A stretch of 64,000 nt of DNA, taken from contig NZ_AUHG01000012.1 of assembly GCF_000423065.1 (NCBI RefSeq), positions 62,001 through 126,000 on the forward strand, written 5' to 3'. A program made the translations under genes and the position numbers. Below the pieces are notes generated by a model. The model was given only the letters and a program-made list of their open reading frames with translations. It did no database searches and had not been told where the DNA came from. Numbering within the stretch: position 1 is the stretch's first letter; every line of letters begins with the position of its first letter. Source of the DNA: Christiangramia echinicola DSM 19838. Its GTDB lineage: Bacteria; Bacteroidota; Bacteroidia; Flavobacteriales; Flavobacteriaceae. Shown one piece after another: positions 1-64,000 of this stretch.

Positions 1-296
1 TCCATTGCTTTTTCCAGGAACCATTCATACCTGTCGTTCATCTTCGTTGGAGCCACGATCATGTGAAGGTAATAGGGTGGGGCAGGCTGTTTTTCAAAAG
101 AAGTGATCTTAACTATACATTGCTTGATATCTGCCTGAATAATCTCAGCAGTAAATAATAAGCCTTTCCCATTGGTAATATTAAGAATCTCCCCCTCATT
201 TTTCCGAAGAACCTTTACAATATGCTTGCTTTCATCTCTGGGGAACGTGACCAATTCATCTTTTTCAGTAATATCGGGATTAAAAAAGAGCTGCAT
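1..296 (-). CDS. rsmE: 16S rRNA m3U1498 methyltransferase RsmE, N-terminal part (cut by window edge)
   Basis: Minus-strand reading frame starting MQLFFNPDI at 296, with 98 codons visible before the window edge. The visible part has the RsmE N-terminal PUA-like domain pattern: MQLFF start, then a segment reading DESKHIVKVLRKNEGE, and later HMIVAPTKMNDRYEWFLEKA, where the SPOUT methyltransferase domain begins. RsmE methylates N3 of U1498 in 16S rRNA using SAM. The ATG lies one base after the tsaD stop codon, so the two genes are almost certainly co-transcribed and translationally coupled. The family is usually about 235-245 residues, so roughly 60 percent of the gene is outside the window. Confidence 0.9.
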   Translation of the reverse strand, partial: MQLFFNPDITEKDELVTFPRDESKHIVKVLRKNEGEILNITNGKGLLFTAEIIQADIKQCIVKITSFEKQPAPPYYLHMIVAPTKMNDRYEWFLEKAM

Positions 297-297
297 A

Positions 298-1320
298 TTA
301 AATTTTATATCTGGATTGTGCGGTGATAGAAAAATCTGAAAAATCTTTTTTAAGGTATTTATGATACCCGGCGATTCCTATCATAGCCGCATTATCTGTG
401 GTATATTCAAATTTAGGGATATAACATTTCCAGCCCCATTTCTTTTCGGCATCTCTAAGCGCCTGCCTGATTCCCGAATTTGCAGACACACCGCCTCCAA
501 TTGCCACCTGGTTAATACCGGTTTCCTTTACCGCTTTTTTCAATTTATCTATTAAGATCCCGATGATTGTGTATTGAATAGAAGCGCAGATGTCTTTAAG
601 ATTTTTATCTATAAATTCAGGATCGTTCTTTGTTTCTCTTTGAACAAAATATAGCACCGCAGTTTTAAAGCCACTAAAACTAAAATTAAGTCCATCTACT
701 TTCGGTTTAGGGAATTTAAAGGCCTTTGGGTCCCCTTCCTGAGCATATTTATCTATCAATGGGCCTCCCGGATAAGAAATTCCAAGGATCTTAGCGCTTT
801 TATCGAATGCTTCGCCAACCGCGTCATCTATCGTTTCTCCAATGACCTCCATTTTAAAATAATCGGTCACTTTTACTATTTGAGTATGCCCGCCACTAAT
901 GGTCATAGCGAGAAAAGGGAATTCAGGTTTCTGAAAATCAGGTTCTTCTATAAAGTGGGCTAGAATATGAGCCTGCATATGGTTCACTTCAATTAGAGGG
1001 ATCTTTAAACCCATGGCAAGTGACTTGGCGAAAGAGGTACCTACAAGTAGAGATCCCATCAATCCCGGACCTCTTGTAAAAGCAATTGCAGAAACATCTT
1101 TTTTATCGATATTTGCCTTCACCAATGCCTGATGGATCACTGGAACAATGTTCTGTTGGTGTGCTCTAGAGGCTAGTTCTGGAACTACTCCACCATATTG
1201 TTGATGCACTTCCTGGGTGGCAACAATATTAGAAAGGATTTTTCCGTTGCAAAGTACAGCAGCAGCCGTGTCATCACAAGAAGATTCAATAGCGAGAATG
1301 TTGATTTTTTGGTCTGGCAT
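298..1320 (-). CDS. tsaD: tRNA N6-adenosine threonylcarbamoyltransferase TsaD
   Basis: 340 residues, normal length for the family. TsaD transfers the threonylcarbamoyl group to A37 of ANN-decoding tRNAs (t6A) with TsaB and TsaE. The ASKHA/Kae1 fold signature IESSCDDTAAA is at residues 11-21. The metal-binding pair H114-xxx-H118 lies in NHMQAHILAH, SGGHTQIV follows near 140, and the C-terminal GGGVSANSG and TTDNAAMIG motifs are present. The ATG start is followed by a lysine and the conserved INILAIESS, so the start is sound. It is the first gene of a tsaD-rsmE pair and is transcribed divergently from tamB across a gap of about 60 bases. Confidence 0.97.
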   Translation of the reverse strand: MPDQKINILAIESSCDDTAAAVLCNGKILSNIVATQEVHQQYGGVVPELASRAHQQNIVPVIHQALVKANIDKKDVSAIAFTRGPGLMGSLLVGTSFAKSLAMGLKIPLIEVNHMQAHILAHFIEEPDFQKPEFPFLAMTISGGHTQIVKVTDYFKMEVIGETIDDAVGEAFDKSAKILGISYPGGPLIDKYAQEGDPKAFKFPKPKVDGLNFSFSGFKTAVLYFVQRETKNDPEFIDKNLKDICASIQYTIIGILIDKLKKAVKETGINQVAIGGGVSANSGIRQALRDAEKKWGWKCYIPKFEYTTDNAAMIGIAGYHKYLKKDFSDFSITAQSRYKI

Positions 1321-1356
1321 CAGAAATTATTGGACATAGAAGTTGTAAATTAGTCG

Positions 1357-1364
1357 CAAAGTTA
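1357..1364 (-). promoter_or_regulatory. -7 box of the tsaD-rsmE promoter
   Basis: Reading on the minus strand, TAACTTTG matches the Bacteroidota -7 consensus TAnnTTTG, 36 bases before the tsaD ATG. A TTG on the same strand lies 16 bases upstream, slightly short of the usual 17-23 spacing, so the -33 element is uncertain. The region overlaps the 5' side of tamB. Confidence 0.5.
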
Positions 1365-1378
1365 AAACATATTAACGT

Positions 1379-4300
1379 ATCAAAAAACTCTGGAAAATAC
1401 TAACTAAAACGCTGGTTGCCCTCGTTTTGTTATTCATTATTTTATTGATAGTATTTTCTATTCCTGCAATACAAACATCTGTAGCTAAAAGACTTACCGA
1501 TTCCCTTCGTGAAAAGAATAATGTTAATATTTCTATAGGCAGGGTGTCGCTTAGTTATTTCGGGGATATAAAACTCAATGAAATATATGTAGAGGATCAT
1601 CATGAAGATACCTTATTAACGGCAAAAGAGATACGTTCTTCTATTATAAGCTTCACGAATGTTATTAACAATTCTCCTAATTTAGGTGCCACCCGCATTG
1701 AAGGACTTGATATGAGAATGCGGCGATATGAGAATGAAGACCTGGATAATCTTGGCATTCTTATCGAGAAACTCAAGAAAGAACCTACGGGAAATAATTC
1801 TAATTTTGAATTGCATGCAGAAAATGTTCAAATTTCAAATAGCAGATATAGCTATATCGATGAAAATCTGGATGCACGGGACGTTGTGATCGTAGATAGC
1901 CTGAATATCTATGCAGATGAATTACAAATAGACGGCTCCAATATAGACATAGATATTGGGATGTTGCGAGGGTATGAGCATAGAGGGATTGAAATTGATA
2001 ATCTTTCTACTCAATTTCATTATGATCCTAATAAGATGAACCTGGTTGATATGCAGTTGCAAACTCCAGGCTCTTTAATTAACGCCGACCTGTATTTTAA
2101 TTATGAGCTGTCAGATTTTAAGGATTTTGAAAATCTGGTTCAGGTGAATGCTGAATTCCGGGAGAGTGTCTTGTCTAGTAATGACCTTCAGGCATTTTAT
2201 GACGGTTTTGGAGATGACCAGATACTCAATTTTAAAACTAAACTTAACGGAACTTTAAATGATTTTGCCCTGAAGGGTTTTGCCTTACAGGGATTGGATA
2301 GAACAGAGATCTATGGAGATTTTCAAATAAAAGGTTCTTTCAAAAAAGAACCAGATACATTTAGTATGGATGGAAGCTTTTCAGATTTCTATACTAATTA
2401 TTATGATATGGTGAATTTCCTTCCGGGACCCTTATTGGGGAAATTACCAGAAAATTTAAGGGACTTTGGCAATGTAAACCTCAAAGGAAACACCTATGTC
2501 ACTAATTCTTCACTGGACGCAGATGTTTACTTAACGAGTCAGTTAGGTTCTGCAGATGCAGATTTTGTGTTGAATAATTTTAATAATTCAGCGTCCTCCA
2601 CCTATAAAGGGAAACTGATCTTTAAAGATATTAACCTGGGCAGGCTTATTAAGAACGAGCAGCTTGGTAAAACCAGTTTCAATATAGATTTTGATGGTGG
2701 AGGATTTAGCCCAGAAGACCTGAATACTCAGTTAAAAGGAGCTATTTCTAAGATTACATATAATAATTATACTTACCGGGATATTAGGATCATCGGGAAT
2801 CTTAGAAATCCTCTATTTAATGGTTATTTTGTTTCAGATGACCCAAATCTTCAGATGGAATTTAATGGTCTTATAGATGTTTCAGAAGATATCAATGTAT
2901 ACGATTTTGAAGCTTCTGTGGATTATGCAGATCTAAATACCCTTAATTTTGTTAGCAGGGATAGTATTTCAGTATTTAAAGGCGATGTTATCATGAATAT
3001 GAAAGGAACCAATGTAGATAATGCATTTGGGGATATTCTGCTTTTAAATACCTCCTATAAGAACCAGAACGATCTCTATTATTTCGATGATCTTAATATC
3101 ACTTCTAGTTTTGAAGGTGAAGTAAGAACTATTACCATCAATTCTCCAGATGTTATTAATGGGGAAGTTACCGGTGTATTTAAAGTAAATGAAGTTGGTT
3201 CTTTAGTAGAAAACTCCATTGGTAGTATCTATACTAATTATAAACCCAAGACGATCACCACGAATCAGTATATGGAATTTGATTTCGATATCTATAATCA
3301 GATCGTTGAAGTATTCTTTCCGGAAATCGAACTAGCTCCAAACACTTTTATTCGCGGCAGAGTAGAGTCTGATGAGTCTGAATTTCGCCTGACCTTTAAG
3401 TCACCAAGAATTGATGTTTTTGATAATATGATCGAAGAGATCAACTTGCAGGTAGACAACACCAACCCGATCTATAATACATTCTTTGAAGCAGATAGTG
3501 TAGCCACAGATATTTATAATTTTTCAGAATTCAGCTTTATTAATGTAACTCAAAGGGATACGCTTTTCATTCGGTCTGAATTCAAAGGAGGTAAGGGAAA
3601 TAATGATGTTTTTAACCTAAACCTATTCCATACCATTAACGAGGATAATAAATCTGTAGTGGGAATCCAGAGATCAGATTTTAAATTCAAAGAAAAGGTC
3701 TGGTATCTAAATGAGCAAAGTGACAGAAGCAATAAGATCGTTTTCGATAATAATTTCAGGGATCTGGAAATAGATTCTCTCGTATTAAGTCATCGTGACG
3801 AGGAAATAAGGCTAAGCGGAGCAATGCGCGACTCTACATATAAGAATTTCAAAATGAAGTTCAATAATGTTGATATTGGTAAGATCACTCCAGAAATTGA
3901 CAGTCTTGACCTTGCCGGGACTTTAAATGGAAACTTTAATTTACTGCAGGAAAGTGGCGCTTATTTTCCAACTACAAATTTAAAAATAGATTCCCTCCAG
4001 GTTAATGATACCCATATGGGTAATCTTGATTTAAAGGTTGAAGGGAACCAGGATTTAACTAATTATTCGGTATACGCTCTTCTAAAGAAAGAAGGCCTGG
4101 AGTCGCTATCATCTATTGGAGATATAAATGTTGCCGGAAATGAACCATTAATAGATCTAGAAGTGAATCTGAACAGGCTGAATATGTCAATATTCACTGC
4201 CTTAGGAGCAGATGTTCTTACAGATATTAGGGGTTTTGCCTCGGGTAGGGCATTTGTTACCGGGAATTATAAAAATCCCGATTTCTCCGGAAGTTTAAGG

Positions 4301-5821
4301 CTTAACAAAGCAGGTTTGAGAATACCTTACTTAAATGTTGATATTGACTTTAAGGATGAAGCAAGGGTAGACCTCACTAAGCAGCAATTCGTTTTTAATA
4401 ATTTAGATATAGTAGATACTAAGTATGATACTCAGGGGGTTCTCGACGGAACTATTTCTCATCGCAATTTCTCTGAATGGTTTCTTGATCTTTCCCTGAA
4501 TTCAGATAGAATGCTTGTGTTGGATACTGAAGCAGATGAAGATGCTTTGTATTATGGAACGGCATTTATTGATGGTGAAGCAACAATAAAAGGACCAACA
4601 GATGAACTGGTGATAGATGTTACCGCTGCTACCGAAAGAGGTACTGTATTTAAAATTCCTTTAAGCGATAACGAATCTGTGGGGGATAATTCATTTATCA
4701 GGTTTTTAAGTCCTGAAGAAAAGGCGGCAAGACTTGCCGGTGAAGAGATCGAAATCCCTGAAGTAAAAGGGATTGAATTAATTTTTGACCTGGATGTTAC
4801 TAATGCAGCTGAAGTTGAAGTGGTAGTAGACAAAACCAGTGGGAGTACGCTAAGAGGTCGTGGATCTGGAAACCTGCTGCTCGAAATTAATACCAATGGT
4901 AAATTCAATATGTGGGGTGATTTTATCGTCTATGAAGGAGTTTATAATTTTAAATATGCCGGACTAGTTCAGAAGGTTTTTACAGTTGAATCTGGTGGAA
5001 GTATAAACTGGGATGGAGATCCTACAGCCGCACAACTGGATGTTAGTGCAGTATATTCTTTGAATGCGAATCCGGCAGTTTTACTAGAGAATCCTTCAGT
5101 TAATAGAAAGATCCCGGTAGAAGTGGTGATTAATCTTCAGGGAGATATCGAGCAACCAGAAATTGGTTTTGAAATTGACTTTCCTAGCGCCAGTTCTACA
5201 GTGAAATCTGAATTACAGTATAGAATCGATGACCGGGCAAGTACAGAATTACAGGCTTTGTTCCTGGTAACCCAGGGAACTTTTTATAGTGAATTCGGTT
5301 TGCGTGGAGCCGCCATTTATGGAACTTTAGCTGAAAGAGCCTCAAGTATCGTAAATGATATTTTTGCAGATGATAACGGTAAATTTCAGGTTGGAGTAAA
5401 TTATGTGCAGGGTGATCGTACTCCAGATCAACAAACTGTAGATAGATTCGGGTTAACCCTTTCCACTCAAATATCAGACAGAGTGATAATTAATGGCCAG
5501 GTTGGTGTGCCCATTGGTGGAGTTACAGAATCTGTGATTATTGGTGATCTTGAGATAGAATTTCTTTTGAATGAAGAAGGAACCCTTAGAGCAAAAGTCT
5601 TTAATCGTGAAAATAATATTCAATTTATAGGTGAAGAAATAGGATTCACACAGGGGGTTGGATTATCTTATAACGTAGACTTCGACACCTTCAAAGAGCT
5701 TATAAGGAAAATAGCAAATACCGAGATTGTTAAAAATAATGAGGAAAATCAGAAAATAGAGTCTGCTAAATCCTTGGCTCCAGATTATATAAACTTCCCG
5801 GAAGAAGGAGAAAATCCGTAA
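1379..5821 (+). CDS. tamB: Translocation and assembly module inner-membrane protein TamB (DUF490)
   Basis: About 1480 residues. Known role of the family: an AsmA/TamB-like, inner-membrane-anchored periplasmic beta-taco protein that bridges to the outer membrane and is implicated in phospholipid transport and outer-membrane protein assembly. Visible: an N-terminal positive-then-hydrophobic anchor, a very long beta-rich repetitive region, and a C-terminal DUF490 segment with the DFIVYEGVYNFKYAG and LNEEGTLRAKVFNR motifs. The start is a problem. There is no ATG or GTG after the in-frame stop at 1373. The first TTG (1427) would remove the charged n-region. The codons after ATC at 1379 read KKLWKILTKTL, a classic TamB N-terminus. 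I therefore place the start at ATC 1379; the alternative is TTG 1427. Confidence 0.9.
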   Translation: MKKLWKILTKTLVALVLLFIILLIVFSIPAIQTSVAKRLTDSLREKNNVNISIGRVSLSYFGDIKLNEIYVEDHHEDTLLTAKEIRSSIISFTNVINNSPNLGATRIEGLDMRMRRYENEDLDNLGILIEKLKKEPTGNNSNFELHAENVQISNSRYSYIDENLDARDVVIVDSLNIYADELQIDGSNIDIDIGMLRGYEHRGIEIDNLSTQFHYDPNKMNLVDMQLQTPGSLINADLYFNYELSDFKDFENLVQVNAEFRESVLSSNDLQAFYDGFGDDQILNFKTKLNGTLNDFALKGFALQGLDRTEIYGDFQIKGSFKKEPDTFSMDGSFSDFYTNYYDMVNFLPGPLLGKLPENLRDFGNVNLKGNTYVTNSSLDADVYLTSQLGSADADFVLNNFNNSASSTYKGKLIFKDINLGRLIKNEQLGKTSFNIDFDGGGFSPEDLNTQLKGAISKITYNNYTYRDIRIIGNLRNPLFNGYFVSDDPNLQMEFNGLIDVSEDINVYDFEASVDYADLNTLNFVSRDSISVFKGDVIMNMKGTNVDNAFGDILLLNTSYKNQNDLYYFDDLNITSSFEGEVRTITINSPDVINGEVTGVFKVNEVGSLVENSIGSIYTNYKPKTITTNQYMEFDFDIYNQIVEVFFPEIELAPNTFIRGRVESDESEFRLTFKSPRIDVFDNMIEEINLQVDNTNPIYNTFFEADSVATDIYNFSEFSFINVTQRDTLFIRSEFKGGKGNNDVFNLNLFHTINEDNKSVVGIQRSDFKFKEKVWYLNEQSDRSNKIVFDNNFRDLEIDSLVLSHRDEEIRLSGAMRDSTYKNFKMKFNNVDIGKITPEIDSLDLAGTLNGNFNLLQESGAYFPTTNLKIDSLQVNDTHMGNLDLKVEGNQDLTNYSVYALLKKEGLESLSSIGDINVAGNEPLIDLEVNLNRLNMSIFTALGADVLTDIRGFASGRAFVTGNYKNPDFSGSLRLNKAGLRIPYLNVDIDFKDEARVDLTKQQFVFNNLDIVDTKYDTQGVLDGTISHRNFSEWFLDLSLNSDRMLVLDTEADEDALYYGTAFIDGEATIKGPTDELVIDVTAATERGTVFKIPLSDNESVGDNSFIRFLSPEEKAARLAGEEIEIPEVKGIELIFDLDVTNAAEVEVVVDKTSGSTLRGRGSGNLLLEINTNGKFNMWGDFIVYEGVYNFKYAGLVQKVFTVESGGSINWDGDPTAAQLDVSAVYSLNANPAVLLENPSVNRKIPVEVVINLQGDIEQPEIGFEIDFPSASSTVKSELQYRIDDRASTELQALFLVTQGTFYSEFGLRGAAIYGTLAERASSIVNDIFADDNGKFQVGVNYVQGDRTPDQQTVDRFGLTLSTQISDRVIINGQVGVPIGGVTESVIIGDLEIEFLLNEEGTLRAKVFNRENNIQFIGEEIGFTQGVGLSYNVDFDTFKELIRKIANTEIVKNNEENQKIESAKSLAPDYINFPEEGENP

Positions 5822-5861
5822 AATTTAATATTAATTTAGAATGGAATATCTTCCATCCCTT

Positions 5862-5869
5862 TAAATTTG
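5862..5869 (+). promoter_or_regulatory. Possible -7 box for pfkA-mgsA
   Basis: TAAATTTG matches TAnnTTTG and lies 69 bases before the pfkA ATG. No clear TTG is seen at the -33 position. A small hairpin (arms ATGGAA/TTCCAT, 5841-5856) lies just upstream and has no U-tract, so I do not call it a terminator. Confidence 0.35.
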
Positions 5870-5938
5870 GAAGAAGTAGAGATCTATGCTTTAATCTTAA
5901 AATATAGTTTGTAGATTTAATTTTCAATTTCACTGTTT

Positions 5939-6925
5939 ATGAGTAAAAAAGTAAGACGAATTGGAGTGATGACTTCTGGTGGTGATTCTCCAGGAATGAA
6001 TGCTGCAATTAGAGCCGTAGTAAGAACCTGTGCCTATTATCATACAGATTGCGTGGGATACTATCAGGGCTTTCAGGGAATGATAAATGGAGACTCTACA
6101 AATTTAAATGCACGTAGTGTTCGTAATACGGTAAATCAAGGAGGGACCATCCTTCAATCTGCACGATCCAAAGAGTTTTTAACCAAAGAAGGGAGAGCAA
6201 AGGCAGCTAAAAACTTGAAAGATGCCGAGGTAGATGCCATGGTCTTAATAGGAGGAGATGGTACTTTTCGCGGCGGACAGGTATTTAGCAAGGAACATGG
6301 AATTCCTGTAATAGGTGTTCCGGGGACTATAGATAATGATATCTATGGAACACATTATACCATAGGATACGATACCGCACTTAATACAGTGGTTGAAGCT
6401 ATAGATAAGATCAGGGATACTGCTAGTTCTCACAACAGGTTATTTTTTGTTGAAGTAATGGGCAGGGATGCCGGATTTATCGCTTTAAATAGTGGTATTG
6501 GAGCCGGAGCTGAAGAGATTCTGATACCGGAAGAAGATCTTGGACTGGAAAGATTGCTGGATTCTCTCGAAAGAAGTAGAAGAGCAGGTAAGACCTCCAG
6601 TATTGTGGTGGTATCTGAAGGGGATAAGATTGGTAAGAATGTATTTGAGCTTGCTGAATATGTTAAGAAAAATCTGCCTTATTATGATGCTCGGGTTACC
6701 GTTTTGGGCCATATTCAAAGAGGAGGAAGGCCAAGTTGTTTTGATCGCGTGCTTGCCAGTCGACTTTCTGTTAAGGCTGTGGAACTTCTGTTAGATGGCA
6801 AAAGAGACCTTATGGTTGGAATGCTGAATAATGAAATTGAATCATGTAGTCTGGATCAGGCTTTAAAGGGAAAACATAATATCAATAAAGACTTATTGAG
6901 GATCTCTGAAATTTTATCTACCTAA
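5939..6925 (+). CDS. pfkA: ATP-dependent 6-phosphofructokinase
   Basis: 328 residues, standard short bacterial PFK length. It phosphorylates fructose-6-phosphate to fructose-1,6-bisphosphate, the committed step of glycolysis. Motifs: GGDSPGMNAAIRA at 14-26, GGDGT at 105-109, and PGTIDND at 128-134 with catalytic Asp132. The glycines in GGDGT and PGTIDND are typical of the ATP-using rather than the PPi-using type. HIQRGGRPS, the substrate-binding loop, is near 260. The gene is followed after one base by mgsA, so the two are co-transcribed. The start ATG gives the expected short lead MSKKVRRIGVMTSGG. Confidence 0.97.
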   Translation: MSKKVRRIGVMTSGGDSPGMNAAIRAVVRTCAYYHTDCVGYYQGFQGMINGDSTNLNARSVRNTVNQGGTILQSARSKEFLTKEGRAKAAKNLKDAEVDAMVLIGGDGTFRGGQVFSKEHGIPVIGVPGTIDNDIYGTHYTIGYDTALNTVVEAIDKIRDTASSHNRLFFVEVMGRDAGFIALNSGIGAGAEEILIPEEDLGLERLLDSLERSRRAGKTSSIVVVSEGDKIGKNVFELAEYVKKNLPYYDARVTVLGHIQRGGRPSCFDRVLASRLSVKAVELLLDGKRDLMVGMLNNEIESCSLDQALKGKHNINKDLLRISEILST

Positions 6926-6926
6926 T

Positions 6927-7295
6927 ATGAAAACTATTGCAATCATTGCTCATGATGGGAAAAAGCCAGAAATGGTTCAATTTCTTAATGAGTTTAGAGA
7001 AACCCTGAATTCCAACCAGATAAAGATCATCGCAACTGGCACAACAGGTTCTAAAACTGAAGCTGCCGGGTATAAAGTTGAAAAATTACTTTCTGGTCCC
7101 CTAGGTGGTGACGCTCAGATTGCCGCAAGAATTGCTGAGGGACTTGTAGATATGGTTATTTTTTTCCGGGATCCAATGGATAAACATCCGCATGAACCAG
7201 ACATTTTCATGCTCATGCGATTATGTGATGTTCATAATGTACCCTTGGCAACCAATCCCGCCACAGCAAGGTTATTGATTAGAGGATTTGCGTAA
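6927..7295 (+). CDS. mgsA: Methylglyoxal synthase
   Basis: 122 residues, a compact MgsA (enteric versions are about 150). The enzyme turns dihydroxyacetone phosphate into methylglyoxal and phosphate, a bypass of lower glycolysis used when phosphate is limiting. Visible: IAHDGKK at 7-13, ATGTTG at 36-41 for phosphate binding, and GPLGGDAQ at 57-64 with the catalytic Asp62. FFRDPMDKHPHEPDI follows, and ATNPATA near 108 closes the MGS-like fold. It starts one base after the pfkA stop. Its own stop codon directly abuts the stop codon of the convergent ridA gene. Confidence 0.95.
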   Translation: MKTIAIIAHDGKKPEMVQFLNEFRETLNSNQIKIIATGTTGSKTEAAGYKVEKLLSGPLGGDAQIAARIAEGLVDMVIFFRDPMDKHPHEPDIFMLMRLCDVHNVPLATNPATARLLIRGFA

Positions 7296-7679
7296 TTAAA
7301 ATTTTACTGCGATAGCACTGATCTCCACATTTACAAATTTCGGAAGATTCGCAACTTCTACCGTCTCTCTTGCAGGCGCACTTTCAGAATCGAAGTAACG
7401 AGAATAAACATCATTTATTTTTCCGAAGTTATTCATGTCACTTATAAAGATGGAGGTTTTTACCACATGATTCAAATTTAAACCAGCTTCTGTAAGAATA
7501 GCTTTTAAATTCTCTAATACAAGAGTCGTCTCCTCTTCAAGATCATTTATCTTTAGGTCGCCACTTTTAGGATCTATCGCGATCTGTCCTGAAATATATA
7601 ATGTATTTCCAGATAATATTGCCTGGTTATACGGGCCTATAGGAGCCGGAGCATTGTTTGTTTTTATGATCTTTTTCAT
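7296..7679 (-). CDS. ridA: RidA/YjgF family enamine/imine deaminase
   Basis: 127 residues, full length. RidA proteins hydrolyse reactive 2-aminoacrylate and related imines made by PLP enzymes. Family marks: NAPAPIGPYNQAI near the N-terminus, the central segment LENLKAILTEAGLNLNHVVK, and the signature SAPARETVEVANLP around residues 99-112 with the conserved Arg, then VNVEISAIA at the end. It is cytosolic, without a signal peptide. Its stop codon abuts that of mgsA on the other strand with no gap. The upstream neighbour on the same strand is lptD, 132 bases away. Confidence 0.95.
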   Translation of the reverse strand: MKKIIKTNNAPAPIGPYNQAILSGNTLYISGQIAIDPKSGDLKINDLEEETTLVLENLKAILTEAGLNLNHVVKTSIFISDMNNFGKINDVYSRYFDSESAPARETVEVANLPKFVNVEISAIAVKF

Positions 7680-7811
7680 ATTAGGTAATAATTTAATTAT
7701 TGAAAATATAAAATTATATAGTCAATTGTCATCAAAGAACGAAAATTAAGATATAATTTTTCGCATTGAATATGAAGAAAGAAAAATGTGAATATTTAGA
7801 AAGAATGATAT

Positions 7812-10505
7812 TTAAAGCCTTCTGTCTGGAGCTCTTCTTTTGTCGTACTTGATATCACTAAGCACATTCGCTTTAATTCTAATAAGGAAATTCCATGATT
7901 TTCTATTTCCAAATGGCACCCAGCTAAAGCTCATCATCCAGCTATTTAGATCTCTTTGAAATCTAAGCTGCGTGGGGGTAACTCCATTATTTACAATATC
8001 GTAACCAGAACTTACACCAAGTTGCCATTTAGGGGCTAGTTCTACATTTCCATTAAACATAATGGAATGTGCTGAGATCTCGTTCTGTCTGGTTCTATTT
8101 GTGTAATTCATAGAATAGGCCAGCCTTACATCCCAGGGTATTTTGTAATTATACCAGGAGCTTTCATTTTCTTCTTCTCTACCTTCAAAAGGATCTTCAT
8201 CAAAAAGTTCTCCGTCTGGACCAACACCTTTTCCAAAAAGGTCATCTGGTCTACCACCGTTCCTGAATGTTTCATTTTCCAGTTCATCTGTTTCCTCTTC
8301 ATCACCACCTTCAAAATCTTTGCTTGAGAAAGCATAACCAAAATTCACACTACCGTTGGTGAGCCTGAAAAGACTTCCGCCATTTTCAATATTTAACTTG
8401 TCAATTCTACGATTATTATTATCCAGTGCATATACATCAAGATTAGCTCCGAAATTGATATCCAGCTTATTCTTTACGATTGGTATGGAACCTCTAAGGG
8501 CGATAGGTGATAACCTCAGGGAGTCACCAGCGAGGTTATAACTAGTACTTAAGCTAAAGTTATTTAAAAGAGTGATCTTTTTAGGTTCTAAAGCCGTGCT
8601 GTCTCTATCTCTAACCTTTGCTTCGAATGTATTACTAAGGCTAAGCCCAATAGAACTTGAAAAATTTCTTCCTGGTGCTCCATATAAAGTACCGTCAAAC
8701 CTTGAGTAATCTACCAGCTCAATTTGATCTGTAGTGGTAGGATCGTCTCGCTCATATGCATCGTAATACCTGTCAAATCCAGGATTGATATTATAACTAA
8801 CAGACGGTCTCATTACGTGCCTGATTGCCTGGATCTTTTTATCTTTTCCAAAATTCTTAAGACCGTAAACTGTAGTACCTATACTTGCATTAAAATTATA
8901 AGTTCGGTAGGAATCAAAGCCGCTAATGGTATCTATTACCACATCATCTATAACAGGATCATAAGATCTTTCAAAAGTTTTAGACACCCAGGTTTCCTCG
9001 TAACTGGTTCCTGTGCTAACGCTTAAAAATTTGAATATCTTAAAGTTTGTAGATAATGGAATTGAATGCTGTGCTCCAAGCCTGGCGTCTCTAAACATTT
9101 CAGGTTTAAAAAACAATGAATCTACGGTATTCATTTGATTCTCTGCACGTAGACTGTACTGCAGATTCACATTCTGGATCATCCCTTTTTTAGCGCCTCC
9201 TTTTGGTGCGAAAGGATAGATCCTGGACATGCTTAATTGTAATGTTGGTAAGCTTAAATTTATTTGCTGGGTTCTGGTGTTTTGTGAATGCCTTGCTGCT
9301 AAACTCAAGTTAACCTGGGGCTCACCCGGGAATGTTTTACTGTATGAAACCGAGGAACTAAGTGTGTTGTTTAGGTAATTCCCCTGGTTGGCCTGGTTTA
9401 TAGATTCTGCATAATATTCACTACTACCAAGGTTTACCGAAGCAGAGAACCTTGAACTTGGGTTTGCTTTTGCATCCTGACTATGACTCCACTGGATATT
9501 ATAAGAAGAACGTTCGCTAAAATCTGGGAAACCGCGTTCACTATTAAATAGTTTTTCATATCTAACCCTGGCGTTACCTCTGTATTTATATCTATTAGCG
9601 TAATTTGATGAAAATTCGAAGGTATATGAGCCGTTCGTGTAGTAGCTACCTAAAGTAAGTAGATCTACATAATCACTAATTGCAAAATAATAACCTCCAT
9701 TTTGCAGGTTATAACCGTACTGGCTGTCACCAAAAGAAGGAATTATAAACCCGGAAGTTTCTTCATCTGTAAGAGGGAAATATCCGAAAGGCAAGCCTAA
9801 TGGAGTAGGTACATCTGCTATGTACATGTTCACCAGTCCGGAAACGATCTTCTTACCAGGAACAAATTTGATCCTACGGGCATAAAAGAAATATTCGGGA
9901 TCGTCTACATCTTCAGAAGTTGTAAATCTTACATTCTTCATGAAATAAACCGAGTCGTTCTCTCGCTTAGTAACCATACCCTTAACATTGAACTCAGCCT
10001 CCTGGGTTCTGGAATTATAGACCAGGGCCCTTTGAGAGTCAAAATTGAATCTTATTGAATCGGGTTCTACTTTTCTTTGTGCCTGGGTGAAGATTGGAGT
10101 TTGAGAATAGTTTCCTATGGAATCTTCTATACCATAGGCATAAACCTCATTTTTTTCATTATCAATAACGATTAGTCCGGCCTCAATAGTCATATCTCCA
10201 TAAACGATCTGTGCCTCATTGTATAGATACATTTTATTATCTCTGGGACTCAGCCGCATATAATCTTTGGCAGTATAATCTACGATGTCTGTCAGGAACT
10301 GTGGTTTTTTCACAGTGTCGGTTTTGGTGGAATCCTGTTCCTGAAGTTGAGTTAGGATCTCTTCAGAATCTATAGCAGGTGCTATGGAATCCTTTTCTGA
10401 TCTTACAGGAATTGAATTTGTTTCAACCTCCTGAGAATGAAGAACAACTGAAAAGAACAGCGTGAAAACGAAGCAAAAAAGAGTATTGGGGATATTTGTT
10501 TGCAA
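7812..10505 (-). CDS. lptD: LptD-like outer-membrane LPS assembly protein (OstA/LptD family)
   Basis: 897 residues. An N-terminal signal peptide (hydrophobic FCFVFTLFFSVVLHSQ) is followed by a short acidic linker, then an OstA-like beta-jellyroll (IVYGDMTIEAGLIVIDNEKNEVYAYG) and a long beta-barrel region rich in alternating aromatic strands. LptD inserts lipopolysaccharide into the outer leaflet of the outer membrane; the Bacteroidota version is diverged but has this domain order. The only start that keeps the signal peptide intact without a stop is TTG at 10505, and no ATG lies near. The amidase and mlaD genes, also envelope functions, lie divergently upstream, an arrangement typical of this family as far as I know. 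Confidence 0.87.
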   Translation of the reverse strand: MQTNIPNTLFCFVFTLFFSVVLHSQEVETNSIPVRSEKDSIAPAIDSEEILTQLQEQDSTKTDTVKKPQFLTDIVDYTAKDYMRLSPRDNKMYLYNEAQIVYGDMTIEAGLIVIDNEKNEVYAYGIEDSIGNYSQTPIFTQAQRKVEPDSIRFNFDSQRALVYNSRTQEAEFNVKGMVTKRENDSVYFMKNVRFTTSEDVDDPEYFFYARRIKFVPGKKIVSGLVNMYIADVPTPLGLPFGYFPLTDEETSGFIIPSFGDSQYGYNLQNGGYYFAISDYVDLLTLGSYYTNGSYTFEFSSNYANRYKYRGNARVRYEKLFNSERGFPDFSERSSYNIQWSHSQDAKANPSSRFSASVNLGSSEYYAESINQANQGNYLNNTLSSSVSYSKTFPGEPQVNLSLAARHSQNTRTQQINLSLPTLQLSMSRIYPFAPKGGAKKGMIQNVNLQYSLRAENQMNTVDSLFFKPEMFRDARLGAQHSIPLSTNFKIFKFLSVSTGTSYEETWVSKTFERSYDPVIDDVVIDTISGFDSYRTYNFNASIGTTVYGLKNFGKDKKIQAIRHVMRPSVSYNINPGFDRYYDAYERDDPTTTDQIELVDYSRFDGTLYGAPGRNFSSSIGLSLSNTFEAKVRDRDSTALEPKKITLLNNFSLSTSYNLAGDSLRLSPIALRGSIPIVKNKLDINFGANLDVYALDNNNRRIDKLNIENGGSLFRLTNGSVNFGYAFSSKDFEGGDEEETDELENETFRNGGRPDDLFGKGVGPDGELFDEDPFEGREEENESSWYNYKIPWDVRLAYSMNYTNRTRQNEISAHSIMFNGNVELAPKWQLGVSSGYDIVNNGVTPTQLRFQRDLNSWMMSFSWVPFGNRKSWNFLIRIKANVLSDIKYDKRRAPDRRL

Positions 10506-10552
10506 TGCTTTAAGTGCTATTTTTGTACGGATTGGCTTGCTTTTTGCAAATT

Positions 10553-10560
10553 CAAAATTA
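10553..10560 (-). promoter_or_regulatory. -7 box for lptD
   Basis: On the minus strand TAATTTTG matches TAnnTTTG, 47 bases before the TTG start of lptD. No TTG is visible at the -33 spacing. It sits in the divergent region shared with the amidase gene. Confidence 0.4.
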
Positions 10561-10641
10561 CATATATTTTTTCAGCTGAGTTTTGAGTGTGCAGGAAAAA
10601 TACTAATTAAAATATTCAACCTACTTAAGCGTTAGCTTTTT

Positions 10642-11766
10642 ATGAGAACGAACTTACTTAAACTTTTCGTATTCACAATTTTTATATTCAGCCTTTCTAA
10701 TTCAGTAATTTCAGCAGAAATGCCACCAGATAAGGATGAATTTGTCGTAGTCCTGGATGCAGGTCACGGGGGTAAAGATCCTGGAAACATGGGGAATGGA
10801 TTCAAGGAAAAAGACATCGCCTTGAGTATCATTTTGAAAATAGGTAAGGAGCTAGAAAAATATGAAGGGGTAAAGGTGGTTTACACCAGAAAAACTGATG
10901 TATTTGTTGAATTATTCGAAAGAGGTAGAATTGCCAACGAAGCGAATGCCGACCTTTTTGTATCGGTTCATTGTAATTCTCATAACTCCCAGGCCTCTGG
11001 TACTGAAACTTTCGTTCTTGGTTTAAACAGAAATGACACCAATTTTGAAGTGGCGAAAAAAGAGAATTCAGTAATCTACCTGGAGGAAAATTATGAAGTT
11101 ACCTATGAAGGTTATGACCCTAATTCTCCCGAATCATTTATTGGTTTGACCATAATGCAGGAAGAATATCTGGATCAAAGCATATTATTGGCAGATCTGG
11201 TTCAGAAGGAATTCACCAATGATCTTAAGCGAAAGAATAGAGGAGTGAAGCAAATGAGGTTAATTGTTTTACATCAAACATATATGCCAAGTGTATTGGT
11301 AGAAACAGGATTTTTAACCAATAATCAGGAAGGTCCCTATTTAAATAGCAAAAGGGGGCAGGATGATATGGCTCGCGCAATAACCGAAGCAATAGTTCAA
11401 TATAGCAAAACCATTAATTTAAATCTATTAGAAACTATAGCCAAAGATCATCCTGCAGATGAAAGAGTGGTTCCAGTTTCTAACTCTTCTGAGATCTATA
11501 AAGACGTTACATTCAAGGTGCAATTAGCAGCAGGTTCTAAAAAGATAGACACAAAGCCTTATAATTTTAAAGGTTTAAAAAATATTGATAGAACCAAAGA
11601 AGGTGGTTTATATAAGTATTATTACGGTGAAACCTCAGATTATTTAAAAATTCAGCAATTACATCAGGAAGCTATAAAGAAGGGATATCCAACAAGTTAT
11701 ATTGTAGCGTTTAAGAATGACCATAAAATAACGGTTAACGACGCGTTAAAATCTAAGCTTAAATAA
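10642..11766 (+). CDS. N-acetylmuramoyl-L-alanine amidase (Amidase_3), secreted
   Basis: 374 residues. A signal peptide (KLFVFTIFIFSLSNSVISA) is followed by an Amidase_3 domain at about 30-240. Zinc ligands are visible: His in VLDAGHGGKDPG (about residue 41), Glu in GFKEKDIALS, and His in VSVHCNSH, plus the catalytic Glu in LVETGFLTN. These enzymes cut the amide bond between muramic acid and the stem peptide during septum splitting or wall recycling. The C-terminal 100 residues (FKVQLAAGSKKID onward) look like a SPOR-type peptidoglycan-binding domain. mlaD follows 56 bases later. Confidence 0.94.
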   Translation: MRTNLLKLFVFTIFIFSLSNSVISAEMPPDKDEFVVVLDAGHGGKDPGNMGNGFKEKDIALSIILKIGKELEKYEGVKVVYTRKTDVFVELFERGRIANEANADLFVSVHCNSHNSQASGTETFVLGLNRNDTNFEVAKKENSVIYLEENYEVTYEGYDPNSPESFIGLTIMQEEYLDQSILLADLVQKEFTNDLKRKNRGVKQMRLIVLHQTYMPSVLVETGFLTNNQEGPYLNSKRGQDDMARAITEAIVQYSKTINLNLLETIAKDHPADERVVPVSNSSEIYKDVTFKVQLAAGSKKIDTKPYNFKGLKNIDRTKEGGLYKYYYGETSDYLKIQQLHQEAIKKGYPTSYIVAFKNDHKITVNDALKSKLK

Positions 11767-11789
11767 AGCTGCTTTTATATATTTATTTC

Positions 11790-11797
11790 TAAATTTG
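11790..11797 (+). promoter_or_regulatory. -7 box for mlaD and the Fe-S module
   Basis: TAAATTTG matches TAnnTTTG exactly and ends 25 bases before the preferred mlaD start at 11823. No TTG is seen at the -33 distance. Transcription could also continue from the amidase gene. Confidence 0.45.
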
Positions 11798-11822
11798 TGC
11801 GTATCCACTAAAATACTTGCTT

Positions 11823-12776
11823 TTGAAATATTCCAGAGAGGTCAAAACTGCCCTGCTAGCTATTATCGCAATAGTGATTTTAATTTTCGGTTATAGTTTT
11901 CTTAAAGGGGAAAATCTACTGGACAATAGTCGAACCTTTTATGCCGTATATGATGATGTGGAAGGTTTATCCCCATCTTCTGAAGTTACCATCAATGGTC
12001 TTAAGGTAGGACAGATCACAGGAATCAACTTTCTTAATAAAGAAGGGGATCTACTTGTAACGTTTACGGTTAAAAATAATTTTCAATTTTCTAAGAATTC
12101 TGAAGCCAATATATATGGTGGAGGTATCATTGGCGGTAAGTCTCTGGCGATCGTTCCAAAGTATGAAGCCTCAATTGGTATGGCCGAATCTGGTGATACT
12201 CTTAAAGGCTCAAAGGAAGAAGGAATCATGGAGTTAGTGAACGACAGGCTTACACCTCTTCAGAAAAAGCTGGAGAATACTATAGTAAGTGCAGACTCAA
12301 TGCTCACGGCTGTCACTCAGATCCTGGATGATTCTACACGTAACAATATTAGAGGGACATTTAAAAATCTTGATGCAACGGTTTCTTCATTTCAGATAAC
12401 CGCAAATGAATTACAGGGAATTGTGCAGGGTAATTCAGAGAAGCTAGATAGAACTTTCACTAACCTGGATGAAATGTCTGGGAACTTCAATAAATTTTCT
12501 GATACACTTACTCAAATGAATATTAGTAAGATCACCTCAGATCTTGAGAAAGTGATCGCAGATTTTGAAGGTATTTCAAATAAATTAAATAGCAAAGAGG
12601 GGACAGCTGGAAAACTTCTAAATGACGATGCTGTATATAATAACCTGGACAGGGCAACCAGACAACTGGAAGAGCTGCTTCAGGATGTTAAATTAAATCC
12701 TAAGCGTTATGTTCATTTTTCAGTATTTGGTAAAAATCCTGGTCCTTACGACGCTCCGAAAGATTCTTTAAAATAA
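11823..12776 (+). CDS. mlaD: MlaD/MCE-family lipid transport protein
   Basis: About 317 residues. One N-terminal transmembrane anchor (TALLAIIAIVILIFGYSFL) is followed by one MCE domain (FYAVYDDVEGLSPSSEVTING to about residue 120) and a long helical C-terminal part with regularly spaced hydrophobics (ENTIVSADSMLTAV onward). MCE proteins form hexameric rings that ferry phospholipids between the membranes. The start is TTG. Two TTG codons are possible (11817 and 11823); 11823 gives MKYSREVKTALLA, the form I recognise for this family. The Fe-S gene starts 6 bases after the stop, so they are one transcript. Confidence 0.9.
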   Translation: MKYSREVKTALLAIIAIVILIFGYSFLKGENLLDNSRTFYAVYDDVEGLSPSSEVTINGLKVGQITGINFLNKEGDLLVTFTVKNNFQFSKNSEANIYGGGIIGGKSLAIVPKYEASIGMAESGDTLKGSKEEGIMELVNDRLTPLQKKLENTIVSADSMLTAVTQILDDSTRNNIRGTFKNLDATVSSFQITANELQGIVQGNSEKLDRTFTNLDEMSGNFNKFSDTLTQMNISKITSDLEKVIADFEGISNKLNSKEGTAGKLLNDDAVYNNLDRATRQLEELLQDVKLNPKRYVHFSVFGKNPGPYDAPKDSLK

Positions 12777-12782
12777 CCAACC

Positions 12783-14123
12783 ATGCAGATTATTGCGCAA
12801 ATCTTATTTGTAATTGCCCTGGTGGCAGGAATTGGCTTTTTTGCCAGGAACATAAAACGAGTAATTCGAAATGTAAAACTTGGTAAAAAGGTAGATCGCT
12901 CTGATAGACCTGGCGAAAGATTCGCAAAAATGGCAAGAGTGGCTTTGGGCCAAAGTAAAATGGTAAAAAGACCCATTGCCGGTTTGCTACATATTGTGGT
13001 ATATGTTGGTTTTATCATTATTAATATTGAAGTGCTGGAGATCATTATCGACGGAATTTTTGGAACTCACCGAATCTTTTCCTTTTTAGGTGGTTTCTAT
13101 GATGTGCTCATTTTTAGTTTTGAGATCCTGGCATTCCTGGTTTTCGTGGGAGTTGTTCTATTCTGGATTAGAAGAAATACTATAAACATTAAAAGATTTT
13201 TAAGTAGAGAATTAAAAGGCTGGCCAAAGAATGATGCCAATTATATTCTTTATTTTGAAATGATCTTGATGATACTTTTCATTACCATGAATGCTGCAGA
13301 TTATCAGCTTCAGCTGAATGGAGCAGATCATTATGCCTCAGAAGCTGGTATTATGGGTAGCTTTCCAATTAGCCAGTATTTGCTTCCTTTACTGGATGGA
13401 ATGAGTAATGCAACTTTAATAATTATAGAAAGAGCAGCCTGGTGGCTACACATTCTGGGGATCCTTTTCTTCCTTAATTACCTCTATTATTCAAAACATT
13501 TACATATCATTCTCGCATTTCCAAACGTATATCTTTCTAAATTAACCCGAATGGGGAAAATGGATAATCTTGAAGCAGTTCAGAAAGAGGTGCAATTAAT
13601 GATGGATCCTAATGCTGATCCTTTTGCAGCTCCTGCTGAAGGCGAAGATGAAGGTGAGCCGGAGAAGTTTGGTGCTTCAGATATCTTTGACCTAAATCAG
13701 GTTCAGCTTTTAAATTCATATACCTGTACCGAATGTGGTCGCTGTACTTCAGAATGTCCTGCTAACCAGACGGGTAAAAAATTGTCGCCTAGAAAGATCA
13801 TGATGGATACCCGTGATAGGGTAGAAGAAGTAGGTGAGATCATTAATAAGAACGGTAAATTTGAGGATGACGGTAAGCAATTGCTTGACGATTATATTTT
13901 ACGAGAAGAACTTTGGGCTTGTACTACCTGTAACGCTTGTGTAGAAGCTTGCCCTATAGGGATAGATCCGCTTTCTATTATTTTAGATATGAGAAGATAT
14001 CTTGTGATGGAACAAAGCGCAGCTCCGAACGAATTGGCAATTGCAATGACCAATATCGAAAATAACGGAGCACCATGGCCTTACAATCAAATGGATCGTT
14101 TGAACTGGGCTGAAGAAAAATAA
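12783..14123 (+). CDS. Membrane (Fe-S)-binding protein, HdrE/NarI-like domain fused to HdrC-like ferredoxin domain
   Basis: 446 residues. The N-terminal half has about five hydrophobic membrane segments between residues 1 and 250. Histidines in or near them (LLHIVVYVG, WWLHILG) could bind b-type haem, as in NarI/HdrE proteins. The C-terminal half has two 4Fe-4S motifs, CTECGRCTSECP (near 315) and CTTCNACVEACP (near 380). The known layout resembles the heterodisulfide-reductase DE family of quinone-linked electron carriers. It is followed by an HdrB-like CCG protein. I infer a membrane complex exchanging electrons between menaquinone and a soluble partner; the partner is unknown. Confidence 0.88.
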   Translation: MQIIAQILFVIALVAGIGFFARNIKRVIRNVKLGKKVDRSDRPGERFAKMARVALGQSKMVKRPIAGLLHIVVYVGFIIINIEVLEIIIDGIFGTHRIFSFLGGFYDVLIFSFEILAFLVFVGVVLFWIRRNTINIKRFLSRELKGWPKNDANYILYFEMILMILFITMNAADYQLQLNGADHYASEAGIMGSFPISQYLLPLLDGMSNATLIIIERAAWWLHILGILFFLNYLYYSKHLHIILAFPNVYLSKLTRMGKMDNLEAVQKEVQLMMDPNADPFAAPAEGEDEGEPEKFGASDIFDLNQVQLLNSYTCTECGRCTSECPANQTGKKLSPRKIMMDTRDRVEEVGEIINKNGKFEDDGKQLLDDYILREELWACTTCNACVEACPIGIDPLSIILDMRRYLVMEQSAAPNELAIAMTNIENNGAPWPYNQMDRLNWAEEK

Positions 14124-14157
14124 TTTAAAAATAAAAAATTAGATAAAGAACAGCAAT

Positions 14158-14949
14158 ATGGCAGAAGCACTAAAGGTTCCAACAATGGCCGAATATATGG
14201 CAGAAGGTAAAAAACCGGAAGTTTTATTCTGGGTTGGATGTGCGGGAAGTTTTGATGACCGCGCAAAAAAGATCACGAAAGCCTTTGTGAAATTATTACA
14301 CCAGGCAGGAGTAGATTTTGCTGTGCTAGGAACTGAAGAAACCTGTACAGGTGATCCTGCGAAAAGAGCAGGGAACGAATTTCTTTTTCAGATGCAGGCA
14401 GCTACGAATATAGAAGTGCTTAATGGTTATGAAATAAAGAAAGTGGTTACGGCTTGTCCGCACTGTTTTAATACCCTTAAAAATGAATACCCTGCTCTTG
14501 GAGGTGATTATGATGTGATGCATCATACACAGTTCCTTAAAGCGTTACTAAGCGAGGGAAGACTTAAAGTAGAAGGCGGTAAATTTAAAGGGAAGAAGAT
14601 CACTTTTCATGATCCCTGTTATTTAGGTAGAGCAAATGGCGAATACGAAGCTCCAAGAGACCTTTTGAGAAAACTTGAAGTAGAGCTTGTAGAAATGCGT
14701 AAATGCAAAAAGAACGGGCTTTGTTGTGGTGCTGGTGGTGGACAAATGTTTAAAGAACCAGAACCAGGGAATAAAGATGTAAATATAGAAAGAACTGAAC
14801 AGGCTCTGGAAACTCAGCCAGAGATCATTGCTGCCGGATGTCCTTTTTGTAACACCATGATGACAGATGGTGTGAAGAATAAAGAAAAGGAAGACAGCGT
14901 GGCAGTTATGGACGTTGCAGAACTTATTGCCAACGCTGACGATCTATAG
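14158..14949 (+). CDS. Cysteine-rich CCG-domain (Fe-S)-binding protein, HdrB-like
   Basis: 263 residues, soluble. It carries two cysteine-rich CCG domains. The first has WVGCAGSFDDR near 23 and ACPHCFNTLKNEYP near 100. The second has HDPCYLGR near 150, GLCCGAGGGQMF near 188, and GCPFCNTMM near 225. In HdrB and related proteins the CX(n)CCGX(n)CXXC pattern holds unusual Fe-S clusters. It starts 34 bases after the membrane Fe-S gene, so the pair forms one electron-transfer unit. The target substrate is not evident from sequence. Confidence 0.9.
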   Translation: MAEALKVPTMAEYMAEGKKPEVLFWVGCAGSFDDRAKKITKAFVKLLHQAGVDFAVLGTEETCTGDPAKRAGNEFLFQMQAATNIEVLNGYEIKKVVTACPHCFNTLKNEYPALGGDYDVMHHTQFLKALLSEGRLKVEGGKFKGKKITFHDPCYLGRANGEYEAPRDLLRKLEVELVEMRKCKKNGLCCGAGGGQMFKEPEPGNKDVNIERTEQALETQPEIIAAGCPFCNTMMTDGVKNKEKEDSVAVMDVAELIANADDL

Positions 14950-14981
14950 AAAATATCAAAAGTTAAATCCCGGTACTATAT

Positions 14982-15011
14982 TTGACCTGATGGCTAAATA
15001 AATTAGATTTG
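14982..15011 (+). promoter_or_regulatory. Promoter TTG-N19-TAGATTTG for the 15034-19580 operon
   Basis: TTG at 14982-14984, then exactly 19 bases, then TAGATTTG at 15004-15011. This is a full match to the Bacteroidota housekeeping promoter. The ATG of the first gene is 22 bases after the -7 box. A second overlapping -7-like box (TATATTTG, 14977-14984) is also present. Confidence 0.75.
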
Positions 15012-15033
15012 TAACAATTCAATTTTAGCCTAT

Positions 15034-15519
15034 ATGTTAGTACCTTTTGAAAGCCTTGCCGATAGCTCCAGAGTGTGGATTTATCAGGCCAACAGGTCTT
15101 TTACGGAAGAAGAAATTCAGGAGATTTCAAATAAACTGAATATTTTTATTGAGAAATGGACCGCTCACGGTGCAGATCTTAAAGCTTCTTACGAGATTAA
15201 ATATAAACGTTTTATCACTATAGCCCTGGACCAGCAATTAAATGCTGCTTCTGGTTGCTCTATAGATGCCTCTGTTCAATTCATCCAGCAATTGGAGCAG
15301 GAGTATAATGTAGATCTACTAGATAAAATGAATGTTTCTTATAAACAGGGTGAATTCATTGCTTATAAAAGTCTTACCGATTTCAGAAAAATGGCTAAGC
15401 AAAAAGCAGTTTCATCAAATACCATAGTTTTTAATAATCTAGTAAATAATAAAGCCGAATATCTTTCAGACTGGGAAGTACCGGCATCTGAAAGCTGGCA
15501 TAAACGTTTTATGAATTAA
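15034..15519 (+). CDS. Conserved Bacteroidota protein of unknown function (often labelled ABC transporter ATPase)
   Basis: 161 residues, soluble, no signal peptide. It begins MLVPFESLADSSRVWIYQ and contains NAASGCSIDASVQFIQQLEQ. There is no Walker A or ABC signature, so the database label 'ABC transporter ATPase' that I associate with this family is not supported by the sequence. It is the first gene of an operon with the NagZ/beta-lactamase fusion and bshA, and its stop codon overlaps the next start by one base. Function unknown. Confidence 0.85.
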   Translation: MLVPFESLADSSRVWIYQANRSFTEEEIQEISNKLNIFIEKWTAHGADLKASYEIKYKRFITIALDQQLNAASGCSIDASVQFIQQLEQEYNVDLLDKMNVSYKQGEFIAYKSLTDFRKMAKQKAVSSNTIVFNNLVNNKAEYLSDWEVPASESWHKRFMN

Positions 15520-18446
15520 TGAAGTTGAAGAAGCCCCTAGCGTTTTTCTCGATATTATTTTTCCTACTTATTTCTACTAATGGATCTGCACAGGTCAAAA
15601 ACCCTTTGTTTGCAGAAGATCACCTCTCGCAAAAAGCCTGGGTTGATAGCATCTATGATTCCATGAATTTGAAACAGAAAGTGGGTCAGTTATTTATGGC
15701 CAGCATCTGGTCAAAAAATGCAAATGAGGCAGATACCATCAGAAAGCTGATTGAGGAAAATCATATTGGAGGTTTGATCTTTTCTAAAGGTGGCCCGGTC
15801 CAGCAAGCACATCTTACTAATGAATTTCAGGAAATGTCTGATATTCCTTTACTAGTAGGTATGGATGCCGAATGGGGATTAGCTATGCGTCTGGATAGCA
15901 CCTACGCTTTACCGTGGAATATGACCCTGGGAGCGATTCAGGATAATAAACTTATAGAAGAAGCTGGAGCTGCAATTTCAAGACATACTAGAAGATTAGG
16001 AGTTCACTTTAATTTTGCGCCAGTAGTAGATATTAATACCAATCCAGATAATCCTATAATAGGGAATAGATCTTTTGGGGAGGATAAAATGAATGTCACC
16101 AGCAAAGCGCTTGCTTTTATGAGCGGTATGCATAAAGAAGGTGTTCTAAGTAGCGCTAAACATTTCCCGGGTCATGGAGATACAGATTCAGATTCCCATA
16201 AAACCTTACCTACTATTAATTTTTCTTCAGAAAGGATTAGCGAAGTTGAGCTGTATCCCTATAAAGAATTGATTCCGGAAGGTTTAAGTAGTATCATGGT
16301 GGCCCATTTAAATGTACCAGACCTTGAACCTTTAGACGGTAAACCGGCCTCTTTATCTGAAACTATTATCACCGATATACTTAAAAAGAATATGGGTTTT
16401 AACGGTTTGATTTTTACCGATGCTCTTGATATGAAAGGGGCTTCCAGGAATAAAAAACCGGGAGAGGTAGATCTTGATGCTTTTAAAGCAGGGAACGACG
16501 TGCTCTTAATGAGTGAAGATGTAGGTAAAGCATCAGAAAGTATTATAGAAGCCGTAAATACTGGAGAAATTACAGAAGCCAGACTTGAACTTTCAGTTAA
16601 AAAGATTCTTTATGCAAAGTATAAAGCAGGACTTAATAATTTTAAGCCAGTCAAAACAAACTTCTTAATAGAAGAACTTAATACAGTACGGGACCAGGCT
16701 TTGCTCGAAGATTTATTTGAAAATGCAATTACGCTTCTCAAGAATAATAAAGCAGTAGTTCCAGTTAAGAAACTGGAAAAGCAGAAAATCGCTTATGTTA
16801 ATTTTGGTGATGATGATGGTAGTCCATTCCTTGAGCAAATGAAGAAGTATACTCAGGTTGATTGGGTAAAGGCTGAAAAACTTTCAGAGCTTCTTGATAA
16901 GCTGGATAACTACAATTATGTGGTTGTGGGTTTCCATAAATCTAACAGCAGTCCATGGGCATCATATAAATTCAGCGATAAAGAAATGGTATGGCTACAT
17001 GAGATCGCCAGGAAAAATAAAACGGTACTTTCTTTATTTGCCAGGCCTTATGCACTTCTGGATATCAAAAGTTTTGCGAACCTGGAAGGCATTATAGTAG
17101 GTTATCAAAATCATCCTGTGGCCCAGCAAAAGGTAGCTCAGGTTTTATTTGGTGCTTTAGACGCTAAAGGTAGATTACCGGTTAGCATCCAGAATGAATT
17201 TCCAGTTGGGACCGGCTTCAATACAAATAATATTAATAGACTGGCCTACGGAACTCCTGAGACGGTTGGAATGAATACAGCCAAACTCAGTAAAATTGAT
17301 AGTATCATTAACTATGCAATTGATGAAAAAATGACTCCGGGAGCTCAGATCCTGGTAGCTAGAAAAGGAAAAGTCGTTTATCAGAAGAATTTTGGTTATC
17401 AAACTTATGATAAAGAAATTCCGGTTACAGACACAACGGTTTACGACCTGGCTTCGTTAACCAAAATCCTTGCAACCTTACCAATGGTAATGGAGCTAGA
17501 CGAAAAGGAGGTTTTAAGTTTTGATTCAAAATTGGGAGACTTATTGCCGGTATTCAAGGATTCTGATAAAAAGAATATCAGGCTTCAGGATATGTTAATG
17601 CATTATGCTCGTTTACAGGCCTGGATCCCTTTTTATATTTCTACTATAGATCCTAAAACAAAAAATCTTTCTGAAAATTATTACAGGAATACAGCATCTG
17701 AAGATTTTAATACCCAGGTAGCGAATGGAATGTTTATTCGGAAGGATATTGGAGATACTATCGTTGATATCATAAAAAAGAGTGACCTGGAACGCAGGTT
17801 AGCTTACAAATACAGCGATCTTCCTTATTACCTTTTGAAATATTATCTTGAATCGTATTACGGTTCAACTTTACAAAATATCACTCAGGAACATCTTTAT
17901 AAACCTTTAGGGGCAAGTTATACCGGATATATGCCTCTTACACGTTTTGATAGCCTACAAATTGCGCCTACTGAAGATGACAGGCTATGGAGAAAGCAGG
18001 TTGTTCGTGGTTATGTGCATGATCAGGGAGCAGCTATGCAGGGAGGAATTGGCGGTCACGCCGGTTTATTCAGTACAGCGAATGATGTTGCTAAGATTAT
18101 GCAGACATTTGTGAATGGTGGAACCTACGGCAGCGACAAATTCCTGAATAAAGAAACTATCGATAAATATAACACCTGTTATTATTGCGAAGATGATGTA
18201 AGGCGTGGTGTAGGATTCGACAAACCACAACTGGGTAAATCTGGACCTACCTGTAATTGTGTCTCTATGATGAGTTTTGGTCATAGCGGTTTTACCGGCA
18301 CTTTTGCCTGGGCCGATCCCGAGGAAGATATTGTTTATGTATTTTTGTCTAACAGGACTTTTCCTGATTCTAATAATCGTAAACTAATTAGGGAAGATAT
18401 TAGGTCTGAGATCCAGAAAGTAATTTACGAATCTATAGATTTTTAA
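15519..18446 (+). CDS. Glycoside hydrolase family 3 (NagZ-like) fused to a class C beta-lactamase-type serine hydrolase
   Basis: 975 residues. The signal peptide (KPLAFFSILFFLLISTNGSAQ) directs it to the periplasm or outer membrane. A GH3 N-terminal domain spans about 45-390 with KHFPGHGDTDSDSH at 214-227, the His/Asp catalytic loop of beta-N-acetylglucosaminidases, and the nucleophile region FTDALDMKGA. A short GH3 C-domain follows. The C-terminal third (about 600-970) is a penicillin-binding/AmpC-like fold with SxxK at S646-K649, a YSD-type second motif and H922-S-G. The likely role is peptidoglycan or muropeptide turnover. This fusion is known in Bacteroidota. bshA follows after 3 bases. 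Confidence 0.92.
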   Translation: MKLKKPLAFFSILFFLLISTNGSAQVKNPLFAEDHLSQKAWVDSIYDSMNLKQKVGQLFMASIWSKNANEADTIRKLIEENHIGGLIFSKGGPVQQAHLTNEFQEMSDIPLLVGMDAEWGLAMRLDSTYALPWNMTLGAIQDNKLIEEAGAAISRHTRRLGVHFNFAPVVDINTNPDNPIIGNRSFGEDKMNVTSKALAFMSGMHKEGVLSSAKHFPGHGDTDSDSHKTLPTINFSSERISEVELYPYKELIPEGLSSIMVAHLNVPDLEPLDGKPASLSETIITDILKKNMGFNGLIFTDALDMKGASRNKKPGEVDLDAFKAGNDVLLMSEDVGKASESIIEAVNTGEITEARLELSVKKILYAKYKAGLNNFKPVKTNFLIEELNTVRDQALLEDLFENAITLLKNNKAVVPVKKLEKQKIAYVNFGDDDGSPFLEQMKKYTQVDWVKAEKLSELLDKLDNYNYVVVGFHKSNSSPWASYKFSDKEMVWLHEIARKNKTVLSLFARPYALLDIKSFANLEGIIVGYQNHPVAQQKVAQVLFGALDAKGRLPVSIQNEFPVGTGFNTNNINRLAYGTPETVGMNTAKLSKIDSIINYAIDEKMTPGAQILVARKGKVVYQKNFGYQTYDKEIPVTDTTVYDLASLTKILATLPMVMELDEKEVLSFDSKLGDLLPVFKDSDKKNIRLQDMLMHYARLQAWIPFYISTIDPKTKNLSENYYRNTASEDFNTQVANGMFIRKDIGDTIVDIIKKSDLERRLAYKYSDLPYYLLKYYLESYYGSTLQNITQEHLYKPLGASYTGYMPLTRFDSLQIAPTEDDRLWRKQVVRGYVHDQGAAMQGGIGGHAGLFSTANDVAKIMQTFVNGGTYGSDKFLNKETIDKYNTCYYCEDDVRRGVGFDKPQLGKSGPTCNCVSMMSFGHSGFTGTFAWADPEEDIVYVFLSNRTFPDSNNRKLIREDIRSEIQKVIYESIDF

Positions 18447-18449
18447 CCG

Positions 18450-19580
18450 ATGAAAATTGCCATTGTTTGTTATCCGACATTCGGAGGAAGTGGAGTAGTA
18501 GCAACCGAGTTAGGCCTGGCGCTTTCCCGAAGAGGACATGAGGTTCATTTTGTAACCTACAAACAACCGGTTAGATTGGAAACTATCTCCAGCCATATCA
18601 GGTTTCATGAAGTGAATGTACCTGAATATCCACTTTTCCATTATCAGCCATATGAACTTGCATTAAGCAGTAAGTTGGTGAATGTGGTAAAGAATTATGG
18701 TATTGAACTTTTACATGTACACTATGCTATTCCCCATGCTTATGCGGGATATATGGCTAAAAAGATGCTTGAAGAGGAAGGAATTAACATACCAATGGTA
18801 ACGACTCTTCACGGGACAGATATTACCCTTGTTGGAAATCACCCTTTCTATAAGCCAGCTGTTACTTTTAGTATTAATAATAGTGATCTGGTAACTTCTG
18901 TTTCTGATAGTCTGAAAGAAGATACTTTGAAATTCTTTGATATTCGAAAAGAAATTGAAGTGATCCCTAATTTTATTGATGTATCTAAATTTGAAAAGAA
19001 AGCTTTTACCGATTGTCAAAGGGAGTTAATGGCTCATGATGATGAAAAGATCATAACTCATGTTAGCAACTTTAGAAAAGTTAAGCGGGTAGAAGATGTT
19101 GTGAAGATTTTCTTTGAAGTTCAAAAGAATTTGAAGGCCAGATTGATGATGGTAGGGGAAGGACCAGAAAGAGTAGTTGCAGAAAAACTTGTTAGAGATC
19201 TTAAAATTCAGGACAGGGTTTTATTTCTGGGTCAGAGTAATGAGATAGATAAGATACTTTGCTTTTCAGATCTGTTCTTATTGCCATCTGAGACTGAAAG
19301 TTTCGGTTTGGCAGCACTTGAAGCAATGGTTCAATCGGTTCCTGTAATATCTTCAAACACAGGCGGTTTACCAGAAGTAAATGTAGGTGGTTTTTCTGGT
19401 TATCTACATGATGTTGGAGATGTAGATGGAATGTCCAGGAGTGCTATTTCTATACTTGAAAATCAGGATAAATTAATGAAATTTAAAAAGCAGGCCAGAG
19501 AAGCTGCTGAAAAATTTGATATTAATAATATAGTTCCTATGTATGAGGAGCTTTATCAAAAAGCACTGATCAACGCATAA
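18450..19580 (+). CDS. bshA: N-acetyl-alpha-D-glucosaminyl L-malate synthase BshA
   Basis: 376 residues, a GT4-type glycosyltransferase. BshA joins UDP-GlcNAc and L-malate, the first step of bacillithiol synthesis. Visible: MKIAIVCYPTFGGSGVVATELG at the N-terminus, VHYAIPHAYAGYMA and TLHGTDITLVG in the acceptor domain, and the donor-side GEGPER and ESFGLAALEAM motifs near 235 and 285. No membrane segment. It is the last gene of the operon and ends 3 bases before a hairpin. Confidence 0.95.
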   Translation: MKIAIVCYPTFGGSGVVATELGLALSRRGHEVHFVTYKQPVRLETISSHIRFHEVNVPEYPLFHYQPYELALSSKLVNVVKNYGIELLHVHYAIPHAYAGYMAKKMLEEEGINIPMVTTLHGTDITLVGNHPFYKPAVTFSINNSDLVTSVSDSLKEDTLKFFDIRKEIEVIPNFIDVSKFEKKAFTDCQRELMAHDDEKIITHVSNFRKVKRVEDVVKIFFEVQKNLKARLMMVGEGPERVVAEKLVRDLKIQDRVLFLGQSNEIDKILCFSDLFLLPSETESFGLAALEAMVQSVPVISSNTGGLPEVNVGGFSGYLHDVGDVDGMSRSAISILENQDKLMKFKKQAREAAEKFDINNIVPMYEELYQKALINA

Positions 19581-19582
19581 AA

Positions 19583-19608
19583 AAAGTGGAGACTTTTAAA
19601 TCTCCACC
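19583..19608 (-). terminator. Hairpin terminator between bshA and the barrel protein gene
   Basis: Arms GTGGAGA (19586-19592) and TCTCCAC (19601-19607), loop of 8 bases. A-run to the left gives a U-tract on the minus strand; the plus-strand tract (CCTTTCCC) is weak. It may serve both convergent genes. Confidence 0.65.
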
Positions 19609-19639
19609 TTTCCCATTTCTTAAACCTATTTAAGAAAAT

Positions 19640-20140
19640 CTAAAACTGATATCTTATTCCAAGAGCGATGTCTGGTCCAAAATCCTTACTTTCTGAGTAA
19701 CCAGAAAAAGTTATTTCTGGTCTAAAGTCAAGGGATAGAAGGAGTGGGAAATCAAAATTATATTCAATACCAACATCTCCTGCAATTAAAGCGAATAAAC
19801 CATCATCGTAGTCTATCTCATCTCTTCTATTATCATCATAACTACCTAAACCTGCACCGGCACCAACGTACCAATTGAATCCGCCTTCAATATTCCATAC
19901 CCATTGGTAAACCCCGACCAGCTTTATGGCGTCATAATTCCTATTATCTCTCCATCCGAGGTCAAGTTCCAGACGATTATTATCACCGCCCATCGCTCTT
20001 TGATAAGAGATTTCGGTTCCAACACCGTTGTTGTCTCCAATTCTCAGACCTATTGCATTGTCTGAAATTAGCTGAGCATTAACGTTGCTAAAAAAAACAG
20101 CTCCAAATGTAAAAGCTGCCAGTAGGACTAATTTTTTCAT
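19640..20140 (-). CDS. Small secreted outer-membrane beta-barrel protein
   Basis: 166 residues. The signal peptide is KKLVLLAAFTFGAVFFSNVNAQ. The mature part alternates hydrophobic and polar residues (IGLRIGDNNGVGTEISYQRA, WYVGAGAGLGSYDD) and ends in aromatic ALGIRYQF, the usual C-terminal strand of a small 8-strand barrel. Function unknown. It has its own strong promoter and is convergent with bshA. Confidence 0.82.
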   Translation of the reverse strand: MKKLVLLAAFTFGAVFFSNVNAQLISDNAIGLRIGDNNGVGTEISYQRAMGGDNNRLELDLGWRDNRNYDAIKLVGVYQWVWNIEGGFNWYVGAGAGLGSYDDNRRDEIDYDDGLFALIAGDVGIEYNFDFPLLLSLDFRPEITFSGYSESKDFGPDIALGIRYQF

Positions 20141-20165
20141 GTTTGATCGTTTTATTTGATAGCGA

Positions 20166-20194
20166 CAAATTTATGTTGAATACTATTACAACAA
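20166..20194 (-). promoter_or_regulatory. Promoter TTG-N18-TAAATTTG for the small barrel protein
   Basis: On the minus strand TTG (20194-20192), 18 bases, TAAATTTG (20173-20166). The -7 box ends 25 bases before the ATG at 20140. Good match to the Bacteroidota consensus. Confidence 0.7.
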
Positions 20195-20262
20195 CGCCTA
20201 TACTAGCAAATGTATTGTTAATATTAATTAAAAAACTGTTAAGCAGAATTATATAATCTTAC

Positions 20263-20270
20263 TAAATTTG
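20263..20270 (+). promoter_or_regulatory. -7 box immediately before the FAD/Fe-S oxidoreductase start
   Basis: TAAATTTG is an exact TAnnTTTG match, but it ends only 3 bases before the ATG at 20274. If used, transcription would begin at about the start codon, giving a leaderless mRNA. No TTG lies at the -33 spacing. Confidence 0.4.
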
Positions 20271-20273
20271 GGT

Positions 20274-23201
20274 ATGGAAAAGAAGGAAGCTTTGGTCGAT
20301 TTGTCCTCTCAATTGGCCGGGAAATTATATTACGATGATTTATGGAAAAGTATTTACGCCACTGATGCCTCGGTTTACCGCGAAATTCCGCTGGCCGTTT
20401 GTATCCCTGAAAATGAGCAGGACCTACTTCTGTTAATCAAATTTGCTAATAAACATAAAACTTCACTTATTCCCAGAACTGCTGGTACTTCTTTGGCCGG
20501 GCAATGTACTGGAAATGGGATCGTGGTAGATGTTTCAAAATATTTCACAGACATCATTAAAATTGATGTGAAAAAGAAAACAGTGACTCTGCAGCCGGGA
20601 GTAATTCGAGATGACCTAAACCGAAACCTTGAAAAGCATGGTTTATTCTTCGGGCCTAATACATCCACCTCGAACAGATGTATGATAGGAGGGATGGTAG
20701 GTAATAACTCAAGTGGTACAACCTCTATAAAATACGGTACTACAAGAGATAAGCTTGTTTCATTAAAAGTTATTTTAAGTGACGGTTCCCATGCAGAATT
20801 TAAGGACCTGTCTCAAAAAGAATTTGATGAAAAGTTAAAACTTGACAATCTTGAAGGGCATATTTACAGATCAATCAATGATCAGCTAGGTAAGGAAAAT
20901 AATCAGGAAGAAATTTTAAAAAATTATCCTCCTGCAGAATTACATCGTAGAAATACCGGTTATGCATTAGATGAATTGCTTAATGCGGGAATATATACTC
21001 CTGGAGCTTCAAGCTTTAATTTTTCAAAATTAATGGCGGGGAGTGAAGGAACACTGGCTTTTATAACTGAGATCACGCTGCAGTTAGACCAATTACCTCC
21101 AAAATATACAGCGATGGTCGCTGGGCATTATACAACTATAGATTCCTGTATGCAGGCTGTGGTTCCAGCGATGCAACATTCGCTTTATACCTGCGAGATG
21201 ATGGATAAAGTGATCCTTGATTGTACCAAAGAAAGTCTGAAGTATAGAGATAACCGCTTTTTTATTCAGGGAGATCCTCAGGGAATTCTCATGCTGGAAT
21301 TAAGAAGTGATTCTGAAGAGGATCTTCAAAATCAGGTTGAAGAACTTCTGGGAACCTTAAAAGAATCAGGTCTGGGTTATGCTTTCCCTGTTTTATATGG
21401 GGAACAAATAGACCTGGCTCTGGAACTTAGAAAAGCTGGTCTTGGTCTTTTGGGGAATATGAAAGGAGATAAGAAAGCTGTTGCCTGTATAGAAGATACG
21501 GCAGTAGCTCTTCCAGTATTGGCTAATTATATTTCAGATTTCAGTAAGATTATGAAATCCTATGATCAGCAAGCAGTGTATTATGCTCATGCTGGTGCCG
21601 GTGAAATTCATTTAAGGCCAATTCTTAATTTAAAAGTATCTGAAGATGTATCTCTTTTCAGAAATATAACAAGAGAGGTTGCAGAACTGGTGAAAAAATA
21701 TAACGGTTCTTTAAGTGGCGAACATGGCGATGGTCGGGTAAGAGCTGAATTTATAGAACTTATGTTCGGTAAGCATATTTATGAAATGCTTAAAGGAGTT
21801 AAATATGCATTTGATCCTGATAACATATTTAATCCGGGAAAAATAGTGGACGCTCCGGCCATGGATTCTTCTTTAAGATATACACCAGACCGGGAGGAAC
21901 CTGTGATCGAAACCATTATGGATTTTTCAGATGCTGATGGAGTCTTAAGATTGGCAGAAAAATGTAACGGCAGTGGGGATTGCAGAAAATCTGTGGAAGC
22001 TGGAGGCACAATGTGTCCTAGTTATCGTGCAACTAAAGATGAAAAGGATACTACAAGGGCCAGGGCCAACGCATTGCGGGAATTCCTAACCCATTCAGAC
22101 AAACCCAATAAATTTGATCATAAGGAACTTAAAGAGGTACTGGATCTTTGTATAAGTTGTAAAGGTTGTAAAAGTGAATGCCCATCTAATGTTGATATGG
22201 CTGCCATGAAAGCCGAATTTCAGCATCAGTATCATAAGAGTCATAAACCTAGTTTCAGGGAAAAAGCTTTTGCGAACATTACGCAGCAAAATGAAAAAGC
22301 TTCAAAATTCCCTGGTATTTCGAGGTTTTTCCTAACTAATAAAATCACCTCTGGATTAGTGAAGAATGCATTGGGAGTAGCTTCACAAAGGGATTTACCA
22401 GTAGTTGCTAAAACCACCTTAAGAAAATACTATTTAAAGAACCGAGAGAAGTTCGATATAAAGAATCCCATAAAGACTGTTTATCTCTTTAATGATGAGT
22501 TTACAAATTACCTCGATGTGCAGGTTGGGAAAGATGCCTTGAATCTTCTTTCTAAACTAGGTTACCAGGTTATCATTGTAGATCACCCTGAAAGTGGCAG
22601 GAGCCAGATATCTAAAGGGTTTCTGGATAATGCGAAAAAACTAGCCAATGAAAATATCAATATTTTCAAAGATCTAATATCAAATGAAAGCCCATTGATT
22701 GGTGTAGAACCTTCTGCGATACTTAGTTTTAGAGACGAATACTTGAGGTTGGCAGATGATAAGGATTCAGCCAAAAAGCTTGCAGAAAACTGTTTTATCA
22801 TCGAAGAGTTTCTGAAACAGGAGATTTCTGAAGGAAATATTAAGGCTGAACAGTTCACGAATAAAAATGCTACTATTAAAATTCACGGGCATTGTCATCA
22901 AAAGGCACTTTCTAATACTTCAAGAACCTTTGATATACTAAATCTTCCTGAAAATTATAAGGTTACAATAATTCCCTCTGGATGTTGTGGTATGGCTGGA
23001 TCGTTCGGTTATGAAAAAGAGCACTATGAGATCAGCATGAGAATAGGTGAAAACTCCCTTTTTCCAGCAATTCGAAAAAGTGATGAATCGGTAATTATAT
23101 CGGCTAATGGAACTAGCTGCAGGCATCAAATTAAGGATGGAACTGGCAGACTCGCCCAGCACCCTGTAACAATCTTAAGGGCGGCACTTAAAAAGTCATA
23201 A
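20274..23201 (+). CDS. FAD-linked oxidase fused to 4Fe-4S and CCG domains (D-lactate dehydrogenase/glycolate oxidase-like)
   Basis: 975 residues. Domains in order: FAD-binding PCMH fold (about 30-270, with PRTAGTSLAGQCTGNG and GGMVGNNSSGTTS), FAD oxidase C-terminal domain (to about 540, with GEHGDGRVRAEF), a ferredoxin domain with cysteines CNGSGDCRKS and CISCKGCKSECP (about 565-635), and cysteine-rich CCG segments (HGHCHQKAL, PSGCCGMAGSFGYEKEHY) at the end. This is the single-chain 2-hydroxyacid dehydrogenase type that passes electrons to the quinone pool; D-lactate is the commonest guess. The start is ATG 20274 rather than TTG 20268. No membrane segment is seen. Confidence 0.92.
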   Translation: MEKKEALVDLSSQLAGKLYYDDLWKSIYATDASVYREIPLAVCIPENEQDLLLLIKFANKHKTSLIPRTAGTSLAGQCTGNGIVVDVSKYFTDIIKIDVKKKTVTLQPGVIRDDLNRNLEKHGLFFGPNTSTSNRCMIGGMVGNNSSGTTSIKYGTTRDKLVSLKVILSDGSHAEFKDLSQKEFDEKLKLDNLEGHIYRSINDQLGKENNQEEILKNYPPAELHRRNTGYALDELLNAGIYTPGASSFNFSKLMAGSEGTLAFITEITLQLDQLPPKYTAMVAGHYTTIDSCMQAVVPAMQHSLYTCEMMDKVILDCTKESLKYRDNRFFIQGDPQGILMLELRSDSEEDLQNQVEELLGTLKESGLGYAFPVLYGEQIDLALELRKAGLGLLGNMKGDKKAVACIEDTAVALPVLANYISDFSKIMKSYDQQAVYYAHAGAGEIHLRPILNLKVSEDVSLFRNITREVAELVKKYNGSLSGEHGDGRVRAEFIELMFGKHIYEMLKGVKYAFDPDNIFNPGKIVDAPAMDSSLRYTPDREEPVIETIMDFSDADGVLRLAEKCNGSGDCRKSVEAGGTMCPSYRATKDEKDTTRARANALREFLTHSDKPNKFDHKELKEVLDLCISCKGCKSECPSNVDMAAMKAEFQHQYHKSHKPSFREKAFANITQQNEKASKFPGISRFFLTNKITSGLVKNALGVASQRDLPVVAKTTLRKYYLKNREKFDIKNPIKTVYLFNDEFTNYLDVQVGKDALNLLSKLGYQVIIVDHPESGRSQISKGFLDNAKKLANENINIFKDLISNESPLIGVEPSAILSFRDEYLRLADDKDSAKKLAENCFIIEEFLKQEISEGNIKAEQFTNKNATIKIHGHCHQKALSNTSRTFDILNLPENYKVTIIPSGCCGMAGSFGYEKEHYEISMRIGENSLFPAIRKSDESVIISANGTSCRHQIKDGTGRLAQHPVTILRAALKKS

Positions 23202-23295
23202 TTCAATGTTAATACTTTTTTAAATAGGATTGATCAATAATACAAAGCCTTAACTTTAGCCATCCGAAAATTTACCTAAGAGTGTACATTTATTT

Positions 23296-24870
23296 ATGAA
23301 GAGTGAAGACCTGCGTATTGAACAGCTGGAGCGGGAAATAGAAGATAAGAAAAGAGAGATCAATAGACTGCAAGCTGAAAATATACATCTTCAGGAGACG
23401 GTTAGGGGTTTAGATAGTGAAGCTCATAAATTTAAAGATCTGGTATATTCCTCTAAGTTTCTATTTGCTATTTTCATGGGCGAGAACCACGTTATCGATA
23501 TAGCAAATGAATCTATAAAAGAAGTTTGGGGAAAAGGCGATGATGTTATAGGTAAGCCATTATTGGAGGTGTTGCCTGAATTAAAAGGCCAGGGAATTAA
23601 AGAATTACTGGACAATGTTTATCATACTGGTGAATCTTATCACGCAGATGAAGTGCCAATTGAATTGGTAATAAAGGGTAAACCCGAATTAAGGTATTTT
23701 GACTTTACCTATCAGCCACAAAAAAATACCAAAGGGGAAATAATTGGAGTAGCAGATATTGCCACAGATGTTACTAAACAAGCACTTTTAAACAAAAAAA
23801 TCAAGAAGAGCGAGAGAGAATTTCGAAAACTCGTGAATTTTATGCCTCATAAGATCAGCCTGGCTAATGCCGAAGGGGATACCATTTTTTACAATCAAAA
23901 TTGGTTAGACTACGTTGGCAAGGATCTGGAGGATTTTATAGGTGAACCGTGGACCAATATCCTGCATCCAGATGAAAAGGAAGAAGTAGAACAGGTAGTC
24001 GCAGAATGCTTAACAGAAGGTAAGAATCTGGATAAAGAAATTCAATTAAGAGATCGTAATGGAGATTACAAGTGGCATATATGCAGGGCTACCGCGGTAA
24101 AAAATGACGAAGGTGAAATTACTTCCTGGATTAGTTCCAGTACAGAAATTCAGAACCTAAAAATTGAAGAGAAGCGTAATGAAGATTTTCTCAAATTAAT
24201 AAGCCACGAACTAAAGACCCCGGTTACTTCAATTAAAGGTTATGTCCAGTTGTTACTTTCTTTATTACCATCAGATAATAAGGAAGTTGATAAAAAATTG
24301 ATCATGAAGCCATATTTAAACCGGATAGAAACTCAGGTGGAAAGGCTAATACGATTGATCTCTGAAATGCTGGATATGTCAAGGATTGAGCAGAATGAAT
24401 TAGACTTGAAAAAAGAACAATTCAATCTTAATCAACATGCAGAAGAAATTATAGAAGATCTTACCTACTCCAATAAGGATATTCAATTAGAACTTGAAAA
24501 TAATTTTAATTGTAATGTAGTGGCAGACAAAGATAGAATTGGGCAGGTTTTGATAAATTTTGTTACTAATGCAGTAAAATATTCACCAACTGGTAATCTT
24601 GTTCACATAAAAATACATAAGCATAATTCTGAAATGGCCGCGGTCACAGTAAAGGATTTTGGAATTGGTATAGAAGAGAAAGAACAAACACAGATCTTTA
24701 AAAGATTCTATCGTATTTCAGGTGAGAAAGCAGATACCTATGCCGGCTTCGGAATAGGATTGTTTTTGTCTAAAGAGATTATTGAAAGGCATAATGGAAA
24801 AATTTTTGTAAAAAGTGAGGTTGGTAAAGGATCTGAGTTTACTTTTACAATTCCCTTAAATCATACTTAA
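23296..24870 (+). CDS. Soluble PAS-domain sensor histidine kinase
   Basis: 524 residues, no transmembrane segment. An N-terminal coiled coil (about 5-45, heptads of Leu/Ile and charged residues) is followed by PAS domain 1 (about 48-160), PAS domain 2 of the PAS_3 type (about 172-290, ending DEGEITSWISSSTEI), HisKA with ISHELKTP and phospho-His304, and HATPase with N box NFVTNAVKYSP, G1 DFGIGI and G2 GFGIGLFLSKEI. The signal must be cytosolic or membrane-diffusible. The response regulator gene starts 3 bases after the stop, making a likely cognate pair. Confidence 0.93.
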   Translation: MKSEDLRIEQLEREIEDKKREINRLQAENIHLQETVRGLDSEAHKFKDLVYSSKFLFAIFMGENHVIDIANESIKEVWGKGDDVIGKPLLEVLPELKGQGIKELLDNVYHTGESYHADEVPIELVIKGKPELRYFDFTYQPQKNTKGEIIGVADIATDVTKQALLNKKIKKSEREFRKLVNFMPHKISLANAEGDTIFYNQNWLDYVGKDLEDFIGEPWTNILHPDEKEEVEQVVAECLTEGKNLDKEIQLRDRNGDYKWHICRATAVKNDEGEITSWISSSTEIQNLKIEEKRNEDFLKLISHELKTPVTSIKGYVQLLLSLLPSDNKEVDKKLIMKPYLNRIETQVERLIRLISEMLDMSRIEQNELDLKKEQFNLNQHAEEIIEDLTYSNKDIQLELENNFNCNVVADKDRIGQVLINFVTNAVKYSPTGNLVHIKIHKHNSEMAAVTVKDFGIGIEEKEQTQIFKRFYRISGEKADTYAGFGIGLFLSKEIIERHNGKIFVKSEVGKGSEFTFTIPLNHT

Positions 24871-24873
24871 TAA

Positions 24874-25245
24874 ATGGCTAAGATTTTAATTGTTGACGAC
24901 GACCACACCATTGGTTTAATGCTAAAAGATATTCTGGAATTCAGTGATCATGTGATTACTGTTTCACAGGAGCCCAGGAAAACTAAAGAGAATATTCTGG
25001 AAAATGAGATAGAACTAATTCTTTTAGATAAATTGATTTCTGGGGTGGATGGGACAGATGTGTGTAAGTCACTTAAAGAGGATGACGATGTAGCACACGT
25101 ACCCGTAATTATGATGTCTGCTCTTCATAATGTTGATGAGATCTGTAAGGATGCTGGAGCCGTTGATTTCCTTTCAAAACCTTTTGATATGGAAACTTTG
25201 AACTCTAAGATAGATAATGTTCTAAAACAAAAAGTAGATAGATAA
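24874..25245 (+). CDS. Single-domain response regulator (CheY-like)
   Basis: 123 residues, receiver domain only. Acidic pocket DDD at 8-10, phospho-acceptor Asp52 in LILLDKLISGVDG, Ser82 in MMSALH, and Lys102 in FLSKPFD. There is no DNA-binding or enzymatic output, so it must act through protein contacts or as a phosphate relay. It is translationally coupled to the histidine kinase before it. Confidence 0.93.
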   Translation: MAKILIVDDDHTIGLMLKDILEFSDHVITVSQEPRKTKENILENEIELILLDKLISGVDGTDVCKSLKEDDDVAHVPVIMMSALHNVDEICKDAGAVDFLSKPFDMETLNSKIDNVLKQKVDR

Positions 25246-25552
25246 TATTTTAATTCTACTATTAGATTAATTATAGAAGCGCTTTCATTTTCTAAAATCA
25301 AGGAAATTGGAATGGTGCACATCAGCCTATTCCATTTTGAGCAGATGATAATTTCTTTCCACCTTAAGAATTAGAATAATATTTGTCTTTAGATTCGACC
25401 GAATCTCTCCCTGGATCAGATTTTCGAACAATAAATGCATTCATTTCTTCCAGGAACGTAATCGAAAATTAGATAATATGTGTTAATCATGTTAGTATTC
25501 TATTATAGTAACATTATATAGGATTCCATTTTCAAATATGTTCTTAAAAAAT
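25246..25552. other. Long non-coding gap before aroC
   Basis: About 300 bases without a credible reading frame. It holds a weak hairpin at 25309-25333 (arms GGAATGG and CCTATTCC with one G-U pair, then ATTTTG) that may end the regulator transcript, and a perfect 7-base inverted repeat at 25391-25406. The rest is AT-rich and featureless to me. Confidence 0.5.
25391..25406. repeat. Perfect inverted repeat AGATTCG-AC-CGAATCT
   Basis: Seven-base arms separated by two bases. The spacing is too tight for a normal RNA hairpin, which favours a dyad binding site for a dimeric regulator. It lies 145 bases before the aroC -7 box. Confidence 0.45.
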
Positions 25553-25560
25553 TACATTTG
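25553..25560 (+). promoter_or_regulatory. -7 box for aroC
   Basis: TACATTTG matches TAnnTTTG, 15 bases before the aroC ATG at 25576. It also makes the upstream TTG at 25558 an unlikely start codon. No TTG is seen at -33. Confidence 0.5.
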
Positions 25561-25575
25561 TTCAAAATCGTTCTG

Positions 25576-26640
25576 ATGGCAGGAAATTCCTTTGGTAAAA
25601 TGTTTAAGCTAACCACTTTTGGCGAATCGCATGGTGTAGCTATAGGTGGTGTAATAGACGGGTGTCCTGCCGGTCTGGAAATAGATATTGAAAAAGTTCA
25701 GGATGATCTTAATCGTAGGCGCCCGGGACAATCGGCTATCGTTACTCAAAGGAAAGAACCCGACACGGTAGAATTCTTATCTGGAATCTTTGAAGGCAGA
25801 TCTACAGGGACTCCTATTGGGTTTGTGATTAAAAACGCGAATCAGAAGTCTAAGGATTACTCTCACATAAAAGATTCTTACCGGCCATCTCACGCAGATT
25901 ATACCTATGATGAAAAATATGGTGTTCGCGATTATCGTGGTGGGGGAAGATCTTCAGCCAGGGAAACTGCCTGTAGGGTAGTGGCTGGAAGTGTTGCAAA
26001 ACAGTTACTCCAAAATGTTGAGATAAATGCTTTTGTATCTTCAGTTGGTAAGATTGAATTAACAAAACATTACTCTGAACTCGATTTTTCTGAAATTGAA
26101 AAAAACCCGGTACGTTGTCCAGATCCTCAGTTAGCGGCTGAAATGGAAGCTTACATAAAAGAAATTAGGGCAGATGGTGATACCGTAGGCGGTACCGTAC
26201 AATGTGTTATTAAAAATGTACCTAAAGGATTGGGAGAGCCTGTATTTGATAAATTACATGCCGACTTGGGTAAAGCCATGTTGTCTATCAATGCCGTTAA
26301 AGGTTTTGAATACGGAAGTGGTTTTGAAGGAACCAAAATGAGAGGAAGTGAGCATAATGACCATTTTAATACCGACGGTTCTACCAGGACCAACTTAAGT
26401 GGTGGTATACAGGGAGGTATTTCCAATGGAATGGATATTTACTTCAAAGTGGCTTTTAAACCCGTTGCTACCCTAATGCAAAAACAGAAAACCATTAATT
26501 CTAAAGGGGAAGAGGTAGAAATGCAAGGAAAAGGAAGACATGATCCTTGTGTGGTGCCAAGAGCGGTGCCTATCGTGGAGTCTATGGCAGCTCTGGTAAT
26601 TGCCGACTTTTTACTTCAGAATAAATCATCGAAAATCTAA
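25576..26640 (+). CDS. aroC: Chorismate synthase
   Basis: 354 residues, family length. It converts 5-enolpyruvylshikimate-3-phosphate to chorismate using reduced FMN, the last step of the shikimate pathway. Signatures: [18 protein letters not shown] at the N-terminus, [29 protein letters not shown] (about 120-132), [13 protein letters not shown] and [13 protein letters not shown], then [16 protein letters not shown] near the end. The ATG at 25576 gives the canonical [10 protein letters not shown]. The symporter gene follows after 18 bases. Confidence 0.97.
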
Positions 26641-26658
26641 ATTTAGAAAAACTATAGC

Positions 26659-27993
26659 ATGAAAAAACTTGCACTGCATTGGCAGATTTTATTAGGAATG
26701 GCAGCAGGGGTTATCTTTGCTCTTATCTTGACTAATTTCAGTTGGGGAGCAGATTTTGTTAGCGATTGGATCAAACCATTCGGTAATATCTTTATAAACG
26801 CTCTTAAATTGATCGCAGTGCCTTTGATCCTTGCATCTTTGATAAAGGGAATATCAGATCTTAAGGATATCTCCAAGCTTTCTAAAATGGGTACCCGAAC
26901 CATTGCTACATATATTATTACAACGGTTATTGCGGTTACCATAGGTTTGGTCATGGTTAATGTTATAGCACCAGGTAAAACAATTTCAGATGAAACCAGA
27001 ACAGATCTAATTACCAGCTACGAAGGTGATGCCTCGGTTAGAATTTCAGATGCTCAGAAACAAAAAGATGCTGGACCACTACAGGCGCTGGAAGATCTCG
27101 TGCCAAGTAATATTTTTGGTGCCGCCAGTGATAATGGTAATATGTTACAGGTTATATTTTTCGCTATCTTCTTCGGAATAGGATTGATCCTCATCCCTGA
27201 AAAGACGGCTAAGCCTGTTAAGGATTTCTTTGATGGATTTAACGAGGTGATCTTAAAGATGATCGACCTTATTATGCTTACTGCACCCTATGGTGTTTTT
27301 GCCTTACTAGCCGCGTTAGTGGTAGAATCTCCAAGTACAGATCTTTTCGCCGCGCTGGCTTTGTATGCTTTAACCGTATTAATCGGATTGGCCCTGATGA
27401 TTGGAGTTTATATTCTATTAGTTTGGATTTTTACGAAGAACAAACCATCGTTCTTTATTAATGGGATTGCACCTGCTCAGCTACTGGCTTTTTCAACCAG
27501 CTCAAGTGCAGCAACACTTCCTGTAACTATGGAGAGGGTAGAGGAGCACATGGGAGTTCATAAAGAAGTCACCAGTTTTGTATTACCAATTGGAGCTACA
27601 ATTAATATGGATGGTACTAGTTTATACCAGGCCGTTGCCGCAGTTTTTATCGCCCAGGCATTTGGTATGGATCTTAGTATTGGTGCTCAATTAGGTATTA
27701 TTGCTACAGCTACCTTGGCATCTATAGGTTCAGCAGCGGTTCCTGGTGCAGGAATGGTAATGCTGGTAATAGTACTCGCACAGGCCGGAATTCCTGAAGC
27801 TGGACTAGCATTAATATTTGCGGTAGACAGGCCGTTAGATATGTGCAGAACTACAGTAAACGTTACCGGGGATGCAGCAGTATCTTTAATGGTGGCGAAA
27901 TCTGTAGATATGATGGGGCCTCCCAATGTAAAGGAATGGAACGATAATTATAATACAGAAACTAAAACTGTTTCTGAAACCGAAAAAGTTTAA
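26659..27993 (+). CDS. Dicarboxylate/amino acid:cation symporter (DAACS/GltP family)
   Basis: 444 residues with about eight membrane segments plus two re-entrant loops. Motifs: the serine-rich hairpin AFSTSSSAATLPVTM near 280, INMDGTSLYQAVAAVF near 315 (cation/substrate site), and DRPLDMCRTTVNVTGDA near 395. The family imports glutamate, aspartate or C4-dicarboxylates with Na+ or H+; which one cannot be read. The last four bases of the gene overlap the end of the convergent DCC gene. Confidence 0.94.
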   Translation: MKKLALHWQILLGMAAGVIFALILTNFSWGADFVSDWIKPFGNIFINALKLIAVPLILASLIKGISDLKDISKLSKMGTRTIATYIITTVIAVTIGLVMVNVIAPGKTISDETRTDLITSYEGDASVRISDAQKQKDAGPLQALEDLVPSNIFGAASDNGNMLQVIFFAIFFGIGLILIPEKTAKPVKDFFDGFNEVILKMIDLIMLTAPYGVFALLAALVVESPSTDLFAALALYALTVLIGLALMIGVYILLVWIFTKNKPSFFINGIAPAQLLAFSTSSSAATLPVTMERVEEHMGVHKEVTSFVLPIGATINMDGTSLYQAVAAVFIAQAFGMDLSIGAQLGIIATATLASIGSAAVPGAGMVMLVIVLAQAGIPEAGLALIFAVDRPLDMCRTTVNVTGDAAVSLMVAKSVDMMGPPNVKEWNDNYNTETKTVSETEKV

Positions 27994-28406
27994 TCTAAAA
28001 ATTTGGCTTTAAGTTCGGGAGTGGGGATCATACATTGTTCCTTTTTCCCGAACCATTTATAGCGGTTATTGGCTATAAAATCATAGATTCCATCCCTAAG
28101 AGATTCCGGAATAAATAGGAAATTTTTAAGTAAGGAATATCCTCCTGAAAGATCCCTCGAAATTTCCAGTGCCGCAGTTGATTTTTTGTAATAAGCGACT
28201 CCCGGATCTATTAAGATGATCGAATCTAATTCTTCTGGATCAAGACCTCTCTCTGCAACCAGTTCTTTTCCAAAATCACTCTGAAGGGATGCAAACCTGA
28301 AAATATCTTTCCTGTCATGTTTAATGATTCGCTGCACTGCACCGTCACAGAGGTTACAAACTCCATCAAAAAGCACTATTTTCTTATGTTCAGGAATCTT
28401 ATTCAT
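27990..28406 (-). CDS. DCC-family thiol-disulfide oxidoreductase (DUF393)
   Basis: 138 residues. The CxxC site is in FDGVCNLCDGAV near residue 14-25, followed by the family pattern FRFASLQSDFG near 48. Thioredoxin-like fold, no signal peptide, so cytosolic. Substrate unknown. It starts 3 bases after mutS2 and is probably co-transcribed with it. Its 3' end overlaps the symporter gene on the other strand by four bases. Confidence 0.93.
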   Translation of the reverse strand: MNKIPEHKKIVLFDGVCNLCDGAVQRIIKHDRKDIFRFASLQSDFGKELVAERGLDPEELDSIILIDPGVAYYKKSTAALEISRDLSGGYSLLKNFLFIPESLRDGIYDFIANNRYKWFGKKEQCMIPTPELKAKFLD

Positions 28407-28409
28407 AGT

Positions 28410-30593
28410 TTATTTTTTTGCAGCCTGAACAAGTTCTAATTGTTCTAATCCAACCGAAGTGGTAAACATACCATAATTTACGATTGCTTTTCCTTTTTCT
28501 ATATTATCTATAGAACCAACTGCCTTTCCATCTTCAAGACGAACACGATCACCAATTTTTAATTTGGCCTTCGGCTTGTTGGCTTCCTGCTTTTTGATCT
28601 CTTCTTCTTTCTTTTTTTCTTCTTTTTTCTTCTCGCGGATAGGCTTTATTTTCTTCTGAACCTCTTGTTTTAGTTGTCGTTCCTTGGCCTTTTTTCTTTT
28701 CTGCTCTTTTACATCTTCTTTCTTTCTCTTGGAATTTTCAATTTCCACGATTTTAATGAATTCCCCGATGAGCTCTTTCTTCTTTTTATTGTTGAAATAT
28801 TTTTCACTGAGATCATTCACCTTCTGGCCTAAATAGATCAAACGTTGATTAGAATCATATAGCTCCTGGTAATTCTCTAGTTTCTGCTGAACTCGTAAAT
28901 TGATCTCTTCAAGCTTTTCTTTCTCTGCTGCAGCTCTATCTTCTTTTGTCTTTAGAGAATCGGTAGTTTTTCTTAAAACAGATCGTTCTTTCTGAAGTTT
29001 TGCGATACTTCTGTCAAACCTGATTTTGCCCTTTTCTACCTTCTTTTTAGACCTGTTTATAAGACTATACGGTATGCCATTCTTCTGAGCAACTTCAAAG
29101 GTAAATGAACTTCCAGCTTCACCAACCTGCAGCTTATATATTGGCTCCAGAGTATGATTATCAAACATCATATTCGCATTGCTCATATCTGGCAATTCAT
29201 TTGCCAGTTTCTTCAAATTGGCATAATGGGTGGTTAGAATTCCATAAGATCCTTTTTCGTAAAATACTTCCAGAAACGTTTCAGCTAAAGCTCCACCCAA
29301 TTCAGGATCACTTCCAGTTCCAAATTCATCTATCAGGAATAATGTCTTATCATCACATTTCCTGAGGAAATAATTCATATTCTTAAGCCTGTAGCTATAT
29401 GTACTTAAATGATTTTCAATAGACTGATTGTCGCCAATATCTGTAAGAACTTTGGAGAATAAACACATTCTGCTATACTCATGAACCGGAATAAGGATCC
29501 CACTCTGAATCATAACCTGGAGTAATCCTACAGTTTTTAATGTGATACTTTTTCCACCCGCATTTGGACCTGAGATAACCATAATGCGATTATCGGGCAT
29601 CAGTTCAATACTTTGAGGAAAGGTCTTATCACCTTTCTTTTTATTGTTTAAATAAAGTAATGGGTGATAGGCCTCCATTAGATGAAGTTCTCTTTCTTTA
29701 GTGATCTTCGGAAGGATACCATTTATTTTTTCGGCATATTTAGATTTTGCAGAAATAACATCCAGATCACTGAGTAGATCCTGGTATTCTATAAGCACTT
29801 CACGATAAGGCCTGGTAAATTCGGTTAGTTCCCTAAGAATTCGTTTTACCTCTTCTTTTTCCTCATATTCAAGGTTATTCAATTCCCTGGTATATCTAAA
29901 GGTAGTCTCCGGCTGAATATAAACAATACTTCCGGTTTTGGAATTACCCATAATTCCACCTTTCACCTTTCTCCTGTACATCGCCTTAACAGCAAGGACT
30001 CGTACATTCTCAACTACACTTTCCTTGATCTCATCAAGATAGCCATAAGATTGATAATTAGTTAACGCTGAATTGAAACTTGAATTTATTTTTCCGCGAA
30101 TACTATTAATAGATCTTCTTAGATCCTGAAGCAGGGGAGAAGCATCGTCTTTCATCTCTCCAAAGCGGTCTATGATTCCGTCTATCCTATCTGTAAGGCT
30201 TTTATCATATTCGATGTGCGAAACCGTTTCAGACAAGGCAGGATATATTTCACTATACTTTCTGAAAAATTTGAGATGGGTATTTACAATCTCACTTATA
30301 GAAGATATTTTTCTAAAACCAGTGATCTCTATAACAGATCCCTCAATACCTAATAATTTAATTTCAGATTGAATAGAATCGAAACCATGATTTGGTATAG
30401 GCTGATCCTGGGTTTTAGAATTGAAATATTCATTGGTTTGATCGAGACCAAAAACTGTTTTTTTATAATTTGGATAAGGTTGTATGCTAAGAGCTTTTTC
30501 TTTTCCCTGCCCGGTTATGCATAATTCGCTTATCTGCTCACATACTACCGGAAACTCAAGATCATCAAGACTCCTGGAACTAATTTTTATCAT
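28410..30593 (-). CDS. mutS2: MutS2-family ATPase lacking the Smr domain
   Basis: 727 residues. MutS domain III/V core with Walker A GPNAGGKS at 342-349, FLIDEFGTGSDPELGGALAE (Walker B), and THYANLK. It is followed by a long, very Lys/Glu-rich coiled coil (about 520-660) and a KOW-like end (KIGDRVRLEDGKAVG). B. subtilis MutS2 continues with an Smr nuclease domain; this protein ends at residue 727 just after the KOW-like part, so Smr is missing. MutS2 proteins suppress recombination or rescue collided ribosomes. The divergent neighbour is ung. Confidence 0.92.
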   Translation of the reverse strand: MIKISSRSLDDLEFPVVCEQISELCITGQGKEKALSIQPYPNYKKTVFGLDQTNEYFNSKTQDQPIPNHGFDSIQSEIKLLGIEGSVIEITGFRKISSISEIVNTHLKFFRKYSEIYPALSETVSHIEYDKSLTDRIDGIIDRFGEMKDDASPLLQDLRRSINSIRGKINSSFNSALTNYQSYGYLDEIKESVVENVRVLAVKAMYRRKVKGGIMGNSKTGSIVYIQPETTFRYTRELNNLEYEEKEEVKRILRELTEFTRPYREVLIEYQDLLSDLDVISAKSKYAEKINGILPKITKERELHLMEAYHPLLYLNNKKKGDKTFPQSIELMPDNRIMVISGPNAGGKSITLKTVGLLQVMIQSGILIPVHEYSRMCLFSKVLTDIGDNQSIENHLSTYSYRLKNMNYFLRKCDDKTLFLIDEFGTGSDPELGGALAETFLEVFYEKGSYGILTTHYANLKKLANELPDMSNANMMFDNHTLEPIYKLQVGEAGSSFTFEVAQKNGIPYSLINRSKKKVEKGKIRFDRSIAKLQKERSVLRKTTDSLKTKEDRAAAEKEKLEEINLRVQQKLENYQELYDSNQRLIYLGQKVNDLSEKYFNNKKKKELIGEFIKIVEIENSKRKKEDVKEQKRKKAKERQLKQEVQKKIKPIREKKKEEKKKEEEIKKQEANKPKAKLKIGDRVRLEDGKAVGSIDNIEKGKAIVNYGMFTTSVGLEQLELVQAAKK

Positions 30594-30606
30594 ATCAATT
30601 TTTCCC

Positions 30607-30614
30607 TACTTTTG
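30607..30614 (+). promoter_or_regulatory. -7 box for ung
   Basis: TACTTTTG matches TAnnTTTG and ends 26 bases before the ung ATG. It lies between the divergent mutS2 and ung genes; no clear -33 TTG. Confidence 0.45.
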
Positions 30615-30622
30615 AGGCACTG

Positions 30623-30630
30623 CAAAGTTA
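30623..30630 (-). promoter_or_regulatory. -7 box for mutS2
   Basis: Minus-strand TAACTTTG matches TAnnTTTG, 29 bases before the mutS2 ATG. It lies downstream of the ung -7 box on the other strand, so the two divergent transcripts would overlap at their 5' ends. Confidence 0.45.
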
Positions 30631-30640
30631 CTTAATTCTC

Positions 30641-31306
30641 ATGAACGTAAGAATACACGAAAGCTGGAAAAAAGAGCTCAATCAAGAATTTGAAGAAGAT
30701 TATTTCAAAAACCTTATCAATTTTGTTAAAGAGGAATATACCGAGCATAAATGTTTTCCGCCGGGGAATGAAATATTTTCGGCATTTGATCATTCTACAT
30801 TTGAAGACACCAAAGTAGTTATTCTCGGTCAGGACCCTTACCACGGTAATGGGCAGGCGAATGGGTTATGTTTTTCAGTGCGGGATGAAGTAAAATTACC
30901 GCCATCATTGATAAACATTTTTAAGGAAATAGAGAGTGACCTTAAAAAGCCAATCCCCGCCACTGGAAATTTAGAAAGATGGGCAGACCAGGGAGTTTTG
31001 TTATTAAATGCAACACTTACCGTTAGGGCCCACCAGGCAGGTTCTCACCAGAAAAAAGGTTGGGAGGAATTTACAGATAACGTCCTTAAACTGATCTCTG
31101 ATAAAAAAGAAAATGTTGTTTTTATGCTATGGGGAGGATATGCCAAAAAGAAACTCAGATTAATTGATGACTCGAAACATCTAATATTAACAACAGGTCA
31201 CCCTTCTCCTTTAAGTGCAAACCGAGGATACTGGTTTGGGAACAAACACTTTAGTAAGACCAACGAGTACTTAAAAGAAAAGGGAGCACAGCCAATTGAT
31301 TGGTAA
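30641..31306 (+). CDS. ung: Uracil-DNA glycosylase (family 1)
   Basis: 221 residues, normal for Ung. It removes uracil from DNA to start base-excision repair. Motifs: water-activating loop GQDPYHGNGQANGLCFSV with Asp65, LLLNATLTVRAH for the uracil pocket, and the Leu-intercalation loop HPSPLSANRGYWF near 187. The stop codon directly abuts the stop of the convergent barrel-protein gene. Confidence 0.97.
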   Translation: MNVRIHESWKKELNQEFEEDYFKNLINFVKEEYTEHKCFPPGNEIFSAFDHSTFEDTKVVILGQDPYHGNGQANGLCFSVRDEVKLPPSLINIFKEIESDLKKPIPATGNLERWADQGVLLLNATLTVRAHQAGSHQKKGWEEFTDNVLKLISDKKENVVFMLWGGYAKKKLRLIDDSKHLILTTGHPSPLSANRGYWFGNKHFSKTNEYLKEKGAQPIDW

Positions 31307-31876
31307 TTAGAATCTATATCCCAGATTAATCATAAACTGACCAACTATAGTAGGTGAGTTGTCACTGAATAAATTTCTTCCTATACCTGCATTCAGGTCT
31401 AGAAGAAATCCTCCTTGAGATACGAATTTTCCACCTAAACCAAAGCCGATGGCAAAATCTGTATAATTTTCAGTTTTATATACATAATTTCCAGATTGTT
31501 GATCCAGATAATAATCAACATCATATTCTCCATTAGAGAGCATCCCGAATCCATTTACATAAAAGCCACGGGCATAAGTAGAACTAAAGAAATGCTTATA
31601 CTTTCCTGTTACAGATGAATTCTTAAAAAAGCCATCACCGTAATAATCATCATTATTAGGATATAGATATCCCTCCACAGCCCAGGTAGAATTTTCATCG
31701 ATCACTCTTTCGTAGGCAATATCAATGATCCCAAAGGCCACTAGATTAAATGCATTTATGCTTAATTCATTTTTATTGATGTCTCTGCTATCTGGAATGG
31801 AATCTTTAGAAGTTTCCTGAGCATAAGATAAAGTAGTTACTAATATCAGGATACTAGCAATAAATAGGTTTTTCAT
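31307..31876 (-). CDS. Secreted small outer-membrane beta-barrel protein
   Basis: 189 residues. The signal peptide is KNLFIASILILVTTLSYAQ. The mature protein has alternating strands with Gly/aromatic residues (FAIGFGLGGKFVSQGG, LDLNAGIGRNLFS) and ends in a typical barrel strand MINLGYRF. It resembles the DUF3575-like class of small barrels in length and layout, but I am not sure of the family. Function unknown. Its stop abuts the ung stop. Confidence 0.8.
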   Translation of the reverse strand: MKNLFIASILILVTTLSYAQETSKDSIPDSRDINKNELSINAFNLVAFGIIDIAYERVIDENSTWAVEGYLYPNNDDYYGDGFFKNSSVTGKYKHFFSSTYARGFYVNGFGMLSNGEYDVDYYLDQQSGNYVYKTENYTDFAIGFGLGGKFVSQGGFLLDLNAGIGRNLFSDNSPTIVGQFMINLGYRF

Positions 31877-32004
31877 GAAGGGGGTTGATTAAATTGGCCC
31901 CGAAAGTAAATATATTCTTTAAACTATAATACGGTTAGGTCTATTTTTTTTTGAAATCTTCAAAATCATACATGAATATCATTAGCTAAACCTTATAAAA
32001 TTTC

Positions 32005-32048
32005 AAAAAAAAGGAAGACTAACAAATTGTTTGACTTCCTTTTTTTTT
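32005..32048 (-). terminator. Strong bidirectional terminator
   Basis: Arms AAAAAAGGAAG and CTTCCTTTTTT around a 17-base loop that itself contains AACAA/TTGTT. It lies 24 bases past the stop codon of the ScyD/E-like lipoprotein gene and has a T/A tract on both sides. Confidence 0.8.
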
Positions 32049-32071
32049 ATTTAATACTCCGTTCTTAAGAA

Positions 32072-33280
32072 TTAGTAATCCAACATTCTTACGATCGCAG
32101 ACTCACCTATAAATAGTTTATTCTCCAATACCCAAAGATTACCTTTTTTATCAAAAGTAATTGCCCCAGGGTAAACGAGTTCGGAAGCAATTTCTTTTTC
32201 AACCTCTCCGGTTTCAGTATTGTAAGCCGTGATAGAACCACCTCCCCATGGAATATCTGGTACCACAGACGACAGCCAGCTGTTGGAGTCAAATTGAACC
32301 ACATATAGAAGTCCGTCAGGTCCCATTTCCAGATCTATAACTGAAGTTAAACCGTTGATCAGGACATTGCATTCTGAAGGTCCGTCTAATTCAGAACACA
32401 CAAAATTAGTACCATCTGCGGGCATTTTCCAAACCCTCGAAAGGCCAGTTGGAAGTCCTTCAGGGGTTGCACCTGTTAATTCACCTACATAAATATATCC
32501 ATCATTTCCAATGGCAACTGAAGTTGCTACTGGTTGAACATAACAAGTGATATCATTACTACCATCGGTAGTTTCAAAGAGTTGCATCCATTCGCCTGCC
32601 GCATTTAATGGAGGCGTTAAAATGGCCTTCCAGTCTATTTCTCCCTCGGTAGTCGCCTGTAGAACTGTATTACCTGCGGCATCTGCTATTAAAGCTGTTT
32701 CTCCGTCGAATGCAGTAACCTTATATGGGTTGTTTTGAGGCCCCGCGTTAAAAACTAAATCTCCATTATCGGTGAATTCTTCTTCACATTGCTGATTTTT
32801 CCATTGCGGACCTTCATTGGCATCAGGATCATTATCCCTTTCAAATTTAGCCAGGTCTGCTACCATTCTAACTTTTCCCTGAGAAGCCCTGTATAATTCC
32901 CCGTTTGCTGCAAGGTTTGTTCCTGCTGTGGTGAAAAATGCATTACCTGCCCCAATGGACTCTATACCCTGAATATCTGTTTCTGTATCCAGACCAATCA
33001 TGGTAGTAATTTTTCCATTTTTTATAAGCTGAATACTTCGGTTACCAGAAAATTCATTCAACCCAACCATGATACTTCCATCTGGTGTTGCTGAAATGTC
33101 AAATACAATAGCTCCCGGAAATTCGTATGGACCTGCATCCATTGCCTTATTTATTTTAAGATCAGATACTTCCGCCGGGAGCTCATTGATCTCTTTTTCA
33201 CATGCTGTTACAAAGAGCATTAAGAGGCTGAAAAATAAAAGTTTCCAGCCAGGATTCATTCGTTGAATTTTAGATTTCAT
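32072..33280 (-). CDS. ScyD/ScyE-family lipoprotein with beta-propeller-like repeats
   Basis: 402 residues. Lipoprotein signal with LFVTACEK, lipid-attachment Cys near residue 27. The body has repeated blade-like units: IVFDISATPDGSIMVGL, the pair NPYKVTAFDGETALIADAAGNTVLQ near 185, VAIGNDGYIYVGELTG, LEMGPDGLLYVVQF and ITFDKKGNLWVLEN. The AFDGETALIADAAGN pattern is characteristic of the ScyD/ScyE family, whose biochemical role is not settled outside cyanobacterial scytonemin. Membrane-anchored and extracytoplasmic. It follows the DUF4412-like gene by 49 bases on the same strand, so the two are probably one transcript. Confidence 0.85.
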   Translation of the reverse strand: MKSKIQRMNPGWKLLFFSLLMLFVTACEKEINELPAEVSDLKINKAMDAGPYEFPGAIVFDISATPDGSIMVGLNEFSGNRSIQLIKNGKITTMIGLDTETDIQGIESIGAGNAFFTTAGTNLAANGELYRASQGKVRMVADLAKFERDNDPDANEGPQWKNQQCEEEFTDNGDLVFNAGPQNNPYKVTAFDGETALIADAAGNTVLQATTEGEIDWKAILTPPLNAAGEWMQLFETTDGSNDITCYVQPVATSVAIGNDGYIYVGELTGATPEGLPTGLSRVWKMPADGTNFVCSELDGPSECNVLINGLTSVIDLEMGPDGLLYVVQFDSNSWLSSVVPDIPWGGGSITAYNTETGEVEKEIASELVYPGAITFDKKGNLWVLENKLFIGESAIVRMLDY

Positions 33281-33329
33281 AATTATAATTTTGGCTAATA
33301 AGTGATTTTTATTTTGTGGGTGGATACAT

Positions 33330-35006
33330 TTAATTCTTATTAGATTTAAGCTGACCCATAAAGCTCATATTCTGGTATTCATTTGTATGTATTGAGGTTT
33401 TTAACTGGTTCAAAGACTGTCCGGTTAATACGACATTGTTCCTGGACTTCTTTTTATCTATATAATGCATCTCTGTGACCAATCCTTCCGAAAATTGTTT
33501 GAGCAGCCTGGGATCAATGTCGGGCATATTCATGTCCATAGGTCCTGAAAAATTAAATAGATTGCTCATCTCGATAGGAGCTTCGGTAGTATGATATACC
33601 TGAACAATAAATTCATCATTTTCAATCTCCATCCCTTTACTGTTATACCCCATGATAGTTTTATCTGGTAATTTTCTTATTTCTAATTCACCAATATCAT
33701 CAGCTTTTTTTGGTTTTTGCATTGGATGTATCTGAAGGAACTTACTACCTCCAGATTCTATGAACATAACCAGGGCATTTATGGTTAAATCAAACACCAT
33801 CATCGCTCCATCCAGGCTACCAGAATTCATATTTTCTACTGAGATTCCCTGATAATTTGTATTCTTCCTGAGTAGAACCACGAGGTCAAATGGATCTTTT
33901 TTTTGATTTTCCATTTCCATTTTTAATCTATATTTCCAATCAAACTCATAGGTTGCAGGTAGATCTTCTGTGCCAAGATCACTGTTTTCCAGGTTTTTTG
34001 TCATAGAGTCCATGCTCTTATGAGATATACCTGCAGAATCATTATCAACGTTCTCACCACTATCTATTCCCTGATCTCTACTATTTTCTCCCGGAGGCGT
34101 AGCATCCGCACCGGCCAGAAACAGGTCTTGAAATGGCATTTTCACCTCTACGGCATCTGGTAAACTAACCGAGACGGGTTGGTAGGTGAACTTATAACTT
34201 CCATCTCCCTGAGTTTGCTGTGTATTTACATTTGCATAGATTTCAGATAGGCGTCCCTGGCTATCAAAAAGTACCCAGGACCCCTTATATTCAGGATCTG
34301 TATAAATAAATTTAGGGCAGTCACCGCCATCAGGGCAGGGGGCTGTAGTTTCCTCATAATCTTCAGATCTAAAATGTTCAGGTTTGTAGATAAAAGCCCA
34401 TTCAACAATCTGGAAAGTATTCATATTTAATCCCTGCTCCTTAAGTTTTTTTGAAGCATTCAAAGATGGTTCGGCAGGAAGCTTTAGAATTCCCATAGAC
34501 ATCATTGGCATCATGAAAGACATCGCGTCAGACTTCATTAGTCCAGTTTTTTCCCAGCGATTTTCACCTTCATTAAATCCATATTGAAAGCCTTCACTGT
34601 CTATGAAGATGGGTTTGTCGCTATTGGGAGCTACACCACGCGCAGCGATTTCATCACTATCAAAATAATATTCACTCCCTTTTCCCTTACTATCAGACGT
34701 TTTTACTATCACATCTGAGGTGTAAAAAGCTTGCTTGGCATGTGTATTAATTAACTTAGCCTCATTCTTACTTTTAGAATAACTAGTTGGACTATTTTCT
34801 TTAACATTGTTAGAGTTTTTATCATTACCAGTAATTCCATCTATAGATCCTTCTACTGTTTTCTCGGTTTGTTGTTCGGTTTTTTTCAGGAGAACCTTTT
34901 CAGTAGTTTTTTCTACCTTCTTCTTAAGCTTTTTTAGTATCTGTGAATCTGCAGTATGACCTGCAAATAAGAAACATAATGCTACTAGAATATACTTCGC
35001 TTTCAT
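33330..35006 (-). CDS. Secreted DUF4412-like protein
   Basis: 558 residues. The signal peptide is YILVALCFLFAGHTADSQ. It is followed by a Lys-rich amphipathic stretch (ILKKLKKKVEKTTEKVLLKKTE) and a variable low-complexity part. A segment in the C-terminal half (YEFDWKYRLKMEMENQ through DGAMMVFDLTINALVMF) matches the DUF4412 pattern as I remember it. The function of that domain is unknown. The distal gene of the same transcript encodes the ScyD/E-like lipoprotein. The 5' leader contains an 8-base G/C tract. Confidence 0.75.
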   Translation of the reverse strand: MKAKYILVALCFLFAGHTADSQILKKLKKKVEKTTEKVLLKKTEQQTEKTVEGSIDGITGNDKNSNNVKENSPTSYSKSKNEAKLINTHAKQAFYTSDVIVKTSDSKGKGSEYYFDSDEIAARGVAPNSDKPIFIDSEGFQYGFNEGENRWEKTGLMKSDAMSFMMPMMSMGILKLPAEPSLNASKKLKEQGLNMNTFQIVEWAFIYKPEHFRSEDYEETTAPCPDGGDCPKFIYTDPEYKGSWVLFDSQGRLSEIYANVNTQQTQGDGSYKFTYQPVSVSLPDAVEVKMPFQDLFLAGADATPPGENSRDQGIDSGENVDNDSAGISHKSMDSMTKNLENSDLGTEDLPATYEFDWKYRLKMEMENQKKDPFDLVVLLRKNTNYQGISVENMNSGSLDGAMMVFDLTINALVMFIESGGSKFLQIHPMQKPKKADDIGELEIRKLPDKTIMGYNSKGMEIENDEFIVQVYHTTEAPIEMSNLFNFSGPMDMNMPDIDPRLLKQFSEGLVTEMHYIDKKKSRNNVVLTGQSLNQLKTSIHTNEYQNMSFMGQLKSNKN

Positions 35007-35080
35007 GACATCTACATTTTGGTTTCACACAAAAGCATAGATTAAAAGGCTATAATAGCAAGGTGAATGGGGAAAATAAA

Positions 35081-35088
35081 GGGGGGGG
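35081..35088 (-). repeat. G8 homopolymer in the leader of the DUF4412-like gene
   Basis: Eight G on the plus strand (C on the coding strand), 75 bases before the ATG and downstream of the predicted promoter, in an otherwise AT-rich gap. Homopolymers of this length can slip. Confidence 0.6.
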
Positions 35089-35136
35089 AGTTGGGAGAAT
35101 TCGGGTAAATTATATCACTGATATTTCAGTCAGAAA

Positions 35137-35167
35137 CAAATATACAAAGTAAATGTTTCAATTTCAA
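35137..35167 (-). promoter_or_regulatory. Promoter TTG-N20-TATATTTG for the DUF4412-like operon
   Basis: On the minus strand TTG (35167-35165), 20 bases, TATATTTG (35144-35137). It predicts a leader of about 125 bases that includes the G/C tract. Nothing nearer the gene fits the consensus. Confidence 0.5.
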
Positions 35168-35257
35168 TAAATTGATTATCAATTAAATAACACTTTATTT
35201 CAGGGCTATTAGTAATGACTGAATGGCATTTATATTGAGTTTACACCTATTTAAAAT

Positions 35258-36109
35258 TTATAGATCGTGAGTTAAATTTTCTATAGCTACTTTTTTATTG
35301 ATAAGATTCAGGTCAATTAAATTTTTCTGAACTATTTCAAGATCTTCTTCGCTAATTTGCGTCTGGCTCCATCTGGTAAGATCCAGCCACTTTCTGATAT
35401 CTTCTAATTTCTGCTGATACCTTTCGGATAACTGAATATCGATATTTTTTTGAAGTTTGAAGTTTTCGGTTTCAGCATTAAGGACCTGAAGCATCAAATT
35501 TAAAGCTTCAGATTCATTTTTAATACATTCATCTGTAGCAGCTATCACAAAGCATGGCCATGGGGTAGGGCAGTCTGCAACAAGCCTGAAGGTACAATCA
35601 TCTACCAGAGGTTTTGTTGTAAAATGTTCCCACATGAAGTACTGAGCATCATCATTTTTTAAAGCCTTTATTGCTCCCTCTAGATTATTAATGATCTCGA
35701 AGTCCAGTTTATTTAAATCCCAGTTCTTGTGTTGTGCATTCACATAAGCCATTAAATGAGAACCACTACCTTCTCTACTTATAGCAGCTTTAGTTCCCTC
35801 AAGGTCCTGGATATCTTTATATTTTGAACGGGCATCTACATGAATTCCCCAAATTAAAGGGCTGGCAATATATGTCTGGATGATCTTGCTTGGGTTACTA
35901 TTAATAATATCTCTAATAACGCCTTCGGTTAATATCACTGCTACATCAATTTCTCCAGATCTAAGAGCCTTACACATGGCACCAGTTCCTTCCGGAAAAT
36001 CTTTCCAGATCACATTGACACCTGCATTTTTAAACTTATCATTTTCAATACATAGGTGCCAGGGAAGATTAAAATGTTCCGGAACACCACCAACTCTTAT
36101 TGTTTTCAT
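35258..36109 (-). CDS. Cytosolic periplasmic-binding-protein-fold protein (Ca3427-like)
   Basis: 283 residues. The type 2 periplasmic-binding fold is suggested by IRVGGVPEHFNLPWHLCIEN at the start, the RSGEIDVAVILTEGVI segment near 50, and AISREGSGSHLMAYV near 110. There is no signal peptide and no lipobox, so it is cytosolic; I recognise the pattern as the PBP2 Ca3427-like group, whose ligand is unknown. No ABC permease or ATPase gene is nearby. The ATG lies inside the last codons of ppk1 (4-base overlap), which couples their translation. Confidence 0.82.
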   Translation of the reverse strand: MKTIRVGGVPEHFNLPWHLCIENDKFKNAGVNVIWKDFPEGTGAMCKALRSGEIDVAVILTEGVIRDIINSNPSKIIQTYIASPLIWGIHVDARSKYKDIQDLEGTKAAISREGSGSHLMAYVNAQHKNWDLNKLDFEIINNLEGAIKALKNDDAQYFMWEHFTTKPLVDDCTFRLVADCPTPWPCFVIAATDECIKNESEALNLMLQVLNAETENFKLQKNIDIQLSERYQQKLEDIRKWLDLTRWSQTQISEEDLEIVQKNLIDLNLINKKVAIENLTHDL

Positions 36110-38160
36110 GATGTATGTTTTTCTTTTAGATATTCGTAGATCTCATATTGTGATCGAATCTTCTTTTCTCCTTTTTTCCTTTCCACATATTGATTGGTCT
36201 CCTCAGGATCTTGAATTCTTGCCTTTACATTATCGCTAAGTTGAATTTCCAGTATATCCTTAAATTCTTTCTTTACATCTTCATCAAGTACAGGGGAGAT
36301 AACTTCAATTCTTCTGTCAAGATTCCTGTTCATCCAATCTGCGCTACCATAATACATTAGCTCGTTACCGTCATTTTCAAAAAGATAGATCCTGCCATGC
36401 TCCAAATATCTATCAACTACACTAGTTATATAGATATTTTCACTCAAGCCCTTCACACCTGGAATTAAACAGGTGAATCCGCGTATTAGCATTCTCACCT
36501 CTACACCGGCATCACTTGCCTTATACAAAAGTTCAATCATTTCCTGGTCCTCAAGACTATTCATCTTGGCTGTGATCCTGGCCTTTTTACCAGCTCTGGC
36601 GTTTTCAATCTCGTTGTAAATGAGTTTAATAAATTCCTGTCTGGTTGAAAATGGAGAGATCAATAGGTTCTTTTCCCGGGGGATAATTAATTCGCCTTCA
36701 AGAACTTTAAAAAGTCTCTCGAGCTCCTTAGTAATATTACTGTTAGCTGTGAAAATAGCATGATCACAATAGATCTCTGAAGTTTCACTATTAAAATTAC
36801 CTGTTCCAATATAGGCGTAACGCATCTTCCTGTCACCTTCCTGTCTGGTAATTAGCATTATTTTGGAGTGAACTTTTACTTTAGGATAACTGTAAATTAC
36901 ATTCGCCCCCTTTTCTTCAAATTTTCGCCCCCAGCTTATGTTATTTTCTTCATCAAATCTAGCCTTAGCTTCAACAAAGACGGTTACACGCTTGCCATTT
37001 TCAACGGCTTTCATCAAAGAATTGGTAAGATCAGATTCATCTGCGACGCGATATAAGGAAATACTAATCTCGGTCACCTGGTCATCTTCTGCGGCCATCT
37101 TCACAAATTTTTCAACATAAGAAAAGGACATGAATGGAAAATGTAAAGACTGATCTTTCTTAGCGATGTCCTTAAAGTAATTTGTGCTTTTGTCCAGAAC
37201 TTTATGTGGTAAGGCAGGTAATTCTTTAAAGTGTAATTTTTTATTATCAGTAGGATTAGGGAAGGAGAAGAAATCCTTAAAATTATGATATTGCCCGCCT
37301 GGCATCATATCTATTTTCCCAAGTTTCAGTAATTTCCTGATCTTCTTTTGAACCTCTTTGGGCATATTTGCGTCGTAAAGCAACCTGGTTGGCTGTCCAT
37401 CTGTACGCTGCTCTAGAGAGCTATAAATTTTCTCCGCGAGAACACCTTCGTATATATCATCAATGTACAGTTCAGCATCTCGGGATAATTTAATCTCATA
37501 AATTCCATTAATATCATCTTCCGGAAATATCTTATAGGCTTCATTCCTTATAATTTCATCCAGGTAAGTGATTTCATGGTTATTATCATCTTTATTTAAA
37601 GTAACGAATCTACCGCAATCCTCTACGGGAATGTTTACTACGGCAATATTATCCTCGTTCTTAAAGGTAATAAGGAAATATAGAACTGAATTCTCTAAAA
37701 AGAGCTCGTTTTCCTTTTTAAGATTAAGCCTTATAGGTTTTAAGTGCTTTTCAATTTTAGTATTAAAGAATGAACTTAGAAATTCCTTATGTTCAGATTT
37801 AAAATGATTGGCATCTAAAATGTGAATCCCATTTGCAGCAAGTTCTGGAATGATCTCTTTGTGATAAATATCACCAAATCTATCTTGCTGATCTTTAACC
37901 TTTTCAATGATCTGTTTAGTGATCCTGGAAGGTCTGAGAGCTAGTTTTTTACGTATGCTCTTTTTTACCCTTTTCATCTGTCGAAGCTGGGAAACTCTAA
38001 CCCTGAAATATTCGTCCAGATTTGAAGAGAAAATAGCCAGGAATTTGATCCTTTCGTATAAAGGATTTATCTTATCCGTGGCCTCCTGAAGAACCCTCTC
38101 ATTAAAACTCAACCAGTTCAGATCTCGGTGTCTGAATCGGTCATCATTAGGTTGCTGCAT
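36106..38160 (-). CDS. ppk1: Polyphosphate kinase 1
   Basis: 684 residues, close to the E. coli length (688). It polymerises the ATP gamma-phosphate into polyphosphate. Domains: N-terminal helical domain with RDLNWLSFNERVLQEA, head domain, and two PLD-like C domains. The first C domain has KVHSKIMLITR with the phospho-His and YAYIGTGNFN; the second has RILIRG-type ARITAKMNSLEDQEMI and MYYGSADWMNRNLDRRIEV. The 3' end overlaps the substrate-binding-like gene by 4 bases. Confidence 0.96.
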   Translation of the reverse strand: MQQPNDDRFRHRDLNWLSFNERVLQEATDKINPLYERIKFLAIFSSNLDEYFRVRVSQLRQMKRVKKSIRKKLALRPSRITKQIIEKVKDQQDRFGDIYHKEIIPELAANGIHILDANHFKSEHKEFLSSFFNTKIEKHLKPIRLNLKKENELFLENSVLYFLITFKNEDNIAVVNIPVEDCGRFVTLNKDDNNHEITYLDEIIRNEAYKIFPEDDINGIYEIKLSRDAELYIDDIYEGVLAEKIYSSLEQRTDGQPTRLLYDANMPKEVQKKIRKLLKLGKIDMMPGGQYHNFKDFFSFPNPTDNKKLHFKELPALPHKVLDKSTNYFKDIAKKDQSLHFPFMSFSYVEKFVKMAAEDDQVTEISISLYRVADESDLTNSLMKAVENGKRVTVFVEAKARFDEENNISWGRKFEEKGANVIYSYPKVKVHSKIMLITRQEGDRKMRYAYIGTGNFNSETSEIYCDHAIFTANSNITKELERLFKVLEGELIIPREKNLLISPFSTRQEFIKLIYNEIENARAGKKARITAKMNSLEDQEMIELLYKASDAGVEVRMLIRGFTCLIPGVKGLSENIYITSVVDRYLEHGRIYLFENDGNELMYYGSADWMNRNLDRRIEVISPVLDEDVKKEFKDILEIQLSDNVKARIQDPEETNQYVERKKGEKKIRSQYEIYEYLKEKHTS

Positions 38161-38179
38161 GGATCTAGATTTGTTTAAT

Positions 38180-38187
38180 CAAAAATA
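38180..38187 (-). promoter_or_regulatory. -7 box for ppk1
   Basis: Minus-strand TATTTTTG matches TAnnTTTG and ends 19 bases before the ppk1 ATG. No TTG at -33. Confidence 0.4.
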
Positions 38188-38233
38188 CAAAGTACTCCAT
38201 GCTTTGCTTTTAATATATTGTTAAATAAGACAG

Positions 38234-39103
38234 CTATGTTACGATCTTTTCCAGGCAGTATTTTATTAGTTTATCCATCATTTCCTTTGCGTTTTCAGCA
38301 AATTCTCCAGAGGCACGGTTTGCCAATACAAGGTTCATAGAAACTGCATTGTGTCCTAGTAATTTTGCCATTCCGTAGATTCCAGATGTTTCCATTTCCA
38401 GGTTGGTAATTGAATAACCTTTATAAATGAAATCGCTTATTTTATTATTCATTTCCCTGTCTGGAACATCAGCTCTTAATATCCTGGCCTGCGGACCGTA
38501 AAAACCAACATTGGTGCCAGTAAACCCTTTGATTGTAGAACTGGAACTTAGTCTTTCAATAAGTTCCTTTCCGCCTTCTACCACATAAGGCATGGCTTTT
38601 TTAGCAGACCATCCTGTTTGTTCTACAAAAGCTTCAGCAATATCATTTTTCAGAAAGCTATCGTCCTTATAATAATGCATAAGACCATCAAAACCTAAGG
38701 CCATTTCACTAATGATAAACGCGTCTACAGGAATTTCTTTTCTAATAGACCCGGTAGTACCAATTCTAATAATATCAAGGCTGGACAATTCATCTTTGAT
38801 CTTCTTAGCTTTCAGATCTATATTTACTAAGGCATCAAGTTCTGTTAAGGCAATATCGATATTATCTGTTCCCATTCCCGTTGACATTACGGTAATTCGT
38901 TTCCCTTTATAAGTACCTGTATGGGTGTTGAACTCTCTTTTTTCTTTTTTAAGTTCTATAGTATCAAAATGATCACTTACGGTAGAAACTCTTCCCGGAT
39001 CGCCTACAGTTATAACGGTGTTGGCTATATCTCCAGGTAAAAGCCCGAGGTGGTATATAGACCCGTCTTCATTCAGGATTAGTTCAGATGCTTTTAAACT
39101 CAT
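38234..39103 (-). CDS. Nucleoside phosphorylase (uridine phosphorylase-like)
   Basis: 289 residues, PNP/UDP family. Phosphate-binding GDPGRV near 33-38, VMSTGMGTDNIDI near 72, and GTTGSIRKEIPV near 116. The C-terminal signature NLEMETSGIYGMA near 240 carries the Glu that binds ribose. These enzymes split nucleosides with phosphate into base and ribose-1-phosphate; the base specificity is not certain, uridine being the nearest match by memory. It starts one base after the DUF1835 gene stop, so they are co-transcribed. Confidence 0.92.
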   Translation of the reverse strand: MSLKASELILNEDGSIYHLGLLPGDIANTVITVGDPGRVSTVSDHFDTIELKKEKREFNTHTGTYKGKRITVMSTGMGTDNIDIALTELDALVNIDLKAKKIKDELSSLDIIRIGTTGSIRKEIPVDAFIISEMALGFDGLMHYYKDDSFLKNDIAEAFVEQTGWSAKKAMPYVVEGGKELIERLSSSSTIKGFTGTNVGFYGPQARILRADVPDREMNNKISDFIYKGYSITNLEMETSGIYGMAKLLGHNAVSMNLVLANRASGEFAENAKEMMDKLIKYCLEKIVT

Positions 39104-39104
39104 T

Positions 39105-40034
39105 TTATAATTTTAATAATCGGTGAGATTCGGCTTCATAAAGGAAATCATACATTTTGGCACCTCCAAAATATTCTTCATTATTCAGATCTCTGTAAAA
39201 ATTCTTTTTATTGGCGAGTACCAGTTCTCCCTTTTCAGAAAGAATAAGCTTTTCTCCATCATCCTTATAGAAAATTTCAAGTTTATCCAGAAGTCTTTTC
39301 ATCTGGTTATCACTGTATCCATAGTAACCCTGGTATTGCAAAGCATAACCAAGAAGATGGTTTTGATTCTTAATATTTTGATTTTCTATAAGTTTAAGGA
39401 TATTTCTTTCTAGAGTATTTATACCCGTTATACTATTGGGAAACCTCTCGATATGTGCCCTGATACAACTGGATAAATATTCAAAATTAGTGGTGACTTT
39501 TATCTGAGGCTTAAGTTTCAATGGATTGTCTCCGCAATAAAGTTCCCAGATCAACAAAGCAGCTTCAATATCTTCGGTATTTAGCTTAATACTGTTCTGA
39601 TAGTGATTTTTTAGTTCTTTTGGACCGAGTTGAGATAAAGGTTGAAACTCTTTTTCACCCTTCAATTTTTTACTGCAAACCAGAGAGATAGGTACTGGTT
39701 TATTCTTTTTGTCCAGACAACTAATAGCCGCCAGCATATTAATATGGCAAAACAGGTCAAATTCAAACCATAGAACTACTTCATCATAGTCTTGAAAAGT
39801 CTTCAACTTTTTTACTTCGGCTATAAACCTTTCCTCATAATTCTCTGATGAGATATCATAGGTTTTGCGTAGAAATTTCTTTCTGATTTTAAAAAATTCA
39901 GAATTAATATCTTGCCGGGTAGGTCCTTCACAAAGTAATTCTCTCCATATGATAAGCTCGCCAGGCAAATTTAATTCCTGCATCTGCTCTGCCAAACTAT
40001 CACCATTTACAATGTGTAGGATCCTTTTATCCAT
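39105..40034 (-). CDS. DUF1835-domain protein
   Basis: 309 residues, soluble. The DUF1835 pattern occupies about 1-130: ILHIVNGDSLAEQM, IIWRELLCEGPT, and VVLWFEFDLFCHIN. The rest has an alpha-helical C-terminal part with RNILKLIE and a winged-helix-like end. Function unknown. It sits between the SUI1 gene (27 bases upstream, with a terminator between) and the nucleoside phosphorylase. Confidence 0.85.
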   Translation of the reverse strand: MDKRILHIVNGDSLAEQMQELNLPGELIIWRELLCEGPTRQDINSEFFKIRKKFLRKTYDISSENYEERFIAEVKKLKTFQDYDEVVLWFEFDLFCHINMLAAISCLDKKNKPVPISLVCSKKLKGEKEFQPLSQLGPKELKNHYQNSIKLNTEDIEAALLIWELYCGDNPLKLKPQIKVTTNFEYLSSCIRAHIERFPNSITGINTLERNILKLIENQNIKNQNHLLGYALQYQGYYGYSDNQMKRLLDKLEIFYKDDGEKLILSEKGELVLANKKNFYRDLNNEEYFGGAKMYDFLYEAESHRLLKL

Positions 40035-40045
40035 TTTTATGTATT

Positions 40046-40082
40046 AAAAAAGCGTGTTAGATTAACCTCCAACACGCTTTAC
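40046..40082 (-). terminator. Terminator overlapping the 3' end of the SUI1 gene
   Basis: Arms AAAAGCGTGTT and AACACGCTTT around a 13-base loop; the plus-strand A-run at 40046-40050 gives a U-tract on the minus strand. The stop codon of the SUI1 gene (40064-40062) lies in the loop, so one arm encodes its last residues. Confidence 0.75.
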
Positions 40083-40418
40083 ATTATAACCTTCTTTTTT
40101 CAGGATCTGCATTATTTTTTCCCGGTCATCACCCTGAATAATAATTTCACCTTCTTTGGTAGAACCACCAACACCACACTTTTTCTTCAACATTTTGCCC
40201 AGTGAAATAAGTTCTTCTTCAGGACCTTGAAAACCTTTGATAATAGTTACGGTTTTTCCTCCACGTCCTTTATTACTAAAATGAGCTTCGAGTTCCTGTT
40301 CTCCCGGCGAAAGTTCTTCCTGTGACTGACCATTAGAATATTCAGATTCATCAAAATCATCGTTTGTAGAAAAAACAAAACCCCCGAGATCTTCCAGACC
40401 TAATTTCTTTTTTGCCAT
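40062..40418 (-). CDS. SUI1/eIF1-family translation factor (YciH-like)
   Basis: 118 residues. A variable acidic N-terminus (DDFDESEYSNGQSQEELSPGEQ) precedes the SUI1 fold (about 50-118) with NKGRGGKTVTIIKGFQG, KMLKKKCGVGGSTKEGEIIIQGD, and ILKKEGYNVKRVGG. The bacterial role is a minor initiation-fidelity factor. It starts 2 bases after the oxygenase gene, so the two genes form one transcript that ends in the overlapping terminator. Confidence 0.94.
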   Translation of the reverse strand: MAKKKLGLEDLGGFVFSTNDDFDESEYSNGQSQEELSPGEQELEAHFSNKGRGGKTVTIIKGFQGPEEELISLGKMLKKKCGVGGSTKEGEIIIQGDDREKIMQILKKEGYNVKRVGG

Positions 40419-40420
40419 AT

Positions 40421-41377
40421 TTATTTTTTAGCCAGTCCTATTTCTATAAGGCGCTGATTCAAAAATTCACCGGCAGTGATATCTTCATATTGTTTTGGGT
40501 GATCTTCATCTATACATTCTTCAAGACAATCCAGTTTCATTTCACTACGTGGATGCATAAAGAAAGGGATAGAATATCTAGGTTTTCCCCATTCCTCCTT
40601 TGGCGGGTTAATCACTCTGTGAATTGTTGACCTTAACTTATTATTGGTGTGTCTTTCTAACATATCACCAACGTTAATAACCAGTTCATCTTCCTGAGGA
40701 ATAGCGTCGATCCATTCTCCATCTTTTCTTAATACCTGAAGTCCACCTGTAGAAGCACCCATTAATAAGGTAATAAGGTTTATATCTCCATGAGCTCCAG
40801 CTCTAACCGCTCCTTTAGGCTCTTCCTGAATAGGAGGGTAATGGATAGGTCTTAAAATGCTGTTTCCGTTGCTAGCCCAATGATCAAAGTAAAATTCATC
40901 AAGGCCAATATATAAGGCAAGAGCTCTTAGTACATAGATACCAGTTTTTTCAAGCATTCTATATGCTTCCATTCCGGTATGATTAAAATCTTTTAATTCC
41001 TCAACCTTTACATTGTCTGGATATTCTTCAGTAAGATTAGCGTCTTCTGAAGGTTCCTGACCAAAATGCCAGAATTCCTTAAGATCTCCTTCTTTTTTAC
41101 CTTTTGCATGTTCCTTTCCAAAAGAAATATATCCTCTCTGGCCAGCAAGACCTTCGATCTCATATTTCTGTTTAGTTTCTAAAGGAAGTTCAAAAAATGA
41201 TTTTACTTCTTTGTACAATTCTTCAACAAGCTCATCACTTAAAAAGTGATTTTTTAATGCCACGAAGCCTATTTCTTCATAAGCTTTACCAATCTCGTTT
41301 ACAAATTTCTCTTTGCGTTTAGGATCGTCAGATAGAAAATCTGCAAGATTCACGCTTGGGATATTATTCATTGCCAT
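40421..41377 (-). CDS. 2-oxoglutarate/Fe(II)-type oxygenase, isopenicillin N synthase family
   Basis: 318 residues. DIOX_N domain (IPSVNLADFLSD to about 130) then 2OG-FeII_Oxy domain. Iron triad: His and Asp in AHGDINLITLL near 195, and His in RSTIHRVINP near 250; RYSIPFF supplies the 2OG-binding Arg-x-Ser. The nearest described group is the plant-type/IPNS-like oxidoreductases, whose bacterial substrates are mostly unknown. There is no penicillin cluster around it. The gene is first in a short operon with the SUI1 gene. Confidence 0.92.
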   Translation of the reverse strand: MAMNNIPSVNLADFLSDDPKRKEKFVNEIGKAYEEIGFVALKNHFLSDELVEELYKEVKSFFELPLETKQKYEIEGLAGQRGYISFGKEHAKGKKEGDLKEFWHFGQEPSEDANLTEEYPDNVKVEELKDFNHTGMEAYRMLEKTGIYVLRALALYIGLDEFYFDHWASNGNSILRPIHYPPIQEEPKGAVRAGAHGDINLITLLMGASTGGLQVLRKDGEWIDAIPQEDELVINVGDMLERHTNNKLRSTIHRVINPPKEEWGKPRYSIPFFMHPRSEMKLDCLEECIDEDHPKQYEDITAGEFLNQRLIEIGLAKK

Positions 41378-41408
41378 TTTTAGAAGTATTTAAATTTATG
41401 GTAACAGG

Positions 41409-41416
41409 CAAAGTTA
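41409..41416 (-). promoter_or_regulatory. -7 box for the oxygenase-SUI1 operon
   Basis: Minus-strand TAACTTTG matches TAnnTTTG, 31 bases before the ATG. Confidence 0.45.
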
Positions 41417-41474
41417 AGTAAAATTAGGCGATATGCTTATTCTTTATATTTTTCTTAGCAAATGGAAATTTAAT

Positions 41475-41482
41475 TACATTTG
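41475..41482 (+). promoter_or_regulatory. -7 box for the fused E1 gene
   Basis: TACATTTG matches TAnnTTTG and ends 17 bases before the ATG. No clear -33 TTG. Confidence 0.45.
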
Positions 41483-41499
41483 ATTCATAAACTTATTTT

Positions 41500-43506
41500 A
41501 TGGTCTCCAATAAACCCCATTCTCAGTCAATCATTTTCAATGATTATGGCTATTCCCAGGAAAAATTATTAGATCTGTATTCTTCAATGCTGAAGCCCAG
41601 AATGATAGAAGAGAAAATGCTAATTCTTTTAAGACAGGGAAAGATTTCCAAATGGTTTAGCGGGATTGGACAGGAAGCTATTTCTGTTGGAGTCACCAAA
41701 GCTATGCAGGAAGATGAATATATACTCCCCATGCATAGAAATCTTGGCGTATTCACGAGTAGAAATATACCTTTAAATCGCCTGTTTTCTCAATGGCAAG
41801 GGAAAGCTTCCGGCTTCACAAAAGGTAGGGATCGTAGTTTTCATTTTGGAACTCAGGAATTTAAAATAGTTGGTATGATCTCTCACCTTGGACCTCAAAT
41901 GGGTGTTGCAGATGGTATTGCTCTAGGGCATATATTAAAAAACGAACAAAAGGTTTCAGCTGTGTTTACAGGAGAAGGAGGTACCAGTGAAGGAGATTTT
42001 CACGAGGCTTTGAATATTGCTTCGGTATGGGATCTTCCGGTTCTATTTTGCATAGAAAATAACGGCTACGGATTATCCACTCCAACGACAGAACAATTCC
42101 GCTGTAAGGACCTTGCAGATAGAGGTGCTGGATATGGTATGGAATCCCATATTATTGATGGGAATAACATCCTCGAAGTATATGAGAAGATTTCAGGAAT
42201 AACCGAAAGCATGAGGGTAGATCCACGACCTGTCTTAATTGAATTTAAGACCTTCAGAATGCGTGGGCATGAAGAGGCTAGTGGTACCAAATATGTTCCT
42301 CAGAAATTAATGGATGAGTGGGAACAAAAAGATCCCATCATGAATTTTCAACAGCATCTTTATGATAAGGGAATTCTTAATGATGAATTATTGAATGAAA
42401 TAAGAAAGGATATACAAGCTGAAATTGATGAAAACCTTCAACTTGCTTTTTCTGAAAATTCTATTGAATCTAATTCAACTAAAGAATTGAATGATGTGTT
42501 CGAAAAATTTGTATACCAGGAAGTTAGTGCTGATTCAGAAAAGGAAAACATACGCTATGTAGATGCAATTTCCAGGGCATTAAAAGAATCTGTGCAGCGC
42601 CATGATAATCTGGTGCTCATGGGTCAGGATATCGCCGATTACGGAGGTGTTTTTAAGATTACCGAAGGTTTTTCAGAAGAATTTGGAAAAGACCGAATTA
42701 GAAATACTCCTATTTGCGAGTCTGCTATTGTTGGAACAGCCATGGGGCTTTCTATTAATGGCATGAAGGCGATGGTAGAAATGCAGTTCAGCGATTTTGT
42801 AAGTTCTGGTTTCAACCCTATTGTAAATTACCTGGCGAAAATTAAATACAGATGGGATCAGAATGCTGATGTCGTAATAAGAATGCCTTGTGGTGGTGGA
42901 GTAGGAGCAGGTCCATTCCACAGCCAGACGAATGAAGCATGGTTTACCAAAATACCTGGATTAAAAGTTGTTTATCCTGCTTTCCCTTACGATGCGAAAG
43001 GTTTATTAAATACGGCCTTTAATGATCCTAACCCGGTACTTTTCTTTGAGCATAAGGCATTATACAGGAGTATCAGGCAGGATGTGCCTGTAGATTACTA
43101 TACGCTGCCATTTGGTAAAGCTTCAATAATAAAAGAAGGTTCTCAGGCAAGTATTATTACTTATGGTGCCGGTGTTCACTGGGCATTAGAGATTATTGAA
43201 GAAATGGGCTATAATAATGTAGAACTCATTGACCTTAGAAGTTTACAGCCTTTAGATGTAAATAGTATTTGTGAATCTGTGACCAAAACTGGAAAAGCGA
43301 TCATTTTAACTGAAGATTCATTATTTGGAAGTTTAGCCTCAGAAATAGCTGCGCTAATATCTGAAAATTGTTTTGAGAGTCTTGATGCTCCTGTAATGAG
43401 AGTAGGTAGTCTTGAAACTCCAATCCCATTTGCTCAAAACCTTGAGAAAGAATATCTACCTAAAGATAGGTTCAGAGATAAACTACAGGATTTAATAGAA
43501 TATTAA
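41500..43506 (+). CDS. 2-oxoacid dehydrogenase E1 with alpha and beta chains fused (branched-chain type)
   Basis: 668 residues. The first half (about 15-330) is E1-alpha with the TPP/Mg motif GEGGTSEGDFHEALNIA near 160 and IENNGYGLST. The second half (about 345-665) is E1-beta with RYVDAISRALKE, GQDIADYGGVFKITEGF, and CESAIVGTAMGLS. E1 decarboxylates 2-oxoacids with thiamine pyrophosphate; the sequence is of the branched-chain-like or acetoin-like class. Such fusions are common in Bacteroidota. E2 and E3 are not in the window. The gene is monocistronic here. Confidence 0.93.
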   Translation: MVSNKPHSQSIIFNDYGYSQEKLLDLYSSMLKPRMIEEKMLILLRQGKISKWFSGIGQEAISVGVTKAMQEDEYILPMHRNLGVFTSRNIPLNRLFSQWQGKASGFTKGRDRSFHFGTQEFKIVGMISHLGPQMGVADGIALGHILKNEQKVSAVFTGEGGTSEGDFHEALNIASVWDLPVLFCIENNGYGLSTPTTEQFRCKDLADRGAGYGMESHIIDGNNILEVYEKISGITESMRVDPRPVLIEFKTFRMRGHEEASGTKYVPQKLMDEWEQKDPIMNFQQHLYDKGILNDELLNEIRKDIQAEIDENLQLAFSENSIESNSTKELNDVFEKFVYQEVSADSEKENIRYVDAISRALKESVQRHDNLVLMGQDIADYGGVFKITEGFSEEFGKDRIRNTPICESAIVGTAMGLSINGMKAMVEMQFSDFVSSGFNPIVNYLAKIKYRWDQNADVVIRMPCGGGVGAGPFHSQTNEAWFTKIPGLKVVYPAFPYDAKGLLNTAFNDPNPVLFFEHKALYRSIRQDVPVDYYTLPFGKASIIKEGSQASIITYGAGVHWALEIIEEMGYNNVELIDLRSLQPLDVNSICESVTKTGKAIILTEDSLFGSLASEIAALISENCFESLDAPVMRVGSLETPIPFAQNLEKEYLPKDRFRDKLQDLIEY

Positions 43507-43580
43507 TAAGCTTTATTATTAAACCACGATTAATTAAGAACCCTTAACAAAACCACTGTTAAATTATTAATAATCTTTTG

Positions 43581-43613
43581 TTGAAGGTGAGTTGCTACTG
43601 TAATTTAGATTTG
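43581..43613 (+). promoter_or_regulatory. Promoter TTG-N22-TAGATTTG for the DUF1328 mini-protein
   Basis: TTG at 43581-43583, 22 bases, TAGATTTG at 43606-43613; ATG 26 bases after the -7 box. Slightly wide spacing. Confidence 0.5.
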
Positions 43614-43638
43614 ACTAATCAATTAAAACATATTAATT

Positions 43639-43800
43639 ATGGTACGTTTAATCGTTATTTTTCTGATTATCGCAATCATTGCCGCAATCTTTGGTTTCGG
43701 TGGAGTTGCTGAAGGAGCAGCAGATATTGCGAAGATTATATTTTATATTTTCTTGGTTCTGTTAGTGATTTCACTTCTAAGCAGACTATTCAGAAGATAG
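43639..43800 (+). CDS. DUF1328 family small membrane protein (YtjA-like)
   Basis: 53 residues, starting [16 protein letters not shown] and ending SRLFRR. Two hydrophobic helices are joined by [16 protein letters not shown], the DUF1328 signature. These mini-proteins are widespread and often stress-induced; the function is unknown. It has its own promoter and ends before a strong hairpin terminator. Confidence 0.9.
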
Positions 43801-43818
43801 AAAACAATCATTTAATAC

Positions 43819-43865
43819 AATCCAATGTGTTTTATGCATACCATAATACACATTGGATTTTTATT
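43819..43865 (+). terminator. Terminator after the DUF1328 gene
   Basis: Perfect 12-base arms AATCCAATGTGT / ACACATTGGATT, 17-base loop, then TTTTATTTT. Confidence 0.85.
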
Positions 43866-43881
43866 TTAAATCAAATCTACA

Positions 43882-44361
43882 ATGAAGAAGTATTTAATTT
43901 TATTTGCCGTAGCTGCTTTAATAGCCTCATGTGGCGGAACCAGTAAAGTGGCCAAAGAAGCTCGAAAAACTTTCGACGGTGACTGGACATTAACCAGTAT
44001 TACCTATCCTAGTAATCCTGGGGATTTTAATGTAACTCTATTCAATGAGGCTTCGGCTTCCTGTTTTGAGAATAGTACCTGGGATTTTGTGTCGAATAAC
44101 AATCGTGGCACATATACTGTAAGTGGTGTAGGGTGTGATGGAAATACAAATTATTTCATCTGGTCTATTGATGAAGAAAACACACCAACAGGTGTTTATG
44201 ATTTTCTTTTGAAACCTACGAACGATGATTATAAATCTACCACAGGTAATCAGGGATTCAGGATGAATCTTAAAAGTTTAACTGATACAAATATGGTATG
44301 GGAGCAGACTGTAAGTTTAGATGGATCTCCATTTACTATAAGAATGAATTTTTCAAAATAA
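43882..44361 (+). CDS. Lipocalin-like lipoprotein
   Basis: 159 residues. Lipobox ALIASCGG gives a lipid-anchored Cys at about 17. The mature part starts FDGDWTLTSITYPS, typical of the bacterial lipocalin-like group that opens with a GxW-type motif, and has eight-strand spacing through VWEQTV. No ligand can be guessed. The OmpA lipoprotein gene follows 19 bases later, so both are probably co-transcribed. Confidence 0.82.
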   Translation: MKKYLILFAVAALIASCGGTSKVAKEARKTFDGDWTLTSITYPSNPGDFNVTLFNEASASCFENSTWDFVSNNNRGTYTVSGVGCDGNTNYFIWSIDEENTPTGVYDFLLKPTNDDYKSTTGNQGFRMNLKSLTDTNMVWEQTVSLDGSPFTIRMNFSK

Positions 44362-44380
44362 TAAATAAATCAAACAAGCT

Positions 44381-45085
44381 ATGAAGACAATTTTCAATAA
44401 AATGTTCGCAATACTGGTAGTATCCAGCCTTTTATTTGGTTGTGAAGCGACTAAGAATGCGAATAATAAACAAAAAGGAGCCGTGATTGGCGCAACTGGT
44501 GGAGCCGTGATAGGTGGTGTTATTGGTAATAATACCGGTGACGGAAATACTGCCTTAGGATCTATTATAGGAGGTGTTGTAGGTGGTGCTGCCGGTGCGA
44601 TCATTGGTGATCGTATGGATAAGCAGGCTAAGCAAATCGAAGAAGAGATCCCTGGAGCTGAAGTAGAGCGTGTAGGTGAAGGTATTAATGTAACTTTTGA
44701 TGAATCCAGTGGTGTATATTTTGATACGGAGAAATACAATATCAACTCCAAGTCTCAAGCTACACTTAATAAACTGGCCGATATATTTAAAGAATATCCT
44801 AATTCTAACGTATTGGTAGAAGGTCATACAGATAATACCGGTAGTGATAGTTATAACCTCACTCTTTCAAAAAACAGAGCACAGGCCGTAACCGGTTATC
44901 TTGTAGATGCTGGAATAGATAAAAGCAGGTTTACTACAAAGTGGTATGGTGAAACTCAGGCAAAATATGATAATTCTACTGCAGAAGGTCGTTCAAAGAA
45001 CCGTAGAGTGGAACTTGCTATTGTTGCTAATGAGGAGCTTAAGGAGCAAGCTAAGAAAGAAGCTGAACAGAAAGAAGAGAATTAA
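44381..45085 (+). CDS. OmpA-family lipoprotein with glycine zipper
   Basis: 234 residues. Lipobox SSLLFGCEAT, Cys at about 21. A glycine zipper (VIGATGGAVIGGVIGNN and IIGGVVGGAAGAIIGD, about 35-80) suggests membrane association. The OmpA-like peptidoglycan-binding domain covers about 105-215: VYFDTEKYNIN, LVEGHTDNTGSDSYNLTLSKNRAQAV, and GRSKNRRVELAI. It tethers the outer membrane to the cell wall. A strong terminator follows. Confidence 0.93.
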   Translation: MKTIFNKMFAILVVSSLLFGCEATKNANNKQKGAVIGATGGAVIGGVIGNNTGDGNTALGSIIGGVVGGAAGAIIGDRMDKQAKQIEEEIPGAEVERVGEGINVTFDESSGVYFDTEKYNINSKSQATLNKLADIFKEYPNSNVLVEGHTDNTGSDSYNLTLSKNRAQAVTGYLVDAGIDKSRFTTKWYGETQAKYDNSTAEGRSKNRRVELAIVANEELKEQAKKEAEQKEEN

Positions 45086-45111
45086 AAAAGTCAACTTTGT
45101 GAACTTTAATT

Positions 45112-45141
45112 TAAATCCCGGAACTATTCCGGGATTTTTTT
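45112..45141 (+). terminator. Terminator after the OmpA lipoprotein gene
   Basis: Arms AATCCCGGAA / TTCCGGGATT with a 3-base loop, then TTTTT. It leaves only 23 bases before the GTG of the next gene. Confidence 0.88.
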
Positions 45142-45164
45142 ATTCTTTTAAGTAAATTGATAAG

Positions 45165-46292
45165 GTGAAAAAGACCCAGGTTATAATTATTGGAGGTGGA
45201 CTTGCAGGATTAACTGCGGCGATTGACCTACGCCTAAAAGGAGTTGAAGTAACCTTATTCGAAAAAAATGAATATCCGCATCATAAAGTTTGTGGCGAAT
45301 ATTTATCGAATGAAGTCCAGCCTTATCTAAACTCCCTGGGAATCGAATTAAGTTGTTTAGCTGCTCCCAAAATAAATAAACTGGAATATTCTTCATGCCC
45401 TGGTAATCTTATTAATTGTGATCTGGATATGGGCGGTATCGGAATTAGTAGATTTGGATTAGATCAACATCTATATAAAAAAGCGATCGGCCTAGGTTGT
45501 ACAATTGTTTTTTCCGCCGTTAATGAGGTGATCTTCACTGAAAATAACTTTAGGGTGAACTGTGGAAATAATGAAGAATATCACTCAGATTTTGTATTAG
45601 GAGCTTTTGGTAAACGGTCTAATATAGATAAAAAGCTGGAGCGTGATTTCTTCAAAAACCAGGCGGGATGGCTCGCGGTAAAAGCTCACTACAAAAATTC
45701 AAAATATCCGGAAGAACTGGTTTCCCTGCATAATTTTAAGGGAGGCTACTGTGGTCTTTCCAGGACTGAGATGAATTCTATTAATGTATGTTATCTGGCT
45801 ACTTATTCTAGTTTTAAGAGGTACAAAAATACGGTTGACTATAAGAATGAAGTATTAATGAGAAATCCACGTCTAAAAGAATTCTTTGAAAATTCTGAAA
45901 TGATATTTGATAAAGAATTGACTATAGCCCAGGTGAATTTCGAAAAGAAGACCTTGATAGATGATCATATCATTATGATAGGAGATTCGGCCGGACTCAT
46001 TCATCCTTTATGTGGTAATGGTATGGCGATGGCTATTCACAGTGCGAAAATGGCAGCTAACGAAATCGATCAATATTATAAGAACAAATCTTTTAGTAGA
46101 TTGGATGTAGAAAATAATTACCAGGTTGGCTGGGGTAAAAATTTCAATAAACGAATAAAAGCCGGCAGGATTTTACAAAGAGTTTTGCTAAATGATTCAT
46201 TATCAAACTTATCACAAAGCATTATTCGTCGGTTCCCGGGAGTAATACCCCATATTATTAAAAGTACGCACGGAAAACCTGTTTATGTTTAA
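45165..46292 (+). CDS. FAD-dependent oxidoreductase of the type III PKS cluster
   Basis: 375 residues, GTG start giving MKKTQVIIIGGGLAG. Dinucleotide fold GGGLAG at 10-15, and GDSAGLIHPLCGNGMAMA near 275 as the second FAD motif. It looks like a geranylgeranyl-reductase/PHBH-type flavoprotein of the kind that hydroxylates aromatic rings or reduces lipids. First gene of the eight-gene cluster, 8 bases overlapping the methyltransferase gene. By analogy with SrsC of the Streptomyces srs operon, which hydroxylates an alkylresorcinol ring, a ring oxidation role is inferred. Confidence 0.88.
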   Translation: MKKTQVIIIGGGLAGLTAAIDLRLKGVEVTLFEKNEYPHHKVCGEYLSNEVQPYLNSLGIELSCLAAPKINKLEYSSCPGNLINCDLDMGGIGISRFGLDQHLYKKAIGLGCTIVFSAVNEVIFTENNFRVNCGNNEEYHSDFVLGAFGKRSNIDKKLERDFFKNQAGWLAVKAHYKNSKYPEELVSLHNFKGGYCGLSRTEMNSINVCYLATYSSFKRYKNTVDYKNEVLMRNPRLKEFFENSEMIFDKELTIAQVNFEKKTLIDDHIIMIGDSAGLIHPLCGNGMAMAIHSAKMAANEIDQYYKNKSFSRLDVENNYQVGWGKNFNKRIKAGRILQRVLLNDSLSNLSQSIIRRFPGVIPHIIKSTHGKPVYV

Positions 46293-47013
46293 GATAGATA
46301 CTTCTAAGAGAACCGATGAAAGCGAGATCATGGATGATTTCGACTTACAGGGCGAAGAACTTGGTAGGACGCTTAATGATCTCGATAACATTAATTCCTG
46401 GTTAGGAGGAAATAAGATCACCATTAAAGGAGTGGAAAAACTTCTTCAAAAGGGATCGCCAAAAAATACTATTAGCATCGCCGATATTGGTTGTGGTAAT
46501 GGTACAATTCTCAGGAAACTTGCAGATTGGGGAAGAAAAAATGGATATAATCTGGAACTGGTTGGGATCGATGCAAACACCCATGCCATAGCAATTGCTG
46601 AAGATCTTTCAGCAGAATATTCTGAAATTAGCTTCAGAAGCCTGAACATTTTTAGTGAAGAATTTCGAAAACTGAATTTCGATATAATCCTTTGTACCTT
46701 AACCTTGCACCATTTTAAGGATTCACAGATCATCAATCTATTAAATCAATTATACGTTCAATCAAATACAGGAGTAATAATTAATGATCTTCATCGCAGC
46801 AGTGCAGCCTATATATTATTCAAAGCCTTTTGTGGAGTATTTGTAGATAATGAGATTGCCAGGAAAGATGGCCTTATTTCTATTTTAAGAGGTTTCAAGA
46901 GAGCTGATCTTAACAGATATAAAAAACAAATTCTGGCGAAAAACCACTCTATAAGGTGGAAATGGGCATTTAGATATCAATGGATCATAGAAAAAGAACC
47001 TAATAACTTATGA
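46285..47013 (+). CDS. Class I SAM-dependent methyltransferase of the type III PKS cluster
   Basis: 242 residues. Motif I IADIGCGNGTIL near 66-77, acidic Asp in VGIDANTHAIAIA, and motif IV IILCTLTLHHF near 133. This is the general UbiE/Coq5-like class I layout; the target atom is not apparent. Starts within the end of the FAD gene and ends by overlapping the type III PKS start by 4 bases (ATGA), so translation is coupled. SrsB-like C- or O-methylation of the polyketide ring is inferred. Confidence 0.9.
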   Translation: MFKIDTSKRTDESEIMDDFDLQGEELGRTLNDLDNINSWLGGNKITIKGVEKLLQKGSPKNTISIADIGCGNGTILRKLADWGRKNGYNLELVGIDANTHAIAIAEDLSAEYSEISFRSLNIFSEEFRKLNFDIILCTLTLHHFKDSQIINLLNQLYVQSNTGVIINDLHRSSAAYILFKAFCGVFVDNEIARKDGLISILRGFKRADLNRYKKQILAKNHSIRWKWAFRYQWIIEKEPNNL

Positions 47014-48062
47014 GTGTAAAAATTGTAAAGGTCGAAAAAGAATTACCTCAATATTCCAGAGAAACCAGGGATATTCTTCCTTTTGTAGAGCAATGGTTAG
47101 ATGGGCAGGAAGAAAGATTCCGGCGAAAGATCCTTAAGATCTTTGAGAGCGCAGGAGTTGATAAGAGATATTCTATAATGTCACCAGAGGAAGTATTTAC
47201 CAATACTTCATTTGAGGATAAAAACAATATATATATAAGGGAAGTCAAAAAATTAGGTAATAACGTTCTAAAAAAGGCTTTAAATAATTCTAACTGGAAA
47301 CCAGATTCTCTGGACTATATAATTACGGTGAGTTGCACCGGTATAATGATACCATCCTTAGATGCGTATCTAATCAATGAACTTGATCTTAGACAGGATA
47401 TCACACGCCTTCCTGTAACCGAGATGGGTTGTGCTGCAGGAATATCAGGAATGATCTATGCTTATAATTTTTTAAAAGCCAATCCTGGAAAACGTGCTGC
47501 GGTAATAGCCGTTGAAAGCCCTTCAGCAACTTTTCAACTGGATGATTACAGTATGGCAAACATGGTGAGTGCAGCAATTTTCGGTGATGGCGCAGCTTGC
47601 GTTCTAATGTCTTCAGAAGAGAATATTCAGGGTCCTAAAATAATTGGAGAGGAAATGTACCATTTTTATAACGCTACCCATATGATGGGATTCGATCTAA
47701 AAAATAGTGGTTTACAAATGATCTTGGATCCAGAAGTTCCTTCAACGATTTCAGAACATTTTCCTGAGATCATACATCCATTTTTAAGAAGGCATAATAC
47801 TTCAATAGAAAACGTGGAGCATTTGATATTTCATCCAGGAGGTCGGAAAATTGTACAGACGGTTTCTGATCTTTTTGGTAACTTAGGAAAGAATATTGAC
47901 GATACCCGGGAAGTATTGCGTTTATATGGCAATATGAGTAGTGCAACAGTTCTGTATGTACTCGAGCGATTTCTTGATAAAGATATTCCGAAAGGAGAGC
48001 AGGGGATAATGCTCAGTTTTGGTCCGGGATTTTCAGCACAAAGAATTTTAATAGAATGGTAG
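47010..48062 (+). CDS. Type III polyketide synthase (chalcone/stilbene synthase superfamily)
   Basis: 350 residues, homodimeric family length. Catalytic triad recognised: Cys141 in TEMGCAAG, His275 in FHPGG, and Asn308 in LYGNMSSATV; SFGPGFSAQ near 336-344 is the C-terminal loop. Type III PKSs extend an acyl starter with malonyl-CoA and cyclise it to pyrones, resorcinols or related rings. The neighbours point to a long acyl starter from the cluster's own carrier protein rather than a CoA aromatic starter. It overlaps both flanking genes, so the operon is translated as a unit. Confidence 0.95.
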   Translation: MSVKIVKVEKELPQYSRETRDILPFVEQWLDGQEERFRRKILKIFESAGVDKRYSIMSPEEVFTNTSFEDKNNIYIREVKKLGNNVLKKALNNSNWKPDSLDYIITVSCTGIMIPSLDAYLINELDLRQDITRLPVTEMGCAAGISGMIYAYNFLKANPGKRAAVIAVESPSATFQLDDYSMANMVSAAIFGDGAACVLMSSEENIQGPKIIGEEMYHFYNATHMMGFDLKNSGLQMILDPEVPSTISEHFPEIIHPFLRRHNTSIENVEHLIFHPGGRKIVQTVSDLFGNLGKNIDDTREVLRLYGNMSSATVLYVLERFLDKDIPKGEQGIMLSFGPGFSAQRILIEW

Positions 48063-48850
48063 CAGAATTTAAAGATCAGAATTACTGGGCACTTATTCTT
48101 GGCGGAAGTAGTGGTCTGGGGTATGCCAGTGCAAAGAAACTCGCCAAACATGGTATGAATATCATCATAATTCACCGGGATCGAAGAAGTGAAGTTCCGG
48201 ATATTGAAGAGGCTTTTGATGAAATTCGTGAATCTGGAGTGCAATTTGAAAGTTTTAATGCCGATGCAGTTAGAAAGGAAAGCAGAGAAGAATTAGTAGG
48301 TAAAATAAAGAATCTCCTTGGTGAAAATGGGAAAATAAGAACCCTTTTGCATAGTATAGCGAAAGGAAACCTTAAACCAATGTTAGGCGAAGAAGGCATT
48401 CTAGAAAATATAGATTTCCAGTTAACTATAGACGCCATGGCAATAAGCTTATACGACTGGACTCAGGCGATATTTAGAAATGATCTTTTTACTAAAGATG
48501 CCCGGGTAATTTCATTCACCAGCGACGGAAATAAAAAAGCATGGAAAAATTATGCGGCGGTATCTGCTGCAAAGGTTACCCTGGAAGCACTTACTAGAAG
48601 TATGGCTTTAGAGTTTGCCAGGCATGGGATTAGAGCAAACTGTATACAGGCGGGAATAACGGTTACCAGGTCTTTCCAGATGATCCCCGGAAATGAAACT
48701 CTTAGGGTTCATGCCTTGAAGCACAATCCGTTTAGAAGACTCACCGTACCCGATGATGTAGCTAACGTAGTTTATCTTTTAAGTAAAGATGAAGCTGGCT
48801 GGATCACCGGAACTATTATTCCTGTAAATGGTGGAGAACACTTAATGTAA
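48056..48850 (+). CDS. SDR of the enoyl-ACP reductase type (FabI/FabL-like)
   Basis: 264 residues. GGSSGLG at 16-22 binds the nicotinamide cofactor. LLHSIAKG near 98-104 recalls the FabI substrate loop. The catalytic pair is Tyr166-x6-Lys173, the enoyl-reductase spacing; ordinary ketoreductases have Y-x3-K. The C-terminal GWITGTIIPVNGGEHLM is usual. It most likely reduces an enoyl-ACP intermediate, though keto reduction cannot be excluded because no separate KR is present in the cluster. It overlaps the PKS gene by 7 bases. Confidence 0.88.
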   Translation: MVAEFKDQNYWALILGGSSGLGYASAKKLAKHGMNIIIIHRDRRSEVPDIEEAFDEIRESGVQFESFNADAVRKESREELVGKIKNLLGENGKIRTLLHSIAKGNLKPMLGEEGILENIDFQLTIDAMAISLYDWTQAIFRNDLFTKDARVISFTSDGNKKAWKNYAAVSAAKVTLEALTRSMALEFARHGIRANCIQAGITVTRSFQMIPGNETLRVHALKHNPFRRLTVPDDVANVVYLLSKDEAGWITGTIIPVNGGEHLM

Positions 48851-49297
48851 ATGCAGGAAATACTTGAACAATTACCTTATTCTGATCCTTTTCTTTTTGT
48901 GGATGAGATCCTTAAAATAGATGCTGATTCTATAGAGGGATCATATACTTTTTCTGCAAATTCAGAATTTTATAAAGGTCATTTCAAAAATCACCCAGTA
49001 ACTCCGGGAGTTATTTTAACTGAATGCATGGCTCAAATTGGGGTAGTATGCCTTGGTATTCATCTTCTAAATAAAGAAGACGATGATAAAAGAAAAGCTA
49101 AGATCGCCTTGACTTCAACAGACATGGAGTTTCTAAAACCTGTTTATCCCGGAGAAAAAGTAAAGGTAGTTTCAACTAAACAGTATTTTAGATTCAATAA
49201 ACTAAAATGTCGCGTTGAAATGTTCAATTCAGAAGATTCCCTGGTTTGTAGAGGAACAATCTCAGGAATGATCCTGAAAAATAAATACGAAGAATAA
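48851..49297 (+). CDS. FabZ-like 3-hydroxyacyl-ACP dehydratase
   Basis: 148 residues, hotdog fold. LPYSDPFLFVDEI near 8-20, then catalytic His44 in YKGHFKNHPVTPG and Glu58 in ILTECMAQ, as in FabZ. It removes water from 3-hydroxyacyl-ACP. Directly abuts the SDR gene before it and the ketosynthase gene after it. The His/Glu pair shows it should be active. Confidence 0.9.
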   Translation: MQEILEQLPYSDPFLFVDEILKIDADSIEGSYTFSANSEFYKGHFKNHPVTPGVILTECMAQIGVVCLGIHLLNKEDDDKRKAKIALTSTDMEFLKPVYPGEKVKVVSTKQYFRFNKLKCRVEMFNSEDSLVCRGTISGMILKNKYEE

Positions 49298-50572
49298 ATG
49301 CCAAAACGAGTTGTTATAACTGGAATGGGCGTTGCAGCACCCAATGCCGTAGGTCTTTCAAATTTCAATAATGCATTGAAGCAAATGAAAAGCGGTATTC
49401 GTTTTTTCCCCCAGTTACAAGACTTGAATTTTAGTTGCCAGATAGCAGGCAAACCAGAGATTTCTAAAGAACTATTGAACAAATACTTTACCCCTTTACA
49501 ACTTCGTGGATTAAATAGTAGCGGGATTGTTTATGGGGTGATTTCAGGGGTAGATGCGTGGAATGATGCTGGCCTGGATATATTGGAAACCGAATCTCCA
49601 GACTGGGATTCCGGGATTATATTTGGAACTGGTATCCTTGGTGTGGATAAATTCCGTGAGGCCATACATCTAATAGATGAAGGGAAAACCAGACGACTTG
49701 GAAGTACCAGTGTGATGCAAACCATGGCTAGCGGAATTAGTGCCTATCTCGGAGGTATTCTTGGTTGCGGGAACCAGGTGACAACCAATTCCTCAGCCTG
49801 TACCACAGGAACAGAAGCTCTTTTGATGGGGTTTGAAAGGATCCAGTCTGGAAAAGCAAAACGTATGCTGGTTGGAAGCTGCAGCGATCACGGCCCATAT
49901 ATATGGGGAGGTTTTGACGCAATGAGGATATTACCGAATAAATATAATGATGATCCTGAAAAAGCTTCCAGGCCCATGAGCGAGAGTGCTTCAGGATTTG
50001 TTCCGGGTAGTGGAGCAGGAGCTCTGGTGTTGGAAGATCTTGATTCAGCTTTAGAAAGAGGGGCAAGGATATATTGTGAAGTATTAGGAGGCGAAGTAAA
50101 TAGTGGAGGTCAAAGGGCAGAAGGAAGCATGACCGCTGCAAATAATGAAGCTGTTATCAGGTGTATTCAAAATGCATTGAAAAATTCTGATGTCGATCCT
50201 AACGAGATCGATTCTATTAATGGACATTTAACGGCAACAACAAGAGATTCAGTAGAAATTGACAATTGGACCAGAGCCTTAAATCGCAGGGGTGAAGATT
50301 TCCCCTATATTAATTCTCTTAAAGGTATGACAGGCCATTGTTTGAGTGCTTCAGGTTCCATAGAATGCATTGCCTCGGTACTTGAAATCTATAATGAGTA
50401 TATATTCGGGAATTTAAATGGTGAGGATAAACATCCTGATATTTTAAAATTGATCGATGCTGAAAGTATTCCTGATGCTAAAATTGAAAGAAAAATTAAT
50501 ATTTTGGCCAAGGCCAGTTTTGGTTTCGGAGATGTGAATGCCGTGACCATATTTAAAAGATATATTACTTAA
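49298..50572 (+). CDS. FabF-like beta-ketoacyl-ACP synthase of the type III PKS cluster
   Basis: 424 residues, KAS II fold. Catalytic Cys168 in NSSACTTG, His310 in INGHLTATTRDSVE, Lys342 and His347 in SLKGMTGHCLSASGS. The usual NTHGTGTP form is altered to NGHLTATT but the histidine is kept. It elongates an acyl-ACP by two carbons, presumably on the ACP that follows. No chain-length-factor partner is present. The gene abuts the dehydratase gene and precedes the ACP by 10 bases. Confidence 0.92.
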   Translation: MPKRVVITGMGVAAPNAVGLSNFNNALKQMKSGIRFFPQLQDLNFSCQIAGKPEISKELLNKYFTPLQLRGLNSSGIVYGVISGVDAWNDAGLDILETESPDWDSGIIFGTGILGVDKFREAIHLIDEGKTRRLGSTSVMQTMASGISAYLGGILGCGNQVTTNSSACTTGTEALLMGFERIQSGKAKRMLVGSCSDHGPYIWGGFDAMRILPNKYNDDPEKASRPMSESASGFVPGSGAGALVLEDLDSALERGARIYCEVLGGEVNSGGQRAEGSMTAANNEAVIRCIQNALKNSDVDPNEIDSINGHLTATTRDSVEIDNWTRALNRRGEDFPYINSLKGMTGHCLSASGSIECIASVLEIYNEYIFGNLNGEDKHPDILKLIDAESIPDAKIERKINILAKASFGFGDVNAVTIFKRYIT

Positions 50573-50582
50573 TTATTTTGCT

Positions 50583-50837
50583 ATGAGTGATAAAGAGATC
50601 ATTAATAAAATTAAAAAGATCGTGGAGCCTTATGTACAAAGGCTGGAAGGTTTAAAGAATTTTCAGGAAGAGACTGATTTTCTAAACGATCTCCAGATCA
50701 ATTCAGCAAACCTGGTAGATGTTGTGTTAGATGTGGAAGACGAATTCGATATTGAGATCGATAATGACTCTATGGAAGGTATGCTGACGGTGGGAGACGC
50801 AAAATCCATTATTGAAAGGAAATTGATGACCAGATGA
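50583..50837 (+). CDS. Dedicated acyl carrier protein
   Basis: 84 residues, acidic, four-helix ACP pattern. Phosphopantetheine Ser41 is in LQINSANLVDVV. The usual DSL/DSLD becomes N-S-A, a divergent signature that may limit cross-talk with the housekeeping AcpP. The acidic helix II (DVEDEFDIEI) is retained. It overlaps the PPTase gene by 4 bases (ATGA). Confidence 0.93.
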   Translation: MSDKEIINKIKKIVEPYVQRLEGLKNFQEETDFLNDLQINSANLVDVVLDVEDEFDIEIDNDSMEGMLTVGDAKSIIERKLMTR

Positions 50838-51394
50838 TTGGTAATGATATCATAGATCTGAAAATTGCCAGAGCCGAGGGGAAGTCTGATGATACTAGAT
50901 TTATAGATAAGGTATTCACCGAATTTGAGAGATCTCTAATTCTCAATTCTCAGGATCCTGAACTACATTTATGGATCTTATGGTCCATGAAAGAAGCGGC
51001 TTATAAAGCGCATCAGAGAATATATGATCTTCCACGAAAATTGAATCCCAGATCATATGAATGTCAATATTTTCATCAAGAAAATTCTGGTAAGGTAAGT
51101 ATAGGATCATTTGAATATAGTATTGATGTTCAAACCACTTCTGAATATATTCATAGTATTACTTCCAGTGGGGCGTTAATCCAGATGGCCTTTTTCAATG
51201 GGCAGACTTCAAGATCTGAGCTACTCGCTAGATTTTTATCCATAAATTCAATTGAAATGGATGAGATTAAACTCTATAAAGACTTTAATGGAGTTCCTTC
51301 TATTCCCTTAAAAAACTCACCAAAAAAATTACCAATTTCACTAAGTCATCACGGGAATTTTACAGCTTTTGCCATTCCGTTAATTAACTCCTAA
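50834..51394 (+). CDS. 4'-Phosphopantetheinyl transferase
   Basis: 186 residues. GNDIIDL at 3-9 and the Mg-binding/KEAxxK motif WSMKEAAYKAH at 50-60, as in the Sfp/AcpS superfamily. It moves the phosphopantetheine arm from CoA to an ACP serine. Placed immediately after the unusual ACP, it is very probably its private activating enzyme. The C-terminal part (LPISLSHHGNFTAFAIP) has the Ser-His pattern of the second ligand-binding half. Last gene of the cluster. Confidence 0.93.
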   Translation: MIGNDIIDLKIARAEGKSDDTRFIDKVFTEFERSLILNSQDPELHLWILWSMKEAAYKAHQRIYDLPRKLNPRSYECQYFHQENSGKVSIGSFEYSIDVQTTSEYIHSITSSGALIQMAFFNGQTSRSELLARFLSINSIEMDEIKLYKDFNGVPSIPLKNSPKKLPISLSHHGNFTAFAIPLINS

Positions 51395-51477
51395 AAGCAG
51401 TTAAACATTTAAAAACTAGTTTGACCTCTCGTGCCTTGTTTTGTATCTTCAATCATCAATTAAAAAATCATTTATAT

Positions 51478-52194
51478 ATGAAGACAGTAGATAAGATGGA
51501 GGTGATTCATAGCCAGTCGGCTGAGTTTATTCAACAAGGTGAAACAGGTAAATTTTTAAAATTGATCCCTGATACTTTTGTAATAAAAGGAGAAAAAGAA
51601 AATGGTGTTTTTAATCAGGGATATGCAATTAGACACCTTAACCGAAGAGATATGCTGCTAATAGATGTTGTAGAGAAATCTACAAAAGATGCAGTAAAGA
51701 AATTAGTAGAAGAAGGATATAATATTAAAGGTATTTTGATTACCTGTGATGCAGTTTTAAAATCTGCATATGCAGATCTCAAAACCATTTCTGAAGATGC
51801 CGGAGGTGCTCCGATCTTTGCTCATCCAAGAAACAATTTCAAAGACGATTTTAAAACAAAAGATATCACAGGAAAAGATAAATCCCTGGATAGTTTTGAT
51901 ATTAATATTTTTGACCTTCCAGGTAACGAAGGTGCTTCGGTCGTGGTTTATACTGAAATCAATGACGGAATGCTATTTCCAGGTGAAGATGCCGTAGGTT
52001 CTGACTATGATTCTGAACTAAACACTTTTATTCGTCCTGAAAAGAAAAATGAGAATAACGATTTTGGACTGGCTGAGAGCTGGGCTGCTTTTGATACTCC
52101 ATTTAGTTTCTTATTTCCAAGAAAAGGAAAACCAGGCTTTAACCTTGAAGAAGGAGAGCAGATAGATATTTTAAATAAATTAGGTAAAAGTTAA
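51478..52194 (+). CDS. Metallo-beta-lactamase-fold-like protein with a degenerate metal site
   Basis: About 238 residues (start ATG 51478; an upstream in-frame TTG at 51421 adds a poorly conserved lead). The fold is suggested by the strand-helix run DMLLIDVVEKSTKDAVKKLVEEGYNIKGILIT followed by CDAVLKSA, exactly where active enzymes have THxHxDH. The zinc ligands are absent, and DLPGNEGASVVVY later lacks the usual HTPGHT histidines. It is therefore probably non-enzymatic or uses another mechanism. It lies 83 bases after the PPTase gene; a link to the cluster is possible but unproven. Confidence 0.6.
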   Translation: MKTVDKMEVIHSQSAEFIQQGETGKFLKLIPDTFVIKGEKENGVFNQGYAIRHLNRRDMLLIDVVEKSTKDAVKKLVEEGYNIKGILITCDAVLKSAYADLKTISEDAGGAPIFAHPRNNFKDDFKTKDITGKDKSLDSFDINIFDLPGNEGASVVVYTEINDGMLFPGEDAVGSDYDSELNTFIRPEKKNENNDFGLAESWAAFDTPFSFLFPRKGKPGFNLEEGEQIDILNKLGKS

Positions 52195-52322
52195 TTTACG
52201 CAGAAAATAATTTTCCCGAAAGGGCTGTTTCGGAAGAGTATTTTTGACCATGATTGCCTTGAATTCAGCAAATCCGTCAAAAGAATTTCTTTCAAAACGC
52301 CCTTTTCACTTTTTCAGGAATT

Positions 52323-52892
52323 TCATTCTTGTTTTCTTTTTTCTTCCATTTCATTTTCCTTTTTCTCTGCTTCCTTAGCGTCTTCAGAAGAGATTAAAGG
52401 ATGATCCTTTATATTCAGTCCTACAATTAAAATGACATTTGTTATCGTACCATATAGCATCATAACAACCGCTATAAATCCTCCTCCTAACAGGGATGCC
52501 ATTCCCAGACTTATATAATAGATAGTATCATACCAGGCAGAGTCCACGCCTTCAGATTCCCGTATTGGTAGATTTAGCATTAGAAATGTTATTACAGCAG
52601 CAACAATTAATATAGTATCAGATTTTGCTATCATAAGCACATCCTTGTAATGCCTGTCTGTTAATCTTGATTCTGATGATCTGCTTAGACCGAGCAAGGT
52701 TAACATAAGTGCAAGAATAGTGGTAGACCCAAGTATCACAGTATTGCATAACATATTGATGCCAGACATGGAATTCTTAAGTAACTCCATAGCCTTATAT
52801 CCTGAAATCTGTCCTAGAATAAAAGTTCCCGCTGCCATAACCAGGGTAGATACAACACCTCCTACTATGGCTCTTTTTACAATAGTATTCAT
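52323..52892 (-). CDS. Membrane protein of unknown function, four predicted helices
   Basis: 189 residues. Four hydrophobic stretches: VGGVVSTLVMAAGTFIL, a central pair around TVILGSTTILALMLTLLG and TILIVAAVITFLML, and the last MLYGTITNVILIVG. The C-terminus is a charged tail rich in Glu and Lys (DAKEAEKKENEMEEKRKQE). I do not recognise the family. It is convergent with the MBL-like gene across 128 bases that contain no clear hairpin. Confidence 0.7.
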   Translation of the reverse strand: MNTIVKRAIVGGVVSTLVMAAGTFILGQISGYKAMELLKNSMSGINMLCNTVILGSTTILALMLTLLGLSRSSESRLTDRHYKDVLMIAKSDTILIVAAVITFLMLNLPIRESEGVDSAWYDTIYYISLGMASLLGGGFIAVVMMLYGTITNVILIVGLNIKDHPLISSEDAKEAEKKENEMEEKRKQE

Positions 52893-53053
52893 TTTTGGTT
52901 TGGTTAGTTGAAATTTAAATATAATACATATAAATCATATCTGAATCCTGACTTTCAAAGAGACTGAAATTCTACTTAATTAGGCTAAGGTTCTGTTAAA
53001 TGGAATAAATCTTCTTACAAAAGTTGGTAATTTAAGGCTTAAAACTTCCAACA

Positions 53054-55042
53054 ATGTCAAATCTTAATGTAACACAAAAACTTATTAAAGAACACCTTCT
53101 AAAAGGGGAGATGGAACCTGGAAAGGAAATAGGTATAAAGATAGATCAGGCGCTATTGCAGGATGCTACAGGTACTTTGGTCCAGCTCGAACTGGAAGCC
53201 ATGGGATTGAAAAAAGCCCAGACTGAAGTTGCTGTTCAATACGTAGATCATAACCTCCTGCAAACAGATTTTAAAAATGCTGATGACCATCTATTTTTAC
53301 ATTCAGCAGCACAACGTTTCGGACTATGGTATAGCCGTCCTGGAAACGGTGTAAGTCACCCGGTACATATGCAGCGTTTTGGTAAACCGGGTAAAACCAT
53401 GGTAGGTTCAGATAGTCACACCCCAGCAGCAGGATCTCTTGGAATGCTTGCAATAGGAACCGGAGGCCTGGATGTCGCTGCCGCAATCGCCGGTCAACCG
53501 TATTTTGTAAAAATGCCTGAGGTAATGGGGGTTAAGTTAACCGGGAATTTACCTGACTGGGTAAGTGCAAAAGATGTGATTCTCGAGATGCTAAGAAGGT
53601 ATGATGTAAAAGGTGGAGTAGGCAAGGTAATAGAATATTATGGTGACGGGCTCAAAAATCTTAGTGCCATGGATCGCCATGTAATTGCAAATATGGGCGC
53701 AGAATTAGGAGCTACTACAACTGTTTTTCCAAGTGATGAAGAGACTAAAAGATTTTTAAAATCTCAAAAAAGAGAAGAAGACTGGACAGAATTAAAAGCT
53801 GACGAAGGTTGTAAATATGATTATGAAGATGAAATCATTCTTGATGAGCTGGTACCATTAATTGCTTTACCAACAAGTCCCGGAAATGTAGTTCCAGTAA
53901 GAGAAGTTGAAGGCAAGGATATTAGCCAGGTAGTAATTGGATCTTCTGCAAATCCCGGATTAAGAGATTTCTGGATTGCAGGTGCCATTGTTGATGGAAA
54001 ATCTGTGAATAACGATGTCTCCTTTGATATCAATCCCACCTCCAGGCAAATGATCCAGAATATGATCGAAAACAGGGCTTTTGCGAACCTTATTAAAGCG
54101 GGAGCAAGATTTCATCAATCAGGATGTATGGGATGTATAGGAATGGGCCAGGCCCCAGCCTCTGGCACTATTAGTTTAAGAACTATGCCAAGGAATTTTC
54201 CAGATAGGTCTGGAACAAAGGATGATCAGGTGCATTTATGTAGTCCTGAAACTGCCGCGGCATCAGCATTAACAGGTAAAATCACAGACCCAAGGGACCT
54301 GGAGAAACTTTACGATATGAAGTATCCAAAGTTTAAGCATCCGGAGATCGAAATTATAAATACTGAAATGTTGGTAGCACCACCAGAGGATGGAACCAAA
54401 ATAGAATTAAAGAAAGGACCAAATATTAAGTCCCTACCTTATATAGAGCCTATGCAGGAGAAATATAGCATACCTGTTTTACTAAAAATGGGAGATAATA
54501 TTTCTACAGATGAGATCCTAAAAGCCGGAGCAGAGGTTTTACCTTTTAGAAGTAACCTACCCGAAATTAGTAAATACTCTTATACTGTAATAGATGAAAG
54601 TTTTTATGATAGGGCCATGGATGCTAAAACAACTCACGGGGGACATATTGTGGTAGCTAAGGATAATTATGCCCAGGGATCCAGTAGAGAGCATGCAGCG
54701 ATCGCTCCCAAGTATTTAGGTCAGGTTGCCGTAATTGCCAATTCTTATGCTCGTATAGCATGGCAGAATCTGGTGAATTTTGGAATTCTACCTTTAGAAT
54801 TTATCAATATCGAGGATTTTGATAAAATTGAACAGGGAGACATCGTTTACTTCAGAAACCTAAGAGAAGATGTCCAGAACAGAAAAAATATCAAAGTAAT
54901 AGTAAAGTCTGAAGATGGTAATAAGAAAGAAGAATTTGAAACTAAACATTCAATGAGTGACCGTCAGATAGAGATACTTATGAAAGGCGGTATAATCAAT
55001 GAATTTAAAGATCGTTTGGAGCAGGAAGATCTACAGGCATAA
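53054..55042 (+). CDS. Aconitate hydratase, Aquifex type
   Basis: 662 residues, shorter than AcnA (about 890) or mitochondrial-type (about 780) enzymes; it fits the compact Aquifex-type aconitase group. Fe-S ligands visible: Cys in VHLCSPETAAASALTG and GCMGCIGMG. Other marks are MVGSDSHTPAAGSLG, GSSANPGLRD and the small domain with KDNYAQGSSREHAAIAP and RIAWQNLVNFGILPL. It interconverts citrate and isocitrate. Monocistronic; a terminator follows. Confidence 0.94.
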   Translation: MSNLNVTQKLIKEHLLKGEMEPGKEIGIKIDQALLQDATGTLVQLELEAMGLKKAQTEVAVQYVDHNLLQTDFKNADDHLFLHSAAQRFGLWYSRPGNGVSHPVHMQRFGKPGKTMVGSDSHTPAAGSLGMLAIGTGGLDVAAAIAGQPYFVKMPEVMGVKLTGNLPDWVSAKDVILEMLRRYDVKGGVGKVIEYYGDGLKNLSAMDRHVIANMGAELGATTTVFPSDEETKRFLKSQKREEDWTELKADEGCKYDYEDEIILDELVPLIALPTSPGNVVPVREVEGKDISQVVIGSSANPGLRDFWIAGAIVDGKSVNNDVSFDINPTSRQMIQNMIENRAFANLIKAGARFHQSGCMGCIGMGQAPASGTISLRTMPRNFPDRSGTKDDQVHLCSPETAAASALTGKITDPRDLEKLYDMKYPKFKHPEIEIINTEMLVAPPEDGTKIELKKGPNIKSLPYIEPMQEKYSIPVLLKMGDNISTDEILKAGAEVLPFRSNLPEISKYSYTVIDESFYDRAMDAKTTHGGHIVVAKDNYAQGSSREHAAIAPKYLGQVAVIANSYARIAWQNLVNFGILPLEFINIEDFDKIEQGDIVYFRNLREDVQNRKNIKVIVKSEDGNKKEEFETKHSMSDRQIEILMKGGIINEFKDRLEQEDLQA

Positions 55043-55072
55043 AATCCTTTAACTGCGAGGAATAATACTAAG

Positions 55073-55110
55073 AAAAGCCTTTCAAGCCAATGTTTGAAAG
55101 GCTTTTTTTT
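55073..55110 (+). terminator. Terminator after aconitase
   Basis: Arms AAAAGCCTTTCAA / TTGAAAGGCTTTT, 8-base loop, then a long T-run. Confidence 0.9.
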
Positions 55111-55329
55111 TATCAATTATCATTTAAAAAATTGTCAGCATAAGTCAGACCAAAGCTAAAAAATTCCCAAACGCGGCAAACCTAGAATTAACTTAATGTT
55201 TTGATCGTAAGTGTTTTATATAGAGGCCAATTAATATATTCATGAGAAATTTTTATCATTAACCTATTTGAGATTATAACAATCTTTAGTAGTTGTAAAC
55301 CTTCTTTAAAAGTTAAAATAATTGAACAT
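55111..55329. other. Gap without a gene
   Basis: About 220 AT-rich bases between two terminators that face each other. No reading frame, exact -7 box or long hairpin is seen. Confidence 0.6.
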
Positions 55330-55364
55330 AAAAAACCCCGTAAAGTTATATTACGGGGTTTTAT
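55330..55364 (-). terminator. Terminator after the HPF/RaiA gene
   Basis: Arms AAAACCCCGTAA / TTACGGGGTTTT, 7-base loop, A/T tracts on both sides; 19 bases past the stop. Confidence 0.88.
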
Positions 55365-55382
55365 TATATCAGGATTGATATC

Positions 55383-55682
55383 CTAATGAGTACTCATCTT
55401 CGCTTTGCGTTTACTAAGCTGTCTTTCCAGATCATTCGCTGTCTGCGCAATTGATGCTTCAAATGAATTTTCATTTGATTGAGCAAAAATTTCTGGTCCC
55501 GGGGCGCTTAATCTTACTTCAGTAATATAGCCATTCGGCTTTTGATTTTCATCTCGTTTAAAATATACATTTGCTCTTACTACCCAGTCATATTTATTTT
55601 CAATCTTGTCTAACTTCTTCTGAGTAAAGGCCTCAAGATTATTACTCTTGTCTATGTTTACGAATTCAAAAATAGCTTCCAT
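55383..55682 (-). CDS. hpf: Short-form ribosome hibernation factor (HPF/RaiA)
   Basis: 99 residues. The S30AE fold is seen in LEAFTQKKLDKIENKYDWVVRANVYFKRDE and VRLSAPGPEIFAQSNENSFEASI, ending in a basic tail QLSKRKAKMSTH. It binds the 30S A site in stationary phase and blocks translation. Short form, so it should favour 100S or 70S hibernation via partners rather than a C-terminal dimerisation domain. Monocistronic with its own terminator. Confidence 0.93.
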   Translation of the reverse strand: MEAIFEFVNIDKSNNLEAFTQKKLDKIENKYDWVVRANVYFKRDENQKPNGYITEVRLSAPGPEIFAQSNENSFEASIAQTANDLERQLSKRKAKMSTH

Positions 55683-55872
55683 ATATTCTTCTTTTAATTT
55701 ATTTAAATAAACTTATTTCTAGTAGGCTGACCAAGCTCCTTAGGCTATAATTGGCAAAGTTTTATCAGTATTTTTAGACTTTAAGTGCTATACCTTAAAT
55801 TCTGCTTAAACTGGCGGTAAATAGTGTGAAATTAGGGATAAGCCGTATATAAATGCGTAATTTTAATATGTT

Positions 55873-56349
55873 ATGAAAATAAAGGATTTACAAAAGAAGA
55901 TGATGAGTAGGGCCTTGAATTTGGCTCGCGAAGGAAGGGATATGGATAATGGAGGTCCTTTTGGTGCAGTGATTACCAGAGGTGACGAAATTATTGCAGA
56001 ATCCCGAAATGAAGTTTTATGTAAAGGAGACTGCACGCAACATGCTGAAATGCGTGTAATTCAAAGAGCGTGTAAGAAACTTAAAACACTTAATTTACAA
56101 GGCTGTGTGCTTTTTACAAGCTGTGAACCCTGTATGATGTGTCTGGGAGCGGCGTATTGGGCCGATATAGATTACATTTATTATGGAGCATCTGCACAGG
56201 ATGCTAAGGAGTATGGATTTAGATACAGTGATATGTATTATAATTCTAATATTGATGATAGGCACAGAGAATTTAAGATGATCCAGTTATGTCGTGATGA
56301 AGCGGTGGAAATTTGGGATCAGGTAAGTAAAGATGAGTTACACGTTTAA
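55873..56349 (+). CDS. Nucleoside deaminase, guanine/cytidine deaminase-like
   Basis: 158 residues. Zinc motif HAEMRVIQRA with His57 and catalytic Glu59, and PCMMC with Cys87 and Cys90. A long C-terminal helix carries YSDMYYNSNIDDRHREF, typical of guanine deaminase of the CDA fold (GuaD-like), which turns guanine to xanthine. tRNA adenosine deaminase is less likely because that motif is absent there. A terminator follows. Confidence 0.9.
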   Translation: MKIKDLQKKMMSRALNLAREGRDMDNGGPFGAVITRGDEIIAESRNEVLCKGDCTQHAEMRVIQRACKKLKTLNLQGCVLFTSCEPCMMCLGAAYWADIDYIYYGASAQDAKEYGFRYSDMYYNSNIDDRHREFKMIQLCRDEAVEIWDQVSKDELHV

Positions 56350-56373
56350 TAATTAAAATTTTAATACTATTAC

Positions 56374-56406
56374 AATCCGGAGAAATATGATTCTCCGGAT
56401 TCTTTA
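56374..56406 (+). terminator. Terminator after the deaminase gene
   Basis: Perfect 11-base arms AATCCGGAGAA / TTCTCCGGATT, 6-base loop, then CTTTAATTTT. Confidence 0.85.
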
Positions 56407-56437
56407 ATTTTATAAAGTTCCAACTAATTAACCGAAA

Positions 56438-57304
56438 ATGGATTCAGAAAACGATCAGAAAAATCAGGAAGAACAGGAGAAAGTTGATAAAGAGCTAGAA
56501 AATTCTGAATCTCAGGATAAAACAAAAACCAAAACTCATGGTGAAATCCTAAGGGAACAAATCATTGAAGGGTGCGAGACCTACGATCGTAGTAAATCCA
56601 GTATTCTTTTAAGTTCCTTTACAGCAGGACTGGAAATAGGCTTTAGTTTTTTAATGATCTGTTCAGTATTCGGTTTTTTTCAGGGCAAGGTAGCAGAAGA
56701 AACAATATTTAAATTGATCGCACTGGTTTATCCTATTGGATTTATTCTGGTTGTACTAGGACAATCTATATTATTTACAGAACAAACCTCCCTTTTAACT
56801 TTACCCGTGCTTAGCAATAAGAGGAGCGTGTTTAGTCTATTTAAGATATGGGGTGTAGTGATACTGGGTAATCTTGTTGGAGGTATCTTAATAGCCCTTA
56901 CCTTATCCTGGATAGGACCCAATTTAGGATTATTTGATGCGCAGGTTATAGCGAAGATAGGAGAGCATTTTGCAGATTATGATTTGCCTACCATTCTCGT
57001 TAGTGCCATGCTTGCTGGATGGTTAATGGGATTACTTAGCTGGCTCGTTACGTCATCTAAAGAAACTACTTCTGAAATTCTAATTATATATATAATCACT
57101 GCTGTAATGGGCTTTACCGGCCTGCATCATAGTATAATTGGTAATATTGAAATTTTTGCAGGAATGCTCGTATCCCCGCACATAGATTTTCTTGTTTATT
57201 TAAAGACACTTATTACTGCCTTGATTGGGAATGCATTAGGAGCTACAATCTTTGTAGCTTTATTAAAATACAGAGCTTTCTTGTTTAATGTAAAAATGCC
57301 CTAA
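56438..57304 (+). CDS. Formate/nitrite transporter (FNT) family channel with charged N-terminal extension
   Basis: 288 residues. The first 50 residues are nearly all charged or polar (Asp, Glu, Lys, Asn, Gln). About six membrane helices follow, starting GLEIGFSFLMICSVFGFF near 68. The gene is of the YfdC-like FNT group, not the strict FocA type. FNT channels pass formate, nitrite, hydrosulfide or other small anions; the substrate is not readable. A 70-residue charged mini-protein follows. Confidence 0.88.
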   Translation: MDSENDQKNQEEQEKVDKELENSESQDKTKTKTHGEILREQIIEGCETYDRSKSSILLSSFTAGLEIGFSFLMICSVFGFFQGKVAEETIFKLIALVYPIGFILVVLGQSILFTEQTSLLTLPVLSNKRSVFSLFKIWGVVILGNLVGGILIALTLSWIGPNLGLFDAQVIAKIGEHFADYDLPTILVSAMLAGWLMGLLSWLVTSSKETTSEILIIYIITAVMGFTGLHHSIIGNIEIFAGMLVSPHIDFLVYLKTLITALIGNALGATIFVALLKYRAFLFNVKMP

Positions 57305-57377
57305 TTCACTGTTAAATGATCTTTAAATAGTCTGGCATCAGTTTTTTGAATTCTTAACTTAGATAAAAATAGATGTT

Positions 57378-57590
57378 ATGGCAAATGAGAAAAATAATGA
57401 GCAAACAGATTGGCAGAAGAATTCAGGAAGACCTTCAAATTTTCATGAGAAAGACGATAAATTGAAGAAGGACGAGGATGGGAATCTGAAAATTAAAAAA
57501 GATAAAAATGGAGTTACTAAAGAAGAGGACGAAATGATAAAGGATACTCTGGATTCTTTAAGTAACAAGGATAATGATGATAGAAATTAG
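57378..57590 (+). CDS. Small highly charged protein, unknown
   Basis: 70 residues, almost entirely Asp, Glu, Lys and Asn, with no hydrophobic core and so probably disordered. It begins MANEKNNEQTDWQKN. It is in the same orientation as the FNT gene, whose N-terminus has a similar composition, and ends before a good terminator. No known domain. Confidence 0.75.
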   Translation: MANEKNNEQTDWQKNSGRPSNFHEKDDKLKKDEDGNLKIKKDKNGVTKEEDEMIKDTLDSLSNKDNDDRN

Positions 57591-57613
57591 TATGTAAATT
57601 TTATTTCTAATTT

Positions 57614-57646
57614 AAACCAGTAACAATTCGTTGCTGGTTTTTTTTT
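57614..57646 (+). terminator. Terminator after the charged mini-protein
   Basis: Arms AAACCAGTAAC / GTTGCTGGTTT (one G-U pair), 5-base loop, then TTTTTT. Confidence 0.8.
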
Positions 57647-57692
57647 GAGTATAAAACTGTAATATTCTGAAAACTATATTATTCAATTAAAA

Positions 57693-57722
57693 TTGAAGTG
57701 TTTACACTAATCAGTATATTTG
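57693..57722 (+). promoter_or_regulatory. Promoter TTG-N19-TATATTTG for the TonB-dependent receptor
   Basis: TTG at 57693-57695, exactly 19 bases, TATATTTG at 57715-57722; the ATG is 17 bases further. Full consensus match. Confidence 0.75.
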
Positions 57723-57739
57723 TTTATAACTAACTGATA

Positions 57740-60160
57740 ATGTGTAGATTAAAATTCGTAATTATTTTATTCATATTTAATTGCATGAACATTTCTGGAC
57801 AGGAAGGGTATGCCATTTCCGGAGATGTGAAAGTTAGAAATGGGGAACCCTTACCCTTTGCGAATATCCTTATTTTAAAGCCGGCAGATTCCAGTTTGGT
57901 AGAAGGCAGTATAGCCGATGATAACGGAGCTTATCAATTTTCAAGCATACCAAAAGGTAATTATCTGATCATGGCTAGCCTGGTTGGTTTTGGATCATCA
58001 TATTCCCTAGAATTCACCTTAATTGCAGACAGAGTTATTGAGTCTTTGATCTTAATAGAGGGACAATTAGATGAAGTACAGATACAGGGGACTAAACCAT
58101 TATATCAGCAAAAGATAGATAGAATGGTTATAAATGTGGAAAATAGCATTGTCTCTGCCGGAAGTTCTGCTCTGGAAATACTGGAAAGATCGCCTGGTGT
58201 TTTGGTGAACAGACAAAGTAATAGTATTTCCATAGTAGGGAAGGAGGGAGTTGTAGTGATGATTAATGGTAAGAATAGTTATGTTCCCATATCCTCCTTG
58301 ATCCAAATGCTTGAAGGAATGAGCTCAGATAATATTGTGAGTATAGAATTAATAACCACGCCACCAGCAAACCTGGATGCCGAAGGTAATGCCGGTTACA
58401 TAAACATAGTTCTTAAAGAAAGGACAGATGTTGGATTAAATGGTTCTATTTCAATTGCAGCTGGTTACAGCAATGCCTTCGTTACCACTAACTCTGCTAA
58501 TTTCAATTACAGAAGAGGGAAGTTCAATTTATTCGGGAATTATTCATTCTCCCTCAATGAGACAGATCAAATTTTTAAAGTTTCCCGGCAATATACTGAA
58601 GATGGTGATATGATAGGCAGTTCCACTTATTCAGACAGGGATGCAAGACAAAGAAACCATAATGTAAGAACAGGTATGGATTACCAGTTTTCAGAAAAGA
58701 CAATCATGGGAGTTTTACTTACTGGGTATAGCAATCGATGGACTATGAATGCGGAAAATGAAAATATTAATACCAGGAACGGTAACCCGGAATCATATAT
58801 AAACCTTGAAAATTACGAATTGAATTACTGGAAACATTTTGGGGCCAATTTTAATATTTCTCATGATTTTACCGATGAAAAATCCCTGGATTTTAACCTG
58901 GATTATCTATACTATAAAGATGATAATCCCAACGATTATCTAAATTCATACTTCGATGGAAATCAAATTTTTGAATCTGATAGTATTGCCAGAAGTACCA
59001 AATTAACTCCAATTAAAACTTTCGTAGGTGCTTTAGATTATAGTACTAAACCAAATGAAAAATTTAAAATAGAAACCGGCTTAAAATTAGCTACTTCCAA
59101 TTTCGAAAATGATGTAGCTGTGGAAAATCTCATAACGGATAATTGGGTAGAAGACCCTTCACTTACCAATAAAAGTGATCTTGATGAAAATATCTATGCT
59201 GGCTATATTAGTACAGAATATTCTATAAATGATAAAACCGGGGCCAAAGTAGGTTTAAGATATGAGTACACTAATTCAAAATTAGATACTGATACGCAGG
59301 GCAGAGTAGTAGATAGGCAGTACGGAGAATGGTTTCCAACTATATACTTAAGCCATAGTTTTAATGATACGTTGAGCATGAATTTAAGTTATTCAAGGCG
59401 TATTACCAGGCCAACTTTTAATAATCTGGCTCCATTTGTAATCCTTTTTGACCCGAATACATTTATTTCCGGAAATGCTTCTTTGCAACCAGCAATTTCA
59501 AACGCTGTGAGATATAGTGTTAATTATAAATCTGCTGTATTTTCATTGGAATACACAAATGAAGATTCCTCTATTGCTAATTTCCAGGAACGCTTAGATG
59601 AAGAAACGGGAAGATTGATTTTTGAAGCAAGTAATCTGGATTACACCAGAACATTCGGGGCAAGCCTTAGTTTTCCATGGAAAGTGGCGAGTTGGTGGCG
59701 TATACAAAATAATTTTATTTATATACGGCAGAAGGTGAGAGGCTTTTATTATGAAGATCCTATAGAATTGAGTCTGGGAAATTTTTCTTTCAATATCTCT
59801 AATTCCTATAATATTTCTGAAAACTGGTCTGCAGAATTAAGCGGATTCTATACTAGCGAAGGATTTTCTGGCACTGCCAAGTATGACGCATTTTACCGGG
59901 TGGACTCTGGAGTTTCTAAAAAGTTTGGAGAGAATGGTGGCACTCTTAAATTTTCTGTACGAGATATTTTTGATTCATTTGAATTTTCTGGTGGTACAGA
60001 TAATCCAGAACAAAACTTACGGACACGAAATTTCTTCGATTTTTCTGCACGCACTTTTCTACTCACTTATACCCGTAATTTTGGTAACAGGAAACTAAAA
60101 TCTTCGCGAAACAGGGAGACAGGTGCTGAGGAGGAAAGGCGAAGAGTCAGTGAACAATAA
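57740..60160 (+). CDS. Outer-membrane beta-barrel receptor (TonB-dependent receptor-like, CarboxypepD_reg)
   Basis: 806 residues. Signal peptide VIILFIFNCMNISGQ, then a carboxypeptidase-regulatory-like domain (about 23-105, GYAISGDVKVRNGEPLPFANILI), a plug domain (about 115-225, LEILERSPGVLVNRQSNSISIVGKEG) and an outer-membrane barrel ending with aromatic strands (FLLTYTRNFGN). No N-terminal TonB box extension is obvious, typical of the OMP_b-brl_3 group. It imports a nutrient or siderophore; no substrate-binding SusD partner is adjacent. Its own full-consensus promoter precedes it. Confidence 0.9.
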   Translation: MCRLKFVIILFIFNCMNISGQEGYAISGDVKVRNGEPLPFANILILKPADSSLVEGSIADDNGAYQFSSIPKGNYLIMASLVGFGSSYSLEFTLIADRVIESLILIEGQLDEVQIQGTKPLYQQKIDRMVINVENSIVSAGSSALEILERSPGVLVNRQSNSISIVGKEGVVVMINGKNSYVPISSLIQMLEGMSSDNIVSIELITTPPANLDAEGNAGYINIVLKERTDVGLNGSISIAAGYSNAFVTTNSANFNYRRGKFNLFGNYSFSLNETDQIFKVSRQYTEDGDMIGSSTYSDRDARQRNHNVRTGMDYQFSEKTIMGVLLTGYSNRWTMNAENENINTRNGNPESYINLENYELNYWKHFGANFNISHDFTDEKSLDFNLDYLYYKDDNPNDYLNSYFDGNQIFESDSIARSTKLTPIKTFVGALDYSTKPNEKFKIETGLKLATSNFENDVAVENLITDNWVEDPSLTNKSDLDENIYAGYISTEYSINDKTGAKVGLRYEYTNSKLDTDTQGRVVDRQYGEWFPTIYLSHSFNDTLSMNLSYSRRITRPTFNNLAPFVILFDPNTFISGNASLQPAISNAVRYSVNYKSAVFSLEYTNEDSSIANFQERLDEETGRLIFEASNLDYTRTFGASLSFPWKVASWWRIQNNFIYIRQKVRGFYYEDPIELSLGNFSFNISNSYNISENWSAELSGFYTSEGFSGTAKYDAFYRVDSGVSKKFGENGGTLKFSVRDIFDSFEFSGGTDNPEQNLRTRNFFDFSARTFLLTYTRNFGNRKLKSSRNRETGAEEERRRVSEQ

Positions 60161-60240
60161 AAAATAAGTTGCTATAAATATTTATTATTTTCATTCAAAT
60201 TGGCTAAATTATTATCTCAATGATTAGAAAATAATAGCAT

Positions 60241-60774
60241 ATGAATATTGTTCAATACAACCTCTTAGACTACAAAGTATTAAAATATCTGGCTGCTTTA
60301 TTTGTTATCATGGTCTTAACTGGATGTGGTGGAGCAAATACACAAGTGAACAGTAAGAACTACAATGAGCTTCAAGAATTGATCTCATCTAAAGAATTTG
60401 AAGTTGAGCATCACTGGGCTTTTCCTAATGGTGGTGGTAATATCAATCTTATTGGGAATCCTAATTCTATTAAATTTATGAGTGATAGTATAGATATTTA
60501 TCTCCCTTATTTTGGAGTTAGGCATACCGGTGGGACCTATGGCGGCACTGATGGAGGTATTAAATATAAAGGCCTCGTAAAAAACCTGGAAATTGAAGAA
60601 AACACGAGAAAAGGAAATATAGAGGTCAAGTTCGAGGCAAAGCAAAATAATGAAAACTTAGATTTTAGAATGACCTTCTTTCCTAATAATAAGGTGAGGA
60701 CAAATGTAATTTCAAGCCAAAGGACAACGATATCTTACGAAGGCAGGATAAATGGTAATGCAGGGGAGGACTAA
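60241..60774 (+). CDS. DUF4251 lipoprotein
   Basis: 177 residues. An N-terminal stretch (MNIVQYNLLDYKVLK) precedes a hydrophobic core and the lipobox VLTGCGGA. The mature region matches DUF4251: ELISSKEFEVEHHWAFPNGGGNINLIGNPNSIKFMSDSIDIYLPYFGVR, with GGIKYKG. Function unknown, periplasmic or outer-membrane. The last four bases overlap the end of the convergent unknown gene. Confidence 0.85.
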   Translation: MNIVQYNLLDYKVLKYLAALFVIMVLTGCGGANTQVNSKNYNELQELISSKEFEVEHHWAFPNGGGNINLIGNPNSIKFMSDSIDIYLPYFGVRHTGGTYGGTDGGIKYKGLVKNLEIEENTRKGNIEVKFEAKQNNENLDFRMTFFPNNKVRTNVISSQRTTISYEGRINGNAGED

Positions 60775-61193
60775 GAAGGTAAGTTCCCGGTATATTGTAA
60801 AGCCAGTTCCAGGTTCGTGAAGTGCATGATCTTACCTTCTTTATAGAAAAGGCGTTCTATTGCGAGGTTAGTTTTCCCAATTTGTCCATAAGTGACAATG
60901 CAAAAGCTCCTTAATTTTCTGTTTTGTTCAAAGAATTTTTTCCAGTCCTGCGCGATTATCGAATAGTCATATATACGATTGGCCATATAATTCACGTAAA
61001 AATCCTTTCCGAAGCACTTTTCAGCCAATTTGATCACCTCGCTACCTTTTTCCCAGCCGTAGGTAATACCCTCATTTAATTCAGTAACTATCGTTTTATT
61101 AAGAAAAATCACGTCGCCAAAATCCAAACGATGTATTTCTTTGATCGTCTCTTCAGGCACACAATTAATTACAGAGTTTGGATGAATATCCAT
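60771..61193 (-). CDS. Conserved hypothetical protein, soluble
   Basis: 140 residues from ATG 61193 (MDIHPNSV); a TTG nine bases further up is less likely. It has alpha/beta character: IYDYSIIAQDWKKFFEQNRK and IVTYGQIGKTNLAIERLFYKE. It resembles the STAS-like/SpoIIAA fold in pattern but I cannot name it. Convergent with the DUF4251 gene, with a 4-base overlap. Confidence 0.7.
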   Translation of the reverse strand: MDIHPNSVINCVPEETIKEIHRLDFGDVIFLNKTIVTELNEGITYGWEKGSEVIKLAEKCFGKDFYVNYMANRIYDYSIIAQDWKKFFEQNRKLRSFCIVTYGQIGKTNLAIERLFYKEGKIMHFTNLELALQYTGNLPS

Positions 61194-61216
61194 GATGAAC
61201 AACTTGAAAATAAAAA

Positions 61217-61224
61217 CAAAAATA
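61217..61224 (-). promoter_or_regulatory. -7 box for the 60771-61193 gene
   Basis: Minus-strand TATTTTTG matches TAnnTTTG and ends 23 bases before the ATG at 61193. Confidence 0.4.
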
Positions 61225-61404
61225 CCACCTAAAACGCTATTAATCAGGTTTTAGTGTCTAATTTTGTGATATATAACAAATGTTCAGGTAATTCTTAAAT
61301 AGGCTAATCGTAAACTAGTTAATAAGAGATAACGCTTTATGAAATTCTTCTATAAATAAATTCCTAAGGACTAGTTATCCGTAAAAATCATCTATTTACA
61401 AATA

Positions 61405-61617
61405 CTATTTCTCAAGATCAGGAATTGGAATTAATTTTCCATTTTTAGCTTCTCCCAGGACTACAACATCTTTGCTTTCCTTATATTCCTCTATAGCAGC
61501 CAGAAGTTGTTCTTTAGTGTCGCGTCGAATTTTAACTCCGGTACTTTTATTTTTATTTCGGACTTCTATATAAAATCCATCTCTTAAATCTTTCGGTTTG
61601 CTGGCCGGTCGTCCCAT
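61405..61617 (-). CDS. Small conserved protein, unknown
   Basis: 70 residues beginning MGRPASKPKDLRDGFYIEVRNKNKS, then KIRRDTKEQLLAAIEEYKESK. The basic N-terminus and a single helix-rich core suggest a small DNA- or RNA-binding protein, but no family is recognised. The 216-base gap before it (61618-61833) has a -7-like TATATTTG at 61824-61817 on the minus strand, far from the start. Confidence 0.7.
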   Translation of the reverse strand: MGRPASKPKDLRDGFYIEVRNKNKSTGVKIRRDTKEQLLAAIEEYKESKDVVVLGEAKNGKLIPIPDLEK

Positions 61618-61781
61618 AATTGATTTTTTGGGATCAATATAATGAAGATTTTGTTAGTAGAATATATATTTATATAGATATACTACATCTTTGATAAAAT
61701 TTACTGTAATAAATTTCGATGGAATGCCGGAGCAGGAGAGATCTTTCATTGTATCTAGCTATCTGATGTACTCTTATCTTC

Positions 61782-61814
<33 letters not shown>

Positions 61815-61833
61815 TTCAAATATATTGTATTGG

Positions 61834-63030
61834 TTATTTACTGATTTTTGTTTTCATTTCCTTAAACAGTTCTTTATACAAACCTCGAGCAATTAATATT
61901 TTCATGATTTCATTGGTTCCAGCGTAAATTCGGGCGACCCGGTTGTCTGCATACATACGTGCGATTGGATAATCCCACATATAACCATAACCTCCAAATA
62001 ACTGAAGGCATTCATCAACAACTTTATTATGCATTTCTGTGGCAGAAAACTTTGCCATTGAAGCGCTTTCAGCAGTAAGTTTATGATTTGATAATAATAT
62101 AGTGCAACGATCTAAAAATGCCTGATGTACTTGTAATTGTGTTGCACACTCCGCTAATTTAAATTGAGTGTTTTGAAATGCACCAATTGGTTGTTTAAAA
62201 GCTGTTCTCGTCGAGGTATATTCAATCGTATTTTCTATAGCACCTTCAGCTCCGCCAATAGCATTTAGAGCGACAATTAATCGTTCTCTGGCCAATTCTT
62301 TCATCATTATTTTGAAACCTGAACCTTCGACACCTAATAAATTCTCTTTTGGAACTTTTACATTATCAAAAAATAATTCGCAGGTATCCTGTGCTTTCAT
62401 ACCAATTTTCTTGAAAGGAATTCCTTTTTCAAATCCTTCAGAATCACTTTCAATTATCAGTAAGGATATGCCCTCTTTATCTGTACCACTATTGGTCTTA
62501 ACTGCAACTATAGACATATTACTCATATAACCATTTGTGATAAAAGTTTTCTGTCCATTTACCAGGTAATGGTCACCCTTATCTATTGCCCTGGTTGTAA
62601 TTGCCTGGAGGTCACTACCACAATCTGGCTCAGTCATTCCCAGAGAAGTAATCATTTTTCCTGAAGCCATTTTAGGAAGATATTTTAGTTTTTGAGCCTC
62701 GGTTCCATATTTTAAAAGGTATGGGGCAATAACATCTGAATGAAGAGAAAAACCTGGTCCGGAAACACCTTTTTTTGCCAATTCTTCTATGAACAATGCA
62801 CTAAAACTGAAATCTAATCCGCCACCACCATACTCTTCAGGTATATCTATACATAACAATCCCAATTCACCCGCACGTTCCCATATTTCACGACTAACCA
62901 TTCCATTTTTCTCCCATTCTTCTATCTGATCCAACATTTCATTATTGATGAAATCCTGAATCATTTTCTGGGTCATTATATGTTCTTCTGATGAATATAT
63001 TTCACGCTCTAATAATACATTGTCTAACAT
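61834..63030 (-). CDS. Acyl-CoA dehydrogenase (long-chain type)
   Basis: 398 residues, complete three-domain family fold. SLGMTEPDCGSDLQAI near 135 is the FAD/substrate loop. TFITNGYMSN and GMKAQDTCELFFDNVKVPKENLLG mark the beta domain. CLQLFGGYGYMWDYPIARMYADNRVARIYAGTNEIMK is the C-terminal FAD-binding segment, here quoted only by its key residues GGYGY and GTNEI. It oxidises acyl-CoA to trans-2-enoyl-CoA and passes electrons to ETF. Monocistronic with a full-consensus promoter about 120 bases upstream. Confidence 0.94.
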   Translation of the reverse strand: MLDNVLLEREIYSSEEHIMTQKMIQDFINNEMLDQIEEWEKNGMVSREIWERAGELGLLCIDIPEEYGGGGLDFSFSALFIEELAKKGVSGPGFSLHSDVIAPYLLKYGTEAQKLKYLPKMASGKMITSLGMTEPDCGSDLQAITTRAIDKGDHYLVNGQKTFITNGYMSNMSIVAVKTNSGTDKEGISLLIIESDSEGFEKGIPFKKIGMKAQDTCELFFDNVKVPKENLLGVEGSGFKIMMKELARERLIVALNAIGGAEGAIENTIEYTSTRTAFKQPIGAFQNTQFKLAECATQLQVHQAFLDRCTILLSNHKLTAESASMAKFSATEMHNKVVDECLQLFGGYGYMWDYPIARMYADNRVARIYAGTNEIMKILIARGLYKELFKEMKTKISK

Positions 63031-63148
63031 AGCTCACCATTATTTAAATTATTATAGAATAAAAATCTTCAAGCTTATTTTACATAATCCTGAATGAGAA
63101 AGGGATTTCCTGAACACTTAATAATTTAGATATAAATGGGTTATAAAT

Positions 63149-63178
63149 CAAACTTAATTTTCACCTAATAAAATACAA
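63149..63178 (-). promoter_or_regulatory. Promoter TTG-N19-TAAGTTTG for acyl-CoA dehydrogenase
   Basis: On the minus strand TTG (63178-63176), exactly 19 bases, TAAGTTTG (63156-63149). It predicts a leader of about 115 bases. Confidence 0.65.
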
Positions 63179-63287
63179 ATATGAATTTTAGGTGGTTGAT
63201 GAGAGTTACTTAGGGTTTTAGGGATAAAAATAATAACCTTCTGGTGCATTATTTTCTTGGAACCCCAGATTATCCTAAAGGAATTCG

Positions 63288-63773
63288 TTACAGATAATCA
63301 GTAAAATTCTGCCTTAAGGATTGCAATTTCGGTTCAATATATACTTTACAAAAAGGCCTTTCAGGATCTGTTTTATAATAATTGGTTATCTCCTTTCTAG
63401 ATGCTTTATAAGTACCAAATTCATAAACCTTAGTGATAATTTCGTTTTGCTGAATTTCTTTAAGATCGTTCAGGATAAGATTTGCTTCTAATGATTGAGG
63501 TTTTGAAAATGTATAAATTGCTGAAAGGTATTTAAATCTCATGCTGTGATCTGAAGAACTATTATGGGTGTGAAGATGGATTTGAATCAAGTTATGAAGA
63601 GAGATCATTTCAGGATTAAAATGAACAATAACACCTTCGTAAAAGTTTTCCGGCTCATTCTTCACAGCAATATATCCTTGCTCCACCTGGTTTACTCCTT
63701 TAATCGACTGAAATACAGCCTCGGTACACCAATGGCAACCACCTCCGAATCCTATTTTTTCTAGTTCTTTCAA
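63288..63773 (-). CDS. msrA: Peptide methionine sulfoxide reductase A
   Basis: 161 residues. Catalytic GGCHWCTEAVF at 11-21 with Cys13 and a second Cys16, then GVNQVEQGYIAVK and YEGVIVHFNPEMIS. It reduces the S-epimer of methionine sulfoxide in proteins. No signal peptide, so cytosolic. A hairpin 14-45 bases upstream belongs to the preceding gene. Confidence 0.95.
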   Translation of the reverse strand: MKELEKIGFGGGCHWCTEAVFQSIKGVNQVEQGYIAVKNEPENFYEGVIVHFNPEMISLHNLIQIHLHTHNSSSDHSMRFKYLSAIYTFSKPQSLEANLILNDLKEIQQNEIITKVYEFGTYKASRKEITNYYKTDPERPFCKVYIEPKLQSLRQNFTDYL

Positions 63774-63786
63774 ATTAAATTAAATA

Positions 63787-63818
63787 AAAAACCGGTATTA
63801 AGATAACTAATACCGGTT
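63787..63818 (-). terminator. Terminator of the PepSY-like gene
   Basis: Arms AACCGGTATTA / TAATACCGGTT, 7-base loop; the A-run on the plus strand gives a U-tract on the minus strand. A second, weaker hairpin (TCCCG/CGGGA) lies at 63829-63849 and may assist. Confidence 0.8.
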
Positions 63819-63866
63819 AATTCAAAGTCCCGGTATAATACTTCGGGATCTCCATATTTGAAATAT

Positions 63867-64000
63867 TTATTCAATTATAGATCCGTCTTCACGAAACATA
63901 ACATCTTTATTTTTTCCTTTTTGCTTGAATTCCACATCATAAAATTCCCCTTTTTTAGCACTTTGAACATGCTCTACTTCAGTGATCTCATAATCTGAAT
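63867..64000 (-). CDS. PepSY-like domain protein, C-terminal end (cut by window edge)
   Basis: 43 codons plus stop visible. The pattern YEITEVEHVQ-x5-EFYDVEFKQ-x6-DVMFREDGSIIE resembles the repeat unit of PepSY-like secreted proteins, which end in a DG(S/K) turn after a charged beta strand. The rest lies outside the window, so location and function cannot be judged. A terminator lies about 50 bases past the stop. Confidence 0.6.
   Translation of the reverse strand, partial: SDYEITEVEHVQSAKKGEFYDVEFKQKGKNKDVMFREDGSIIE

Follow-up and report, generated by a model that had tools for sequence, protein, structure and literature searches.

A type III polyketide synthase gene cluster of Christiangramia echinicola with a putative acyl-ACP supply cassette related to genes beside dialkylresorcinol loci

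Gene Content and Layout of the Cluster

The window analyzed here is a 64,000-nucleotide stretch of the genome of the marine bacterium C. echinicola DSM 19838 (NZ_AUHG01000012.1, positions 62,001 to 126,000), and all coordinates refer to it. It contains a run of eight complete ORFs on the + strand, with successive junctions of −8, −4, −7, 0, 0, +10, and −4 bases (negative values are overlaps). The ORF list matched the closely spaced, one-strand layout given in the preliminary description, and the gene families named there agreed with the Pfam and NCBIfam matches for all eight products. The first gene (45165..46292, +), which has a GTG start, encodes an FAD-dependent oxidoreductase of the GG-reductase/monooxygenase superfamily (FAD_binding_3). 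It is followed by genes for an SAM-dependent methyltransferase (MT; 46285..47013, +; Methyltransf_31, with PRK06202 as the best NCBIfam model, below its cut-off) and a type III polyketide synthase (PKS; 47010..48062, +), and then by five genes resembling parts of a type II fatty acid synthase (FAS). A terminator-like hairpin at 45113..45137 (+; 11 pairs, 5 of them G-C, with a T-rich tail), predicted by pattern match only, is placed just 5′ of the FAD gene, separating the cluster from the OmpA-family gene that precedes it.

Of 80 related loci, 78 had all their detected cluster genes on a single strand, in a constant order except where genes were missing, indicating that the gene run is not a chance arrangement. 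Furthermore, the catalytic residues that were checked were invariant among the orthologs of the cluster proteins.

The Putative Acyl-Supply Cassette

The gene after the PKS encodes an SDR of the FabL/FabI type (48056..48850, +) with the enoyl-ACP-reductase signature Y166-X6-K173, and both residues were present in 63/63 rows of the ortholog alignment. Its best NCBIfam model was FabL, at 137.9 bits, below the FabL cut-off of 328 bits. An assignment as a FabG-type ketoreductase was rejected on the YX6K spacing in all 63 rows; FlxB of the same genome carries YX3K, unlike the SDR. The next two genes encode a FabZ-type 3-hydroxyacyl-ACP dehydratase (48851..49297, +; Pfam and NCBIfam), with His44 and Glu58 in 74/74 rows, and a FabF/FabB-type beta-ketoacyl-ACP synthase (KS; 49298..50572, +) of a distinct Bacteroidota subfamily with GHLT and GFGD motifs, in which Cys168, His310, Lys342, and His347 were present in 80/80 rows. 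The acyl carrier protein (ACP; 50583..50837, +) carries Ser41 in INSANLVD (74/74 rows) and matched NCBIfam ACP models; its Pfam score of 20.1 was slightly short of the cut-off of 20.8, and it was 45% identical over 49 residues to the ACP adjoining the housekeeping FabF. The last gene encodes a 4′-phosphopantetheinyl transferase (PPTase; 50834..51394, +), one of two PPTase matches in the genome, for which no match was found among PDB sequences.

The cassette KS shared 31% identity with the housekeeping FabF and 29% with the KS of the polyene cluster, and these low values led us to reject the cassette as a recent copy of either system. Against the plasmid collection, the best match of the KS was 34.6%. 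In the PHROGs search, the KS had no match, and the MT and the FAD enzyme had general matches only.

A complete FAS cycle was not found: the SDR is of the YX6K type, and a second reductase is absent from the eight genes. The term "self-contained," applied earlier to this cluster, was too strong, since a FabG-type ketoreductase, FabD, and FabH are all missing from the eight genes.

Linkage of the Cassette to the PKS Clade

Genes were counted per locus in the 80 related loci that were kept, of which 66 are at least 19 kb long. The KS, FabZ, ACP, and MT were each present in 66/66 PKS loci of at least 19 kb, the FAD enzyme in 64/66, the SDR in 51/66, and the PPTase in 41/66, according to profiles that were derived from these 80 loci themselves and may favor weak paralogs; an independent tblastn search found the same cluster genes. 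The SDR and the PPTase are dispensable, being absent from 15 and 25 of these 66 loci, respectively. The linkage extends across the phylum, where a KS ortholog was present in all 33 genomes having the PKS clade in a sample of 395 genomes. Near 20/20 hand-picked divergent type III PKS loci, a KS, FabZ, and ACP of the cassette kind were absent.

In the family of the window (Flavobacteriaceae), the PKS clade was found in 103/299 sampled genomes. In one comparative study, type III PKSs rank second among the cluster classes of its Flavobacteriaceae, at 9% (PMC7440613), and type III PKS clusters of Aquimarina are reported to be unlike known ones (PMC9860996, PMC9323603).

The earlier proposal that a discrete type II set makes a private starter was upheld in part. 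The KS, FabZ, and ACP are tied to the PKS, as the locus and genome counts show, but no ketoreductase, malonyl transferase, or FabH is encoded among the eight genes, so the starter would be semi-private at most. Judged from the sequences, a semi-private acyl-ACP supply most likely feeds the PKS.

The PKS might instead use ordinary acyl-CoA or housekeeping acyl-ACP, with the cassette serving only to modify the chain through added carbons, unsaturation, or branching, or mattering only under some conditions. Planctomycete PKSs expressed in C. glutamicum are reported to have used acyl groups of the host to make resorcinols (PMC10896814), and heterologous expression of darA plus darB from C. pinensis gave a DAR (PMC3992019); such productivity in heterologous hosts indicates that a cassette is not always needed, and the loss of the SDR and PPTase in some lineages is consistent with an ordinary starter. 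However, the presence of the KS, FabZ, and ACP in every long locus, and of the KS in every genome of the clade, argues against it, and we consider an ordinary starter rather unlikely. Because these enzymes gave product in heterologous hosts, a private supply may serve to tune the pathway without being essential to it (PMC10896814; PMC3992019).

The Type III PKS and the Putative Tailoring Enzymes

The PKS was placed in the type III family by its Chal_sti_synt N and C domains, its fold, and the Cys141-His275-Asn308 triad, which was kept in 81/81 rows of the ortholog alignment. The closest structures to its model (pLDDT 88) were CylI and PKS11, with CylI first by Foldseek E-value and 26% identity to CylI in the structural alignment. 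The closest solved sequence was that of PKS11, an alpha-pyrone synthase (PMC6274091). The PKS scored 175.4 bits against an NCBIfam cut-off of 425 for DpgA (dihydroxyphenylacetyl-CoA synthase), and this assignment was rejected.

The proximity of PKS11 in sequence suggests that the product could be a methylated alkylpyrone rather than a resorcinol or quinone, and so does Phe228, which was invariant in 34/34 rows and aligns with Trp230 of PKS11 (a position hand-counted in the alignment). In ArsB/ArsC, an aromatic residue is described as favoring aldol closure (PMC6274091), which would count against a pyrone if its position corresponds to Phe228. As a guide to ring type, this position is ambiguous: PKS11 carries Trp there yet makes pyrones, and ArsB/ArsC lie outside the alignment. 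The match of the PKS model to CylI, a resorcinol former, also speaks against a pyrone, as does the FAD enzyme in nearly all long loci, given that the published MT and oxidoreductase operons are for resorcinols. A pyrone is thus doubtful but keeps some weight, and a resorcinol-type ring is the preferred reading.

The model of the FAD enzyme (mc2cf138ec1f8, pLDDT 86) matched halogenases, hydroxylases, and a GG-reductase equally well in the fold comparison; assignment by fold was therefore abandoned, as the model separates neither hydroxylase, reductase, nor halogenase. The enzyme is likely a ring hydroxylase. In the planctomycete study, tests did not clarify what the FAD oxidoreductase of G. maris does (PMC10896814). 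The MT kept its SAM-motif residues D67 and G69 in 75/75 rows.

Cassette Relatives Beside Other Pathways

Genes for SDR, FabZ, and KS in the same order were found beside DarA/B/G/H (dialkylresorcinol genes) in 8 loci, of which 5 also had a detectable ACP and 6 a PPTase. The Dar-linked KSs were 50 to 53% identical to the KS of the window. In the KS tree, the PKS-linked rows formed one clade (100/99), and the Dar-linked rows formed another together with contig-edge rows (100/100), showing that the KS sorts by partner pathway. The FabZ tree separated both groups (98/97 and 97/94). The SDR tree joined the Dar-linked rows in one clade (100/100), but in it the lone f24 row (2 changes) was not set apart from the PKS-linked rows. 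The occurrence of cassette relatives adjoining DarA/B/G/H and the sorting of the KS by partner are new here.

The position of SDR-FabZ-KS beside DarA/DarB in these 8 loci fits a chain-supply role. Within the family of the window, the KS was present in the phylum sample only in genomes having the PKS clade, and DarB was found in 52/299 genomes, indicating that dar clusters do not invariably carry the cassette. Related KS-FabZ-ACP sets accompanied by a GNAT-like gene were found in 4 loci, with a recognized GT2 glycosyltransferase in 3 of these, and the cassette is thus not tied to ring starters. Other neighbors accompanied the KS relatives in L184, L189, and the two-KS loci L187, L190, and L191.

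The GNAT- and GT2-associated sets would also suit a cassette that works alongside or downstream of the PKS and makes a second acyl group, which is then attached to the ring or some other lipid. No acyltransferase family match (Pfam or NCBIfam) was found among the eight genes, and type III PKSs and DarA/DarB both take acyl chains as ring precursors, which speaks against this role; we regard it as improbable. The chances seem about even that these gene sets represent a portable Bacteroidota acyl-ACP supply cassette that has been plugged into unrelated pathways (type III PKS, DarA/DarB, and a GNAT/GT2 lipid system), diverges with its partner, and hands the chain to each partner protein directly from the ACP. 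Such a cassette would consist of a GFGD-type KS and FabZ, to which a YX6K enoyl reductase, an ACP, and a PPTase are usually added.

Proposed Pathway and Closest Known Systems

We think it fairly probable that the eight genes form an operon, read as a single transcript, for a methylated, oxidized phenolic lipid, with the acyl-ACP built by the cassette serving as the PKS starter. The cluster PPTase would activate the cluster ACP, on which the KS, FabZ, and FabL-type enoyl reductase would build the acyl chain, while the housekeeping fatty acid pathway would provide ketoreduction, malonyl-ACP, and priming. The type III PKS would then take the acyl-ACP starter, add malonyl units, and cyclize the chain, most likely to an alkylresorcinol. 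Methylation by the MT and hydroxylation by the FAD enzyme, at presumed ring positions and in a presumed order, would lead toward a methoxy- or methyl-hydroquinone or quinone lipid comparable to hierridins or polyketide quinones.

The MT and FAD oxidoreductase directly adjoin the PKS, and operons of this MT-oxidoreductase-type III PKS kind are reported to yield alkylresorcinols and their methylated or oxidized forms (PMC10896814; PMC9927152). The link to methylated, oxidized phenolic lipids made in the preliminary description is in line with these reports, and the three genes are similar to those of published operons that make polyketide quinones, hierridins, or alkylresorcinols (PMC10896814, PMC9927152). 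Compared by published gene content, the hidABC (cyanobacteria), planctomycete, and srs/PkQ (actinobacteria) operons mostly have three genes, whereas here FAD-MT-PKS is followed by the five type II FAS-like genes.

As in the ars operon of Azotobacter, dedicated FAS parts lie in the same gene run as a type III PKS. The Ars FAS is of type I, whereas the parts encoded here are discrete type II proteins, without a ketoreductase and with an extra MT and FAD enzyme. In A. vinelandii, the ArsA FAS hands an ACP-bound chain to ArsB/ArsC, and acyl-ACP use is also described for the type III PKSs GCS and SCO7671 (PMC6274091); elsewhere the Ars proteins are termed "type I pkss" (PMC5916927). CylI, the nearest structure to the PKS model, receives an ACP-borne chain and closes a resorcinol in the cylindrocyclophane pathway (CylB/CylD/CylH to CylI; PMC8086630), where type I PKSs and a halogenase are used, in contrast to the KS, FabZ, and enoyl reductase here. 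The dar clusters of Bacteroidota share SDR-FabZ-KS in the 8 loci, but there DarA/DarB make the ring instead of a type III PKS.

The gene set of the PKS clade is now defined well enough for testing. If the proposed pathway is correct, it would explain the source of the chain, provide a type II counterpart to the Azotobacter coupling, and make one acyl-supply module common to two unrelated ring-making chemistries; if the product is a quinone, it could be an unrecognized redox lipid in marine Bacteroidota. The cluster may resemble the agq cluster of Actinoplanes, which combines UbiA with PKS, MT, and FAD genes, and UbiA-family genes do adjoin such gene sets in loci L129 and L133.

Relation to Flexirubin-Type Genes

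The genome of the window has FlxA and FlxB above cut-off, approximately 67 kb from the PKS cluster, and a dar cluster was not found, DarB having no match in this genome at E 1e-60. These findings would suit a flexirubin-like ester that pairs an aryl polyene with the ring lipid as its phenol, in genomes that have the flexirubin-type polyene cluster but lack DarB. A distance of approximately 12 kb separates the PKS from FlxA in two genomes, both of another genus. However, the intervening genes of these close pairs are mostly housekeeping-like on reading their sequences. Among the 299 genomes of the family, the PKS was present in 29/52 FlxA+ DarB+, 10/18 FlxA+ DarB−, and 64/229 FlxA-less genomes. 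It is therefore as common with DarB as without it among FlxA+ genomes and also occurs without FlxA, and we consider such an ester very improbable. Replacement of the Dar resorcinol by the PKS product was likewise not supported by these counts. The PKS was associated with FlxA (39/70 versus 64/229, Fisher p 4e-5) and with DarB (29/52 versus 74/247, p 6e-4), both values being uncorrected for kinship. One of the 18 FlxA+ DarB− genomes, G037, carries a sub-cut-off DarB fragment at a contig end.

Organization of the cluster and active-site conservation

Eight tightly packed plus-strand genes had been claimed in the preliminary description, and eight complete ORFs were found at 45165–51394 (+), with junctions of −8, −4, −7, 0, 0, +10, and −4 bases from 5′ to 3′. 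The gene identities proposed there matched Pfam and NCBIfam: FAD oxidoreductase, methyltransferase (MT), type III PKS, SDR, FabZ, FabF/FabB-type beta-ketoacyl-ACP synthase (KS), ACP, and phosphopantetheinyl transferase (PPTase), the last five forming a putative acyl-supply cassette. A terminator-like hairpin lies 5′ of the cluster, whose GC content is close to that of the surrounding DNA. Among named loci in the scan of genome contigs, those of Christiangramia had the PKS relatives most similar to the window's, at up to 91% identity.

An OmpA-family gene (44381–45085) lies upstream of the FAD gene; in 34 of 71 related loci, many from Flavobacteriaceae, an OmpA-family gene on the same strand ends within 1.5 kb of the FAD gene on its 5′ side. 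On the 3′ side, an ORF starting at 51421 (TTG) or 51478 (ATG) and ending at 52194 matched no Pfam or NCBIfam family. By tblastn of related loci, a relative of this ORF was also downstream in most Christiangramia loci (83–95%) and in Salegentibacter and Gillisia loci (66–76%); Arenibacter, Maribacter, Polaribacter, and other loci yielded no such relative.

Among ortholog rows of 75–125% of the length of the window protein, the active-site residues were kept throughout: PKS C141/H275/N308 (81/81), KS C168/H310/K342/H347 (80/80), FabZ H44/E58 (74/74), ACP S41 (74/74), and SDR Y166/K173 (63/63). A YX6K spacing marks enoyl reductases and YX3K marks keto reductases; the SDR had YX6K, like FabL in an alignment of the two, and the sequence of FlxB, a FabG-like reductase of the C. 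echinicola genome, had YX3K. The KS carried two invariant, unusual motifs, GHLT (HGTST in the housekeeping FabF counterpart) and GFGD (GFGG instead in FabB-type structures). With the predicted structure of the FAD oxidoreductase (pLDDT 86), halogenases, hydroxylases, and one GG-reductase scored alike. For the PKS model (pLDDT 88), the top match by E-value was CylI, and the target TM-score was slightly higher for PKS11.

Distribution of the cassette among type III PKS loci

Scanning genome contigs with the window's PKS gave 128 stretches, 104 of which encoded relatives, and the best 80 of the 104 were used. The suggested synteny survey of these 80 loci bore out the arrangement: the detected cluster genes were on one strand in 78, in constant order except for missing genes. 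Within 7.5 kb of the PKS in the 66 loci of at least 19 kb, profiles built from the same 80 loci detected MT, FabZ, KS, and ACP in 66/66, FAD in 64/66, SDR in 51/66, and PPTase in 41/66; tblastn of related loci found the same genes. In two Dyadobacter loci, neither of which had a detected FAD gene, the cassette and MT-PKS were divergently oriented.

In the window's family, Flavobacteriaceae, the PKS was present at 59% identity or more in 103 of 299 genomes, the 104th match reaching only 34%. In the phylum sample (395 genomes), 164 had some PKS match, 33 of them at 65% or more; below these 33, identity was at most 35% among the matches listed. A KS ortholog was present in all 33, and KS relatives at 45–53% identity occurred in five further genomes.

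As a contrast, 20 divergent type III PKS loci were hand-picked, 19 from the phylum sample and one from the window's family. No KS, FabZ, or ACP match lay within 7–7.5 kb of the PKS in any of the 20. MT and FAD matches occurred in five, with FAD scoring only 32–42 bits in three of these. A UbiA-family prenyltransferase gene adjoins the PKS-MT-FAD set in two loci (L129 and L133), hinting at prenylated phenolic lipids. A type III PKS was present in 163 plasmid records, of which six were inspected, one lacking annotation. Four of the five annotated records had the PKS with an isoprenylcysteine-type methyltransferase, and the fifth (Deinococcus) had PKS-MT-FAD monooxygenase-glycosyltransferase; neither KS nor ACP was present within the displayed stretch of these five, whose feature tables are incomplete.

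Proposed acyl supply and genomic context

Type III PKSs that accept acyl-ACP include ArsB and ArsC, supplied by ArsA, as well as GCS and SCO7671, which accept hexanoyl-ACP (PMC6274091). MT-oxidoreductase-PKS operons are described from planctomycetes, where they are linked to alkylresorcinols, and from cyanobacteria, where they are linked to hierridins (PMC10896814); others are described for polyketide quinones (PMC9927152, PMC5916927). By analogy with these systems, the best reading is that a semi-private acyl-ACP supply would feed the type III PKS, whose product would then be methylated and oxidized; the housekeeping FAS would have to provide the ketoreductase, malonyl transferase, and priming. 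Planctomycete PKSs (PMC10896814) and C. pinensis darA/darB (PMC3992019) function in heterologous hosts, which counts against a strict requirement for the cassette.

The C. echinicola genome had one type III PKS match and two PPTase matches. Elsewhere it encodes a separate ACP-FabF pair and a FabZ match inside a 466-residue open frame. A flexirubin-type aryl polyene cluster lies outside the window (C3:38000–56000; L136); both of its Flx matches, FlxA at 858 bits and FlxB at 408 bits, were above cut-off. No DarB match was found across this genome at E 1e-60; in the Flavobacteriaceae sample, 18 of 70 FlxA-positive genomes had no DarB above cut-off.

T3PKS clusters made up 9% of the clusters in the Flavobacteriaceae of PMC7440613, and those of Aquimarina are described as novel or unlike known ones (PMC9860996, PMC9323603). 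Flexirubin genes or clusters are reported for other Bacteroidota (PMC9606717, PMC10752948), and the available text of PMC9248904 contained no T3PKS wording. A literature search found no account of the eight-gene set or shared cassette; this is weak evidence of absence, because the search ran largely without subscription journals and without supplements.

The cassette beside other pathways

The five further KS genomes pointed to additional contexts. In two loci (L145 and L146), the cassette and a pair of dialkylresorcinol genes, DarB and one resembling DarA, were divergently oriented; DarB scored 634.8 and 614.7 bits, respectively (cut-off 550), and DarG and DarH of L145 were above their cut-offs. 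KS matches occurred in 20 of 195 genomes from the family of genome G675, which is probably Chitinophagaceae, since the KS and FabZ of G683 are identical to those of a named Chitinophaga tropicalis locus. The neighbors of these 20 matches were a type III PKS (5), DarA/B/G/H (7), a contig edge (3), or other genes (5); Dar names beyond L145 and the DarB of L146 came from BLAST against L145 proteins. The Dar-linked loci thus numbered eight, seven in this family (L146, L179–L183, and L185) plus L145 from another, each with the cassette divergent from DarA/B/G/H. SDR, FabZ, and KS were present in 8/8, and ACP was detected in 5/8 and PPTase in 6/8. A gene of 153–169 aa immediately precedes DarA in each of the eight; the L145 copy matched no Pfam family. 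In four further loci (L147, L148, L149, and L192), KS-FabZ-ACP occurred with a GNAT-like gene, together with a recognized GT2 glycosyltransferase in three and an SDR in L148; these loci possibly represent an unknown lipid pathway.

The KS tree contained 51 rows, including 22 of 79 available genome-contig rows hand-chosen for spread. The PKS-linked rows formed one clade (support 100/99), the eight Dar-linked and three contig-edge rows another (100/100), and the GNAT group a third (94/83); one host family (f4) occurred in both the PKS-linked and Dar clades. The FabZ tree agreed (98/97 and 97/94), and the SDR tree gave a clean clade only for the Dar-linked rows. These groupings indicate that the cassette follows its partner pathway.

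Three other loci (L187, L190, and L191) have two related KS genes adjacent to each other, accompanied by genes for FabZ, ACP, and SDR. In pattern matching, neither GHLT nor GFGD was found in the second KS, which resembles a chain-length-factor arrangement. In L194 and L195, which come from separate genomes of a single genus, ~12 kb separates the PKS from an FlxA gene, and the intervening genes, read from the sequences, include fabH-, accB-, and accC-like genes.
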